From Heliocidaris erythrogramma (lineage: Eukaryota; Echinodermata; Echinoidea; Camarodonta; Echinometridae), in the NCBI GenBank assembly GCA_025617745.1, contig CM046873.1, positions 30,969,101 to 31,033,100 on the forward strand: a stretch of DNA of 64,000 bases. Reading direction: 5' to 3'. Made by a program: the position numbers and the translations under genes. The notes under the pieces were generated by a model. The model did not search any database. It was not told the origin of the DNA and saw only the letters and a list, made by a program, of their open reading frames with translations. How positions within the stretch are numbered: the stretch's first letter is position 1; every line of letters begins with the position of its first letter. Positions 1-64,000 of the stretch are shown here, one piece after another.

Positions 1-172
1 GTGTTAAAAAAAGAGGGAGACGTATGAGAAGAAGAAAAGAAGGAGAAGGAGAAGAAGAAGGAGAAGAAGAAGGAGGAGGAGGAGAAGAAGTTGAAGAAGG
101 AGGAGGAGGAGGAGAACAAGAAGAAGAAGAAGAAGAAGAAGAAGAAGGAGAAGAAGAAGAAGGAGAAATGGA
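1..172. repeat. GAA/GGA purine tract
   Basis: From about position 28 almost every base on the plus strand is A or G, mostly as AAGAAG and GGAGGAG units. It is a simple-sequence purine mirror tract and could adopt triplex (H-DNA) structure. No gene is evident. Confidence 0.9.
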
Positions 173-845
173 ATAAGTAAAACGCGCTCTCTTAGGCAAA
201 GCTTTTGATTATTTTTTATTTCATTACAGGAATAAGTAAAAGAAGTAGTCGGGGGGGGGGGGGGGGAGCTGTATGAGATAAAAAGAGTTTATTATTTACA
301 AGCATATAATTTGCTTTCTTAGCTGTATGATGAAATAAACATTCATTTAGGAGAAGAAAATAGCATAAGAAGTACTCAATTAGAGGAAAAATTAGAACAG
401 CGAGGGAATAACATCACACAAAATCTAGGAGGAAATAAGACGGACCTCAAACATAAAATAGGACGATGTTACCTATATGTCATTTAAGATTACGACTGAA
501 ATGAATGATCTGGAGAGGAACATAGTAGGGAAAGAGATCAAGAAGAGATATGATTTAGGAATACAGCAGATTAAATGAGCATTACTTTGATCCGTTTGAA
601 ATTGGATACTCAATTCAACGGCCGGGATGGCTTGTGCTGTGGCGTCATTTGGTAGACTAGTCCGACGGTATACGTTTTCAAAATACTATATCCATGCCTT
701 CATCCACATAGAAGCTTGTCATTCTATCCAATCCTTGTCCTATTTTGGCGTTTCCGTCTTCCGTCTAGCCCCTTCCCAGCACCCCTCTCCCCCTTTATCT
801 GTCTTTCTCCCCTTGTCTGACCGCATGTCTGTCTGTCTGTTTTCT

Positions 846-849
<4 letters not shown>
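173..849. other. No recognisable gene; one poly-G run
   Basis: AT-rich DNA with a 16-base G run at 251-266. The open frame starting at 627 runs into the CT repeat and encodes a serine/leucine-rich low-complexity tail, so I do not call it a gene. Confidence 0.6.

Positions 850-877
<28 letters not shown>
850..877. repeat. (CT)n microsatellite
   Basis: An uninterrupted CT dinucleotide tract of about 14 units, followed by pyrimidine-rich DNA to about 915. Confidence 0.95.
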
Positions 878-883
<6 letters not shown>

Positions 884-1187
884 CCATCCATCCTCTTCCT
901 TCTCCTTTTCTCTCTTGTCGAACTTGTTTCAACCCATATTCTCTGTCACCACCCACCAGTGTAAGAAAAGAAAGACAACTATTTTTTTGAGGCAGCCATT
1001 ATAGATTTTCTTCTCGGGAAAAAAAAGAGAGAAGATTTTCTATATAATTACAAAATATATACAGTATATATATTTGCCTTTGGAGTTCTCTAAAGATAGC
1101 TCTCCTCTTCCATGTTTCTCTCTTTTCTTGTTTGCCTTTTGTTTCGGTTTTGTTACGTTCTGTTGTTTGTATAAAGTTTTTAATGTC

Positions 1188-1569
1188 CCCCATTCAGTGA
1201 CATTGTGTTGGAATGAGTCCAACTATCGATGTACTTACCCTACACGCTGCTTATAGCTTACACTACATTCTCAAAACATGCTAAATGGTAAACTCAACCA
1301 ATGCGGTTTAATTCAGAAGAAGGAAGGGGAAGGGGGGGGGGGGGGGGTGTGACTACATCTTGACCCGCCATGGGTAGAAATCCCTCTGCTTCCCTTTTCT
1401 TTCCTGTTCCCCATTGACTAAAATTTATTGGACTGAGTCCAGCTTTCAATACTCTGCTAACACTCTGAATATTCTAAATGAAAGACTCAATCTGAGACAG
1501 TTCAATTGAGAAGAGGACGAGGAAGGGGGGGGGGGGGGGGGGGGTTGACGACATCTTGACCCGCCATTG
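1188..1569 (+). repeat. Diverged tandem duplication, two units
   Basis: Unit 1 (about 1188-1372) and unit 2 (about 1411-1569) read alike in the same order: a CCCCATT start, a GA(A/C)TGAGTCCA(A/G)C block, CTCAA, a purine stretch, a long G run (1332-1347 and 1525-1544), and a closing CATCTTGACCCGCCAT block. The match at the 3' ends is exact over about 16 bases. The open frames across it are shadows of the repeat. No function is seen. Confidence 0.75.
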
Positions 1570-1815
1570 AAGCAAAACGATCTCGATGGATACTCCGTAA
1601 GGATCCGACTATCGAATAGCAAGAGGTCGATGAGAACACGGGATCGGAAGCTTCGAGGACCGACTTTTCGAGATCTCTGCGAAGACCACTTAACATTGTA
1701 CACTGGTGGGCTTTAGTGATTTCACGATGTACCCGGAAGGGGGAAAAGAAGGGACTTGAAAGTGGTAAATAGACACTGATGTTGAAAGGCAGTGTATCTA
1801 TGCTCCTCCTTGAGT

Positions 1816-1917
1816 CTTCGTTTTCTTCTTCTTCTCATCTGCGAACTATTCTTCTCTCTCCTCTTCCTTCTTCTTCTATTACTTCTTCTTCTAGCTTCCT
1901 CCTCCCCTCCTTCTCCT
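1816..1917. repeat. CTT/CTC pyrimidine tract
   Basis: A pyrimidine-rich run of TTC and CTC units with few interruptions. The minus-strand frame across it gives an arginine/lysine/glutamate-rich peptide typical of such tracts, not a protein I recognise. Confidence 0.85.
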
Positions 1918-2257
1918 AATTGATTTTCAGTATGTTTGTAATTAATAGTTTCAATTAGCTGCATTAGAATGAAATACTTCCGTTTGCTAAGCTGAGTATC
2001 TTGACAGTCAGCTATCATCATGAATAGGATGTGCTCCACCCTTGTGGTCAAATAGGCAGAAAGCCATAAAGTTATTTATACTTCAATGACAGAAGGGCGG
2101 ATTAGTGATGTTCTTCATAATGTTCATTATTTTGAAAGGTCATTGGAAATACGATCCTGTACTCTTACATGAAAAACTGAATTGCTCAAATTTTCTGTTC
2201 ATTCTTTTGCTATAATCCCATGAATACGACTCTTTTTTACAACCGTCAATTTCATAT

Positions 2258-2348
2258 TTGATACTACTACTACTGATGCTGCTGCTGCTGCTACTAGTTT
2301 CCTGCTTCTTCTTCTTCTTCTTCTTCTTTACGGCGACGACGACGATGA
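2258..2348. repeat. Mosaic of four trinucleotide repeats
   Basis: Four trinucleotide tracts lie end to end: TAC, then TGC, then TTC, then GAC. They sit within about 90 bases with only short interruptions. This is a compound microsatellite in non-coding DNA. Confidence 0.85.
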
Positions 2349-3027
2349 GTTCGACTTTTGCTTATTTTGATGTGTTTGCTACTTTATCCATCTGCCACAC
2401 ATGTTTCAAATTTCAGATTGATACGTAAAAGGCTTTACAATATCAATGAAACTGCTTGTACGTACATGAGGGGGGGGGGGGGGGGGGGGGCGGTCCAGGC
2501 GTATTTATAAAAAGTGGAGGCACAAATGCCTCAAAATCATTGACAAACTATAAAAAAAAATGTACTTAAAGAATGCCAGAGGGATGAGTCGCCCCCTAAA
2601 TCCACCAGCGCTATATTTTTTTCCATTACCGGATAAGCCACTGATGTTGTTTTCATTATCATGACTGAAACATATTGTAAATTCTGAGGCGTGCTACTCC
2701 TGAAAAGACGACTACTTTACCCCGGAATAAAAATAATGAGTGCCAAGTCAACTCACCTGAAAACCATTGCAACAGTTAGTTGCTACTCAAAGAGGATAGA
2801 AAGAAAGAAAAGAAAGTGGAAATTATCATTCATGAAACGATGACATCTTATCGTGCGTAGAATAATCAAGAAGAAATCTCAGAAATTGGATATTAGGTAG
2901 TTTATGCGGTTTTTTTGTCTTTCAAGGGATAACGTGTGATCACCATGCAAAGCGTCGTAGATGTAAAATTCTAATCCTGCTTGATTAAATGCGGTTAACT
3001 TATAATCTACTTATATTCATTTCATAG
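2349..3027. other. No recognisable feature apart from a 21-base G run
   Basis: Poly-G lies at 2470-2490. The rest is AT-rich DNA without a convincing open frame or a repeat that I could match elsewhere in the window. Confidence 0.5.
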
Positions 3028-3373
3028 CTTAAAGATAATGTTGTTTTGGTATTGCAAATGCATGGTGAAAGAAAACTTTCTCGAAGCTATTTGGCCAAGT
3101 TGATTATGTATTACACTAGAATTGGTGTGTAATGTGAGGTTTTGGAATCACACAAAAAGAGAAGAAGGGAATGAAGAAATTGGCTCCATCTTGTTGAAAG
3201 TAACATACACTCTACATAGAAATGGGTAGATGGGACTACACACACACACACGTAGCATGGAAGTTTTGTCCAAACATAATAACGGGACATTAATTTTCTA
3301 CTATATTCTTTCAAACTGACGTAGAAAGAATAAAAAAGCTTACAAATCATTTTCGATTACCCTTCTCTTTAAG
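3028..3373 (-). mobile_element. Dispersed inverted-repeat element, family A, copy 1
   Basis: Reverse-oriented copy of a repeat seen seven times here. Shared landmarks are the terminal TTAAAGATAA block, GTGAAAGAAA, AATTGGTGTGTAATGTGAGG, TTTTGGAATCAC, ATGGGACTAC, and a closing stretch matching AAGCTTACAAATCATTTT. It has no coding capacity. Size (about 0.35-0.4 kb) and matching ends suggest a MITE-like non-autonomous DNA transposon. This copy is diverged and contains a short (CA)n at 3240-3252. Confidence 0.75.
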
Positions 3374-3600
3374 AGGGGATTAGGGTGGGGGAATGGGAGG
3401 GGTGTTCACGGGTCCGCTCGCAGCGGAGAAGGTATACCCGCGGTCGTCTGTTACGCGATTTCCCTCCTCGCTTGGACGATTGTTGAGCGGTGCGATGAAG
3501 GCTGGATTACCCTCTTACGGAATCGATTGCATGCAACGTGGACGGGGAAAGCAAGATAAGGACTTCTGAAGTCATCTTTTCCCCTCTCAAATTTTATATA
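3374..3600. other. CpG-rich patch without a gene
   Basis: This stretch is visibly richer in G, C and CpG than its surroundings, for example around GGGTCCGCTCGCAGCGGA near 3410. I see no open frame, TATA box or splice pattern that would make it a promoter or exon. It may be part of an unrecognised element. Confidence 0.4.
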
Positions 3601-3683
3601 TTTGATCGATCGGGATTTGTGCCCTTCATTCCGAAGGCAAAGTCACGATTAGTAGAAGCCCTATAGTGGATTTGACAAAAAAT

Positions 3684-3822
3684 ATGAGAGGCAGAGGAGA
3701 GATGAGATCGAGATCGAGAGAGAGAGACAGAAACACTGCAAATGCGAGAGGAGTGAAAGAGAGGGAGAGAAAAAAGAGAAAGAAAGAAAGAAAGAAGGAG
3801 AGAGAGAGAAAGAGAGAGAATG
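3684..3822. repeat. GA/GAAA-rich purine tract
   Basis: The plus strand is almost pure purine, with GAGA and GAAA units. Frames on both strands are open across it because the tract lacks stop codons, so the predicted peptides are not evidence of genes. Confidence 0.9.
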
Positions 3823-3830
3823 AGCAAATC

Positions 3831-4489
3831 TTGGGCCTATTTTCTTTTGTGCATGAGCAGATGTGAGTGGACATGTCTATGGTAAACCTGAAGATCAAAA
3901 TTATCTTACATAGATAATTCGAATGAATAGAACTTGCAAATTGATGAAATGTCTCATTTCATCTCTGCACATGGCACATTCTGTATTCCTAGACAATATC
4001 ACCATCAATAATATATGTAAAAAAACACATAACTGATTATATGAACCATCGTCTCCCAAGATAATGTTCAACACTTGGTGATAAAAGCAACTACCCACAT
4101 TTCTCTGCAACCAGCAATCATTCAATTCTAAAGCTTACCCTCACTTTAATATCAGTGTGAAACTCATTTCTATCAGGGATAGGGAAATGGGGAAATAATG
4201 CCAATAATGCCGTTCCTGTTCCAGGAACGGCATGCGAAAATGTTAACATGGTTAAAGAGCTTTTCATTATGGTTTCTTGGTAAAACGTACGGGCATAATT
4301 TCACCTCTAGGAAGCTGATGACGCCTCTAACTTGCCCGAATGTCAAATTTCCGTTTCTTAAAAAAACAGAAGACAATTCATTAGAGTGAAAATTGTATAC
4401 ATGTATCGACATTAAGATATGCTAGATGAGAATATAAAAATCACACATTCGGGTACCTCGCTGCCGGAAGGTGAGGTGAGGTGATTGCC
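3831..4489. other. No recognisable gene
   Basis: AT-rich DNA with only short open frames on both strands. It contains the small hairpin at 4209-4231. Confidence 0.5.
4209..4231. repeat. Perfect 10-bp-arm hairpin
   Basis: GCCGTTCCTG (4209-4218) is followed by a 3-base loop and its exact reverse complement CAGGAACGGC (4222-4231). No U-tract follows, so it is not terminator-like. It may be the centre of a small palindromic element. Confidence 0.8.
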
Positions 4490-4861
4490 CGCATATAAAG
4501 TGGCGATAGCCGACCGCCCCTTTCGTGCCTGGCTACACATCTCCCTCATACTTTGCTGACCTGTCTTATATAAATTTTCGGTAGACTCCCCCATCGATGG
4601 CTGACCGCCCCTCCTGGTAATGTCCCCTGCCTGGCTACGCCTCTCCCTCATCGTCTCTGCTGACCTGTCTTCTGTAAAGTTTTAGCGAACTCCCCATCAA
4701 TGGACAACCGCCCCCTCCTAGCAATGTCCCTACCTGGCTCCACCACTCTATGAACGAACGCGCCCCCTCCTAGCAATGCCCCCTGCCTGGCTACGCCCCT
4801 CCCAATCCTCCGTTGACCTGTCTTCTGTCTTACGTCAATCCCCGACAGACTCCCCATCGAT
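4490..4861. repeat. Tandem repeat, about 103-bp unit, 3-4 diverged copies
   Basis: The unit carries GACCGCCCC, CCTAGCAATG, CCTGCCTGGCTACGCC, TGACCTGTCTT and GACTCCCCATCGAT in a fixed order. The TGACCTGTCTT landmark recurs near 4557, 4660 and 4814. The last interval is longer because the CCTCCTAGCAATG part is duplicated again (near 4713 and 4766). Minus-strand frames are open across it and give related peptides (KTGQQ recurs). The unit length is not a multiple of three and the frame changes between copies, so I treat it as a non-coding minisatellite. Confidence 0.8.
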
Positions 4862-6430
4862 TATCTTTCCTTCCCTTTGAATATTTCTCGTCTCGTTTAC
4901 ATAAAGAACGCCGTCCCAACAAGCGCGAGCACGGCAGGTGTTAAAACAGCCCCGAAAATTCGCGAATTCGGCGAGTATTTTTGGAAGAGACGGGGGTTCA
5001 AGTTGCAATCATTATTCTCAGTTTGTGATGGAAAGAGTGGATCAGTTTTGTTATCTGATGACTGAAGTGCATAAGAGAAAGAGATGAGGAATTAAGGAGT
5101 GGGGGGGGGGGGGGTGAGGAGGAAGAGGTATTGAAGAAGTTGGAGGCTTAAGTTGTAAGCTGAAATAATATTATTTGAATTACATGTAAAGCCGTCGAAA
5201 GTGGTTTTACACTTGTATGAATAATGTTTAAAAGGAGGGAGATCAACGGACAAATAGAAATAAAAAAAGTAGAGGCAGAGAGAAGAGGAGAGGAGAGAGA
5301 GAGAGAGAGGGAGAGAGAGAGAGAGAGAAGGGGGAGATGATGAGCGAATATACGGGAGGGGTAGGAAAGATTGAAAGTTTCTTTAGTTTAGGGTATAAAG
5401 AATTTCAGTATCTTCATGAAATATGATACGAAGAAGTTCGGCAAAAGAATAAATGAATTATGGATAAATCTTGAAAACCAGCATGTTTTCGATCGGTTGA
5501 TATTGAAAGACAAGATGTCCCTGAAGAAGAACATAGAGCGAGAAGAGAAACAGATCTCATTATAGTCCAGCTGTCCCAATCTCAAAAGCATGTCGACAGA
5601 AAAAGAAACCACATCGACCAATACCAGGCAATTCGTGGTTTAACGAAAAGGGAACGGCGTAGAAAGTGAAAATAATAAGAAAAGTAACTTATTATTAGAT
5701 TTATTTGATTTGTTTCCTCGTTCAATATGTAGCGTTGTCTCGGGAATCCATAGCAGTACGTTGTCTCTTTTTAGTGACGTGTTTGCATTAACTTTTTGAT
5801 GCTAGGAATTACATATTATCCATGAGCAAGCAGAAAAAGCAAAAATCACGGAAAAGTCTTGATTCTACTTCTAACGCAGTACGTTGTGCCGTTCACGAAT
5901 AAGAGCGATTTAATTGTAACCAATCATTAAAGTTTCTAAATGGCAAGGCAGTGTACAATATATATTATTATGTTCGTCTACAAATTGGCAATTTGGGGGT
6001 TAAATTTCGCAATTTTCATTTATATTGGTTCATTGAATATAAGTTTTCATTTTATTTCAAACTAATATGTAGGAGTGGAAAAAATAGAATAATAATAATG
6101 ATAATTTAAGAACATATTAATTAAATAGCCTTAATATATATACTCAAATGCAGTAATAGTGATAAAAGTGATAAAATAAAAAACCTTGATTTACTCGAAA
6201 ACGCTTTAAGTGGATTTTATCTCATTTGGAATGAAACTCTTCATAGTGTTAGTGGTTACAGGCGATTAGTAATTATAAAGGGGATATCGTATTCTGTCAT
6301 AATTATTACAAACGTGATTCAAGGAGAATAGTTCTCATTTTTTTTTTTTGGATACAGTTGGACATGCTCTGAAAATAAAAACCTCTTGGAAAATGGTCAA
6401 AGCATATGACAATGACGCAAAAAACGATGT
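4862..6430. other. No recognisable gene; GA and G tracts
   Basis: Poly-G lies at about 5101-5114 and a GA-rich tract at about 5279-5330. From 5700 to 6400 the DNA is plain AT-rich sequence. The open frames are short and overlap on both strands. Confidence 0.5.
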
Positions 6431-6535
6431 TCGAGCTCGCATAATCCATTAGTCGCCCCCTCTCTTTCTCCCGTGTGGGGTTTGTACCTTTCCACTATTT
6501 TTTCTCTCCGGGGCCCTCGCTCTTTTCTCTCACTC

Positions 6536-6543
6536 TTCTTCCT

Positions 6544-6574
<31 letters not shown>

Positions 6575-6959
6575 CCTCCCCATTTTGTGTTATCTTCCCC
6601 TCCTCTCTCTCTCCCTTCTTTGTACTCTCTCTCTTTCTTTCCCTCTCTCCTTTGCCAATCCACATTATCTCCTGTGTTCGTAATATTTAGCGATTTATTT
6701 CAAAAGACAACTTTACTCCCTTCTCTCTCCCTCCCCCTCTCTCTCTCTCTGTCCATACCCCTTTCCCTATCCCCTCTTACCCTCTCTCTCACTCCCTCTC
6801 TACCTCCCCTCTCTCTCTCCTTCTCCTTCCTTTCTCCCTCCCTCTCTCCCTCCACTTCCCTCCCTCTCCCCGCCCTCCCTATCCGTGCTATCTCTCTCAC
6901 TTCCCCTCCCCTTCCCCCTCCCTCTCTCTCTCTCTCTCTCACACATACACACACACCCT

Positions 6960-6986
<27 letters not shown>
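6536..6986. repeat. Long CT/CCCT pyrimidine tract ending in (CA)n
   Basis: Low-complexity pyrimidine DNA dominated by CTCTCT and CCCTCC units, with a short unique interruption near 6655-6715. It ends in CA dinucleotides (about 6941-6986). Long frames on both strands encode only serine/leucine/proline or arginine/glutamate/glycine repeats. Confidence 0.9.
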
Positions 6987-6990
<4 letters not shown>

Positions 6991-7181
6991 ACATGGCTTT
7001 ACTTCCGAGGACTACTATTGTTCCTCTATTGTTACTCGTCCTCGGACAGTCGACGGAATAAGGCATAAATTCATTGTTCGACGTTCGAGGACTATTGTCC
7101 GCCTTCCGAGGACCATTGTTGTCATGATTTTTTTTTTGTTCTCTGTCCGAAAATGTCCTCGGACATAATGCTAAACAAACG
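6987..7181 (+). mobile_element. Word-array element D1, flanked by CA repeats on both sides
   Basis: A unique block of 195 bases starts GTTTACATGGCTTTACTTCC and ends GGACATAATGCTAAACAAAC. Inside, the word TCCGAGGAC, its complement GTCCTCGGA and near variants recur about eight times in both orientations, spaced by phrases such as ATTGTTC. A second, reverse-oriented copy lies at 61470-61665 with the same ends. Both ends of both copies run into CA or TG repeats. It has no coding capacity and looks like a short non-autonomous element that targets, or carries, CA repeats. Confidence 0.75.
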
Positions 7182-8189
7182 CACACACACACACACACAC
7201 ACACGCACCCACTCCCTCTCTCTCGATCTCTCCCTCGCCAACCCTCTTTCGCCCTTCGTATAACCATAATGCAATATAAACGTTGTTATACACAATCATA
7301 ACAATACCGCTTACCATGTTAACTCATTTGAAAAATTGCTTAAGTGCTTCAGCACCCTTCATCCTCCCCTACGAATATTGCAATCCAATCATATATCATA
7401 AACAAAAGTAAGCGGAAAAACACCTGTCCTTTTAATCCATGCTCGATTGGTTTCTGGTTTCTCATCTTCTTAAAAGCGATTTTATCCATCTCTGCAGCCA
7501 TTTTATTTTAAAGAAAGCAAAGAAAAAAGCTCCCCCAGGCGATGCATATGCGTACAATGAAGCAGAAATAAGATCAATAAAGCACTGGAGTGATTTAGTG
7601 TAGGTTGAACTTCACAAAACGCATCTGAGTAAAAAGAGCTTTTTGTGTGGGAATGGGTAAACTTGACTTTGTCATAATAAGCTCCCTGTGGTCATGTATT
7701 AGATCTTGACATTATTAAAATTGACAAATGTCTACGATGATTGTTATTACAACTATAGAAGTAACGCAACATCATTTGAAATGGAGATTGAAATGCAGAA
7801 ATTAGTTTTTTTTTTCTGCGGTTTTCAGACATTTGCAATATCGAGGGCCACTTAGACAAAAGACCTCTTAACCGTGACTTTGACAAGTTTTATTTTTTTA
7901 TGTGATGCGACTCCGTTATGTGTAAATCAACTCTTAAAAAAAATCCAGTATTCACTGATCTCACTGAGTAACTCGTTTCAAATTGATATCTTTGATGATT
8001 TTGTACAATGATAAGAGTTACCATGTCATCTGACTAGGGCGCCGATTCGGGGGAGGGGTGGGGAGGTGGGTGTGTGCAGATGCCCATCTTCCAATAATTT
8101 TGGGTATCTTTAAGTACCGTTTTATTCCCCTTATTGCCCTCCCACACTATATCATCCTTAAGATAGATAATAAGAATTACGTCACTGAA
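7182..8189. other. No recognisable gene
   Basis: It begins with (CA)n to about 7204 and a short CT stretch to about 7245. The remainder is AT-rich and shows nothing I can assign. Confidence 0.5.
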
Positions 8190-8516
8190 TACTTCAATGC
8201 GCTTTACAATGTTATTTATTATTACCCCTGGTCATTGGACTTCAAGCCCGCACAAAGTGTGCACCATCTCCACTCCTTCGGGAGCAAATTCTACCATTTT
8301 GCACCGTTCACATATGCATGCATGTAGGGCAATTGCAAAAACAGTCACATTGACTTTCGGCAATCCTCACAGGTACCCATTATCTCCTGGGTAAGAGTGG
8401 CAATGTAGATCATTGTGTCTTGCCAAGAGATGTCAGTGCCCTTAAATTGCGGGACTCGAACCGTGAACAATGTGATCCACCAACCGGTGACGAATCCACG
8501 AGACCACTACGCCTAT
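8190..8516 (-). mobile_element. tRNA-derived SINE, degenerate copy
   Basis: Read on the minus strand it starts with a tRNA-like head: GGCGTAGTGGTCTCGTGG (box-A-like), then GGTTCGAGTCCCG (box-B-like). A body follows with TGCCACTCTTACCCAGG and GGTACC landmarks, and the far end has an ATT-rich stretch. The same order of blocks is found in the better-preserved copy at 24352-24655, for example CAGGTACCCATT, GAGTGGCAA and GTCTTGCCAA. It is a dead RNA polymerase III retroposon, not a tRNA gene. Confidence 0.7.
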
Positions 8517-9321
8517 TTTGAGCGATAGAGTCCCTAAATCTTGTTGACATATCTTACAGCTATACGAAACATATAACATCTCCATAATTTGGGGAGCATA
8601 CTTTGAATGAAAGATAAAATAAGTAAAAAAAAAAACCAAACTAAGTAAGACAAGGCCTCTGGATGAAGCTACATGTTACCTGATGCATGTTATTTAATGT
8701 AATTAACCTTTGTATATACATGTATCAAACTTTTACGAGTGTAATCATAATAATTACTCTCGGTTTCAGTTACCAACCTGTGCATATCAATGCCATTCTA
8801 AGTGATTAATTAACTATAATAGTGGCGTATTAGCACAGACCGAGGCTTTTGGTAAGTAATTGTGTAGCTTTGTCACCCATCTACGGTACAGGAAATTTTG
8901 TTCTGGTGATGGCGAAAAGTTGAATTCTCATATGAAAGTTCAAAGTTATATAAAGAATAATTGATTCAGATTAATACCCTGTAAGCATCAATACCATACT
9001 ATGTTATTAATTACCTTCATCATATTTTAAAGTGATTAATTAGTAGCTAAACCCAGACTTATGGGCCATTAATTCTGTAGCTTCTTGACAAGCTTCGGGC
9101 AATGACGAAAAATTGAATTCTCACATCGTGTCTCAAAGTTCATATTGACCGTATGTAATTGATACATGCTAAACGAAATGGACAGAAAATATAACCTGAT
9201 AACGGTGATAAATGAGACAGGAAGATGAGGAAATTGAGCATGTAGTCCCAGCGAATTGGACAAGGTTAGTATGTGAATTTGCTTTGATTTTCCTCATGGT
9301 GTATATTTTAAGTTTGCCGGT
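8517..9321. other. No recognisable gene; weak internal repeat
   Basis: AT-rich DNA. Two similar stretches (about 8810-8960 and 9030-9160) share GTGATTAATTA, TTCTGTAGCTT-like text, GGCGAAAA/GACGAAAA, TTGAATTCTCA and CAAAGTT in the same order. This suggests an old local duplication or two copies of an unrecognised repeat. Confidence 0.5.
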
Positions 9322-9700
9322 AAAATTGAGTTCTGGTCATGAGATTGAATTGTCAAATAAACATAAACTGTCTCAAAGCTATTGGGAAAGATTGATTATA
9401 AAGCACATACGAATTGGTGTATGCTGTGAGGTTTTGGAATCACCAAAATGATAAGAAATTGACTCAATCCTGCTGAGAGTCACATGCACTGCACACAAAA
9501 ATATGTATATGGGACTACCTACATATGTTCGGCCCGAACATTTCAGCTGTTTCTTGTCATATTTTGAAAGTGAGGGCATTTGAAGAGCAATCCTTTTCAG
9601 GGGACATTTCTACTATGATAATCTTCCAAACTATCAACAACAAAAAAGAATGAGAAAGCTCACAAATCATTTCCTACCTATCCCAGAACTTAACATTAAC
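9322..9700 (-). mobile_element. Dispersed inverted-repeat element, family A, copy 2
   Basis: A nearly complete reverse-oriented copy. It opens with AATTGAGTTCTGGTCATG and closes with CCCAGAACTTAA, so its ends are inverted relative to each other. Internal blocks GAATTGGTGTATGCTGTGAG, TTTTGGAATCAC, ATATGGGACTAC, AGAGCAATCC and AGCTCACAAATCATTT match the other copies. No protein is encoded. Family A is probably a MITE. Confidence 0.8.
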
Positions 9701-10739
9701 TGACTGACTTAAGCATGAACTAAGAATTTTTTTTCAGCCATTTTTTTTTCGTAATACAGTTCCTTCACCAGCTTAAAAGATTACGTTGATAACTTTATAA
9801 AAACTTATGAGGCCAGTGTTCGATCCCCTCCCCCCCCCTCTCTCCCTCCCTCCCTCCCTCCCCCCTCTCTCTCTAGTTTCCCTCCCCGTCTATCTCTTAT
9901 TTTCTGCCTCTAACCCTCTCTCTCTCCTCTGTGCCTCCCCTCTCTCCCCTCTCTCTCTGTCCTTGTATTTCATGCAAAGTTATATTAACTTATGAATTTG
10001 ACATCATGCTCATCATTTGTCGATATAGAATTTCATATACCCATAACTTTTGAATGCATAATGAACTTGCGTGCATGGCTAAAACAGTAACTGGAACCTT
10101 GCTGAATAGTGAGTATATGAAACTGTAGATCTATCAGCTCCATCAGATGACGTTCAGAGTTTTTTTTTCAGTTCACCACGAACATGAAGAGGTGTGACCG
10201 GTAACATACAATTTTAAAGATGTTGAGTTATCGTAGCAAACGACACTTTTGAATGAAACTTGTTGAATATGTTGTAATTTTGTTTTATTTCTATCAACAG
10301 ATGATATGCCAGTCCACGATTTCCAATTATTTTGAATGCGAATATCGGAATGAAACGCTAAATCGAGTCTATCGCTCAAATCTGTATGGATCCGCCAAAA
10401 TTAATGTCATCGCACTGCATCATCGTTGAGATTCGCACTGTTGACTTGCGCACACATGCTGTTGGTTTCGGTTTTTTTATGCATTAGCATTCTCGCGTGA
10501 ATTTATATATTTCTGCATGGCCATGATGTAAACGATCTTTCCCCTTCAATTCTACTTTCGGAGAAAACATGCAGCAGCTTAGAAAATTTGTTAATATCGT
10601 GCTTTCCTCATCATCATCAACAAAAAACAACAACAACATCATCGTCATCTTCAAAAGAAGTCCGACCATTTTTAAAATTATTACTATTGTTGTTGTTGGT
10701 TTTAATTTTGATTTATTTATTTTTATTATTATTTTATTA

Positions 10740-10746
<7 letters not shown>
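9701..10746. other. No recognisable gene; CT tract
   Basis: A pyrimidine tract of CCCT/CTCT units lies at about 9825-9960. The rest is AT-rich, with a short (CAA)n/(ATC) patch near 10610-10645. Confidence 0.5.
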
Positions 10747-10771
<25 letters not shown>

Positions 10772-10786
10772 GGGGGGGGGGGGGGG
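10747..10786. repeat. Poly-T run joined directly to a poly-G run
   Basis: Twenty-five T residues (10747-10771) are followed without a break by 15 G residues (10772-10786). The frames on both strands across it are low complexity. Confidence 0.95.
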
Positions 10787-11417
10787 TAGGAGGCTTACTA
10801 AAGCTATATGCACACGGGTTTAAATTTTAAATCATTCACGTTTAATATGCCTATATTTCTAATTTTCAGTGATTAGGAATCGACAGATAATATATGGTCC
10901 TCTGGGGCGTTTTCACCATCGTTGAACGTATGCATTTTCCTTAAAATGAACAGGGAAAGAGAAACAGTCTGTACATTATGATTATGACAATGCTACGGTT
11001 CGTTTAGCCTATTTATGTCTCGCGTTTTAAATGTGCTTTTATGCTCTAGTTTCTTGAAGAAAAAATAATTGTCCTGCAGGAAGCGCGAAAGTTGAGGAAA
11101 CGGAAGTGAGGTGGAGGAACAACGGGTTATTAAGAATGCAGTGTACCAGATGTTACATGTAGAAAGAACAAAACATAAAATGATTGAAGTAGGAGGTGGA
11201 TTAAGGAGGAGGAGAGTAGGGGAGATTTAGGAGAAGAGGCCAAAGAAAAGGAGATATTTGGAAGTTGAAAAGAGGATAAAAAGCAGATGAAAAGAGGATG
11301 AAAAGAGAGGAAACAGTAAAAGACATTATTGGTATTTGCAATACTGGTTTAAGTAGTGTGCAGCGTTGGCCCACTAATGGGGGAGGGGTGGACCTACTAG
11401 CTGGACAGAATGACAGC

Positions 11418-11461
<44 letters not shown>

Positions 11462-12974
11462 GAGAGAATGAAAGATTGATAGAGAGAGAGATGGAGATTT
11501 ATTTATTTATTTATTTATTTCTCGCTTTTTCTCCCCTCCCCCTCTGTCTCTGCCCGCCTGCATATCTCCCCTGTCATTCTCTCTTGTTTTGTTAGTTTTA
11601 CAGTTCGAACGGGGGGGGGGGGGGGTTGTCCGTCGACCCCCTCCCCTCCCCCTCCCCCTTCCTGGCGCTACGCCACTCGCTATACATGAATATTATGCAT
11701 GTTATTCCTGTTGTTGCCTTAACCTTTTCCCGGTGCAAACCATTTGTCAATAATTACTCCAAACTTGTTTAGATGTGGGCCTTATCTGCCAGACGTATCT
11801 CCCGTTTTCCCCAAAACTCTGCTGCAACTCGAGTTGTCACAATGAGATTACAATTTTCCCATTGGAACATTCTGATTGAAGCAGTTTATTGGATTTCGTG
11901 GCTCAACGACATTTTTCCCCGTCTGATGGTTCTTTCTTAAAACAAAAGGAAATAAGACCTACAATGTGAATACTCTGGTTGATTTGGGTAAAAACCCAGC
12001 ATTTTAAAGTGATTTCATATCTAAAGAAGATGAATCATTTTCGATGGATGTTGTTAGAACCTGGTCAAAATAAATTCGACTTTAATTTCCGTTTTCATGT
12101 AACTTTTTGTCAAATCTTTTTTTAATTAAAATTGTTTTCCAGAAGCTGTATTGTATTGTATTTTGTATTTTATTTTTAAATTGAATTAATGTACACTTAT
12201 TATCACGTATTCGAAAAAATGAAGAGTAGCGTACTGTAATTTCTCATTCTTGTATTACCTTATATAGGTCTATATTATTTTCGTTTAAAATGTATGATTT
12301 AATAAAATTATCTACTACATGGCAAATGATAATACTTATTTCATATTATGTTGATATATATTTGTTTATTGCATTCGAAAGTGGCTCTATTGTCGATGGT
12401 CGTATCACATCACATAGCCTGCTTTCTAGTATTATTTGATGTTATTCTACATTCATTTACTTCATTTTTTTTCAATTCATGGACCGTTATTACACTTCTT
12501 CTGGAGATATGTATCTCGCGACGGCTATAGCCAATGACTGGCTTAGAATTGTTATTGTTGTTGATTTCGTTTCAAGACGATTATCGTTCAGTCTTAAATC
12601 ATTTATGAAAATGCACTCTTTAAAGAAGGATTTGAATTTCCAGTCACTTTAAAATGTTACTTCATTGTATTTGTTGCAATTTGTGGGTTATTTATTCATA
12701 ACACTGCCATCACAGAATGTTGTGCACTGAGCAGATCAAGTTTTTTTTCTGGATTACAATAAAGACAGATATCCTGAACTGAGACTAGCCTAAAGTGCAA
12801 GGTGAACAGACTGTTTGAAAGTGCAGACACTATCAAGGAAGTTGATTGGAAAATCATGTAATATTGATATTAATGTGTGTGCCACGATAGTCTGTACATT
12901 GCGTAGTCTTGTGATGCAGGCCGCTGATAACCAGTCATGCACCTTCGACAGGAAAGACTTCAATGCGGAGAAAA
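10787..12974. other. No recognisable gene; simple repeats
   Basis: Simple repeats are (GA)n at about 11421-11458, (TTTA)n at 11498-11520, and a G run at 11611-11625 followed by C-rich DNA ending GGCGCTACGCCACTCG near 11675. That last phrase resembles the terminal phrase of hAT-like elements (compare 55870), but I could not pair it with a clear opposite end. The rest is AT-rich. Confidence 0.5.
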
Positions 12975-13275
12975 GGATGAAGATGACGACGACGAAGAAG
13001 AAGACGAGAAAGAAGATGAAAAGGAAGAAGAAGGAGAGAAAGAAGAGGAAAAGGAAGGGGAAGAAGAAGGAGGAGGAGAAGAAGAAGAAGAAGAAAAAGA
13101 AGGAGGAGGAGGAGAAGAAGAAGAAGAAGAAGAAGAAGGAGAAGAAGAAGAAGAGAAAGAAGAGGAAAAGGAAGAAGAAGAAGGAGGAGGAGGAGAAGAA
13201 GAGGAAAGAAAGCGAGAAGAGAGAGAGAGAGAGAGAGGAGGATGAAGTATTGAAAGAAGGAGGAGAAATAGAAGA
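12975..13275. repeat. Long GAA/GGA purine tract
   Basis: About 300 bases of almost uninterrupted purines on the plus strand. Because such DNA has no stop codons in several frames, long frames appear on both strands (lysine/glutamate-rich on plus, leucine-rich on minus). They carry no other protein signal and I reject them as genes. Confidence 0.92.
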
Positions 13276-14228
13276 CGAAAACTAAATGAAGGAAAATAAG
13301 AAGATTACGAGTAATGGGGGAAAGAAAATACAGGAGAGACAAAAATAAAGAAAAAAGGGAAAGAAAAGGAAAAAGAAGAATGAGAGAGGGAGAGAGAGAG
13401 AGAGAAGACGAAATCGAAGAACGAGGTGAAGATAGCGATGTATAAGTTGTGAAACTGTAAGTTCAAACGGTGACTTCTGTAACAATGAACTGAAAACAAA
13501 ACCAGGTACAGAACGAAAATTGTAAACAGTAGATCCTCAAGAACACATCGTATAGGATAAAGGGAAACGAAAATGAAAAGAGAGCAACTAACAAAAAAAA
13601 AAGAAGAAGAAGAAAAATTATAAGTGCATTTTCCTTCCCATCTCCCCTACCTCTATCAATGACATACATCTCTTGTATAGTGTTTTGGGTTTTTTTTCAG
13701 TTACTCATTACCAATTTCAGTGTCGAAAATATAGACTAACGTTTACGCTTGAACGGGCTGTGAACTGCATTACTGCCGAAGTGTAATGGGTATATTAATT
13801 TGCGACACGCGTAATAGCCGTTATCAAAATTAATGTTCTCGTTGTATTTTTATCATGGGCCCACGGCGGTGAATCAAGTCCATAAATATACTGCGAAAAT
13901 ATATTGCTGGGCGTTAGTAAACGAAAAAACAACCTCGAAATATCCCTATCACCATATTTCGTGTATTTGGGAAGCATGTTTTAGAAATGATATTGAACGA
14001 ACTCACCGACGTCCCGTCTGCAAAAAGCAGCATGCAGACAAAGGTATTTTCATTAACCTTTCGGTTGTTAGCTCTGAATACATTACGGATCAATAGTTTG
14101 CAATCTTATTCAATTCGAAACGTGCATTCTAAAATATCAACGTGGTTAGGTTGAAAGCCGTACTAGTTTTAAACCATATAATAAAAATAAAGGTTCAGAT
14201 TTCAACCCTAACAATTACAACAGCTACA
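13276..14228. other. No recognisable gene
   Basis: More purine-rich DNA up to about 13420, then ordinary AT-rich sequence. The short open frames at 13795-14096 overlap on both strands and match nothing I know. Confidence 0.5.
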
Positions 14229-14402
14229 TCCTCGAGGGTGTAAGATTGAAACTTTAACGGGTCGATTATTGCACCCTTACAGGTGTAGAAACGCTGAAGG
14301 TTCAACTGGTGCACATAGACCACACGAGGATTGAATTTTGCACCCTCGGTAGCTTCGTTTGTGGTGCAAATTGCACCTTCAACGACGACAAATTCGCACC
14401 TT
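14229..14402. repeat. GGTGCAA/TTGCACC word cluster with palindrome
   Basis: The phrase TTGCACC and its complement or close variants recur about six times in both orientations (around 14230, 14268, 14308, 14337, 14362, 14370). At 14362-14376 two of them form a palindrome GGTGCAA-A-TTGCACC. It looks like a decayed small inverted-repeat element of the word-array type. Confidence 0.5.
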
Positions 14403-14766
14403 CTTCGAGATGTCGTATTGTACTGTCTATGTCTATTGAAGTTTATTATCAGAGTGTGTATGAGTCTGTATCAATCATTTTGCATGAGAGCTCCTTCCAT
14501 CTGAAGCTCTTTGTGTTGCTTTAGGGGATAGAACAATGCCTGTATGTCCGGAGACAGAATACATTTTTAAAAACATTCTTTTTTACGGGGCTAGGAGGGA
14601 GCATATAGCCGGGAACAATTTGTTTCGGTACATTAAGGTTTGGTGATCGCCACGCCAGTCTGTATGCTTTGCTCCATTAGTACCGTGTATTCCATTTGCC
14701 GTTCAGAATTGGAGTCATTCATCATTTGGGGCTATAGGGAATACGGACATAGGAAGATAGATAGAT

Positions 14767-14812
<46 letters not shown>

Positions 14813-15695
14813 GGGGATTGAGAGCGAGAGATATACAGAGAGAAAATGCAGCCAGCTTAAATCCCATTTACAAAATTGTTCCCGAAAAAAGGAATTGGGT
14901 TAAATATTGGTATATATGGCCTTTTTATACTGGTATTTTGTAGAAGGAATCTATATTCATGACGTTGATACATTATTCACGCGCATCAATCTTTTTTGTG
15001 TATGTGTGTGTGTGTGTGGGGGGGGGGGGGGTACCCCAAAAGGCGAATAGAAAACAGAAGTTGGTTATGGATTATCAGAGCGCAAAAAAAAAATCTCCAA
15101 CCTCTAAAAATGCACGTCTTTCTAATTTCTGTCCGTGATTTTCGTTAAATTTACGAATCGTGAAGTGTTTAATGTTACACCTATTATGTTAGTATCTATG
15201 GCAACAAAATACAAACGCTCATGTCTTTAAGTGCACTGCAGGTAATAGATGAATGTCACGCATATAATTATTATAATTCGTTATTGGTAATACCAAATTT
15301 GATATGGAAATGATATCTAATTACTTTCCATGCAGTAGGAGTGCTTGCGGATATAAAATAATAGAAGAACAGTGTTGAAACTTTTTGAGGAAGAGGGGGC
15401 GAAAGAATTATTAGAAGGGAAGATAAAGAGGGGGAGAGAGAGAAAGAGAGAGGGGAAGGGAGAGAGAGAGAGAGAGAGAGACGGCGATGGTCGGGAAAGG
15501 AGACGAAATGGCAGATAAAACGAAGAGAGGGGAAGACTGAAAAAGAGGGACAGAAAGAGATAATTAAAAGGAAAGGTAAAATGAGAGAAATGGTGAAGAG
15601 AGTGAAAGTTGGGGGAGGGGGGGGGGGGGGCAGACAGAGAGACAGAATGAGCGAGAGAGAGAAAAGAGAAAGCTCTCGCGCTAAATAAGTGAAGG

Positions 15696-15736
<41 letters not shown>

Positions 15737-15815
15737 GGAGAGGAAAGGGGAGTAATAGAGATGGACAGAGAGAGAGAGAAAGAGAGAGAGAGGGATATAC
15801 TCTCTTTGAAAAAGA
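14403..15815. other. No recognisable gene; dinucleotide tracts running into poly-G
   Basis: It contains (GA)n then G14 at 14770-14816, (GT)n then G14 at 15003-15031, GA-rich DNA at 15420-15481, poly-G at 15616-15630, and (GT)n then (GA)n at 15696-15737. Between them is AT-rich DNA with no gene signal. Confidence 0.6.
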
Positions 15816-15818
15816 GAG

Positions 15819-15988
15819 GTGAAATTTCACTATATTTTCACTCCCCCGGGTGTGACGTCAGTGATCGCTTGTTTTAGGAGTGAATATCGCATTAGTGACT
15901 ATTAAGTGCTCTCTAAGAGGAAAAGAGTGGAGTTTCACTCTATTTTCACTTTATTTTCACTCCCCCAGGGTGACGTCAGTGATCGCCC
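15819..15988 (+). repeat. Duplicated block carrying two perfect CRE octamers
   Basis: Two related blocks lie at about 15819-15868 and 15929-15988. Each reads TTTCACT(A/C)TATTTTCACT, then CTCCCCC, then TGACGTCAGTGATCGC. The second contains an extra TTTCACTTTA copy. The palindromic octamer TGACGTCA (15853-15860 and 15971-15978) is the known CREB/ATF consensus. No transcription unit is visible beside it, so a regulatory role is only a possibility. The block could equally be a decayed repeat element. Confidence 0.65.
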
Positions 15989-16602
15989 GGTTTTTTTTTT
16001 AGAGTAGATAGCGAGAGAGAGAGAATTATAGGAGAGGGGAGACAGCAAGAGATGAATAGAGTGAAGGGTGAGAGACAAAGAGAGGGAGAAAGAGTGGGTG
16101 AGTGAGAGAGAGGGAGAGAGAGAGAGAGAGAGGGAGAGAGAGAGAGAGTCACATCACATCACACATCAACAAGAAACATCCCGTTTACATGCATATGTCT
16201 TTGAAGGCCCGAATATAACATTGAACCGAGTAAATTAGATCGGCTTTCGAGTTAGCCCGCGCGTAATTTGAAAAGAAAACACAACGATCCAACTGATGAC
16301 ACAGTCGAATGTGATTGCATTGGGGGATTGATATAAATACCTTATATTGCAGACGCCAAGGAAAGATAGATGGAAGGGGATATTAGTAGGGAAGGATTGA
16401 TCAAGGAGTACAACGACATCTGCGACCATGATGAATTTTTACCGAGTAATTAATTTGCATCAGTGCTGCACAACTGAAATAATACTATACAATTAAACAC
16501 TCAAATTGATCTTTAAAGATTTATGCAACGAGTGACGAGGGTGGAGGGGGTATGTTGCGCCATTAAGAGGTAAGTTTGGTCATTCTAACGTGAAATAGGT
16601 TT
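15989..16602. other. No recognisable gene; GA tracts
   Basis: GA-rich simple sequence runs from about 16008 to 16148. Ordinary AT-rich DNA follows up to the transposon end at 16607. Confidence 0.55.
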
Positions 16603-16606
16603 TTAA

Positions 16607-17842
16607 AAGAAGACACCACTGGCAAATTTTGAAAAAATATGTTGTTCTGCATGTCCCTAGGAACTAATCAGTATCGAAATTGTAATTTTTGAACAGCCTA
16701 CAAGTGCGTATATTTTGATATTAAAAAGTATGTTTTTGCCACTGTCGATACGCAAATTGGCTCGTGTCGGCCAAAGCTGTGACGCCATTGCAGCACTTTG
16801 AGTTTCCACCACAATGCGTGTGCGTTACGCGTCCGTAAAAGCAGACGATAGCGCATAGCATGCATACATATTCGTGAAGTTGCAAAAATGCCGTTGTGCC
16901 AGGCAATTTACTGTTCGAATCGTCGTGAAAATTGTCCGGGAAAATCCTTTTTTGCCATCCCTGATCCGAAGAAGGATAGAGAAAGGTGTGCTGTATGGAT
17001 AAGGAACATTGGAACAACCAAATTCAACGTCAAAACGTACATTTATTCCCGTTTTTGAGTGGTCTGTGAAGACCATTTTGACGTTTTGGCGTTCGAGACC
17101 AACCTACAAGCCGTGTGCCTGGGATACAAACCCAGGAAGCTGCTAAAGCCCGACGCTGTACCAACCATATTCTCCCACAAAATCTTTACAAGCAAGCAAT
17201 CTTTCTTCGCCCAGAAAATTCCTCATTCATCTCCTTAGCTTAGATTACAAGCTCATTGAAGAATGTGATCAGATTTTACTTGAAGATTAACCAGGAATTT
17301 ATGTTAATGTCGTACTTGCTATCTATATCGCGAACGTAAGAACGTAAACAATGCAGCTTGCTGCATTAGCTTTCCGCGCGTGCCTTAAAGTACACGCGTT
17401 AATGGGAAGCACGTACGAACGATGACAAACAGTAGTGCCAATTTTAATTTTATTAATTCGATAAATTGTGAAAGAAATTTGCTAAAAGCACTTTATTTTT
17501 TCAGCAGATAATATTCAAAAATACAAAAAACTGAAAAATTAATAACATTTTCTTTTTGTCATACATAATTGTCTCACAAATAGCATTTTTATAGGCGCTG
17601 TGAAAGCGATCTGTGTATTGCTCCATATCGGCATTACCGTGATTTGCCGTGGTTTTTGCAGTAGTGCTGCAGTGACGTAACGGATTTTTGCGGCTCGTAC
17701 TAGTAGATATTGTAATATTTATTTTTTAAAAATCGAGATCTATGATTTTATCGACCTGAGCGATGAGTTTTTTGGTCAATCTGACTAGTTTTATAAAATT
17801 AAAAATTGTAAAAGTGCTAACATTTGTCAGTGGTGTCTTCTT
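16607..17842 (+). mobile_element. Kolobok-like DNA transposon relic (TTAA target sites, THAP frame)
   Basis: A 1236-bp block is bounded by inverted ends AAGAAGACACCACTG (16607-16621) and CAGTGGTGTCTTCTT (17828-17842). The 15 terminal bases are perfect and the match continues, with one mismatch, for about six more. Each end abuts TTAA (16603-16606 and 17843-17846), the target duplication expected of Kolobok and piggyBac elements. Inside, at 16888-17238, is a THAP-domain frame with an in-frame stop. From family knowledge, Kolobok transposases carry a THAP domain and integrate at TTAA, which fits better than piggyBac (no THAP) or P elements (different target duplication). The block is too short for a full transposase, so it is an internally deleted or decayed copy. 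Superfamily assignment is inference. Confidence 0.82.
16888..17238 (+). pseudogene. THAP zinc-finger frame with one internal stop
   Basis: The frame opens with ATG at 16888 and would end at the TAG at 17236-17238, 116 codons, but a TGA interrupts it at codon 57 (17056-17058). It shows the THAP signature: MPLC then C9 (first two zinc ligands), FFAIP with the conserved proline at 25, a conserved tryptophan at 37, VVCEDHF with C60 and H63 (last two ligands), and AVPTIF at 90-95, the motif that closes THAP domains. THAP domains bind DNA in transposases (P, Kolobok) and in host regulators. Its position inside a TTAA-flanked inverted-repeat element says transposon origin. The stop removes the second half of the zinc site, so this copy should be inactive. 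Confidence 0.85.
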
Positions 17843-17846
17843 TTAA

Positions 17847-18320
17847 ATTTGAAGTTGTCAATTCAAAGTTATCTGCGGTGACGGAGAGGCATGTGAAAAC
17901 ATTTCTCAACAAAACTAATCCAAATCAGGATTCCAGTTGATCTTTAATGTAAACGTGATTGACTAGTAGCTGTTGAAATAACCCTACGATCAGTTTTCAA
18001 CTTTCCAGTGCACTTTTCGTCTACACGCCTCCACCCTCCTCCCGACGCCTCATCCGGCGCCAGACCCGGTATCAGTGCAGTAAGAAAGTTCACATTTTAA
18101 AAACGTATTGCTCTTTCATGATTAACCCTTTGGCTTTCATAAACCCCATTCCGAACACTAACGTATCGCATGGCGCTTGCCTTTGTACCGCGTACCGTTC
18201 ACATTCAAGTACAATGCTCTCTTTCGTATGACACCAACATTAACCGTTGCATCTACCCATCCACCACCAATACCTCACCCCGTTGCGTGCCCCGGGCCAG
18301 TCATGCCTGTACCCCACCAG
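17847..18320. other. No recognisable gene; run-in to tandem repeat
   Basis: AT-rich at first, turning C-rich from about 18020. An AGAAAGTTCACATTTTAAAA phrase near 18083 resembles the landmark of the tandem repeat that follows and may be its first decayed unit. Confidence 0.45.
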
Positions 18321-18856
18321 AAAGTTCACATTAAGGTGCATTTTGATCCTTCGGTGTTCGGGGCGGGGTAGGGGTAGGGGTGTCCTCCTGTACTCTCTAG
18401 CCACAGGAACACACCCTCCTATCACCCTCTCCAGTACAGCCCCATCCTATCTCACCATTGCTTCACTGGCGCCATACCATATTTCCCGACCACGAAAATT
18501 CACATTGAAAGTGTATTTGAATTGTAATACTTCTATTGTCATTGCCATTAACCCCCCATTAACAAACTTATCCTGTACTTTCCAGAAACATGACCACACC
18601 CTCCTGTCACCCTCTCCATCACCAACCATCCCTTCCCCATTCGTAACCCGACGACATACTTTGCTTCCAACCACGAAAGTTTACATTAAACTTCATTTAG
18701 TTACAGAGGGGCAATTTAACAACCGTTCCATATACTTTCCACCTTCATGACCACGCCCTCCCATCACCCTCTCCAACAACACCCCGATCATGCCATTCCT
18801 AATCCAACGCCATACTTTGTTTCCAACCGCGAAAGTTTACATTAAACTGCACTGTT

Positions 18857-19383
18857 TTTAATATAATAAGATTCATTTATATAGCGCAGCTACTATTTGA
18901 ATATGCTCTACTGCGCTTTGATGGAGACTCCTATATGCTTTCACTATATAAACAGAACCAATCTACTTAAAAGCCTCTGAAAACAGATGGGTCTTCAGTA
19001 GCGATTTAAAAATGGGGACTGATTGTGCTTTCCTTATTACAAGAGGAAGTTGGTTCCAGAGTTTCGGAGCAGCACAGCTAAATGCACAATCTCCAAGAGT
19101 TGCTTTCGTTTTGACACGAGGCAACTTTAGAAGCAGTTTGTCTTGTGAACTTCGTAAGTTATGTGTATATGGATGCAATTTAAAAGATAATAATTCAGAC
19201 AAGTAATTTGGGGCTTGACCATTCAAAGCAAACAAGCAAAAGTAACTTGAATGTGATTCTGTACTTTATTGGCAACCAATGTAACTTCATCAAAACAGGA
19301 GTGATGTGGAAAAATGTTGAGGAATTGGTCACAAGTCTTGCACAGGCATTCTGAACTCGCTGCAACTTCATGGTCTGTGAATT
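18857..19383 (-). mobile_element. 3' end of an L2/CR1-like non-LTR retrotransposon, broken
   Basis: Minus-strand translation gives the C-terminal tail typical of LINE reverse-transcriptase proteins: LQRVQNACARLV, then LHWLPIKYRITFK, then in another frame FALNGQAPNYLSELL, LRSSQDKLL, GDCAF, LWNQLP, FKSLLKTHLF. The frame switch lies near 19235, so the copy is frameshifted. After the stop comes an untranslated stretch ending GCGCTATATAAATGAATC (complement near 18880), which is how L2-type elements commonly end. Only the 3' tail of the element is present, as expected for 5'-truncated LINE insertions. It sits inside the surrounding tandem repeat. Confidence 0.88.
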
Positions 19384-19490
19384 CTAGTTTTAGAGGGGCC
19401 ATTATACTTTCCAGCTACATGACCACGCCCTCCTATCACCTTCTCCACCAACACCCCGACACACTCTTTCCCGAATCTTCACCCGGCCGC

Positions 19491-19542
19491 GGGATCATGG
19501 GGATGTGGCGTCGGCCGGCCGGCGCCACATCCCCATGATCCC
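19491..19542. repeat. Perfect inverted repeat, 20-bp arms, GC-rich loop
   Basis: The arm GGGATCATGGGGATGTGGCG (19491-19510) is followed by TCGGCCGGCCGG and then the exact reverse complement of the arm (19523-19542). The loop itself contains the palindrome CCGGCCGG. It lies inside a tandem-repeat unit and replaces sequence that other units do not share. It could form a strong cruciform or RNA hairpin. Confidence 0.95.
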
Positions 19543-19740
19543 TTCGAACCAACAACTGAAAGTTCGCCTCAAAGTGCATCGCGATCTTTCAAGTGTTCCG
19601 GAGGGGCATTAACGTGTCAAGGGTACTCTCTCTCTCACTCTCTCTCTCTCGGCACATATCAGACATCACCAATCAATCGATCTGTCAATGGCGTAAAGGT
19701 CGTGTGTGGCTATATTTAAAAGCAGGGCGAATTGTACAAT

Positions 19741-20374
19741 GAAGGAGGCCGGATTGACTATTTTGATACCGTTTTGAAGGATTATGGGGACGCTTTGACG
19801 CAACATGAGCAGAAAACATGATCCCAAAGACTTTCGGAAAATCAGCTTAAGGCAAATTCAATGCCTTGTCCATGACCTTAAGAAATGTGCGAGCATTACA
19901 ATGACGTAAAATGTAATCTGAAAACAATTTCTATGGGACATACAATCATGACTGAAATTGCCCTCGGGATGATTTCACAAAAGCCTTAAAATTGCCCTAA
20001 AAAACCGCTTGAGATGGATTTTTTATCCAATAGAGAAGATAGTACGTTAAAGATAACGTTGAGTTCTTGAAAAGGTGCAAAATATAATTTATGAGACTTC
20101 TCCTTTTTATATCAGTTTGGAAGAAATAATTATTCCCTTTTAGAAGGGTTGCTCTTCAAATGCCCTCATATTCGAATTTCGAAATATGACGAGGAACAGC
20201 TTGAATGTTTGTAGCAAACTTTCACGCCACATGCGTGTGTGTCGTTCATACTCATTTCTGCGTGCAGTGCATGTGACATCCAGCAAGATTAAATGTCTTT
20301 ATTTTATCATTTTGTAATTTCAAAACCTGAAGGAGGTTTTACTATTTTCATCATTTTGAAGGGTTACGGGGATG
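19741..20374. repeat. Segment bounded by two imperfect 46-51-bp direct repeats
   Basis: The stretch at 19741-19791 (GAAGGAGG, ACTATTTTGAT, TTTTGAAGG, TATGGGGACG) is echoed at 20329-20374 in the same order with a few changes. The interval holds family A copy 3 and 250 bases of unassigned AT-rich DNA. The pair could be the remnant of a duplication made when the interval was inserted, or two copies of a repeat. Confidence 0.55.
20046..20335 (+). mobile_element. Dispersed inverted-repeat element, family A, copy 3 (3' truncated)
   Basis: The left end TTAAAGATAACGTTGAGTTC is intact. It is followed by the family blocks CAGTTTGGAAG, GGTTGCTCTTCAAATGCCCT, CATATTC, AATATGACGAGGAACAGCTT, GCAGTGCATGTGAC and CATTTTG. 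The last quarter and the right terminal repeat are missing, replaced by the direct repeat at 20329-20374. Confidence 0.78.
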
Positions 20375-20379
20375 TTTAT

Positions 20380-20650
20380 AGCATTAAAGGAATACACCAC
20401 CAGGCTGCCCTGGGGAGAGTCAGGATTGCGTAAGCCCCATTCACTCGTACACAAAGTTTGTGCGTCGAACGCGTCCGTCGGACTACTGGGATTATATTTC
20501 GGACTGCACGAAGCCGACCGAATCGCGCACATAAGAGCTCGGGCTCAGGCGGAGAGTGCGTGTTGCGTAGCGAATAGTCTGTCCGAAGCCTGCGCCCCAC
20601 GGGGCAACGGCATGATCAGGTAACGATCACGGTGCCCTCTCGCGGCATAA
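20380..20650. other. CpG-rich block with overlapping open frames, unassigned
   Basis: The block is much richer in CpG than its flanks. Frames of 74 and 83 codons are open on opposite strands, as expected in GC-rich DNA by chance. It begins near TTAAAGGAATACACCACCAG and ends near TTCCCTTTAAAGGGAAATTG; TTTAAAG-like text at both sides hints at an inserted element. I do not recognise a product. Confidence 0.4.
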
Positions 20651-20998
20651 AAACGTCCACAATCTGCGATTTAGTTTCCCTTTAAAGGGAAATTGCACAT
20701 GTTTTGAAATGGCTTTAAAAAAACTATTCAGAGACATCAAAAATATAAAACAGAGTCATATTCTGATTCACATTAAAAACATGTTTTGAGCAGGAGTAAC
20801 ATTAATTGAACAATTTGAACCCATTTGCTTGCATCGATTAGACTATGTTGAACATATTTTACTAGATAATAAGCGTGAATTTACAAATTGGCAACACTGT
20901 AAAACTATGAAACTGCTTAGCTGACCAAAAAAGAAAAAGAAGTATTAATCTCCAAATATTTCCCAAATTTTAGTGCATGAGGACTTACCATGTAACAT
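20651..20998. other. No recognisable feature
   Basis: AT-rich DNA with no open frame of note and no repeat matched elsewhere. Confidence 0.5.
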
Positions 20999-21006
20999 CT
21001 CTGAGC

Positions 21007-21323
21007 GGGGTCCGCTCGCTATTCAAAAGGACCGCTATTCATAGAAAACCGCTATTCATTTAACACGCGTTATGAATAGCGCTCCTTATGAATAGTTATG
21101 AACAGTGGTCCTTAATATGAATGGAGGTCCTTATAAATAGCGAGGTAATTTGTCTATGGTTTGCTCGCTAATTAGAAGGACCGCTATTCATACAAAACCG
21201 CTATTCATTTAGTAACGCGTTATGGAAAGCGGTCCTTATGAATAAGTGGTCCTTATGGATAGCGGTCCTTATGAATAAGTGGTCCTTATGAATAGCGGTC
21301 CTTATGAGTAGGGAGGTTACCCC
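21007..21323 (+). mobile_element. Word-array element C1 with exact 8-bp target duplication
   Basis: The 317-bp block starts GGGGTCCGCTCGC and ends AGGTTACCCC, and it is flanked on both sides by CTCTGAGC (20999-21006 and 21324-21331). The interior is almost entirely the word AAGGACCGCTATTCAT, its complement ATGAATAGCGGTCCTT and shortened variants, in changing orientation. Two copies of an ACGCGTTATG phrase and one TTTGTCTATGG phrase are also present. A second, reverse-oriented copy with its own 8-bp duplication is at 56720-56950. Eight-base target duplications are typical of the hAT superfamily, but the terminal bases are not the usual CAG. It is non-coding and so non-autonomous. Confidence 0.88.
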
Positions 21324-21331
21324 CTCTGAGC

Positions 21332-22434
21332 ATGCTGAGGGAGTAGTAAGATGGCGTTATTGGTTGCTGCCAAGCGATGAGCGGAATCTATTAATTACAC
21401 GAGGCAGACGACAGACACCAAGATAAGCTGAAGACGATGAGGCCCTGGGGTTGGAGGTGGATCATGAATTACATGTTAAGGGTGTTTTTTTAAAGCTGTA
21501 GAAAAATAAATGTTGAATAGCCAGTCCAACATAATTTGTTAGGGGTATTCGAATCGAGGTATGAATGGAATTATTTTTTTGAAACAACAACATTAATTTC
21601 CACTTATTCGATATTATACTCCCGGTTGATATTTTCTCATTTATCTTTCAGTGATATTTTACTCTTACATTCCATGCCAAATGATTTTTTAATTATATTT
21701 GTTTTTTTATGACCCTGCGTGTCATGAAAATGAAAGTAGTCCTTTTAGAGATAATCTCGATTTCCGGTAACAAGTGATGGTATCTTTCAATGGAAAATAG
21801 CTGAAAATCAATCTGATTATTAGTAAGCATTATTTGAAATGGTAGATCAAAAAAATATTTAAAAATATACAATAACCTGCTGAAAGTCTAGCGTAATAAA
21901 AAGAATTATTCGCATTAGGAAACATGATTGTGTTCTATTGATCGGGAATGTCAGCTATGATTGAATCAAATCGTAACCTCAAATGTTTTAATTGTCCGTT
22001 TGTAACATTGAACATGCAGTGTAAATTTGTTGTATCGTCTCTAAGAATTGCATTTTCCGTCATCATTAGAACTTAAGACTACCTTAAGGAGACAGGATGA
22101 TAATTGGATGAGTTAAAGAAGAAGAATGTAAAGAAGAATGTAAAGGAAATAAGTACAAGTTCACTGACATCCCATTGAAACGTGTGCATCGAAAGTAACA
22201 TGCTTTTCAATCCATGGGATGTCGGCGAACTTGTAATTATGACGGATTCGTGAAACGAAGCCCATGCAGGACGATAACCGGATGAGTTAACAAGGATGAG
22301 GCCCTGGGGTTAAGGTGGATTAGGATTACAAGCTAAGCCTAAGATCGGCCAACATAGGATCTACCGATCTGTCAATGACTGAAAGGTCATCCAGATTAAT
22401 AGCTCGTCATCCAAGTGTTAAAGTGCGTCTAATT
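21332..22434. other. No gene; parts of an unnamed repeat with direct and inverted repeats
   Basis: The phrase GATGAGGCCCTGGGGTT, followed by GGTGGAT and ATTACA, occurs at about 21437-21480 and again at about 22297-22335. GATGATAATTGGATGAGTTAA near 22096 is echoed by CGATAACCGGATGAGTTAAC near 22272. Between them, ACAAGTTCACTGACATCCCA (22155-22174) is the near-complement of 22214-22234. The rest is AT-rich. This may be one or more decayed elements. Confidence 0.5.
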
Positions 22435-22469
22435 TACCTTTCTTCACCTGGAGGTGGTGATTGGGGGGG

Positions 22470-22860
22470 GGGGGGTCTATTTTTTCCCGAAGGTTCATAA
22501 TTTCTATGGTTCGTAATTCCTAAACGCAAATTGCCCATAATTCCAAAACTGAAATAGGATTTATAATCCCGAACATTTGATGCATTATTCCGAAGGTTCG
22601 TGTCAAAGGTTAGTAATTCCGAACATGAAATAGGGTTCACAATATTCCAAATATGAAATAGGGTTCATAATTCCGAAAATAAAAAAGGTTTCAGAATTCC
22701 GAAGGTTCGTGATTCCGAAAATGCAGTAGAGCCCTACCTAACTTTTCGGAATTACGAACCTTTGGAAATTTGAACCCTTTTTCATTTTCGGAATTAGAAC
22801 CTTCGGAATTACGAACCGTCGGACTAACGACCTTCGGAATTATGAACCTTCGGAAAAACG
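22470..22860 (+). mobile_element. Word-array element E, a large inverted repeat of the word GGTTCATAATTCCGAA
   Basis: From the left the phrase GGTTCATAATTCCGAA and variants (GGTTCGTAATTCC, GGGTTCATAATTCC) recur about seven times in one direction, separated by AAAATGAAATA-like spacers. From about 22738 the complement TTCGGAATTATGAACC recurs about five times in the other direction. The outermost parts, TTTTTTCCCGAAGGTTCATA on the left and TATGAACCTTCGGAAAAA on the right, are inverted copies. A G run (about 22463-22474) abuts the left end. No protein is encoded. Overall build is the same as elements C and D, with an unrelated word. Confidence 0.75.
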
Positions 22861-23784
22861 AGATGGGGGAAGGGGCGGGCGAGGTGCAGCATTTTGTAGA
22901 GGGAGATACTGGAGGCGCGGAGCGTTTTTGAAAATAGAGGATGGGGCTGAACATGCGAACGAGCATAATCATTATCATAATTATGAAACGCGTCTACTGA
23001 AAAAAGTGTGTTGTGTGTGTGTGTGTGTGTGTGGGGGGGGGGGGGCTGTAAAGAGGGTATGGGAGGAAGGGGGTGGCTGAAGCATAATTCAAGTAAGCTG
23101 AGATTTTAAGTGAATTACAAGTACATGTATGTATAAATTCTTTGTTCTTCCATGAATATATGTACATTTGTCCATATATGTAAGATGTACTTGTAAATTG
23201 TAAATGTTTCTGTTTATACTTTATTCATGATTGTAACATGTTTATTTTTTGTATAGACTGTTGATTTCACTGAAAAGAAATTAAATAAAAGAATAGTTAA
23301 GACCCCCCCCCCCTAAAAAAAAAAGGCCCCAGCGTTTTGGTTCTGTGGCCCTTGTACATGGTTCTTTTCTTGCATATACATGTAGATAGCTGTTGATTAC
23401 TTCCATGATAGAACACGCACACAAATAGGCCGTTCGCTAATATACTCGATTTTATGTAAACTTTAACTTGTTTTACCCAAATATCAGCAACTCTACTCCT
23501 AAAATTACAATGTAGTTAGTATTGCATATACATGTACTAGTGTATTTCAGTGATCTAACTGCTATCGTAACTGCCGAAATGAATGATTCGAAAAAAGAGG
23601 GAAAAAAAGAGGAAGTGGGATGTGGGAGTGTGAAAAGGGCAGAGACGTGGAAAGGAATCACTGCAATGTAACGAAGGAGAGAATTAGGATGTTTACATAT
23701 TACCAACCAGACTATGAATCTTGATCAGAAGGGGGAAAGGAGGGAAGGTCTAACTTCGGATAGAGGCATTAGTGTATCCACGGG
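22861..23784. other. No recognisable gene; GT then G run
   Basis: (GT)n at 23011-23032 runs straight into 13 G residues (23033-23045). A C run lies near 23303-23312. The rest is AT-rich with no convincing frame. Confidence 0.5.
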
Positions 23785-23944
23785 TTTTTTAAAGGGGGGG
23801 GGGGCACATCTCACAAAACCTTCTGACAAGCAAAAAACAACAACAAACAAAAAAAAGGTCATGAGATTTTTGGGGTCCCATTTTCCTCCGAAATTTTCTG
23901 ACAAGCAAAAATGAAAGAAGAAGAAAAAGGTTCACCAGGTCTAA

Positions 23945-23978
<34 letters not shown>

Positions 23979-24063
23979 ACAATGTCCAAAATGGGGCACA
24001 GTGTACACTTTGGTTTCAAGGGGGCGCACCATCCGGTAGTGCATCCCCCCCCCCCCCCCCCCC
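23785..24063 (+). repeat. Poly-G/poly-C block with repeated TTCTGACAAGCAAAAA
   Basis: After a G run at about 23797-23805, the phrase TTCTGACAAGCAAAAA occurs twice (23820 and 23897 regions), each followed by A-rich DNA and AAAAGGT. Then come 32 G residues (23946-23977), a short unique piece, and about 19 C residues (24045-24063). The layout suggests an element whose ends are homopolymers, but the borders are unclear. The minus-strand proline/glycine frames are artefacts of the runs. Confidence 0.6.
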
Positions 24064-24351
24064 AATGGACTGACTTCATGGGGTTATAAAAGAAAATAAC
24101 CATGGGATGGCGAGCAGGTTGAGGATGAACAGCGGGCAGGTGGTTCAGAGATAGGCGAGAGGGAAAATATTGATTTAGGAGGAGGATTTGATTTGTAAAC
24201 GGTCATACAGATTATCAGACTACATCTGCGAACCCCACCCCGAACCCCTCTGATTATATTGCGATCAAATCTTAAAGGGATTCCAAACTTAATTTTTGTT
24301 TCCACCTGAGTTCACTTAAAGAAAATACTATTTTTTGATATATGGAACTTT
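24064..24351. other. No recognisable feature
   Basis: About 290 bases of AT-rich DNA between the poly-C run and the SINE tail, without a convincing frame. Confidence 0.5.
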
Positions 24352-24655
24352 ATAATAATAATAATAATAATACCACTGTTCTTGTATAGCGCATATCACA
24401 TTAGGATATAACGTCCCTATGCGCTTCCAAAGGGTTTTTGGATATTATTACCCTGGCTTTAGCTCCGGCAGCCGTAATCAGCGCACTGTGCATTTCAAGG
24501 AATAAATCCTACCAGGTACCCATTTACTACACCTGGGTGGAGAGTGGCAAATGTGGATTAATGTCTTGCCAAAAGACGCTAGTGCCGGCTGAGATTCGAA
24601 CCCTCAACCCTTGGATTGAGAGTCAAGTGAATGAACCACTATACCACGACACCTC
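24352..24655 (-). mobile_element. tRNA-derived SINE, near full length, (ATT)n tail
   Basis: On the minus strand it starts with a tRNA-like head: GTCGTGGTATAGTGGTTCAT (box-A region), then AGGGTTCGAATCTCAG (box-B region). The body contains TTGCCACTCTCCACCCAGG and GGGTACCTGG. Its 3' part contains AAGCGCATAGGGACG and GCGCTATACAAGAACAGTGG, and it ends in seven ATT units. A GCGCTATA phrase close before an ATT tail is also seen at L2-type LINE ends, and the LINE fragment at 18857-19383 ends in a similar way. That suggests, as inference, that L2-like machinery mobilised this SINE. A decayed relative is at 8190-8516. Confidence 0.85.
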
Positions 24656-24744
24656 CATTTAATTTATTTATACGATTAAATTGATAGAACAAATTAATGA
24701 CACAGTACCTTTCTTCTCACATATTTGTTTGTATAGATCTGAGT
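24656..24744. other. Short unassigned spacer
   Basis: AT-rich spacer between the SINE head and family A copy 4. Confidence 0.5.
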
Positions 24745-25268
24745 TAACTTTAGAGAAAAGTTTGAGTTCTAGAAATGGGGAAAAATACTGTGTGAGTTTT
24801 CTTATTAATGTCAGTTTGGAAGAATATAATAGAAGAAATGACCCCTGAAGAGGATTGCTCTTCAAACGCCCTCATATTCGAAATATGCCGAGAAATAGCG
24901 GAAGTGTTCATTCAAGCTACATGTGTGTGCTGTCCCATATTTACCCATTTCTGTGTGCCTTGCATGTGGTTTTCAGCGAGATTGGGTCAATTTCTTATCA
25001 TTTTGATGATTCAAAAACCTCTCAGAATACACCATTTGTTATAGACATGGGGAGCGTTTCATCAAGAGTTTTGTCAGTGATTTTTGCTTACAAATTTGCT
25101 CTCAGCCAATCAGATGCAAGGATTTCAGTAGTTTATAACAGTTGTCGGTAGAAATCACTGACTAAACGCTTGATGAAATGCTCACATGATCACCCTTTCC
25201 CAATTGCTTTGAGACCGATTCATTCACAATGTAATCGCTATGATCAGAAGTCATCTTTATCTTTAAAA
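24745..25268 (+). mobile_element. Dispersed inverted-repeat element, family A, copy 4, split by a nested insertion
   Basis: Family blocks run in order: TTTGAGTTCT, TGTGAGTTTTC, GTTTGGAAGAATATAATAG, GACCCCTGAAGAGGATTGCTC, TCCCATATTTACCCATTTCT, GCGAGATTGGGTCAATTTCT. They are then interrupted at 25050-25183 by a different inverted-repeat element. The family sequence resumes with CACCCTTTCCCAATTGCTTT and TGTAATCGCTATGATCAGAA. The intact order across the break gives the order of insertion. Confidence 0.82.
25050..25183. mobile_element. Nested 134-bp foldback element X with 32-bp inverted ends
   Basis: The left arm (25052-25083, GAGCGTTTCATCAAGAG...) and the right arm (25152-25183) are reverse complements at 29 of 32 positions. 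ACATG stands immediately outside both ends (25045-25049 and 25184-25188), consistent with a 5-bp target duplication. The 68-base centre includes GCCAATCAGATGCAAGG. It is non-coding. It interrupts family A copy 4, so it is younger than that insertion. Superfamily is uncertain. Confidence 0.82.
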
Positions 25269-26333
25269 TCACAACATTCACATCCATTCGGAGAGCAACA
25301 ACTGTGATACAGAGCAGCTGAAAAAAGTGTCAAAAAACTAAGAAATTCTATACTTTGGAATATAGGTAGCAAAGTGACCTCAGAACTAAGTGTGTCGCGG
25401 AGAGGCCTTCGGGTAATGTATCATTACGGGTATCGTTGTGGAATCGAACAATGGCGGAAGTTCACAAAACATTTACGAACGGTTTTAAGACAGTTCAAGA
25501 GAAAAACAGATTTTGAGATATGTGCATACATTGAAATTTAAATTGAAGTGAAATTAAAATTAATGTTTATTTTCCTTCTCATCGGTACAATGCGGTAAAC
25601 AAAGAATGACATAGAGTGTAATACGGTAAATAATTCAGAAAATAGATGGAGGCGAAAACCCCCTTACGCCCTTAGCAATAAAACACAAGTTACTGAAAGG
25701 ACATTATGAAAATGATTCTTGAATTTAAATAAGGAATCGATTATAGCAAAGAAAATACAGTAGATGGAGAAAAACTGAGAAGAAATGTTAGACACTGGAG
25801 GATAAGTTCATTTGAATTCAAGTTAAGTAGATATCATATATCATCTTAAGCCTTCTCGAGCCTTCAACGATTGCAGTGTACTAAAATTCTAAAATTCAAT
25901 ATTGTATTGCTGAATATTTGCTGATTAATATCAGATTGCGGAAGTATGTAAGAAACAAAAGAAAAGAAGCTATGACAACAAAGACGGTTTTTTGAATTAT
26001 TTTTTGTGCATTAGCTTTGCTGCTTTATAATACGCGAGGAGTTTAGCGGAATGTTCCTGTGTTTTGTACGTGGTGCTCACTTCGTAGCATTCTAGTGATT
26101 TATATAAATCGAAACCTTCTAACGATAAGGTCGTCTGTGCCGCTGTCATCATTTGGAAAGTATTGATACCATCGAATACCCTCAAAATCATCCACCCCTA
26201 CTGTCCAGTGGCAATATGGACACCGCGCTCGATGTTTTTGGAACCCGTTTAGCGACCTTTTTTTAAGCGAGTGATTTATCGGGATATGGTCAACCGAAAA
26301 CAGGATAGAGACCACTTCAAAAGATGACAGGCC
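25269..26333. other. No recognised gene; short minus-strand frames
   Basis: AT-rich DNA. Two minus-strand frames (26100-26315 and 25997-26191) overlap in different phases. The first contains CPYCHW, which is suggestive of a metal site but too little to assign. No splice evidence ties them together. Confidence 0.4.
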
Positions 26334-26648
26334 TTGTCATTTCACCCCCTGCAATCTAATATGACTTGCCCGAGTAGAGGATTCTTCACACGGATGTATC
26401 CCATAAAAGTAAAAACAGAGAGTGGTGCTCAATTCTTGCGCAGAGAGAAAAGGTGTTGTTTCACGGTGAAAAGGGGTCGTGCACCACGCTCCTTTGAAGT
26501 GCAATCAAGCGGAACATGTCCGTGTGCAGACGGATCTTACTGTTTTCTACGCGCTCCAGATTACGGGATCAACCCAAACAGCTTAAAACGCTGCTTTTCC
26601 AAACATGTCAGTGATCTATATAGAGTGATGAATCTGGACACTATATAA
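26334..26648 (+). CDS. Uncertain cysteine-containing open frame, 104 codons
   Basis: I do not recognise this product with confidence. The frame is free of low-complexity sequence. Its second half has an ordered cysteine pattern: RCCF near residue 40, then CPC-x5-C and, 16 residues later, RCF. A CPC-x5-C pattern near the C terminus is also a feature of prokineticin/astakine-type secreted proteins. That family needs two more cysteines between CC and CPC, which are absent, so the likeness may be accidental. A possible splice acceptor, TTCTTGCGCAG, lies near 26444 and would make this a terminal exon from about residue 37. There is no signal peptide in the frame itself. Chance remains a fair explanation at this length. 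Confidence 0.25.
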   Translation: MSFHPLQSNMTCPSRGFFTRMYPIKVKTESGAQFLRREKRCCFTVKRGRAPRSFEVQSSGTCPCADGSYCFLRAPDYGINPNSLKRCFSKHVSDLYRVMNLDTI

Positions 26649-27657
26649 TCTTCTTCTCTGGCGCTCGATCAAACGGGGTTTGAAAAATGAGAGCAAAAAA
26701 TCGATCGAAGGGAAAGGTCGAAGGGATTTATGTGAGATATATAAGTAAGCAAGAATGAGAACTCGGCCAAGTAGGATCGACTCCGGTTTGTTTTATCAGA
26801 GAGGATTCATCCATTGATTTGTAGTTTTGGGACGGAGGAAGTTAGGTTGAACTATTTCACATTCAGGATGTGATCTCTCCAGAGTTCTCATGAATGTTCA
26901 AGTGGACGAATTATCAAGGGAATAGCGCCCTCCCACAACATCCCATTGTCCCATCGTGTAAGTGAAACCGATGCTAGAGATTGGGGAAAAGCTTTAAACT
27001 TTATCTTCCCGGCATCCTGCTCTACAAAATAGTGTCTCGAATTTTCCCCACCATTTCACCCGAATCGCAGTAAAAAGAAAAACAATTTTTTTACCCTGAT
27101 TATCAAGATGGTATTCTCAATAAGAATGTGTGTCTCACAATTACGCCCGACTATGTTTTAGCTCTTCCTTCTGCCTTTTCCCCTTCTAAGTAATGGTTCT
27201 GCTTTCTTTCAAATTTGCTAAGTACATGTATGTCACTTCTTTTTCCTTAAATATTTTCTCCCCTTCTCTCTCTCTCTCTCTCTCTTCCCACACATGTTAT
27301 ATTTATAAACATGTATATTATATTTCGAAAGAAAGTTGAAAGCGCTTATGAAGTGTAAACCGTGCTTCTGGTATATGCACATACATATATCTCTCACCAT
27401 TCATTCTCTCTATCTTTTCCATCAAACCAAATGAACCTGACACTGATTGTAGTCAATTAAGTGGGATTTCCCACTTCAATCTCTCCCCTTTCCGTACAGA
27501 GACGGAACCGCATCGGCCATAACCTATTTCGGGCATTTCCCCTCCTCTTAGTCAATTTTCCTCTCTCAAAACTTATTCCAAAACCGTCCAAGATTTCTGC
27601 AAGATAATCGCTTCGATTCCTTCCTTCCCTTTTCACTTATACAGGGCCAAGGAACTT
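26649..27657. other. No recognisable gene; short CT repeat
   Basis: (CT)n at about 27264-27284. The rest is mixed AT-rich and pyrimidine-rich DNA without long frames. Confidence 0.5.
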
Positions 27658-28064
27658 GGTTAAATTGAAGGTTAAGTTCTGGTCAAGATTAAATAGTTTG
27701 TGAGCTTTCTCATTCTTTCAATGTCACTTTGCAAGTATAATTATCACAGAAGAGATGTCCCCTGAAAAGGATTGCTCCTCAAATGCCCCCATATTCAAAA
27801 TATGACGATAAATAGCTAACGAGTTTGGAAGAAACTTTCATGCCACATAATTACGTGAGTGTAGTCCCACACATCCATTTTTCGTGTACAGTGCATGTGA
27901 ATTACAGCAACATTGAGCCAATTTCATCTCATTTTGATAATTGAAAAAAAAAATAACAGTATAAATGGTATACCGAGATATACTACATAATCAACATTTC
28001 CCAGTAGTTTCGAGTCTTATTCCCTATGAATTGCATGACCAGAACTCAACTTCAACTTTAAAGT
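27658..28064 (+). mobile_element. Dispersed inverted-repeat element, family A, copy 5 (complete)
   Basis: Both ends are present: TTAAATTGAAGGTTAAGTTC with CTGGTCA on the left, and TGACCAGAACTCAACTTC followed by AACTTTAAAG on the right (in the plus strand the right end begins ATGACCAGAACT). The terminal inverted repeat is about 26 bp with a few mismatches. Internal blocks GTGAGCTTTCTCATTCTTT, ATGTCCCCTGAAAAGGATTG, CAAATGCCCCCATATTC and CATTTTGATAATTG match the other copies. It is a good reference copy for the family. Confidence 0.85.
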
Positions 28065-28376
28065 TATTCTAATCGACTCTCCGTTGCCATAACTTCAGCG
28101 TGATTCCACTTCAGTCTTATCAAAATACTTAGTGCTAATAAACATGTTTATCCACTTGTACTTAGAATTTCAAGGCAATTTTGAAGAGGTCTACGTGTAA
28201 TAACATAAGGAAGCTGTTTTAACTTGCTATTAATGTTCGAATGTGCAGGAAATAGATATTCCCAGCCTGTTGAGAAGAAGGACTGCCGAAAATCACATGG
28301 ACTGGAAATAACGTACAACACGACATTATGCACATGGAACGAGGACGTCATCTGACGAACCTTACAGAAATGATGT
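28065..28376. other. No recognisable feature
   Basis: Spacer of about 310 bases between two same-orientation family A copies. A 67-codon minus-strand frame here has no recognisable motif. Confidence 0.5.
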
Positions 28377-28758
28377 TTAAAGAGGAGGTGGAGTTTCGGT
28401 TAAGGTGAAAAATGAATTTGTGAGCTTTTTCTTTCTTTTCATGTAAGTCTGAAAGAATATCATAGTAGAGATGTCCTCTCAAAAGGTTTGATCTTTAATT
28501 ATTCTTAATATGACGGGAAACTGCTGATAATTTTGGACCAAACTTCCATGCCACGAGTATGTGTAGTCCCATATACCCATTTATTTGTGCAGTCATTGAG
28601 ATTTTCAGCATAATCATTTAGATGATTCCAAAACTTCATAAACCATTCATGAATATTATTCTTGTTTACTCTTTAATGGAACTTTTACAATTGCTTTCAG
28701 GCAGTTTCTTTCACAAAGTAACCGCATGACGAGTACTCAACTTTATCTTCAACGTCAA
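28377..28758 (+). mobile_element. Dispersed inverted-repeat element, family A, copy 6
   Basis: Blocks TTTGTGAGCTTTTTCTTTCT, AGTAGAGATGTCCTCTCAAA, AATATGACGGGAAACTGCTG, TAGTCCCATATACCCATTT, GATGATTCCAAAACTTC and CAGTTTCTTTCACAAAGTAA follow the family order. The terminal repeats are more decayed than in copy 5. Confidence 0.78.
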
Positions 28759-28810
28759 CGTCATATAATACAGCTAGCGTCTTTCTGGATCTTAACAGAA
28801 TAAGCGAAAT

Positions 28811-29030
28811 ATTGATTGATTGATTTATTTATTTACCAACAAGAAGAACATACATGTATTACAATATAACGGTATAACATTTTACACATGATAAACATGA
28901 CAAATCAAAAATACTTCAAAAGCAAAAATTAATGGTAAAATGGAACCAGAAAATAGCACATGTGCTAGTCGAGCCTGGCCCCATATAAGAGCATTTTAAG
29001 AGCAAACGATATCAGTTTACATCGCAACTA
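28811..29030 (-). mobile_element. Probable LINE 3' end with simple-repeat tail
   Basis: On the minus strand an untranslated stretch (containing GGGGCCAGGCTCGACTAGC) ends in AATAAATAAATCAATCAATC (complement at 28811-28835). A short tandem tail after an AATAAA-like signal is a common ending for CR1/L2 and Jockey-type LINEs. No coding part is visible. Confidence 0.5.
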
Positions 29031-29833
29031 TCATGACTATGGGGATTTTCCACCGGTATAATATGAAATATATATTCATTAGGAAGCTTAGATAAGTACC
29101 ACCATTATGATTGGGTAATATCATCCTATTTTTTTTCTTTTTACACTTGTCTTCAAAACACCTGCCCGAGCGTTTATACTACATTTCGTGGATCAATGAT
29201 TTAAAAAAAAATGCATTTTGAGATTTTTACGATATAGAAAAATTTACGTGCCACATTAATTTTTTGCAAGATGATTTTGATTGTCTTGCCAGTCGGCATA
29301 AATATATAGTTGAGTTGGCCTATGCAAAAGGCAAAACATACTCAAAATCACACTTGTTGTCCTATGCTAAAACCAATGAAATTGCGAAACTGATCATTTT
29401 AATAAGATAAGGGGAATAACTTCCTTTGAAAATGTGTTGGACAGATCAATGTTTTGTTACACAACAAGCTTTGATGGATCACGTGATTTGGGTCTGTAAT
29501 GCAGGAAGGATGTGACATAATGGCACAGTTTCCGACTTTAAACAATCAATGAATATTATGTTGGTTATTGTTCGTAATTTAATGGCATATAGCTGAAAGT
29601 ATGACAATAAAATGGTTCCTCATGTTTCAGAGGCCATATTGATGAGATCCTACAATAACTGTCTGATTCTTAAATGATTACTGTCTTACCATGCAGCCCC
29701 ATCGCCTTTATTTCACTTTCATGCTATTTAGTATAGTTATTCGATTATTTATTTATAAGTATTATTATTGTTAGTCACAAACTTCATTTATTGCATGAAG
29801 CAACGACATAAAAACATCTGAAAATAACATTGA
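29031..29833. other. No recognisable gene
   Basis: AT-rich sequence with no long frame. An ATT-rich patch near 29745-29770 may be another retroelement tail. Confidence 0.45.
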
Positions 29834-30485
29834 AGCCTTGGCTACTATCTACATACTTAGAACAGTACAAATAATACACATAAACATTTACACAGAATTG
29901 ACAGACAATGACAAAATATAACAAACATTTCCATGTGCAATCGTCAATGAAAGTTTTAGCATATGGTACTTTGTTTCAAGTGAAGCATATTCTACATATA
30001 ACCTTACAGTATCATTTAAGTATTATAATACAGGTATGAAATAATCATAATTGTTTCGTAAAAATACTGTACCATTGCCATAGAGACATTGTTTAGAATT
30101 TACCTGCAGGTCTATGGGTTTACAAGGTAAATTGTTGTAGATCAATATTGAAAGAGAAATATCATCTCATTGAGAGCCTGGAGTTCGATTAAAAAACAGG
30201 GATTATGGAGTTGTGTATTTTTATTTCAATTTTTTTTATGTTTTCCGATTTCAAACCTATTTATGCCCCTTTGGAAATATCTGACACCGCCCCTCTGTAC
30301 ACTCGTTGTAGATGTGCTGAAGTGCATGTCGCTTTGAACTTCCTGAACGAACTTTTTAATATTACCACAAGGACATTGACTTTTATCGAACATAATATAT
30401 TTGCCTATCATATGCTCCAGCTACATTTAAGTGGTTTATTTGACATGGTTATAGTTCCCGGTTATTATGTCAATTGCAATTGAGC
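29834..30485 (+). repeat. Segment B, copy 1 (0.65 kb)
   Basis: From TACTATCTACATACTTAGAA to GTCAATTGCAATTGAGCA this segment is repeated almost base for base at 33611-34242, with scattered substitutions, a deletion of about 25 bases near position 30215 in the other copy, and small indels. A 92-codon plus-strand frame (30205-30483) lies within it, but the other copy lacks its start region and shifts the frame, so the frame is not under obvious constraint. Confidence 0.85.
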
Positions 30486-30547
30486 AATTAATTTCCTATT
30501 ACCGTATCTAGTAACAAAACTTTACTTTGCATTGAATGCATGAGGCT

Positions 30548-30931
30548 TTAAAGGGACGAGTCAGTCCTGGGGAAGGTAGAAAATAGTTCATGAGCTTTCT
30601 CATTCTTTTTTTCCTATTTGTTTGGAAGATTATTATAGTAGATGTGTCCCCTGAAAAGGATTGCTCTTCAAATGCTCTCACATTCAAAATATGACATGGA
30701 ACAGCTGAAATGTTTTAGCCGAACATTTGTGTGTAGTCTCATATACACATTTCTGTGTGCAGTGCATGTGACTCTCAGCAGGATTGACTCATTTTTTTCT
30801 CACTTTGGTGATTCCAAAACCTTACAGCATACACCAATTCTTATTTTCTATATAATCAACCTTTCCTAATTGCTGTGAGACAGTTTCTTTCACAATTCAG
30901 TCTCATGACCGGAACTGAACTTTATCTTTGA
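30548..30931 (+). mobile_element. Dispersed inverted-repeat element, family A, copy 7
   Basis: It starts TTAAAGGGACGAGTCAGTCC and ends GACCGGAACTGAACTTTATC followed by TTTG, so the terminal repeats are recognisable. Internal blocks TGAGCTTTCTCATTCTTTTT, TGTCCCCTGAAAAGGATTGC, CAGTGCATGTGACT and GGTGATTCCAAAACCT agree with the family. It lies 60 bases downstream of segment B copy 1. Confidence 0.82.
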
Positions 30932-33480
30932 TAATTATGTGTAACTCATTCCCGATACACAGGCTGAGCTGGGACCATGGTGATGCAAGTTACATGTAAC
31001 CCTTATTGTTGAGGATATCAAAATAATTATACCAATGATATTGATGGAGTACGAAAGGCAGTAAGCGTCATTTTCGATTTATAATAATAATAATTTCCTA
31101 ATGAACCCTTAGACAATAGAAGGAAGGACCCAATTGAATATAAAAACAAAGTTTACCAGTGAAAAGAGGATTTAGATAAAGCTACATGAATAACAACCAG
31201 ACACAAACCGTTTTCAAGGAATATCGGCATCAACATATTGAGTTTGAATCACTGTTATACATTGGAAAATAATTATAAACATTTAGACAGGTTAGGAAAA
31301 GCATTCATACGAACAGACAAGGAACAAAGTTATAAATACTATGTACACACGACACGATATGAACAATATATCTAATGTAACAACCAGACCAGGGTTCCAT
31401 CGCGGTATACCTATGTATTTTAGGAATGCCTGTGGTTTATATAGAGATAATGAATGTTAGTTAGAGTTACCTCACAATTCATATCATGCATGAGAGGAGA
31501 GAGAGAGAGAGGGAGAGAGAGAGAGAGATAGAGGCACAGACAGAGATAGAGAGAAAGGGGGAAGAGTCGAAGGGAGATAGAGATAGAAAGAAAAAATAAT
31601 AAAAGAAAGAGCATTTACCTTATTTGTAGCAGCACCTTGACTATGTTAACAGAAGGAGAAAATGAAGAAGAAGGGAGATAAATTGGAGAGAGGGGAAGAG
31701 AGAGAGAGAGAGAGAGTGATATATAGAGAGAAACACCCACACACACACACACACACACACACAAGGAGGAGGGGGAGTGAAGGAGCAGGATGGAATGATG
31801 GAGAGAGAGAGAGAATTTTAAAATAGAGATAAAAGGAGGGGGTGATATATATATATATTACTTGATATTCACTTGATAAAGACGGTGCGAATACTGTCGA
31901 AAATTCGTGAGAGAAAATAAAGAGGTTGAATAAAAACATGACATTTCTAATAGTTTGTTTATATATATATTATAATGAAATGAGAGAAGAAATAAGAGAG
32001 AGAAGAATACTAATATAGATAAAAATAAAAAGAGAAAATAAGGAGAAAGAGGGAGAGAAAAAGCGAACGAGAGAGAGAGAGAGAGGGGGGGGGGGGGGGG
32101 TGTACATCAGCTCGACGCATACTCCGTTATACCAACAGACTGCTCGCTCACTCACTTCACAACGCGTCACGGTCACGGACGGTGTACCAAAACAGACGCT
32201 CCGAGCGAGCAGAAATTAGCTCAATTTTATATTCCTCGCTCTTTCTCATTTTGCCTATACAGATGAAGCGAATGGCCCAAGTGGATTTATACCTAGTGAT
32301 TAAGTCACGTGTAGATCAGACGAAATAGCCAGCCCTGGATTTTCCCTCCTCCCCGGTAAGTGTCTTTCCTTTCTCTCCCTTTTTTGCCCCTCCATTTTCT
32401 TTCAATTTTCGAAATGAGATAAAAGGCCCATTAGTAATCTCAAGTTCGATCATGTTGATGTACGTGCCTTGCGCACTTTATTTGCTCAGATCTTTTGGCG
32501 ACCCGTACATTATGGCCAGTTCGTGTGACCATGAAGCTTAGCTTCGTGATGTGACCAGGCCACATGCATTATTAACGGAGACTGCGCTGTGTGCTTGTTA
32601 TTTGTTTGTGGTATGTTACATCTTCACTGGTAACTTGTTATGAAAAGAAAAATACATATTAAAAACCATCACGAAAGAAAAGGTTCATAAAAGTCATAAG
32701 GTTCCTCTTCATTGTCCATGCAGAACAATGGGAATTTGGTATATTTACATAGTATTTTCATAAATGGACAAATATACATTCATGCATAAGAAACATAATC
32801 ATTAAGCATATTTTGAGCTGAAAAACGTCGACATAACATGCATCGATGTACTAATAAAGTGCAGAGATGAATAGGTGATTGGTTTTTCCGGTAACATTAA
32901 AATACCCAATTCCAATATTTAGATATATGTAGGCCTAATCTTTTGGATAGAAAAAAAAAGATATCAAAATGCAGGAAAAAAATTGAAAAAGATAATGATA
33001 TCAATAACGAGAACTCTATAATGGAACAGCTATTCTATTTCAATCAAAATATTACTGCTACCAATTAATTTGATTATTGAAAAGTACAATACACTGTGTT
33101 GATGTCGCAAATCTCAATTAACTTTTGGTTGCACGTCATTAGCATCTATACCTATTTTGATTTATGTAGACCTCGGTCGAATTTCAAAAGCATATTTGGA
33201 AAGCGAAACTGTATTGTTAATTTGACACTTTTTATGATTTATTGTCATGACTAAGTTGTTAGTATTCATTACGGGTTCATTTTTGGATATCATTATGAAG
33301 TGCTGTATGATTGTGGCTCTCTGTTAATCCCAGGGAGAAAATCGTAACAATGAACGATATATCTTCATTGCATTGTTTGACTCGAGGATTCTTTTGTTTC
33401 GAGCCTACTTTTCATTGATTCTATGACCACCAGGGATGTATAATAAATTGTTGTATGTAAAGGTTTCCTCTCTAAAGTTG
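30932..33480. other. No recognised gene; GA and CA tracts
   Basis: Simple repeats are GA at about 31495-31530 and 31700-31715, (CA)n at about 31737-31763, (TA)n near 31848-31857, and GA then G16 at 32069-32100. A GC-richer stretch at 32103-32215 contains CTGCTCGCTC and its complement GAGCGAGCAG (32140-32149 and 32203-32212). The rest is AT-rich. Confidence 0.5.
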
Positions 33481-33551
33481 GAATCCATTTTGAGGGAGTC
33501 GTATAAAGAATTACTCCTTTTGGAGTGAAAATCAATTCTTAAAATAGTGAA

Positions 33552-33610
33552 ATCCACTCCCTAAAGAGTAATACAGCGACTACTTCGACTATAATATGGA
33601 GTGGACTCAA
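33552..33610 (+). repeat. Left 59-bp direct repeat flanking segment B copy 2
   Basis: The stretch beginning ATCCACTCCCTAAAGAG and ending GGAGTGGACTCAA is repeated at 34243-34301 with a single mismatch. It ends where segment B copy 2 begins. Confidence 0.9.
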
Positions 33611-34242
33611 GCCTATAGGGTACTATCTACATAATTAGAACCGTACAAATAATACACATATACACAGAATTGACAGACAATGACAAAATATAACAAACAT
33701 TACCATGTGCAATCGTCAATGCAAGTTTTAGCATATGGTATTTTGTTCCAAGTGAAGCATATTCTACATATAATCTTGCAGTATCATTTAAGTATTATAA
33801 TACAGATATGAAATAATCATCGTTTCGTAAAAATACTGTACCAATGTCATAGAGACATTGTTTATAATTTACCTGCGGGTCTATGGGCTTACAAGGAAAA
33901 TTGTTGTAGATCAATATTCAAAGAGAAATATCATCTCATTGAGAGCCTTGGGTTCGATTAAAAAACAGGGATTATGGAGTTTTAATGTTTTCCGATTTCA
34001 AACCTATTTATGCCCCTTTGGAAATATCTGACACCGCCCCTCTGTACACTCGTTGTAGATGTGCTGAAGTGCATGTTGCTTTGAACTTCCTGAACGAACT
34101 CTTTAATCGTCTTTTAATATACCACAAGGACATTGACTTTTATCGAACATAATATATTTGCCTGTCATATACTCCAGCTACATTTCAGTGGTTTATTTAA
34201 CATGGTTATAGTTCCCGGTTATTATGTCAATTGCAATTGAGC
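33611..34242 (+). repeat. Segment B, copy 2, inserted between 59-bp direct repeats
   Basis: A near copy of 29834-30485 in the same orientation, about 3.8 kb downstream. Differences include loss of about 25 bases after GATTATGGAGTTTT near 33980 and an extra ATCGTCTTTTA near 34105. It is flanked precisely by the two 59-bp direct repeats. Either a very long target duplication was made on insertion or the segment landed in a pre-existing duplication. I see no terminal inverted repeats or poly-A tail in the segment. Confidence 0.88.
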
Positions 34243-34301
34243 ATCCACTCTCTAAAGAGTAATACAGCGACTACTTCGACTATAATATGGAGTGGACTCA
34301 A
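34243..34301 (+). repeat. Right 59-bp direct repeat flanking segment B copy 2
   Basis: Matches 33552-33610 at 58 of 59 positions (CTCT in place of CTCC near its start). After it the host sequence continues with ACTCCAAAAGAAGTG, an inverted echo of ACTCCTTTTGGAGTG at about 33510. The target may therefore itself have been a small palindromic element. Confidence 0.9.
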
Positions 34302-36420
34302 CTCCAAAAGAAGTGATCCCTAATGTGACTCATAAAAAGTGAAATTCTACTTATCTTCAGCATTTTTTAGAGAATATATCGTTTTAATTTATGATCCATA
34401 ATTCCATAAATGGTATGCCATGCTGGTATCTTACATTTTGAGATTGCTTCTTTTTATGTTGAAATGAGATTCTGCTCTGAATCGGTTTTCACTTATAAAA
34501 AAAAACAAAGAAGAAATATTGAAGATAATTCGGGGATGAAAATTAGGAAAACTAGAAAGATGTGAAGAAGATCAAGGGGAATTTCAGGAAGGGGGGGGGG
34601 TAGAGAAAAAGAACTGTGAGGGCAAGGATATAAGATTAAAGACGAATGAGAAACTTGAACTTAGACAATAGAACAACGACAGAAAAAGAGAGCGAGAGAA
34701 TTAGCGATTGAGGCAAATAGGGATATAGCGAATCCGGAAGAGAAAAGTCATTAAGAATGACGAGTCGATATAATAGTAGTAAAAGAAAATGCGGAAACCG
34801 CAGCAGAAGGGACAAGAAAACACTTTCAGTGCTATGACATTTGTGTATTGATTCGATGTTGTTTGATCAGGCTGTCTGTCAGTATAGTCTCAGTGGCGGT
34901 GTTATTGGGGGAGGGGGGGGGGGGGCTGCCCATAAGTACTCCCAATAGAATAGGACATTTTTTTTTCTTTTTCTCTTGCAAAATATGTTGGACACATGGA
35001 TGTATATGATGGTTCGGAAACGGTGATTCTTTTCTTGTTGTTGCTTGTTGGAGATTAGTAAGTCCTCCCCCCCCCCCGATTCATAACCCCCCCCCGCTCC
35101 TATGTAGTATCATCGCTTATATACAACAAAACAAGATAAAAATCCATCATGTCCATAGCTATGGCACTGAGTAACTTCAAATATTGAACCAATTTATCTC
35201 ATGCCCTCAGGGAATCTTACACGTTTGTTTCAATAGAGATTGCTAGAAGACATCAGGTCAAGTTTAAAGGCAGTATTAAATGAATTAAAACAATTCAACG
35301 TGACACAAATTAAACATCCCAAAAGGAAATGACAGCAATTATGTTACAAATCCTCGAAAAGCAAGCTACTGCTGGCATTGAAAATTGCTTTGTCGACATG
35401 TCTGAATGCGGTATTTCCCAAAACAGTAATTTCTAGATACTAACGGGATATTGTCTACGTTTTCCTTGTCAAACGATCTTCCAAATTGATAACACCGGAA
35501 GATGAAATTCTTCCCTAAACACACTTCACATGATAAGCACTGAAATGTGACCGTGACAGTATCCAAAATGGACCCCCAAATATTGATTTAAAAAATTAGA
35601 TATAACAAGATTCATGCACAGCACAATCCAATAAATTCATTTGGGATAAAGTATGATCTCTTACCCCTGCCCCAATAATGGATTCTATAGTTTCATTGGG
35701 ACATTTTAATAACATTCAGCAAATTCATTTTTTCTTCACTTCCTTGGTACCTCCGCTGGGGCCGTCCCCCCCCCCCCGAATAAACCTTTTTGGAAACATG
35801 TTGGCCACTGTATGATAATACTCAAATGGTTACATGATGAAGCCTTCAATTAATTTGTTATTGCTGGAGATTAACTGGTAATACAAGCGAACATTCCGAG
35901 ATTTAAACCGCTTAAATTCCATGCCTCTCGTCTGCTTAGCTAATTTATTTCGCTTTTTGATTAAAACTGACCCTGGTACCCCTTGTGTAAGGGCTTTTAA
36001 TTAGCATTATTTTTTATTGAAACATTTTTCAAGGATTATTTGGAATGTTGTCAAGGCAGACTAGAAAGTAGATTTAAAGTAGATTTGAATTTTACAAAAA
36101 GGCTTTAAGCTTTGGACAGTATTAATAATTAAACGCTGTTCATAACATTTTATGTAAAGAAATTTAAAATTTTATGTAGAGAATTATAATTATCAATTAA
36201 ACCTGTATAGGTCGTCTTGTAATTACCATATAGAAAGATATGTAGCTATTAGTAATTACAGAATCAGAATCCGTACAATTCGGACTGGAAGTTATGCCTT
36301 ATTTCAAGGTAAAATATTTCATTAAGGAGTTTTTTAACTTGAGAAACCACAATGCCCCCAAAACGAAAGCTAAGATATCTGTAGAAGTGCATTTATTTCA
36401 AGCAGAATGTTTATATATAT
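34302..36420. other. No recognised gene
   Basis: A G run lies at 34912-34924 in CAGTGGCGGT context, with two C runs at about 35069-35078 and 35087-35093 and another at about 35767-35777. CAGTGGCGG followed by G-rich DNA resembles a hAT end, but no matching opposite end is evident. The remaining DNA is AT-rich with short frames only. Confidence 0.45.
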
Positions 36421-36549
36421 GTTGCATATGTTATTTCCTTACACTTGTATATATATATGTATATAAATATATAGCCCCGTAACCAGGTTATTTCCAACCT
36501 ACGGAATAAATCGCATTGTTATACGCCCCCGTAACCACAGTTTGGTATC

Positions 36550-36623
<74 letters not shown>

Positions 36624-36662
36624 AATATATATATATAAGTGTAAGGAAATAACATATACAAC
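36421..36662. repeat. Inverted repeat with long TA tracts inside
   Basis: The arms (36421-36446, GTTGCATATGTTATTTCC...; and 36637-36662) are reverse complements at 25 of 26 positions. Between them are TA repeats, a unique core with CCCCGTAACCA twice and CGGAATAAATCGCATTGTTA (36502-36521), and a long (TA)n at about 36553-36630. The core phrase recurs with two changes at 62898-62917 in another TA-flanked inverted repeat. The minus-strand frames of isoleucine and tyrosine are simply (TA)n. Confidence 0.8.
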
Positions 36663-36781
36663 AGCTTTGGCAAATCTCGTGGGAATAAATACAATGTGAA
36701 AGAAATGCGAGAATAACGTTGCGTAGCTCAATCAAAGTTCCCCAGAGCTGTCCTCCCTTTTTGAAATTTTTGCAAAGGCTG
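36663..36781. other. Spacer between the TA element and the tRNA terminator
   Basis: About 120 bases containing an AGCTCAATCAAAGTTCCCCA phrase. Nothing assignable is seen. Confidence 0.5.
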
Positions 36782-36787
36782 AAAAAA
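36782..36787 (-). terminator. RNA polymerase III oligo-T terminator
   Basis: On the minus strand six T residues begin one base after the predicted tRNA discriminator base position. Four or more T residues is the usual Pol III stop, which supports an expressed tRNA gene. Confidence 0.8.
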
Positions 36788-36859
36788 TGTCTCCGCCGGG
36801 AATCGAACCCGGGTCGTTGGCTTAGAACGCCAATGCCTTAACCACTAGACCACGGAGAC
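36788..36859 (-). tRNA. tRNA gene, predicted Arg (anticodon UCU)
   Basis: The minus strand folds into a complete cloverleaf. The acceptor stem is GTCTCCG paired with CGGAGAC (seven perfect pairs) plus discriminator A. The D arm is in GGTCTAGTGGTTAAGGC. The anticodon stem TTGGC/GCCAA has five perfect pairs and loop GTTCTAA. The variable loop has four bases, and the T arm CCGGG/CCCGG carries loop TTCGATT. With T at position 33 the anticodon is TCT, which reads AGA (Arg). No intron and no encoded CCA are present. Both internal Pol III promoter boxes are intact and an oligo-T run follows. The G at position 32 is unusual, and the D arm resembles Glu/Asp-type tRNAs. An alternative is a very young SINE head, but no SINE body follows. 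Confidence 0.82.
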
Positions 36860-36905
36860 GGGTTAGTGGTTTCGGCGACACCAGATTCAATTGACCGACA
36901 GATTT

Positions 36906-36908
<3 letters not shown>

Positions 36909-36940
<32 letters not shown>
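36909..36940. repeat. (TA)n microsatellite
   Basis: About 16 TA units lie 50 bases upstream (in tRNA sense) of the tRNA gene. Confidence 0.95.
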
Positions 36941-36943
<3 letters not shown>

Positions 36944-37798
36944 TATAGTACTTTTTTCGTGTGAATTTCATTTTCATAGTATGTTATGCTCGAATCCCTA
37001 GACTAAACCGCGCGCAAATGTCAGGCCTATCGTCTGCCGAGCTAATTTGCTTTTTCGCTCGCTAATGACCCTAATCACCGTTGTGTGCTAGGGCTGTGTT
37101 TGAAAGATCAAGGATAAGTACATTTGCACGATTTGTCTAGTCCGTCCTGTTTCACTCAAGAGAGGAGATAATTTAATTGGATATCATTGTGGTGTTTGCT
37201 TTGTTCATTGTTATCGTGTTTCAGATACAAGGGGTTTGTTTTAAAGCCACCTTTGTTCAAATTTGTGTCAATCAATTTAAACTGGTATCCATGCCGTTTT
37301 CAATATTTTTACACCAGTTTAAACAAGTTCCAGTATTGAAATTACTGTTGAAACATACCCATGGTAACAGTCGAATTTATATCGATTCGATTTGACATTT
37401 CAGCAAATCCTATTACCATATTCATGATATTAACATTTTATCGAATAGCAATACCATTTATAGCGTTAAAAATATACCTGGGTATTTGACCTTTCAGCTA
37501 TTTCCAATACAATATCAACATTTTAACAAACAGCAATACATATTTTATCTTTTAAACAATAACTGAGTGAACAATGAATCTTAGTAAAGAAATAAAATAC
37601 TTATCATGCTAATACCATTAGCAGCATAACTAATTACATAGGGCCTATCATTTTTTCAGTACCAGTTAAAATAAAATAATATCATCTTAAAAGGATGAGA
37701 AACGGGGCGTTCTTAGTTCGTCTTGATTATAATCTATCCTTTGTTCTCCTGGCTCCTAAATCTTGAATTTCCATTTAACAAGAAGAAATAAATTCCAA
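36941..37798. other. No recognised gene
   Basis: AT-rich DNA. TTTAAACTGGT (37277-37287) and ACCAGTTTAAAC (37313-37324) form a small inverted repeat. The frames are short. Confidence 0.45.
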
Positions 37799-38209
37799 TT
37801 ACGACATCATTTTGGAGTATGAGCGATGAATAATTTGGATGGAGTCGGAGATGATCCAATTTGGAAGACTTATGAATTCATTTATAGCCGAGAAGAAAAT
37901 ACAATTTACCAACATTGTAAGAAATGACAGATGCACCATCATTTTTGGTTGAGTGCATTCTACGTCGACCCCTGGAAAGCCCCACCCATTTACTTTGATG
38001 TTATCACAGGAAAAGGGCACGCTGTAATGTTTCATCTGCTGTCGACTGGGGCTTTGAGCTAATATTACAATGGCCTCCAATGCCGCATTACTGCAATAAT
38101 TGATGTACTCTTCCCAAATTGGCAATTCTCGACGCTTTCCGGGTTTATGGCTTTTGTGCATGCCGCGGCGCAATGTTGTATCATTTTGCATTTCATCTTT
38201 TATTATCAA
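37799..38209 (-). CDS. Uncertain open frame of 136 codons, product unknown
   Basis: This is the longest frame in the window that is not driven by simple repeats, and I do not recognise it. It starts MIIKDEMQND, has a basic N-terminal part (HKSHKPGKRREL), a central stretch with NGWGFPGVDVECTQP, and a hydrophobic stretch (FLTMLVNCIFFSAI) near residue 100 that could be a membrane segment. No repeat or neighbour supports it. In AT-rich DNA of this size one frame of about this length is expected by chance, so it is listed only as a candidate for a protein or transcript search. Confidence 0.15.
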   Translation of the reverse strand: MIIKDEMQNDTTLRRGMHKSHKPGKRRELPIWEEYINYCSNAALEAIVILAQSPSRQQMKHYSVPFSCDNIKVNGWGFPGVDVECTQPKMMVHLSFLTMLVNCIFFSAINEFISLPNWIISDSIQIIHRSYSKMMS

Positions 38210-40340
38210 AGTCCATGGTCGCTTAGCGGCAACCTGAACTGTAATTTATTTTCTATATACCTATGCTCTTGTGGAGATCACAAAGCCGCGGATATGTCAA
38301 ATATCATTTAGTGCTCTATTCGATATACTTACGAAGAAATAGTTTATGTGAATAAAGGGGGGAATGTTAAAGCATTTGTTTACAGACTTAGCAAATATAG
38401 AGATCGACATGTTTTCATTTTTTATCCAAACCATCACGATTTGTTTGAAAGTTAGTTGACCCCAGATTTGTTCGGAAGGTTGTAACCTTTGAACAACGGT
38501 CTCTCATCACTGGTTTTTATTTGGTTTGTGAGTTTGTCCTCGACTTTTTCTTCTTGTCGGATAGCACGAACGTGGGACTGTATCATTTGAATAAACATCG
38601 ATATATGTTTTTTGTAATTTAATTGTATATACCTTTAATTTTTTTTAAATTGTTGATTGCCTTTATCGTGGGTAAAAATATTTTGTTAATATTGAATTAT
38701 AGACCAACTAAGAAGAAATGTACCACGGTGTTTGAATTTGTGGATATCTAAATGAGGTCAGTACGTCCTATGGTATAAGGTTGCAAAATTTCTGTTGGAC
38801 GCATTTTGACAATCGCAGGTAGATACAGCATATGGATTACTTATATTTCATATCATTTTGTAATACGGGGGGGGGGGTTCAATCTGAGACAAATTATTTC
38901 ATCTAACTACATAGCCTGGAGATGGGCGAGACAGCGGGGATAAAGGGATTTAAATGACAATATTTCCCTTCTTTTAATTTGACAGTATTCTCTCTTGTCT
39001 TTATACAATTTACAATCATGTCGCGTATATGTCAATGATGTTCTCCTGGTTTATTTGTACGTGAGCGGCAAATAAGAGGAAATATTATAAATGTCTATAG
39101 ATAATGAGATATTAGTGTAAATACATGCATATGAATAAGGAGACATTTGGGTAGATACATTATGTCTGTGATTTTGGAATGTCGTTACCATGGTTCAGAT
39201 GACACGGATTAATCAACCCTTAAAGTATTTGTAGAAACGTGATGGTTTAGCGAGGGGATAACAAAGGAATATGAATGGAATATTGATGAGTATTAACACG
39301 GAGCAAACGCCCTCGAAAAAATAACCTGATTTTTCCTGACATGATTTTCTTTGTTCAGTGTGTCGAAGCGTGGATTTCTTCCCTCCTAGGGATTCGTTTA
39401 ATTCTGGGGCACAAATCCATGTAGAAAATAGTCACTAGCGTAGCTCCGGGGGCACACAGCCTCTTCCCCCAATAGAATAGTGAAAGAGAGAGAAAGAGAG
39501 AGAGAGAGAGAGATTAAGAGAGGGAAAGAAAGGGAGGGGAAGGCAAAATGAAAAGAAAATTGTATTTCCCTCTTCCTCACCCTCGACCCCCTCACTCGAC
39601 AGCCTTGTTCTTTTGCATACATGAAGCAAGACAGGTGCCCCCATGACAAAAGTGCCCCTCCCCCCTCAATGGTTGGACCCATGCTACACCCTTTGTGAGA
39701 GAGGATGGGCATGAAGATGGGGGAAAAAGAGGACAAGATAGAAAAAAAGAATAGAATAACACACATACCTGCCTGCATGAGATAGGTCGGGGTACACTGC
39801 TTTCATTTTACGTTAACTGCCTACAAGATAATCCTATGACTTAATTTCAGAAAAGTGAATTATTTCTTCTTTGAACACAAAATGATTTTTTTGTTCTTCA
39901 TTTCAAAATTATGATTCGTTCTTGCTTTGTTTGAATACAGGATCGCTATATTCACTTAAATAACTGCTCTTATATACAACTGCTTCACCAACACTTGGTA
40001 TATAATCACATGCACAGTTGCACATGCACTCCTAGAGATGATACGAAGCATGGGGGGGGGGGGGGGGGGGGGGTCTTTAGAATTGATTGTAATTTGTATT
40101 TTGCGCGTGTCTTTCATTATTTTTCCATCGTCCAAATAGGAGCCTTTATTAGTCATGATTCCGGGCCCACTTATCAATGGATAATTGTACCATTATTGGG
40201 TCCATAGGCCTTGGTAGCGTGGTGTCCATTCATTTCTCAAACCCAGAATCATTTCCACTATTTGCTCGCTTTAATCAAGTAGTCTACCGATATAGACCTC
40301 AGTTTCTTAATGCTATACAACCTAGAAGTGCTAGTTCATG
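38210..40340. other. No recognised gene; GA and G tracts
   Basis: A G run lies at about 38869-38878, (GA)n at about 39484-39512, and a 22-base G run at about 40051-40072. A phrase ACTAGCGTAGCTCCGGGGGC near 39433 looks like the G-rich end of a hAT-like element, but no opposite end is clear. The remainder is AT-rich. Confidence 0.5.
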
Positions 40341-40547
40341 TTGCACAGGAAGCGTCATTTGCCTGACGTAGGGCAGCGTCAGTGACTGGCGCAGATTTTA
40401 ATGCGTCATGTGAGAGTTATATCGCACAAAAGTGAATACACAATGAACATGGCAAACATTACTTTTCCGTTGGCGCATGCTAATTTTCTGCTCAAACTTA
40501 ATTAGCGCAGGTACTAACGTGATCGAAATGACGCATGGTGTGCAACG
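40341..40547 (-). mobile_element. Small inverted-repeat element, family F, copy 1 (reverse)
   Basis: Reverse-oriented relative of the two forward copies at 40557-40783 and 43187-43393. Landmarks on its sense strand are TGCGTCATTTCGATCACG, GCGCTAATTAAG, GTTCATTGTGTATTCACTTT, CATGACGC, AGTCACTGACGC and CAGGCAAATGACGC. Ends carry TGCGTCA in inverted orientation. It is non-coding, about 0.2 kb. Confidence 0.7.
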
Positions 40548-40556
40548 ATCATAAAG

Positions 40557-40783
40557 CCCCACTCACACGAGGCATCATTTTGATTGCGTCATTACCAGGC
40601 CTGCGCTAATTGAACCTGTGAAGGCAATTAGCCCGTGTACAAGGTATTATAAATATTGTTTGCACTGTTCATTTTCCAATCACTTTTTAAACGATATCAC
40701 TCTTTCATGACGCGCAAGAAAGGCCGTAGAAGTCACTGACGCAGTCCTAACGTCAGTAAATGACGCAACGTGTGAGCCGAGCT
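40557..40783 (+). mobile_element. Small inverted-repeat element, family F, copy 2
   Basis: It starts CCCCACTCACACGAGGCATC and ends AAATGACGCAACGTGTGAGC, so the outer 20 bases on each side are imperfect reverse complements (CTCACACG against CGTGTGAG). Internal blocks are GCGCTAATTGAACCTGTGAA, ATATTGTTTGCACTGTTCAT, TTTTTAAACGATATCA and AGTCACTGACGC. It follows copy 1 directly, back to back in opposite orientation. Confidence 0.78.
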
Positions 40784-42057
40784 CAAGACAATTTTACACA
40801 AAATAGCCTTCATAAAATTTAAAACGTACAGTCGATTCTATGCAGTTTATCTACTTTAAGAAAATGCATTTTGAGTCCCGTTTATGTAATCTACATTGAC
40901 GTGCAAATTGGATTTTCTTGACAGAAATAATTCGAAAAAAAAAGAAGAAAAAAAAAAGGTCAGATCTTTATTTCTTTGTCTTTAATCAATCAGTAATCCG
41001 ATTTTTTTGCGGAGAGGATGTGCATGTTATCATTATAATATTGCTGACAAAATTTCTACTCCTTCACCCCGTAGAACGTTCAAAGAATAATTTCAGGGTC
41101 TTCATGTAGAAACTACCTTTTATTTGATTCTTCCTTGTACATGGTTTAGCGGAGTGTATTGAAATTTTTTACCTTGAATGATCATTACACGTCGAGGTTT
41201 ATTAATGAAGAGAGACGAGTAATTCTGTGATTCGAGAGATTTTTGTCCGAGGAAGAATTATATTCGAATTTGTCGCTACTACATACTCCAGGAAATCGTA
41301 TCTTGAGTATGATAATTACACAACCGGATTTAAGTGGAAAAGATAATTATGAGCATTCGAATAGAATATATGAAATCATTAGCTCAAACGGCCTGGAGTC
41401 AGTGATACGGAAAAATTCTCGCTAATGACAACTTAGGTGTTATGTTACAAAAATGTATAAATGTATATAATGAAAAATGTAAAAAACAGTTAGCTGGAAA
41501 AGCTCGTACATGCTTATGTCCCCTCAGGAAAACGCATTGATTGGTAGTCCCGACATACCCAGTGTCGGATTACTTTCCGTGCATTCAGCTGTCATATTTC
41601 CTTTCGAATTCTTTTGAAAGACATTATTTATTTCCATTTTTTATATGTCAGTCCTATAGTTTTGTTTCATTGTTTGAGTCTGTGAGAATCTTACGTTTCC
41701 TCGTGACAGCACTCATATATATTAAGATTTGCTGAAGATGTTTTGTGCCATCGAATAATTCCCGTATGCTTTTCTTTCTCACATATCAAAGGACATTGTC
41801 ATTTCTCAACATGAAGTGATATTTAGCTATTTCACAGTTCTCCGAATGTCACCGATACTTTCATGTCCTCGGATTTCTCAGTTCCTTTTTATGATAGGTT
41901 TTGTACATGAGTAATTAGCAAAGTGAAGTCTCAGGTGGCTTTGAATTACCCAAGCTGTTCAATTTTTTGGAAACATTTGTAATCATATTCCTTTTGCTTT
42001 TAGGCATAATGCTTCTAGCTTATCATGCTTATTCTTTTCTTTTTTTTCTTCTACTCC
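40784..42057. other. No recognised gene
   Basis: AT-rich DNA. Short plus-strand frames (for example 41243-41425) have ordinary composition but no motif I know. Confidence 0.45.
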
Positions 42058-42215
42058 CTACTTCTTCTTCTTCTTCTTCTTCTTCATCTTGCTCTCTTTG
42101 TTCATCTTGTTCTTGTTCTTCTTGTTCTTGTTCTTCTTGTTCTTGTTCTTGTTCTTGTTCTTGTTCTTGTTCTTTTTCTTTTCCCTTCTTCTTCTCCTTT
42201 ATCTTCTTCTTCTAC
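42058..42215. repeat. TTC and (TTCTTG)n repeat
   Basis: TTC triplets at 42061-42085 are followed by a hexanucleotide array of TTCTTG units to about 42172, then more TTC-rich DNA. The plus-strand frame through it reads serine/cysteine dipeptides. No secretion signal or other domain accompanies it, so I reject it as a protein. Confidence 0.9.
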
Positions 42216-43186
42216 AGTTACCAGCACACTCTTTTTGTTAGGCGAAAAAAAATAGCACATGAAACTTTAGAAGAAAAAAAAAAGAAAGAAAAAATAGAGA
42301 AGATCAGAAGGCTAAAACTCGGAAACCCATGCCGCCTCGAACAGTCTAGACCTATACCACGCGACAATGATCATGATGAGTATGGAATCTGTGGCGTAGG
42401 TAGGGGAGGGGTGTTATGGTTCCCTCCCCATCAGATGGCCAAAACAGAAGGAAAGGGGGAAATAAAAACAGAGAAAATAGGAGAGAGAGAGAGAGGGGGG
42501 GGGGGGGCTGAAAAGAAGATAGATGTTCCTGATTTTTGAAAGATATACCCCTTCTCGATCCCCCCGCGGTCGGTCACCTCCTAGGCATGTCGCCAATTTA
42601 GCAACGCCTCTGCATGGAACGTTGCTTGTCAAACAAAAACGGATACATTCAAGGTACTTTTGGGCAGAAAAGAACAATGACATCACCAGACATAATAGCA
42701 TTATAAACAGGAGACCAACCATGTAGACAACAATAGGTTTTTATTATGCTATATATGAAATCCCAAACAAGGCCAAGGTGGTGTAAAAGAGACAAGGTGG
42801 AAATATAAAAAGAGAATATTTTTGGAATATTTCAAGCAGGAAATGGTTCTTCCTTCGAACTTTCAAGTTGTATGTCCATACGGCCTTTCATGAGCTCAAT
42901 AGACCGCTTCGGTATAATGTATGCAAAGTTTTATATATACCTTTCAAACAAAGGTTGTTCTTGACAAGCTGAAAGCTTGCCGGACATAGCAACAAATAAT
43001 GTATGCAAACTGCATTCCAAGCATTGAGGCTCATTTATAAAAAAGCAGGTTAATGGAATAGCTCGTCACTAGGTGCTCAGCGAATATACGTGCATAAATT
43101 TGTATACATTACAGAAGCGGTCTATTTGACACGTTCTGTTTTTTGACTCATTTTCTTTTAAAACTTTTTTGCTGTTCTAAAAACCT
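42216..43186. other. No recognised gene; GA run into poly-G
   Basis: (GA)n at 42481-42494 runs into 13 G residues ending at 42507. Nearby phrases CTGTGGCGTAGGTAGGGG (42390) and GCCAATTTAGCAACGCC (42590) are reminiscent of hAT-like ends but do not pair well. Confidence 0.45.
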
Positions 43187-43393
43187 GGCTTACACCAAGC
43201 GTCATTTTGATTTCGTCAGATGTTGCGCTAATCGAGTCTGTGAAGTCAATTGATAACCCATACGCAAGTTATCAAAAGTATTGTTTGCATTGTTTATTTT
43301 GCAATTGGTTTTTAAACGATACCATTCTATCATGAAGACTGTTCAAGTCACTGACGCGGCCCTTACGTCAGCAAGTGACGCATCGTGCGAGCC
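43187..43393 (+). mobile_element. Small inverted-repeat element, family F, copy 3
   Basis: It starts GGCTTACACCAAGCGTCATT and ends AAGTGACGCATCGTGCGAGC, an imperfect terminal inverted repeat. GCGCTAATCGAGTCTGTGAA, GTATTGTTTGCATTGTTTAT, TTTTTAAACGATACCATTCT and AGTCACTGACGC match copy 2 in order. The copies are about 2.6 kb apart. Confidence 0.8.
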
Positions 43394-44640
43394 GGGCCAT
43401 ACAAGTATATGGACAGCAACTTGTAATTAATGTAACCAGATTTGAAAAATCCCCGCATAGACATAATATACCTGAGGATGTAGACATTGAACACACTTTT
43501 GCAGCGTCTCGGTTTTATCGATGTCGGTTGTCTGATTCTGTTTGTTCCTTATCGACTGATGTCCTCCGCAGTTTCATTTGCGGGAGCGTTCTCGGAGCCG
43601 ACTTTGGAAAAATATTGATATTGGATGAGTGAAATCCATAGTATTTGATGTCAATGGAATAGATTGCATGCAGAAACCTGTATCAGACGCTGCACATTTT
43701 ATTTAACATAGACTGAAGGTATGTAGACGGTGTAATTTTTCTATAATAGACTGAAATATATATATATCTTTCTAACAATATGAAGTTTATGTCCATGGTA
43801 GCTTAACATGAAAAAGGCTTGGCTAGGGTAATTATGAATCTGCCTTGCATAAATTCATATGAACACGGTATACATGAACAAATCAGTGTCGAAGGCTTTT
43901 ACAGTATTCGAGCAAGTGTGAATTTTGTTTCAACATATGGGATGGCAGTTTGTATTCGCGATTCGAACTAGGAACCCTATTTATAGGCGTCCTGTTCCCC
44001 AAAGGGTTGCTTGAAGTTTCTGCAGCCATAGTACTACTGTCATCATAGTGGAAAGTTGAACGAGCAATGACTTTACTGTGACTTGAACGTGTACATAACA
44101 GAACATTTACTTTAATTTTGGAAATGACATTTGCTATATGTCATGTAATCCCCCCACTGTTAATGTGATTTCAATACAAAATGTGCGGAGAATTTACTGT
44201 AAGAAAAGTACTTCTGTTCTATCCCTTGCTTTCATCAAGGAAATACACTTCCCTGCTTCTAGTGTGTGTTAGCCTCTTAAACGACGAACATCTTTTTCCA
44301 GCGTACATGACTCGAAAGTGTACTTCTATAGTCTATACCATCTCTCGCTTTCGTTGTCTGGGCCACTTTACCGACAAAAATCTATTTCCCAGCGAAGTGC
44401 AAGTGGTCATGCTACCCATCTGTTTTATCGATGATTTCCAACCCGTCGAAGATTGCCTACTTTTCCTGATGTTCATGACGACACGCAAGCTTTTCGCAGC
44501 GAGGCAAATATAGCCTCGATATTTCCAGATATGAAGCTTATTCATCGTTTTGATACACGTGCATTTGAGAAAAAGTATGGACAGCGTATTGCTGGCTGTC
44601 ATGTGATGTCTTTCGAAAGCGTGCATTGACCCGTATGCAC
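43394..44640. other. No recognised gene
   Basis: AT-rich DNA. A 110-codon plus-strand frame (44181-44513) and a 97-codon minus-strand frame (44333-44626) overlap each other and show no known motif. Confidence 0.45.
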
Positions 44641-44992
44641 GGTGTGCCCCCCTCCCACACTCGCCGCCCGCCCGCCCTCCGCCCGCAACCCCCCCTCCCC
44701 CCCCCCCCTAAAAAGGGGGGAGGGGAGGGGAGAGAAAAGACGAAGAAGAAGAAGAAGAGGAGAGAGAAAGAGAGAGAGATGGAGACAGGTTTAATAAACG
44801 ACAGTCAGAAAATGTTCATTGAAGAACCGAATTCCTTTATCCAGCATTGACTTTTTTCATAAATGACAAATTTTAAGGAGAGAGAGAGAGAGAGAGAAAG
44901 AGAGAAGGGGTGGGGCAGAATGGATGAGAGAGAGAGAGAGAGAGAGAGAGACCGGGGCGATATTATGAGAGACGTTAGAGATAGGGAGAGAA

Positions 44993-45037
<45 letters not shown>
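44641..45037. repeat. C-rich/G-rich foldback run and GA tracts
   Basis: A C-rich stretch (about 44647-44709) meets a G-rich stretch (44716-44731), allowing C-run/G-run pairing across TAAAAA. Purine tracts follow at about 44732-44780, 44877-44905, 44925-44950 and 44980-45036. Confidence 0.8.
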
Positions 45038-45038
<1 letters not shown>

Positions 45039-45733
45039 ATCATGCTCTGGCTTAACGACATGCGGAGGATGATGTTAAAAAAAAATGAGTTCCTTTATTT
45101 GATAGTAATTGATTCTTCTCATATAGGAATTAATACAAATGTTATAATATAAACGTATAAACGTTACTGATTGCGAAGTTTTGTCAAAACGTCGCGAATT
45201 CTTCTACAGAACAATTTTTATTTCTATATATAAATCAAAAGTTACCCTCCTCTAATGTTTGGCAAATACGCGTTTACTTTTGGAGTCAATATTTTGTAAT
45301 GACTGTTCTTACAGCATATAAATTGCCCCATTATCATGATCATGAAAAAATGGAATAAGATCTGTGTCGGCGGTTTTAGGCAAATTTAAAAATAATGTAT
45401 ACAAAGTCATTTAAAAAGTGTGGAAAGAGCGTTAGAATTTAGATTAATGCAGGATTGTTGAGCAGAATTACTTACAAATTGGAAAATATATTTAATAACT
45501 TTGTAGGTTCTTACAGGCATAAACAAGAAACAAAATCAAAAGCAATTTGAAGAAATCGGTGTAATTTCCGATGGTTCTGCTTTATAACGGTAATTTTTTT
45601 ATTCATTTTGATTCCTGGTATAATGTTTACGATGAAGAAAATCATGGTTATCTTGTGTTATATCAGTATATGCTTCAAATTGCTCAAAAGCAAGATTTTC
45701 TCCAAGATGAACTTTGTAGAATTAAACACAAAG

Positions 45734-45764
<31 letters not shown>

Positions 45765-46509
45765 GCATAATAAAGAACATGAATTGCTTGATTTGACTCA
45801 TCCATAACCTTCAATACCACTTTGTACTTTTGTCATGAGAAATTCTCTCAGAATACGGACTAGAAAACGATGACTCATACTGCAATTCACTCATCTTTTA
45901 CATACGATATGATAGCTATCTTGCAATAATTAAATCCGAAACACATTAGAACTGTCGAATTCCACCGTTTTAATTCAGTGGACAAAAGCGGTATATTTAT
46001 ACAAAATGGAAGAGAGCTGGAACCGACAATATATAATATTATGTGGTTCCCCAATTATCCACTGACTCAATGCTGAAATATGCATTTATAGATTTCAGAA
46101 ATGCTGATGTTCCTTTTTTAACAAAATGAACGGTTTGATATCAACATGAGCAACAATAGATCAAGCGGTTGCGAAAAAATCTATTAACCTTGGAGGAAAA
46201 TCAGAATAACAAAGAGAAGAAACCACGTTGTCAATTTTTGGGGCGATCACTATTGCCATGAAATAATTTCATTGATAGAATATGACAAGTCATACACACG
46301 CGTATGACGTTCCACCGCACTATGAATGAACCTTTTCAAAACTGTTGCCAAATGGCGTTCCACTTTATAGGGATTTTCTTGGCCTTGGGTAGTAGAGGAA
46401 GTAAATACTTCTTTGTCTATGCACCTGGACGCAAATTGTCAACCTGGTTCAGTTCCTCACGTGTGGCATGAGAAGGTTTATGATAAAACAGACGGTAAAA
46501 AGCATTTCA
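45038..46509. other. No recognised gene; short GA repeat
   Basis: (GA)n at about 45735-45764 sits inside a 78-codon plus-strand frame that ends soon after. The frame has no motif beyond that. The remaining DNA is AT-rich. Confidence 0.45.
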
Positions 46510-46516
46510 TTTTTAA

Positions 46517-46700
46517 GATGAATTGAATTGAATTGAAGTTTATTAAACATCATTGATTTACATCAATATTCTGTTCATAGACATAATTACAGAGTGTATC
46601 ACTCATAATACAAAATATAGATATAAATATTTGGAGTGTATAACAGTGGTATAACACATGTCAAATGGAAGGTAAATACATAAAATAAAAATGCACAATA
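46517..46700 (-). mobile_element. Probable LINE 3' end with (TTCAA)n tail
   Basis: On the minus strand an AT-rich untranslated stretch leads to AATAAACTTCAATTCAATTC (complement near 46520-46540), that is, an AATAAA-like signal followed by a short tandem tail. This is how CR1-like elements commonly end. The coding part is absent or unrecognisable, and the 5' limit is a guess. Confidence 0.45.
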
Positions 46701-49700
46701 TGGACAGTGAATTGATAATAATTTAGGATAGTATCCTGAAAGATATGATATTATTTTATACATACATATCTACTGAAAATGTACACTCAAATCTTTGAAA
46801 TTTAGTGTTTTGTTTTATCTGCCTGAAATCATAAATATATTAAGTACATGTAGGCTGTAACAAGTAATATAGGTCGTAATATGTCCCCCAAAATATGCAA
46901 GACAAGATATAAATAAAATAGATCTATAAATGACAGGAGCATGATTCATGTTAAAGTTCAGTGTTTGGTAGAATGATGCATTGATACGGCGTTTCATGAC
47001 AAATAAACTTTGCATTAATTTACATGTATAAGACTCCGTAGGCTCATGCATTATCAATAATAGTCATTTGAATAAAAAATATTCTAAGTTAGTTGACTCT
47101 CCAATGTTAGACGTCCTCCGTCTTTCTCAGGAGTCAGGAGCATGGCTGTTTTTTTTTTTAATTCTAGATGATTCATTTTATTGAGAGAAAAAAACATTAC
47201 CACTGTGTTTTTGGGGTTGTTGTTAAAAAGGGGTTGATATGCAGCTGTACATCTTGCTATTACAAATTAAGATTCATATTTAAACGCCGAAGGGAGATGA
47301 ATCGTAAATGTGTGAATCTCCACACTATTACCATTGTATTTAAATCATACCAGTCATACAACACCTGGAGTCAAATACCACCTACTTCACATCGTCAGAC
47401 CTCAATTCGTGATGCCTGCTCAATCTCACTTTGAGATTAGAAGGCGATCGCCTCCTTACAACTCTTTTTTGCATTGGTGATTATCCCCGGTATAGTTTGT
47501 GCTGTGATAGAAATGCATATCAATTTGCATAATACATTTTTTGAGTGTGCTACCAAGGACATGTACTGAAGAAATTGTGGTGTAATCCGATTTCTATCAC
47601 ACCATGCATGACAAATTGAGTAAGGTTATAACCATATTAGGCTCAGTGGTGTATGCAAGCAGAGGGTGGAGCCGGGACCCTCCCCCACCCCCTCGTGTGA
47701 ATGCCAAGTTAAAAGAAAAATCATTTAAGATAAATCTGTAGGGCGAGGGGCTCCCCAAGTACAATCCACCCCGACCAAGGACATATTTGTGATTGTTGTA
47801 ATGCATGTACCTTAATCAGATAATCTATACTGTTATTTCCCGTTTTCATATGAACGTTTTATTCCAAACCTTTTATATTAACAATTCATAATGCCATTTT
47901 TCATCTTTAAACATCGTCTAGTAATACTGTGATTGCGTAGGCAGTGTCATTGATAGTTCAAATCATATCAGACACAGTTAGAAATTTGATTGCAAAATCG
48001 TTTGAAATGCATTGCAAACTAGGATTTAGATGACAATGAAGGACTTGCATCTGAACCTCATGAAATATTTATTAGGGAGTAATCAAGATCCCACTACCTC
48101 ATCTCCATATCTCAATTTCCGACGAGATTTATATGCAACTGCACGTGTGTACATGGAAATCCCAGGTTATTGGCTTTATCTGTTTGGAAAGCGAAGGTGT
48201 TTGTTATGACTATACTCCTTCCTTTTTTTTCTAAAGGATACAAAAAAGAGTAATTTCCGTTTTATCTTTAATAATTTCTGAGAGTTTTAGCATGTCTTTA
48301 AGCCAATAAAACATTCATAAAAGATAGTCTCGAATTCTCACACATTTACTCTATTATACACTTATTACATAAATTTTCATTACATTTCTCAAATGAACCG
48401 TTTACATAATGGGTATTTATTTGTTTTCGTACTACAGTTGTTTAGGTAGACTGTCTGTTATTCATACTTACACATTTTTTTTTTAAATTATCATTTACGG
48501 ATATTACTTTTGTACGTTGCATGGAAATAAGAAGAATCCCCACACAGAATGGACAACATGGACAATAAACATTGACTTTTGAATGATTAAAAACCGTAAA
48601 TTAAAGACATCTTCTTAACGATTTCGATAGAGAATGAAAAGAAAAGTTGAGCAATCAACAACGAAACATGACCAGATTTGAGTTATTTTCAGCCACTTTA
48701 TTTTTCCTGGTGTAAAAAAAACACAGTTTTAATGCATGACAAGCGATGGCTATGATTTTGCACCATTTTGCTTTCTTGTTTGAAATGCAGTTTTATCCCC
48801 GAAACTTAAAGATGATGAAACTTAAAGATAAAGAGACAAAGGGATGGTAAGAACGAGATACGGAAGAGAGGATCATCGATGAGTCGGGTCGAATATGTAT
48901 CAAGTGTATATTTACCATATCCATGTCCCTTTAGGGAGTAAGATGAAGAGCCTCTTCTTACAACAAGAGGGAGCAAAGAGGGGGTATAGTTTGCACGGTA
49001 GAGGGGAGTTGAAGTATATCAGTTGTAACTTATCCGTTGTCAGGTACAGAATTGTCCATCTGCCTTCACAATTATCGTTATTTGTTTGTCTGAACGCAAC
49101 GTCGCCATTTTTTGACAAAGGCTGACCAGGACCGTATAACATAAAGCGTTGCTATGGATTGTAGCAAGCATATGGCAATACCATTTCATTTTATCTCATT
49201 TTATTCTATTTTGTGTTACCATGGTTCAGGGCCATGTTGGATGTACACTACATCAAAGCATGATATATATATTTCCTTTCCATTTCTTAAAGAGGGCTGC
49301 CAGAATCTGACGTTGCGTATTGTGTTCTTCTGTAATATATGCTTTAATATGAATCACCCCCAAACAAGAAAGGAGAAAACGAATCAAGGTCGGAGGGAAA
49401 ACATGGAGAAGGGATGTTTGAAATGAAACATCACCAGTGGAACTCCCAGATGTCACATCCGTAATGTCGAATTCACATGCAGCTCAATATCTTCATGTTG
49501 CAACACGATATTGAACATTGTGTCTATTGTTTTAACACTATTTCCCCACAGGCGATTATTCACGATCGACTGATCATGCCCAACGAATCAATTCATGCAA
49601 CTGGCACCTTTCTGCAAATTTTCTCCAGACCATATCTCCGTTTCATAACGATTTTGTGAACCTTTATCAAATTTCCATGGTATTAGAAGACTGCTATCGA

Positions 49701-50300
49701 TTTTCAGGTTGTGAATATCATAGTGACAAATATGCCCTATACATAGCACGATAGACATGAAATCTTGAAATTCATGATATCAGGAAAGGGGCATCGACCA
49801 GCTGGGCACTATGGAAAACGGGGAACTTAAAAGCGGTGGGTAGAAAATCTTGGTAAACTAACGCGAAGGGCCATGCTCTTATAATTATGTTCTTCTTCCC
49901 CCTCTAATGTAATTGTTACTGATTTAAAGAAAAGAGTTGCTACCTTACATCCTGAAAAATTTTCCCGTTTCTTTTAGCCTTTAACGGGAGAACGTCATAT
50001 TAGTATCACTCTATTAACAAAAGTCGGGTAAAATCTTACCCAATATTCGATAAATTGTATTAAATTTTGGGTACATTTCACCCAATCATGCCAGTATTTA
50101 CACAACAAGCACACATGTTCCCTTTTCGCCCAACATTGATGGGTACAATCATTTTACCAAACTTATTTTAGATTGGTAGTCATCAACAACTTGGTGAATT
50201 CATGCAATAAATCGATACTGCCTTTAAGTGGGGTGTTATGTCGCCTCGCGTTATCCTGTAGATCCTGATGAATATTCAGGGAGTAAGAACTCCTCTCTGG
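46701..50300. other. No recognised gene in 3.6 kb
   Basis: AT-rich DNA with short overlapping frames. A G/C-rich patch near 47640-47775 (CTCAGTGGTGTATGCAAGC ... GGGCTCCCC) resembles a decayed hAT-like end. No tandem or inverted repeats stand out. Confidence 0.4.
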
Positions 50301-51509
50301 AGGGGTATCAAGTAGACACAAAACGCCTCAGACATGTCAGAAAGAAAAGTAAGATGAAGAAACAATAGATCACAGGAGATCGGTACTTAAGACATGTTGT
50401 AAGACACCTAAGATTGCGATCATGCTTGCACAAACTGCGTATCTTTGACACCAGAGAAAAGTGGGTTTGAGCTCTTGGAGAGAGGCAGTCAACACTTAGC
50501 TTTATTTTAATGGAGTACATTTACCCCTCTGAATTCAATATTGCTGTCTCAAAGTGAGATGAAAATGAATAAATTTCACATTTCTAAAGATGGGTACTTG
50601 AGACACTAAGACTGCGATCATAACTTGACAACATGATATCCAAGTTCGGCATAATGGTCAAAAGTTGGTCATCTTGGTCGGAAAACTAATCACCCTGGTG
50701 TTGGGCTTTTTTTTTATCCCGTATATCTTTTATAGTCAACCACTCGAGATTTTATTCATATTTCATAAATTTACTTGCATACACGACGTTCTTATGTTAA
50801 ATGTCAGCTCACTCGCCATCACCACCATGGTCGCTATTCCGTGTTGCCATAGTTACGGGATGGCATCTGCAAAACTCCCTACACACCCAAGAGTGTCTTG
50901 TGGTGGATCTTATTACCTGGATGATATATAAAACGTGGTTTTCAAGCACCGGCGGCGTCTTCTAAACTCCCAACCCTCTCCATCTTCTGTTTAAAGGGAC
51001 CCCAGTTTCCACACCCCACCCCAATCACTGTTCAAAGGCCTACCTATGGTTGAATTATTTATTGAAACCCCATATCTGATATCGTCCACTGAGTATATAG
51101 CGCGGCTCCGTGGCGTTTTCTTGGAAGTGAAAATGGCGCCTTAAACATGTACAGTCGATCACGCAAACATCTGCAGAAGCGATACATCCGCAGTGCACTG
51201 GTCCTTCGGGACGAAGCTGCACCTTTACAAAGCTTTGAACTAGGCCAGCCTTATGGTTACTTACGAAAGGAAAGTGATAGTTTTTTTTCTCTATATTCCA
51301 TCCGTAATCAAGAATAAAAGTGGAAGTAATTTTGAGATGGCTAGTATCTTCGGGAGTTGACAATTTCTGTTGCTTTATCCTCGAAGGACACCAGGTACGT
51401 TTCTAAGAAATGGATTTGAAGTTATCTTTTACAGGGTAAACATGTTTAAATTAGGTTATTATCGAGCATCTGAAAGTGGACGGAAATGAAGGGGTAACAG
51501 GAACTAAAA
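50301..51509. other. No recognised gene; weak local repeat
   Basis: GGTACTTAAGACA...CTAAGATTGCGATCATG (50381-50425) is echoed by GGTACTTGAGACACTAAGACTGCGATCAT (50592-50620). A 102-codon minus-strand frame (51055-51363) contains several cysteines (GCIASADVCVIDCTCLRR) but no pattern I can place. Confidence 0.4.
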
Positions 51510-51660
51510 ATGAAGAGAAAGAAGAAGAAAAAGAAGAAAAAGAAGAAGAAGAGGAAAAGGACGAAGAAGAAGAAGAAGAAGAAGAAGAAGACGAAGAAGA
51601 AGAAACAGAAGAAGAAGAAGAAGAAAGAGAAGAAAAAGAAAATGATGAAGCAGAATGAGC
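51510..51660. repeat. GAA/AAGAAG purine tract
   Basis: About 150 bases of A and G dominated by GAA units. Frames on both strands through it are acidic or phenylalanine/serine repeats. Confidence 0.92.
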
Positions 51661-53247
51661 ACTGGAAGAAATAGATGAATAAAATAACAAGGAAATTAAG
51701 AAGAAAAATAGGAAAAAAGAAGGGAGAAGGCGAAGGGAATATCACGATACTTGACCTCTTGCTACAGAAAAACTCAATTTTCACACTGCCTACTTTTGAG
51801 ATAATTCACTTTGATTTTGTTTGATTAAGGAGATAACATCGATTGTATGATTACGATCATTGTTTGATCTACTCAGATCAAACAGACATGTTGATTCACC
51901 ACTTTACAACAGTCGAGGAGTGCAAACATTTACGAAATCTTGGATGAACTTGTTTTGTTCCAACTGTATAATACACTATAATTCTAAACGTAATTGTAAA
52001 TTCGTTAATCTATATGAAACATTTAATTAATTAATACGTGCCATTTCACAATAATTATATTCTGAATAAAATCTTGAAGCCTACCGTTCAGTATGTTTTA
52101 ATAGATAACTTATGATTTATAACAGTAGATCTCGTGTTTTAAAGGGTAAATCTTGGAGATTGTCGCTCTAAAATAACACTAATGCACTAAATGCTCAAGA
52201 TGTTTCCTTTGGGTGTACCCGACTCCCGTAAGCTACAAATCATACAAATGTGCATGTATCCATGGTATTTTAGTAAATGAGCAATTGTCTCCACTGAAAG
52301 TACTGACGATGCACATAATGGGTCAATGCTCCTTGTATAGTCTGATGTATATAAAGGTAACTGAACTATTTTGGATCCGTAGATATTCATTCGACATGTT
52401 CATCGAATCAAGCATTATTACCACATACCACGGTCCGGTCGCTTAATACGTTTATTTTCAGTCTCTGCCCCCTCATTCTTCGAAACTAAACAGAGAAAGT
52501 CCTGATACATTGCATGATATCCTGATACTATATTTAAATATGTTATATACAAATATATTGTATTCAGGAGTTAATGAACGATATGGTTAATACAGTTGTG
52601 GTCTGGTAGGCAAATTGATTAAGGGGTACATCTTTATACCCCTTCCGTCTCGGAGTGACTCATGTTGGTATCACCCTCGTGGAGATGAACTGCCTTTGTG
52701 TGCGTGTGACATATCAGTCAATATAGCTGTCCTGTGATTAATGATGGTGTCTGGTAACACTGTATGGGTTAACCATTAAGACATCCCTGGTATTCACGTT
52801 ACTCTTTAACGGTAGCACAAAGCAAATGAAAGATGACCACGTGGTCATATATATATGTATATGACACACGTTTATATTGTATTACTTTCAGCTTTAGTTT
52901 TCACATTTTACAATGTTTTCACAAAATGAATGGTACCAACATGAAATTATTCTATTGCCAGAGACTTATACAGAAGGTATGTACCTCATGTAATGGTTTG
53001 CTAAGAGTATTAATTGAAAAGACTAAGCAAAAAGAATGGTGAATATGGAGGAACCCAAGGTGAAAGCTATGCTTGTAAGTTATAGACTCCAAAGGTAATA
53101 AGATTGTATAGTCTTTTAGAAAAAAAAATAGATGGAACGAGAAATGTATGGTTACAGCAACTCAAGATGTATATAGACAGAATTAAGGTAAGTCTTCGCA
53201 TTCTGAGACTCACGTTGGGTTCCAAGCTTACTCACGTAGGCATATGA

Positions 53248-53286
<39 letters not shown>

Positions 53287-54071
53287 ATAAAACGACGAAT
53301 GTCCACTTAATGGCGAAGTGACAGTGAAGTAGATAGAGAAGAAGATGGTAAATGCATTTTTGCCAATGAATGTTTATTGTTGGTACTTTCGTTCCGAAAT
53401 TAAACAAGATCTGATTTCATCCATTTGATAACTTATACAAAACTTATACGACCTAAAAGAACTTGCAGGAAAACACATGAACCCATAAGTGAATGATAAC
53501 AGAGCACGAAGGCTTACGCAATGTATATGTACTTGACTGTTAAATTTGTCCCAAGCGAACCAGCCTCAATTTTCTCATCCGTCTTTTCAAATTTTACAGC
53601 TACACATTTTTCAAGTCGAATTCGATCGTTCGGCAGACATCATTCAATTTATTCTAGTCTTGAACATTCGATGTCCACTGCTGGAACCTGCTAGGATTTT
53701 CTTTTTAGTCTATACATGCAATCTAGACTACCTTTTATAGACTACAGCATGCCGCCTCTGCGCTTGTCGTACCCAATCTTATACCTAGGACTGAAGGAGT
53801 AACTCTTTGCTTATACATGAACGTTGAAGCAAAAGCCACCCGAGATGATTATCTGGAGCAAATTTGCAGCAGATGATATTCCGTACCTTTAAGGCAATTA
53901 ATTTGTGAAGCTAATTGCTTGCCCTCTAGTTATCTGTGATGTCAATTTTATGTCATGCATTTCAGCCTTTCACCGTGTCTTGTCCCCGCCCGGAGGTGCG
54001 AACGATCTTTTACTACCAGGCCAACACCGCTGAGACGTGTTACGTTTTGATAGTCTTGCACACCTAAAGGC
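51661..54071. other. No recognised gene; (GT)n at 53247-53283
   Basis: AT-rich DNA with a GT microsatellite of about 17 units. No frame longer than about 80 codons and no recognisable motif. Confidence 0.45.
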
Positions 54072-54297
54072 GCGTTCACATGTGATTCGGTAAACCGCAC
54101 CGGTTTATGCAAAATGTATAATTATGGAAGTGTAAATGCGCTTCACATATTACTGTATCTTATAAAACACCGAAAACATGGATAAGTGAGTACGCCTAGT
54201 ACCTTTGTTAATTTTTTCATCCCCCAGCCATTCATTTACACGAAAAGAAGAAGAAAACACACAAAAACGCACCGGTTTACCGGGCAATGTATGAACG
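54072..54297. mobile_element. Small inverted-repeat element G
   Basis: The left end (CGTTCACATG..., 54073 onward) and the right end (...CATTGCCCGGTAAACCGGTG complement, ending ATGAACG at 54297) form an imperfect terminal inverted repeat. It includes the perfect block CGGTAAACCG (54088-54097) opposite CGGTTTACCG (54273-54282). The block is also a near palindrome. The element is about 226 bp, non-coding, with no clear target duplication. Confidence 0.65.
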
Positions 54298-55165
54298 ATT
54301 GTGGCGCACAAATGCTTTCAGATGACACGACTGATACGCATTATTTTGCCCGAAGGCACGTACGGCCTTTTACACATCGCACCGTCAACATCGTAATCTT
54401 TTTTCACGCGAGAACGACTGAAGTTTTTCTTTTCAGTCATGTAACGAATAATGTCTTCACCCAGCATGACTCTGCCCAAAGGTGAAACTGTTTATTTTAC
54501 CAGCAATAAGAAATAAGAAATCCCGGAAAACTGGAACGACAGCGTTGAACAAACTTACAACCAGGGAGGTGTTATGACATCGTTCTTAGTTGTCTACGCC
54601 GGTGGTTATCATTCATCCTTGAGTCTAGATACAATCGCTTTTAGCTGCCTCCCCAGTCACATTGTCTCTCTTCAGGCACATAATGACATTCTATGGACAG
54701 CGAAATTTCATTTTTGGACACAGTGTATGAAGTAAGAAAGACGGTCACGAGAAAAAAATCAATCGATAGTTTAGCGATTCCCACTTTGAGAACAATCGAT
54801 ACTGGAACTTTGAATTCTCGTGCCGAAAAGCAAATTGGAACGGAAGTAGTTGAACTTATGTGTATCAAATAAAACGTTGTCGTTCCTACTTTTCGTTCAT
54901 GATCAATAAACTTGAAACACCCATCTGAAAGAAATTCCACATCGAGCCTTCGGAGGCTATTGCTCTGTCTACGCCTAAGCTCACTGCAGTGGTCCATAAG
55001 ATATGTATCTATCCACTCGTAGTTTTGTAATTATGATCTTCTGTATGAAAGTGTATTACTTGAAAACGGGGATTCAATTGACTATAGATGCCTTGTTTGG
55101 AATGGAAGAAAATGTGTGTGTAGTGAAGGCCCAGATCTCTGTAGATCCTGTAAATACCGCAATCC
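54298..55165. other. No recognised gene
   Basis: A 118-codon minus-strand frame (54641-54997) is not repetitive but has no motif I know. Its length is compatible with chance in AT-rich DNA. Confidence 0.4.
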
Positions 55166-55173
55166 CAGAGTAC

Positions 55174-55876
55174 CAGTGGCGTATCTACGGGGGGGGGGGG
55201 GGGGGGGGACTGGGGCACGTGCCCCGGGCGACACTTGAAGGGGCGCAAAAACTCAAAGGAGAGAAAGAAAAGGGGGAAAATACAAGAAAATTTAGGTCTT
55301 TAGGGGTTAAATGCTAAATATTTATAATGCTTGGTCGCTTTGCTCCCTCGCATATGTTCAGGATCTATCTATTTAGCCCCCCCCCCCATTATAACGCATA
55401 ATAGGCGTTTTTTTGAAGTGTTACCCATTAATTGACTCTGTAGAACATTCAAAAGAATCATATTTTTGCCATGAAACTGCCTCGCTAAATTGCTGTAATA
55501 TATTTTTTAATTAAAGTTTTCATTCATTTTGCGCTCCAAGATAATGTTCAAAATTTAAAAAGAAATCTATTTGTTAGGTCGCTGTATTCCCTTGGAAGTT
55601 TGTTTCTAAGTGTAAATTAATAAGAAATGGCATTTCTGAGGGGTGGAAAAGAAATCTGCCGCTCGGTCGCGTTGCTCCCTGGCTCATCATGCTGCAATAA
55701 TTCATCAAATTTGGGCTAACAACCCCGGGTTGTGTGCACCAAGCCTAATTTTCAGGCAGCGCCATCTTTTCTAGATTAAAAACGCTCATTAATCTCAGTT
55801 TTGGGCATGGGGGGGGGGGGGGGGGCGCAGATTTGATAATTTGCCCCGGGCGCCAGAATACCTAGATACGCCACTT
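55174..55876 (+). mobile_element. hAT-like non-autonomous transposon, about 0.7 kb
   Basis: The left end CAGTGGCGTATCTACGGGGG and the right end CCTAGATACGCCACT are inverted copies. CAGAGTAC (55166-55173) and CTGAGTAC (55877-55884) flank them, an 8-bp target duplication with one mismatch. CAGTGGCG termini with 8-bp duplications are typical of hAT elements. G runs at about 55190-55208 and 55810-55826 lie just inside each end. GCCCCGGGCG occurs near both ends, and GGTCGC(T/G)TTGCTCCCT occurs twice inside. No transposase frame is visible. Confidence 0.85.
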
Positions 55877-56719
55877 CTGAGTACCATTTATACCTTGGGT
55901 GGAATGGAAGCAAATGTGTCTGGTTGTCTACGTATAGTCAGAGCTAAGATCATTGAAGATTATTGTAAATCCTGTGAAAACGACAATCTTAGCAGCATAC
56001 CAAAGGATTCATACAGTGTTTATTTCTCTTATTTGACATAGAAAATACGTCAATAACATATCACCCGTTTTGTTATTGCCCAAGGCGAGGGAACGATATT
56101 TTGTTATCACGGTAACGCATGAGGATTTATAGCTCTTAGATCCCAATCGAAACCGCTTCAATGTCAATTTTGATCTATCCTTCGAGAATTGGGTAACTCT
56201 AATACCTGTGTTTAACGATGACTTCTTTCATTCAGTGTTGACAGCTTGCGAGCAAGTTCAATCAACTTGGATTCAAGCTGTCAAGCTTGACCTAGCGATT
56301 TTGAATTGAGATAGGATTTCCTTGCTGAATATAGTTCTTGTAAGATTTAATAACTGCTTGTCATCGTTGAGATTACTGTTGAAGTTCGAATCATCGATCT
56401 GCAATGCTGATTATTACAAATCACCACAAATTTGCTGGGAAGAATCATGAATTGTTCCTAAAATGAACTGTTTTTTCTTATGAGTATAAGGAGTGGCAAT
56501 TGAGCTTATTTCTGCCAGGCATTGTGCTTTGTTATCGTTTGATTGCCGTCGTATGTGAGGGAGGTAATCAAGCTTTTTTGTTGAGCATTCCTCCATGCAT
56601 TTTTCCTCCAGAAATTAGCCCAATATTAGTCTTATTCGATCCAATCCAAAATGTATTTGATATAGTACCTTTTCCCTGCGGGTACAAAACGCTGCACACT
56701 ATGTTTGGGCCATTTAAAA
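55877..56719. other. No recognised gene; echo of sequence left of the hAT element
   Basis: GGAATGGAAGCAAATGTGTC with TGTAAATCCTGTGAAAACG (55900-55985) resembles GGAATGGAAGAAAATGTGTG with TAGATCCTGTAAATACCG (55098-55160) on the other side of the transposon. The host therefore seems to carry a diverged tandem duplication whose junction the element entered. No other feature. Confidence 0.45.
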
Positions 56720-56950
56720 GGGGTAACCTTGCTAGTCATGACCGCTAGTCATAAGGACCGCGGTTTTGTATGAAAAGCGGTCCTTCTAATAGCGAGCAAA
56801 CCATAGACAAATTACCTCGCTATTCATAAGGACCTCCGTTCATAAGGACCACTAATCATAACTATTTATAAGGACCGCTATTCATAACGCGTGTTAAATG
56901 AATAGCGGTTTTCTATGAATAGCGGTCCTTATGAATAGCGAGCGGACCCG
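56720..56950 (-). mobile_element. Word-array element C2 with 8-bp target duplication
   Basis: Reverse-oriented relative of 21007-21323. It opens GGGGTAACCTTGCTAGTCAT and closes AGCGAGCGGACCC. ATTTAAAA (56712-56719) and ATTTAAAC (56951-56958) flank it, matching at seven of eight positions. It keeps the word AAGGACCGCTATTCAT in both orientations, the ACGCG phrase and the CCATAGACAAA phrase. At 231 bp it is shorter than C1 because it has fewer word copies at one end. It is non-coding. Confidence 0.86.
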
Positions 56951-57018
56951 ATTTAAACAATAAATATTACTTCACAAAGACCAGTTGACATGGTTGAGCC
57001 AAAACAATCCATTGTTCT

Positions 57019-57300
57019 CTAGCAACATAAATGTGACTTCAGAAGCTTCTTGAAGTGGTCAACTGATGATAAAGCCGTCTTCACGATAGTAGGTAGCTGG
57101 TTCCACAACTTTGCAGCAATCGATGGGAAAGACATTTCTCCTTCAAAGGAAAGGGGCGTACATTGTTTACATTTACCATGTAAACTCTTCGAGAATTATG
57201 AATACGAAACATGCCCAGTTTCATTAATTGCGTCTGACCCGCGCTCGGAATGATGTCATAATGCGAAATTGTCCTATATTTCTGATTGATACCCAATAGA
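57019..57300 (-). mobile_element. LINE reverse-transcriptase C-terminal remnant
   Basis: Minus-strand translation gives SFPSIAAKLWNQLPTIV and then SVDHFKKLLKSHL before a stop (complement at 57019-57021). That is the same tail motif (A-x-LWNxLP ... FK-x-LLK-x-HL) as in the LINE at 18857-19383. Upstream the frame is broken by stops near 57200. Only a short, old fragment remains. It lies about 70 bases from element C2. Confidence 0.75.
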
Positions 57301-59859
57301 TCATATCGACCAATTCGTATTACATAATGGACCAGAAGGCCACGTTTCTATTAGCTCTGTCAAATTCCTTTCATCTATTTTGTTGGAACACCTTTATCAA
57401 CCCACAGGCGAGAATGATATCTCACTGAAACTCGAACATGTCCGTCGGTGCAATAATATTATAGTCTTCTTTAATCATGTTAATAGACCGTGGAACTTCA
57501 ATATACGAGGATTCATCTGACAGTTTATAGTTATAGATTATGATTTGTTATGATTCGTAGGGAATGAAAAATATATTAACAAATTAATGTAGCGTGTTGT
57601 GCAGACCGCACTGAAGGAACTGATCCAGTTTTCATTTTCTCAGAAAATCTTTACCACAAAATGTAGAAAATGATATTTGCAATGCATCAAATGTGGATTA
57701 GGTTCAGAATGTTAGAAGAAATGCAAGCTATCAAAGTCTATGGAGGTTTACATCAATGATTCCTTTTAGTCGAGGAATAACAAAAATCACACAATCCTAA
57801 ATGCCTCCAGTTTTTAAAGTTTCATAATGGTACTTTTTCTAATAGTTCATTTACCCTAAAATGGGATAATTAGCCCTAGTACATTAGTATCAGTTTTAAA
57901 CTAAAATATTCAACAATATCTTCGCATTACAGGCCCGTCAGATGCACCTGATTTCAAGTATTTGTTTCAAAGTTGTCTTTACCAAGGATATTATTATGCA
58001 TTATCATACTGCATTTCCTCATTTCTTTGGCACTCGCTGTTTCTACAAGTGTCCTTTAAAGCAATGAAGTCAGGCACCGTCAACCAATCGATCAATGACT
58101 AGACTCGTTTCCCAGGAGTTCGACTAGGTAATGAAGGTGTAACGATTACGGTGCTATTCTCGGTTGTATTTCTTGGGGCCTTGTCGGCCTAAGAGAAGTT
58201 CATGTCATCGGTTGTGGTGAAGTTTTATCCGTCATCTGCAGTCCTCGGGGATCCGGTGCTTCCTGTACATGGAGAAAAAAATGTTGGTGCGCATACAACA
58301 TGTACAAATGAAAATGTCGTATGGTATAAACAGAGGAAATGTTTAAATGTGCGTTAAACATTAAAGATCTATTTATAACCTCTCTGAAACTACAAGATTT
58401 GTACAGCAAATGTCTCTTTTTTGATGTGGAGCTAAAAACCGAGAGAGTACTATCGTTCACAAAGTTTGTTGGTAGACACTGTTTGAGATTCAGAGGGGTG
58501 TCTCTTGGGAGTTGGCGGACAAAATACGTCATTTTCACTGATGTAATTCTTTTACCAATGTTCATTGATCATGTAGCCTTCCGTGTCCATTGGCCAGTCA
58601 TGAAATTAAACTAAAATATTCGCATGGTAGTACGAGTATCACGTGATGTCGTGGATTTTATGTTAATCAGTGAACTTGACGCTCCTCTATATCATGAAAA
58701 CAAAACATACAAAACTATAAATCAAATGTAGAAATTCGGCACTCCCGCTGTCGTGTTACGTTCCCTGCAATATCCAGACAGAAACATGAAAAATGTATGT
58801 AGTGAAATAATTATTCCTCAAGAAGGCATGAAATATTGTTGAGTATACTGAGTGAAAAGTCTTAGTTATTGTACCATGATTATTCATGTTACTTTTCACA
58901 TTTTGCCAGACGAAGTCGATAAATTTTGGTTGCTTATTAATTGATTTTGAATGTATAATATCCAGCTGAATCAAGCGGCTACGAACACGACAAATATCTT
59001 GCAGTGATATTGATCTTGCGGCGTGGGCGAGACTTTAAGTGGAAGAAGAATCCGTGTGAAAAATCTAAGTTCAAATATAAAACTTTAAATATCAAATTTA
59101 TGGCTTCAATCGGTTTATGGTTTAATCGACGGTAAATATCTGCAAAGGTTCCCTCGGCTGGCGTTCCGAAAACAAGATATCATCAAAAACACATTTATGC
59201 GTTTTCGTCCATTTTCATATTTTTTGAAAATTTTGCCAAGCGTTCACTATTTTTTCCTTGGCCAAGTCTTATCAGTTCATCATTATAGTGCTATATTCTT
59301 GCATCTAACTCCGTCGATTATAAAATGCACATAGCTTCGTTTAACTCTTTATTTGCTATGGATCAAAACCCTAGACTTCCATCTTGTTTTGAAGTATAAA
59401 ATATCTATACATTTTACGTGAGCCAAAAGTCTACTGCGGCAGTCCAGTGTGTCGACCAAAGCGGCAAAGAGTTAACATGGTTAAGGAATGGATTGAATCC
59501 ACTTCCCTTTTATTTCTAGTGCTGAAACGTTTTTAAAAATTTCCTTTAAATTCACAGGGGAAATTGTGCAAAAAAGGAGACGCGTGCAAGGCACGTCCAA
59601 AGCCAAAAACTGTTACCATGGTTACTTGGAGCAACAAAACTTTAAGATGGACACATGTGAATTGTCTAGATGTTGTTGTTTGTTTAGTTTTACAGACTAG
59701 ATGGACTTCAGCGTGCAGTGGCCTTCATCCAGCCGTTCAATCATTCATTATTTTATTTTGTAATTCTGTAGAGAAATTACGTTTCATGGGAGGGAGATGA
59801 TGAGGAAGGAACGATGATCACCCCATTTCTTTTAACCAATTGTAGTAGTAAGACGTTTA
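57301..59859. other. No recognised gene in 2.5 kb
   Basis: AT-rich DNA. A 121-codon minus-strand frame (58200-58565) and a 91-codon plus-strand frame (58339-58614) overlap over most of their length, so at most one could be real. Neither has a motif I know. Confidence 0.4.
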
Positions 59860-59977
59860 GAGAAAGATAGGGAGAAAGAGAGAGGGACTAAGAGAGATAG
59901 AGGGAGAGAGAAATAGAGACAGAGAAAAGAGAGGGCGAGGAAGTGAGATAGAGATAGTGAGATAGAGGGGGGGGGGG
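59860..59977. repeat. GA-rich tract ending in poly-G
   Basis: GAGA and GATAGAG units run to about 59966 and end in a run of 11 G residues. Same dinucleotide-then-G order as elsewhere in the window. Confidence 0.85.
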
Positions 59978-60440
59978 TGTATAGAGATGATAGTGAATGA
60001 TGACGGTGGGGAGAGGGCTATATAGGGCAATCCAAATATTCTTTGGCAACATTTTGTTCTGGATTAAGGTTGCGTTTGGGTTTCAGGTTAGTTTTAGTGT
60101 TAAGATTAGGCCTAAGGTTCGATATATATTGTTGGATCCAGGACCGAAGTTAGGAATTCGACTAGTGTACACAACAATTTACCCCGTAACAACTGTCGCC
60201 GGAACATGTGTCTTACAGTCGGGGAGAGAGAATGGAGAATAATAAACATTACAAAGACTGGGAGGAGGTTAGGTAACCTTTAGCAATGGACTAGAGGAAA
60301 TCGATAGGGGAAATGACGCGAGGGCTACCCACTCACTGGGCTAAAACCAGCCTTTTCTCGCCCACATTTGAGTGGAATCTCAGGGTTGTAAACATTACCA
60401 AGAAGCCTCGAAATATTAACGAAATATATACGCGGTGAAC
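59978..60440. other. No recognised gene
   Basis: It includes a GGTT-rich stretch at about 60066-60120 (AAGGTTGCG, GGGTTTCAGGTTAG, AAGGTTCG) that is irregular and not a telomeric array. An 81-codon frame here has no motif. Confidence 0.45.
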
Positions 60441-60620
60441 GGCATAGAGGAAAAGAGAGAAGGGGATAAAGGAAGGGAGAGGAAGAGAAATTGAGATAAA
60501 TATGCCGTAAATAAATATCTTAGCACTTAAGGGAGAAGGGGGCAAAGGAAGTGAGAGGGAGAGAGAGGAGAGAAAGAAAGAGAGGGGAAAGATGAGGGAG
60601 AGAGGGAGAGAGATAGAACC
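60441..60620. repeat. GA-rich purine tract
   Basis: Purine-rich simple sequence of GAGAGG and GAAAG units, interrupted by about 40 bases of AT-rich DNA around 60500-60530. Confidence 0.8.
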
Positions 60621-61399
60621 CGGGGTCCAGGGACGCAGTGCGTACATACCGTGTAACGTAACATCTGTATCGAGACTAATAAAAATGACTAGATCGGTGG
60701 TGTGGGGTGGCTGTGCGTGATCATGTGTGTGTCTATGGTGGTATGTGAAGTGAATTCCTTTTTTTTATATATGGAAGAGAGCTCGCTTCCAAATCGGCTA
60801 CGTTCGACCTCAAAACTTCCTTCTTTATGGTAGAGCTATAGGCACGTGATTATCCTGCCTCCGATTAAGAAGAAAGGTGACCGTTTGGACATGGTTGATA
60901 AAAGCGGCATTGAAATAAAGTAAAAACACATTACAATCAACGGAATAACATATGTGTTATGACAAAACTGTATGATTACAAATGCTCTTAGTTATGACAA
61001 AATGTTTTCTTATTGCTTCTTTTTATATTTGTGAAAGAAGATTATTGGTATTCCGTCCTTGTACAAATTCTAGTAGTCATCTATATAATGTAGACTATTG
61101 TAGAAAACAAAGTTAACATTCGAAATGGAGCACTGACAAAAGGAGTTGGCAAGATTTTTTAATCTGATATATTCGTGCTTCCTACCTCATCACCTACAAC
61201 AGGTCTGCTTTTCTTTCAGCGTGGTGCAGTTCTATTTTTCAAGTGCATTGATGTTTTGTAAACAGAATAGACTTCCTTTTTTGTCAAAATATCGCCTATA
61301 ATGTTTCATTTGATTTGATTTATTCTTAGGTCCCAAGTCCTTGTGTTGCCATAAAGCCATTATGGTAATAGCCGGGAGGGCGCATTGTTATACATAATT

Positions 61400-61403
<4 letters not shown>
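60621..61403. other. No recognised gene
   Basis: AT-rich DNA with short frames only. Confidence 0.45.
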
Positions 61404-61433
<30 letters not shown>

Positions 61434-61469
61434 TGTGTGTGTGTGTGTGTGTGTGAATGTGTAGGTGTG
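61404..61469. repeat. (TA)n followed by (GT)n
   Basis: TA units at 61404-61430 and GT units at 61436-61455, then a decayed TGTGTAGGTGTG stretch reaching element D2. Confidence 0.92.
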
Positions 61470-61665
61470 CGTTTGTTTAGCATTATGTCCGAGGACATTT
61501 TCGGACAGAGAACAAAAAAAAAAACCATGAGAACAATGGTCCTCGGAAGCCGGACAATAGTCCTCCAACGTCGAACAATGAATTTATGCCTTATTCCGTC
61601 GACTGTCCGAGGACGAGGAACAATAGAGGAACAATACCTGTCCTCGGAAGTAAAGCCATGTAAAC
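61470..61665 (-). mobile_element. Word-array element D2, flanked by GT repeats on both sides
   Basis: Reverse-oriented near copy of 6987-7181. On the plus strand it starts CGTTTGTTTAGCATTATGTC and ends AAGTAAAGCCATGTAAAC. The words GTCCGAGGAC, TCCTCGGAAG and TCCTCCAACG recur in both orientations. GT repeats stand on both sides (to 61469 and from 61666), as CA repeats do around D1. It is non-coding. Confidence 0.78.
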
Positions 61666-62224
61666 GTGTGTGTGTGTATGTATATACATCATCATCATCA
61701 TCAGTTACATGGTAAAATCATTTACATGTACATACATGAATGGATCTTCGTAAGCTCTAAAGAGGTTTACGGAGACGTCCATTATAGAGCACTTCATTTC
61801 CAACTTAATACAATTTTTTGGCACGTTGATTGTCGTATTTTGTTTCATTTACCATGTTATCAAAGGGCAAAACTAGGCACATAATTTATGCCCAGTCTCC
61901 TTTTGTTTTGACGGAAATCTAGTGCTCGTAGTGCGTCCAATTTTCTCTTTTGTTACTAATTACTTATGAATCCATACCTCTGTCAAAACAAAAGGACAAG
62001 GACATGGATGAGATAAATTATTATGTGGTTGACGTGGTTAATGACAAGAAAACACTTTAGAATTGAGTTATTTCCGCAAAAACCATATAGGTATTGATAT
62101 AACGATGAATTTATGTATAAAAGGGCTTCTTCATTATGTAAAAAAATGTTGGTACGTCTAAGGTATTTGGTCATATTTTTTCCGATACGTTACCAAGTTT
62201 CATGGATTTAAGTACATAATAATC
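61666..62224. other. No recognised gene
   Basis: A short (CAT)n at about 61687-61702, then AT-rich DNA. Confidence 0.45.
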
Positions 62225-62396
62225 CTCTCTGTTTCTCTATCTCTTTCTCTTTTCCTTTCTCCGTCTTCTCTTTCTCTGCTTGCATACACTCCTCTTTTTT
62301 CTTTTCTTCCTCTTCTCTCTCTTCTCTCTACCTCTCTCTCCCCGCTAACCTTTGCTCTCTCTCTCTTCTTCTTCCTTTCTCTCTTCCTTTCCCCCT
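62225..62396. repeat. CT-rich pyrimidine tract
   Basis: CTCT, TTTC and CTTC units with few purines. Confidence 0.88.
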
Positions 62397-62571
62397 ACGT
62401 TTCGTAGCAAGACATATTTTTTTACGCCAGATTTAATATGTACTATATGAATTTAACTTGTTTAATCTTTTGTTAATTATTTATATATTCTTTATGTCTC
62501 ACCTTTGGGAATTGGGGTGCATGTTCTTTTTATTTCAATAAACCGAATGAATGAATGAATGAATGAATGAA
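62397..62571 (+). mobile_element. Probable CR1-like LINE 3' end with (GAAT)n tail
   Basis: AT-rich untranslated sequence ends TTTCAATAAACCGAATGAAT followed by further GAAT units to about 62571. An AATAAA signal running into a short tandem tail is a typical CR1-type ending. No reverse-transcriptase remnant is visible upstream, where the CT tract begins. Confidence 0.6.
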
Positions 62572-62773
62572 CTATAATTTCTCCTTGATAAAAACTGGCT
62601 TAATCTAGCTGCAGTAGTGCTATCATCAGCTATCTAACAATTCTCGGATGTGGTCGGTATAACATATGGGACAAAATACCTTGGAAAATGACCATGGACA
62701 GTAGATTAGATCAGCCATCATATTTATTTTGATGTGGCTGATAACAAACATAACACCTATTTATTACTGATTT

Positions 62774-62777
<4 letters not shown>
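62572..62777. other. No recognisable feature
   Basis: About 200 bases of AT-rich DNA between the LINE tail and the TA repeat. Confidence 0.5.
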
Positions 62778-62808
<31 letters not shown>

Positions 62809-62943
62809 GTTACATACCCCTAATGGGTACATTTCCTTTGTTCAACTGTCGACCTAATGTACCAACTGTCTACCTAATGTAGGGGTCGCTATTATGACGG
62901 AATAAACCACATTGTTAGGTGTCGACTTAATGTACCCGTTAGT

Positions 62944-63007
<64 letters not shown>
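62778..63007. repeat. TA-flanked inverted repeat with CTAATGTA words
   Basis: (TA)n at 62778-62804 and at about 62949-63000 enclose a unique block. CTAATGGGTACATT (62820-62833) and AATGTACCCGTTAG (62929-62942) are inverted copies at 13 of 14 positions. The phrase CGACCTAATGTAC/TACCTAATGTA/CGACTTAATGTAC recurs inside. CGGAATAAACCACATTGTTA (62898-62917) matches the core of the TA-flanked repeat at 36421-36662 at 18 of 20 positions. Confidence 0.75.
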
Positions 63008-63229
63008 AATATAAACAAAAAGTTCTGCTCGGAGATAAGTAAGAATATCAAAAAGAGAAGTAAATAAAACTCCGTGAGATCGAGATTTGAGATAACGAAT
63101 TTTCGCCCATAGGGCTTTGTCAAGTTATGACAAGACTTTTATTTTGCATGAAAACAAAATATCTGAAGAAGCGTCAAAATTAAGTGCGCATCCAAGTAAT
63201 GCGCCAAAGCGCAAAAATGGAAACACGTC
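63008..63229. other. No recognisable feature
   Basis: AT-rich DNA with nothing assignable. Confidence 0.5.
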
Positions 63230-63430
63230 ATAAAGGAAACAAAAGCAGACAAAAGAAGAGAGGGGTAAAGGGGAGAAAGGGGTGGAAAGAGAAAAGGGAG
63301 AGAAGAGAGGAAGGAGAAGGGAGAAAGAGACAGAGAGAAAGAGACAATAGAAAAGAAGGAAAAACAGAGAAAGGAAACAAGAAAAGAGAAAAAACAAGAA
63401 AGAGAGAAAAGGAGAGAAAAGAGAGAGAGA
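63230..63430. repeat. GA/GAAA purine tract
   Basis: Purine-rich DNA of GAGAGAAA and GGAGAA units. The long frames on both strands owe their length to it. Confidence 0.88.
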
Positions 63431-63610
63431 AAAAAAAAAAGGCTACCGGAAAAAGTTACGTAAGTGGAAAGGAGTGGAATGACACATTGAGTCCATGTGG
63501 CTGCAAACATCCAAGGCGATGAATTATCCGTTCCTCTCGGCGTCTCCGTTCAATGTGTCATTCCACTCCTTTCCACTTACGTAACTTTTTTCCGGTAGCC
63601 TTTTTTTTTT
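63431..63610. mobile_element. Foldback element with 59/60-bp inverted arms
   Basis: The left arm (63431-63489) starts with ten A residues and GGCTACCGGAAAAAGTTACG. The right arm (63551-63610) is its reverse complement, ending in ten T residues. The only difference is one extra base in an A run. The 61-base spacer (63490-63550) is unique. The arms are long and nearly identical, so the structure is recent or kept uniform by repair. Frames across it encode the same short peptide on both sides only because of the inversion. Confidence 0.93.
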
Positions 63611-64000
63611 CAAGAGACCACTCTGTAAAAAGTACACATAATAAATAATTGAATAATGTGTTTTTTCTCTCGGAAATATTAATTTATGAAATGTGAAAGT
63701 AGTGAATGCATTTGCCACCTTCTGTTTGGCCTGTTGATTTAATTTGACCTTCAGTATTATTCATAATTTTCAATACGTAAACTGATGAAAAGTTGCACTT
63801 ACTCCTGCCGATATAATGCTTGAATGATTGAACTAAATCTTTATTTAGTCACATTAATTCTAGAAATCCTCTTAAACATAACACATTTCTAGCTTGATTG
63901 ATCAATTGATATATTACTTTCACTGGACCTGTACACTTAGATTACTTGTGGTTCATGAAGTCCTTGAGTCTAGCCTAGACATAGGATGAATAAATTTGAG
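63611..64000. other. No recognisable feature
   Basis: AT-rich DNA to the window edge. Confidence 0.5.

Follow-up and report, generated by a model that had tools for sequence, protein, structure and literature searches.

Sea urchin foldback elements carry long inverted repeats made of tandem units of about 15 bp and are flanked by 8-bp duplications. The family described here is likened to them by that description only, sequence aside. Foldback elements of sea urchins are named in the available part of PMC4079207, which cites Lieberman et al. 1983. The same partial text describes Tetris/DAIBAM of Drosophila virilis, which resembles our family in its foldback arms with internal tandem repeats, in a MITE with the same ends, in duplications of 8-10 bp and in that no autonomous partner was found. 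The repeat unit of Tetris/DAIBAM is about 220 bp, whereas that of our family is 16-33 bp, and three structurally complete copies are given there versus thousands of ends here (PMC4079207, available part).

Tm1, a Mutator/foldback family of root-knot nematodes, is alike in its composite inverted repeats of variable length, in the unlike terminal motifs at its two ends, in an internal repeated motif of varying copy number and in its MITE-like members. As far as the accessible portion of PMC3169594 goes, it differs by duplications most commonly of 9 bp and by known transposase-coding members, of which we found none for our family. Galileo of Drosophila shares the long, internally repetitive inverted repeats (PMC3573991, in part), and its tandem repeats have been shown to contain additional binding sites for the THAP domain of the transposase (PMC3688188, in part). 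No family like ours was named in the literature consulted, which is not searchable by sequence as such.

The two elements analysed here, C1 and C2, in all probability belong to a large family of foldback-type MITEs, short DNA transposons that carry no genes and would be moved in trans by a DDE transposase. The mobile family itself is real and well supported; by structure it is a new family of foldback elements/MITEs, ordinary in kind.

Organization of elements C1 and C2

The window, i.e. the whole stretch of DNA analysed, comprises 64 kb of the Heliocidaris erythrogramma assembly (1,064 Mb in 26 contigs) and corresponds to assembly contig C21:30969101-31033100. Element C1, a non-autonomous foldback/MITE element of 317 bp, lies at 21007..21323 on the plus strand and contains ten copies of the word AAGGACCGCTATTCAT or its complement in the order >><<<>><<<. 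It is directly abutted on either side by the octamer CTCTGAGC (20999..21006 and 21324..21331, plus strand, 8/8 match). Its left terminus is GGGGT and its right terminus ACCCC; both these ends and the exact 8-bp duplication had been claimed in a previous, sequence-only reading of this DNA, and both were found as stated. The terminal inverted repeats, 21007..21059 and 21271..21323 (plus strand), are 53 nt long and 75% complementary. Read inwards, the left end (GGGGTCCGC) and the right end (GGGGTAACC) diverge past GGGGT, CCGC following at one end and AACC at the other. The element has a dimeric structure, in which the start of the first half-unit (21009..21062) is 89% identical to the start of the second (21158..21211), both on the plus strand. 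Two tandem 33-bp units, 97% alike, occupy 21220..21285 (plus strand), one unit more than in the 281-bp family consensus.

Allowing up to three mismatches, we found 17 matches to the word or its complement in the 64-kb window, ten in C1 and seven in C2, and none outside the two elements; dinucleotide shuffles of the window yielded 0.5 matches on average and at most two. Exact matches to AAGGACCGCTATTCAT were absent from viral contigs (0) and from prokaryotic contigs (0). C1 had been described as almost nothing but this word and its complement. The two orientations are indeed present, but the wording is too strong, because at up to three mismatches the words fill 160 of the 317 bases of C1, i.e. 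half, and 112 of the 231 bases of C2.

No open frame of at least 130 aa overlaps C1 or C2. C1 has the features of a MITE: it is short, made of words and short spacers with no coding capacity, and its inverted terminal repeats are combined with a duplication of fixed length. Long inverted arms of tandem short repeats, which characterize foldback elements, are weakly developed in C1 itself (53 nt, 75%).

Element C2 (56720..56950, minus strand) was correctly recognized by the sequence-only reading as a shorter, reverse-oriented relative: it is 231 bp long and contains seven words versus ten in C1. Compared with the consensus, about 50 bp are missing near its right end. On the plus strand it reads GGGGT...ACCCG, with G as the outermost base where C is usual. 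C2 does have an 8-bp duplication of its own, but not an exact one; ATTTAAAA (56712..56719) and ATTTAAAC (56951..56958), both on the plus strand, match at 7/8 positions.

The suggestion that the word array can pair with itself agrees with computed folding, in which both elements are predicted to pair strongly. C1 as single-stranded DNA would fold with -69.8 kcal/mol, compared with -30.6 kcal/mol for shuffles (z = -11.3); the corresponding z value of C2 is -8.6, and that of C1 folded as RNA is -11.9.

The window contains other features as well. At 18966-19265 an open frame on the minus strand resembles the C terminus of a reverse transcriptase of the LINE type, and a tRNA-Arg (tct), either a gene or SINE-derived, is predicted at 36788-36859 on the minus strand. 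A second, unrelated word family, TTCGGAATTACGAACC, occupies 22480-22865 with words facing either way (18 in the window when four mismatches are allowed). At another locus, L119, two TTCGGAATTACGAACC arrays in opposite orientation (about 2890-3470 and 7560-8090 in reverse-complement coordinates) flank about 4 kb, and because of these opposed arrays TTCGGAATTACGAACC may represent a further foldback family of this genome, built in the same way.

Family size and target duplications

The left-end 14-mer has 2233 exact matches genome-wide (1110 + 1123), as compared with one (1 + 0) for the reversed control; such a high copy number is again a MITE feature. A DNA search with C1 returned 1248 first-look candidates, and the 40 of them that were scored were spread over 18 of the 26 contigs.

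Two samples of copies were used. The best-match set started from 30 loci, fetched because they resemble C1. Eight of them (L005, L010, L013, L018, L022, L024, L027 and L029) have common flanks, L013 on one side only, which indicates multiplication within a larger repeat and not by their own transposition. At these loci the MITE is embedded in the larger repeat and was copied along with it; the sequence following the MITE there, gtggtctagtggatacgtca, we take by eye to be tRNA-like. L007 and L008 are one segmental duplicate. Because of the shared flanks and the L007/L008 duplication, eight loci (seven of the shared-flank group and L008) were dropped as mutual repeats, and 22 were left. The positional sample consisted of the first 40 listed exact left ends, all on assembly contig C1, with 441 bases fetched for each. 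This sample avoids choosing copies by likeness to element C1; the constancy of the left end is partly by construction, since the left-end sequence was required in choosing the copies. The right end of the family is GAGGTTACCCC or its GTTGCCCC variant.

Among the 40 positional copies 29 had a usable right end, and 16 of these 29 carried 8-bp duplications matching at 7/8 or better. The flanks matched at 8/8 positions in six copies, at 7/8 in ten, at 6/8 in five and at fewer in eight. Three near-identical pairs (L091/L092, L094/L095 and L102/L103) are included in the 29, the second member of each being outside the 16, and one of the 13 copies with poorer matches, L096, reaches 7/8 if its right end is shifted by one base. 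In the best-match set both ends were recognized in 19 of the 22 copies, and duplications matched at 7/8 or better in 14 of the 19 (8/8 in eight, 7/8 in six, 6/8 in three, 5/8 in one and 1/8 in one). The copy scored as 5/8, L003, matches at 8/8 when one more base is included at its right end. The three copies outside the 19 are L021, which gave 8/8 in a separate reading, and L007 and L009, whose right ends are damaged. As a control, left and right flanks of different copies were mispaired (50 copies, 2450 pairings); 7/8 or better was reached in ten pairings and 8/8 in none.

These results bear on the possibility that the word block is a local satellite with flanks matching by chance, the outcome that the sequence-only reading had said would be revealed by copies lacking duplications or having unrelated ends. 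Tandem word arrays are present, and eight loci have common flanks, as a satellite might lead one to expect. However, the same ends occur genome-wide (2233 dispersed left ends), and the duplications differ between copies, while the two flanks of one copy agree far more often than mispaired flanks do. We rejected this explanation as extremely improbable. Since ends are dispersed in thousands and duplications exceed the mispaired control by far, the family is a mobile element and not a local satellite, in agreement with the mobility deduced earlier from the duplications. A duplication at one copy need not mean that every copy moved by itself, as is seen from the eight best-match loci (of 30) that were copied inside a larger repeat.

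The terminal bases were tabulated for the 32 copies with duplications of 7/8 or better, C2 and L078 included. Twenty of them start with C, 11 with G and one with T, and 31 have C as the last base. Accordingly, 20 of the 32 left ends read CGGG and 11 read GGGG, where the GGG after the first base was part of copy selection; the right end, read inwards, is mostly GGGGT.

Word number, dimers and long arms

The consensus derived from 22 rows of related copies is 281 bp long and represents a head-to-tail dimer of a unit of about 141 bp. The words stand in the same register across the best-match copies. The full string >><<<>><< is visible in two of the 30 best-match rows, and C1 and L002 carry one word more; most of the other rows miss at least one word, which matches below the cut-off (in this layout table L009 was omitted and L028 was partial). 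L026 has one extra 16-bp unit, and L002, like C1, has an extra 33-bp unit. The 33-bp duplications of L002 and C1 look independent, because the L002 units share mutations that are absent from C1.

The best-match copies are mostly 278-287 bp long, a uniformity that is biased because the set was picked for likeness to C1. In the positional sample the 30 copies with a right end range from 86 to 289 bp, and only two fall within 278-285 bp. Twenty-five of the 30 exceed 200 bp (223-289 bp); their identity to the consensus is 93.2-97.6% (median 95.3%), figures tilted upwards because an exact left end was required. These 25 copies have 34 deletions of at least 5 bp relative to the consensus (two near-identical pairs included in the count), and 18 of the 34 are word-sized: six of 16 bp, ten of 17 bp and two of 33 bp. 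The loss of whole words is thus common in the positional sample. The proposal that the interior expands or contracts, which was made from the different copy number of the word in C1 and C2, is borne out by this length range and by the word-sized deletions.

The dimer junction is present in 25 of the 30 positional copies with a right end. The copies without it are L081 (86 bp), L091/L092 (121 bp), L115 (143 bp) and L116 (266 bp); among the short ones the duplications match at 7/8 in L115 and at 6/8 in L081 and in L091/L092. A free-standing 141-bp monomer was found at L009:2967-3107. Other sequence breaks up two of the copies, L079 and L082.

Of the 40 ends sampled, four (L078, L099, L113 and L114) run into arrays of word variants with a period of about 26 bp; L113 and L114 have a common flank and represent a local duplication. 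L078 together with L120 makes up a complete long form of 663 bp, with the same ends as the C1 family and an exact duplication (TTTTAGTT on both sides). Its 12-base word core, at up to two mismatches, occurs twice facing right and 13 times facing left. Monomer, dimer and L078-type copies all carry the family ends, so that identical ends are found on monomers, dimers and long arrays.

Searches with two long arms gave large numbers of candidates. The right arm of L078 had 1880 candidates, and the 40 that were scored lie at 39 places, at 11 of which both orientations occur within 369-733 bp. Long inverted arms of tandem short repeats, as in foldback elements, are therefore seen in L078 with L120 and at 11 of the 39 places listed. 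The long arm of L118 had 2180 first-look candidates, of which 40 were scored (the top ones 93-94% alike besides L118 itself); each place listed had the arm in a single orientation.

We also considered the 1201 bases past the L118 arm (about 2100-3300 in the reverse complement) as the interior of a long form. This sequence is itself repetitive: a search gave 1166 first-look candidates, and the 40 that were scored are 80-91% identical besides L118 itself. When the listed copies of the arm and of the interior (40 each) were compared, the L118 place was the only one common to both, and the two other interior copies on the covered part of assembly contig C1 had no listed end within 4 kb (47 of the 100 listed ends compared). 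The 1.2-kb sequence was rejected as a long-form interior; because its sharing with arms is limited to L118 among the places listed, it is probably a separate repeat adjoining the arm. Of four L118 open reading frame pieces scanned, one matched Pfam, as a Pao peptidase.

Candidate transposases

Domain searches of the genome gave 52 matches to Merlin (PF12762), 20 to P-type (PF21789), 76 to hAT (PF05699) and 31 to MULE (PF10551) transposases. No transposase-coding element bounded by the family ends turned up in what were weak tests (Merlin and P loci read to 1.5 kb, hAT and MULE by coordinates), a point against the family model, in which movement in trans is proposed. The nearest matches to the 40 long arms listed were at 93.7 kb for Merlin (52 hits), 77 kb for P (18 of 20 hits used), 17 kb for hAT and 11.9 kb for MULE, a comparison of low power because 40 of 2180 candidate arms were listed. 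Merlin or a Mutator-type enzyme fits the ends and the duplication length best; hAT fits badly and comes last in probability among those scored.

That a Merlin (IS1595-like) transposase mobilizes the family is possible, though we would not expect it. Merlin elements are defined, in the available part of PMC8101967, by 8-9 bp duplications and terminal 5'-GG; the duplication length and the GG at the right terminus of our family agree with this, whereas the left end is CG in 20 of the 32 copies with good duplications. Several of the 52 Merlin matches lie in long open frames. Thirty of the 52 loci were read to 1.5 kb on either side, and no pair of the family ends was seen, only two isolated 14-mers at the limit of three mismatches; inverted repeats with 8-9 bp duplications around the loci read were not convincing. 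The distance of 93.7 kb to the nearest long arm listed likewise speaks against Merlin.

A transposase of the Mutator type (MULE/Phantom-like), which has been put forward for the majority of foldback elements, is an equally tentative candidate. In its favour, Tm1 combines composite inverted repeats, distinct terminal motifs and MITE-like members with mostly 9-bp duplications, and on assembly contig C10 the coordinates place one of the 31 MULE matches at a distance of 11.9 kb from a long arm (the arm at C10:55101563). This neighbour is weak evidence, since, as estimated from hit counts and genome size, about 0.03 such pairs are expected for MULE and about 0.16 over the four families tried. In addition, the duplications of the C1 family are 8 bp long, whereas those of Tm1 are most often 9 bp (range 8-10; PMC3169594, available portion).

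The sequence-only reading had looked to a hAT-like element. An 8-bp duplication fits hAT, hAT MITEs are common and there are 76 hAT-domain matches in the genome. The ends of hAT elements start with CA or YA. The C1 family has SGGGT ends with no such start (the GGG being part of the selection), and hAT was disfavoured on this ground. Moreover, hAT inverted repeats are short, 10-25 bp according to the accessible text of PMC3942097, whereas the arms here are long and repetitive. By coordinates, no hAT match came closer than 17 kb to any of the 40 listed long arms, a test of low power, or closer than 42.5 kb to any of 39 MITE copies. We consider mobilization by hAT very unlikely and do not uphold the earlier assignment.

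Galileo belongs to the P superfamily and its transposase is known (PMC3573991, in part); here 15 of the 20 P-type loci were read to 1.5 kb and none had the ends of the C1 family. At eight loci a P-type RNase H domain is part of a near-identical open frame of 869 aa, the surroundings of which are about 99.9% identical over 3.1 kb (L062-L069, L076 and L077). Two of the loci with this frame match over about 7.6 kb, as parts of a large, recently multiplied repeat, and the ends of the C1 family were not found in this repeat of at least 7.6 kb.

That the terminal signature (SGGGT...ACCCC with an 8-bp duplication), together with the word-array arms, belongs to a transposase lineage outside Merlin, P, hAT and Mutator is a distinctly unlikely alternative. 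Under it the words would form a tunable landing array; the enzyme would count the words it binds, whichever way they face, and elements with common ends but a single, a double or a multiple set of words would sample different doses in one genome.

We prefer the model of a foldback-type MITE family served in trans by a DDE-type transposase encoded elsewhere, which would bind the repeated words and the termini, excise the element and paste it with an 8-bp staggered cut. The words are plausible candidate binding sites by analogy with Galileo, and their multiplicity might raise the affinity or specificity of binding. The dimer may have arisen by head-to-tail joining of the element of about 141 bp and spread subsequently, and slippage during replication, or else unequal exchange, may add or remove words about 16, 17 or 33 bp at a time.

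Foldback elements are poorly classified, and the family adds to them a well-sampled case in which monomers, dimers and long-arm forms of one genome have a common pair of ends and many copies show word-sized losses. This series would provide direct test material for the question of how many binding words a transposase needs.
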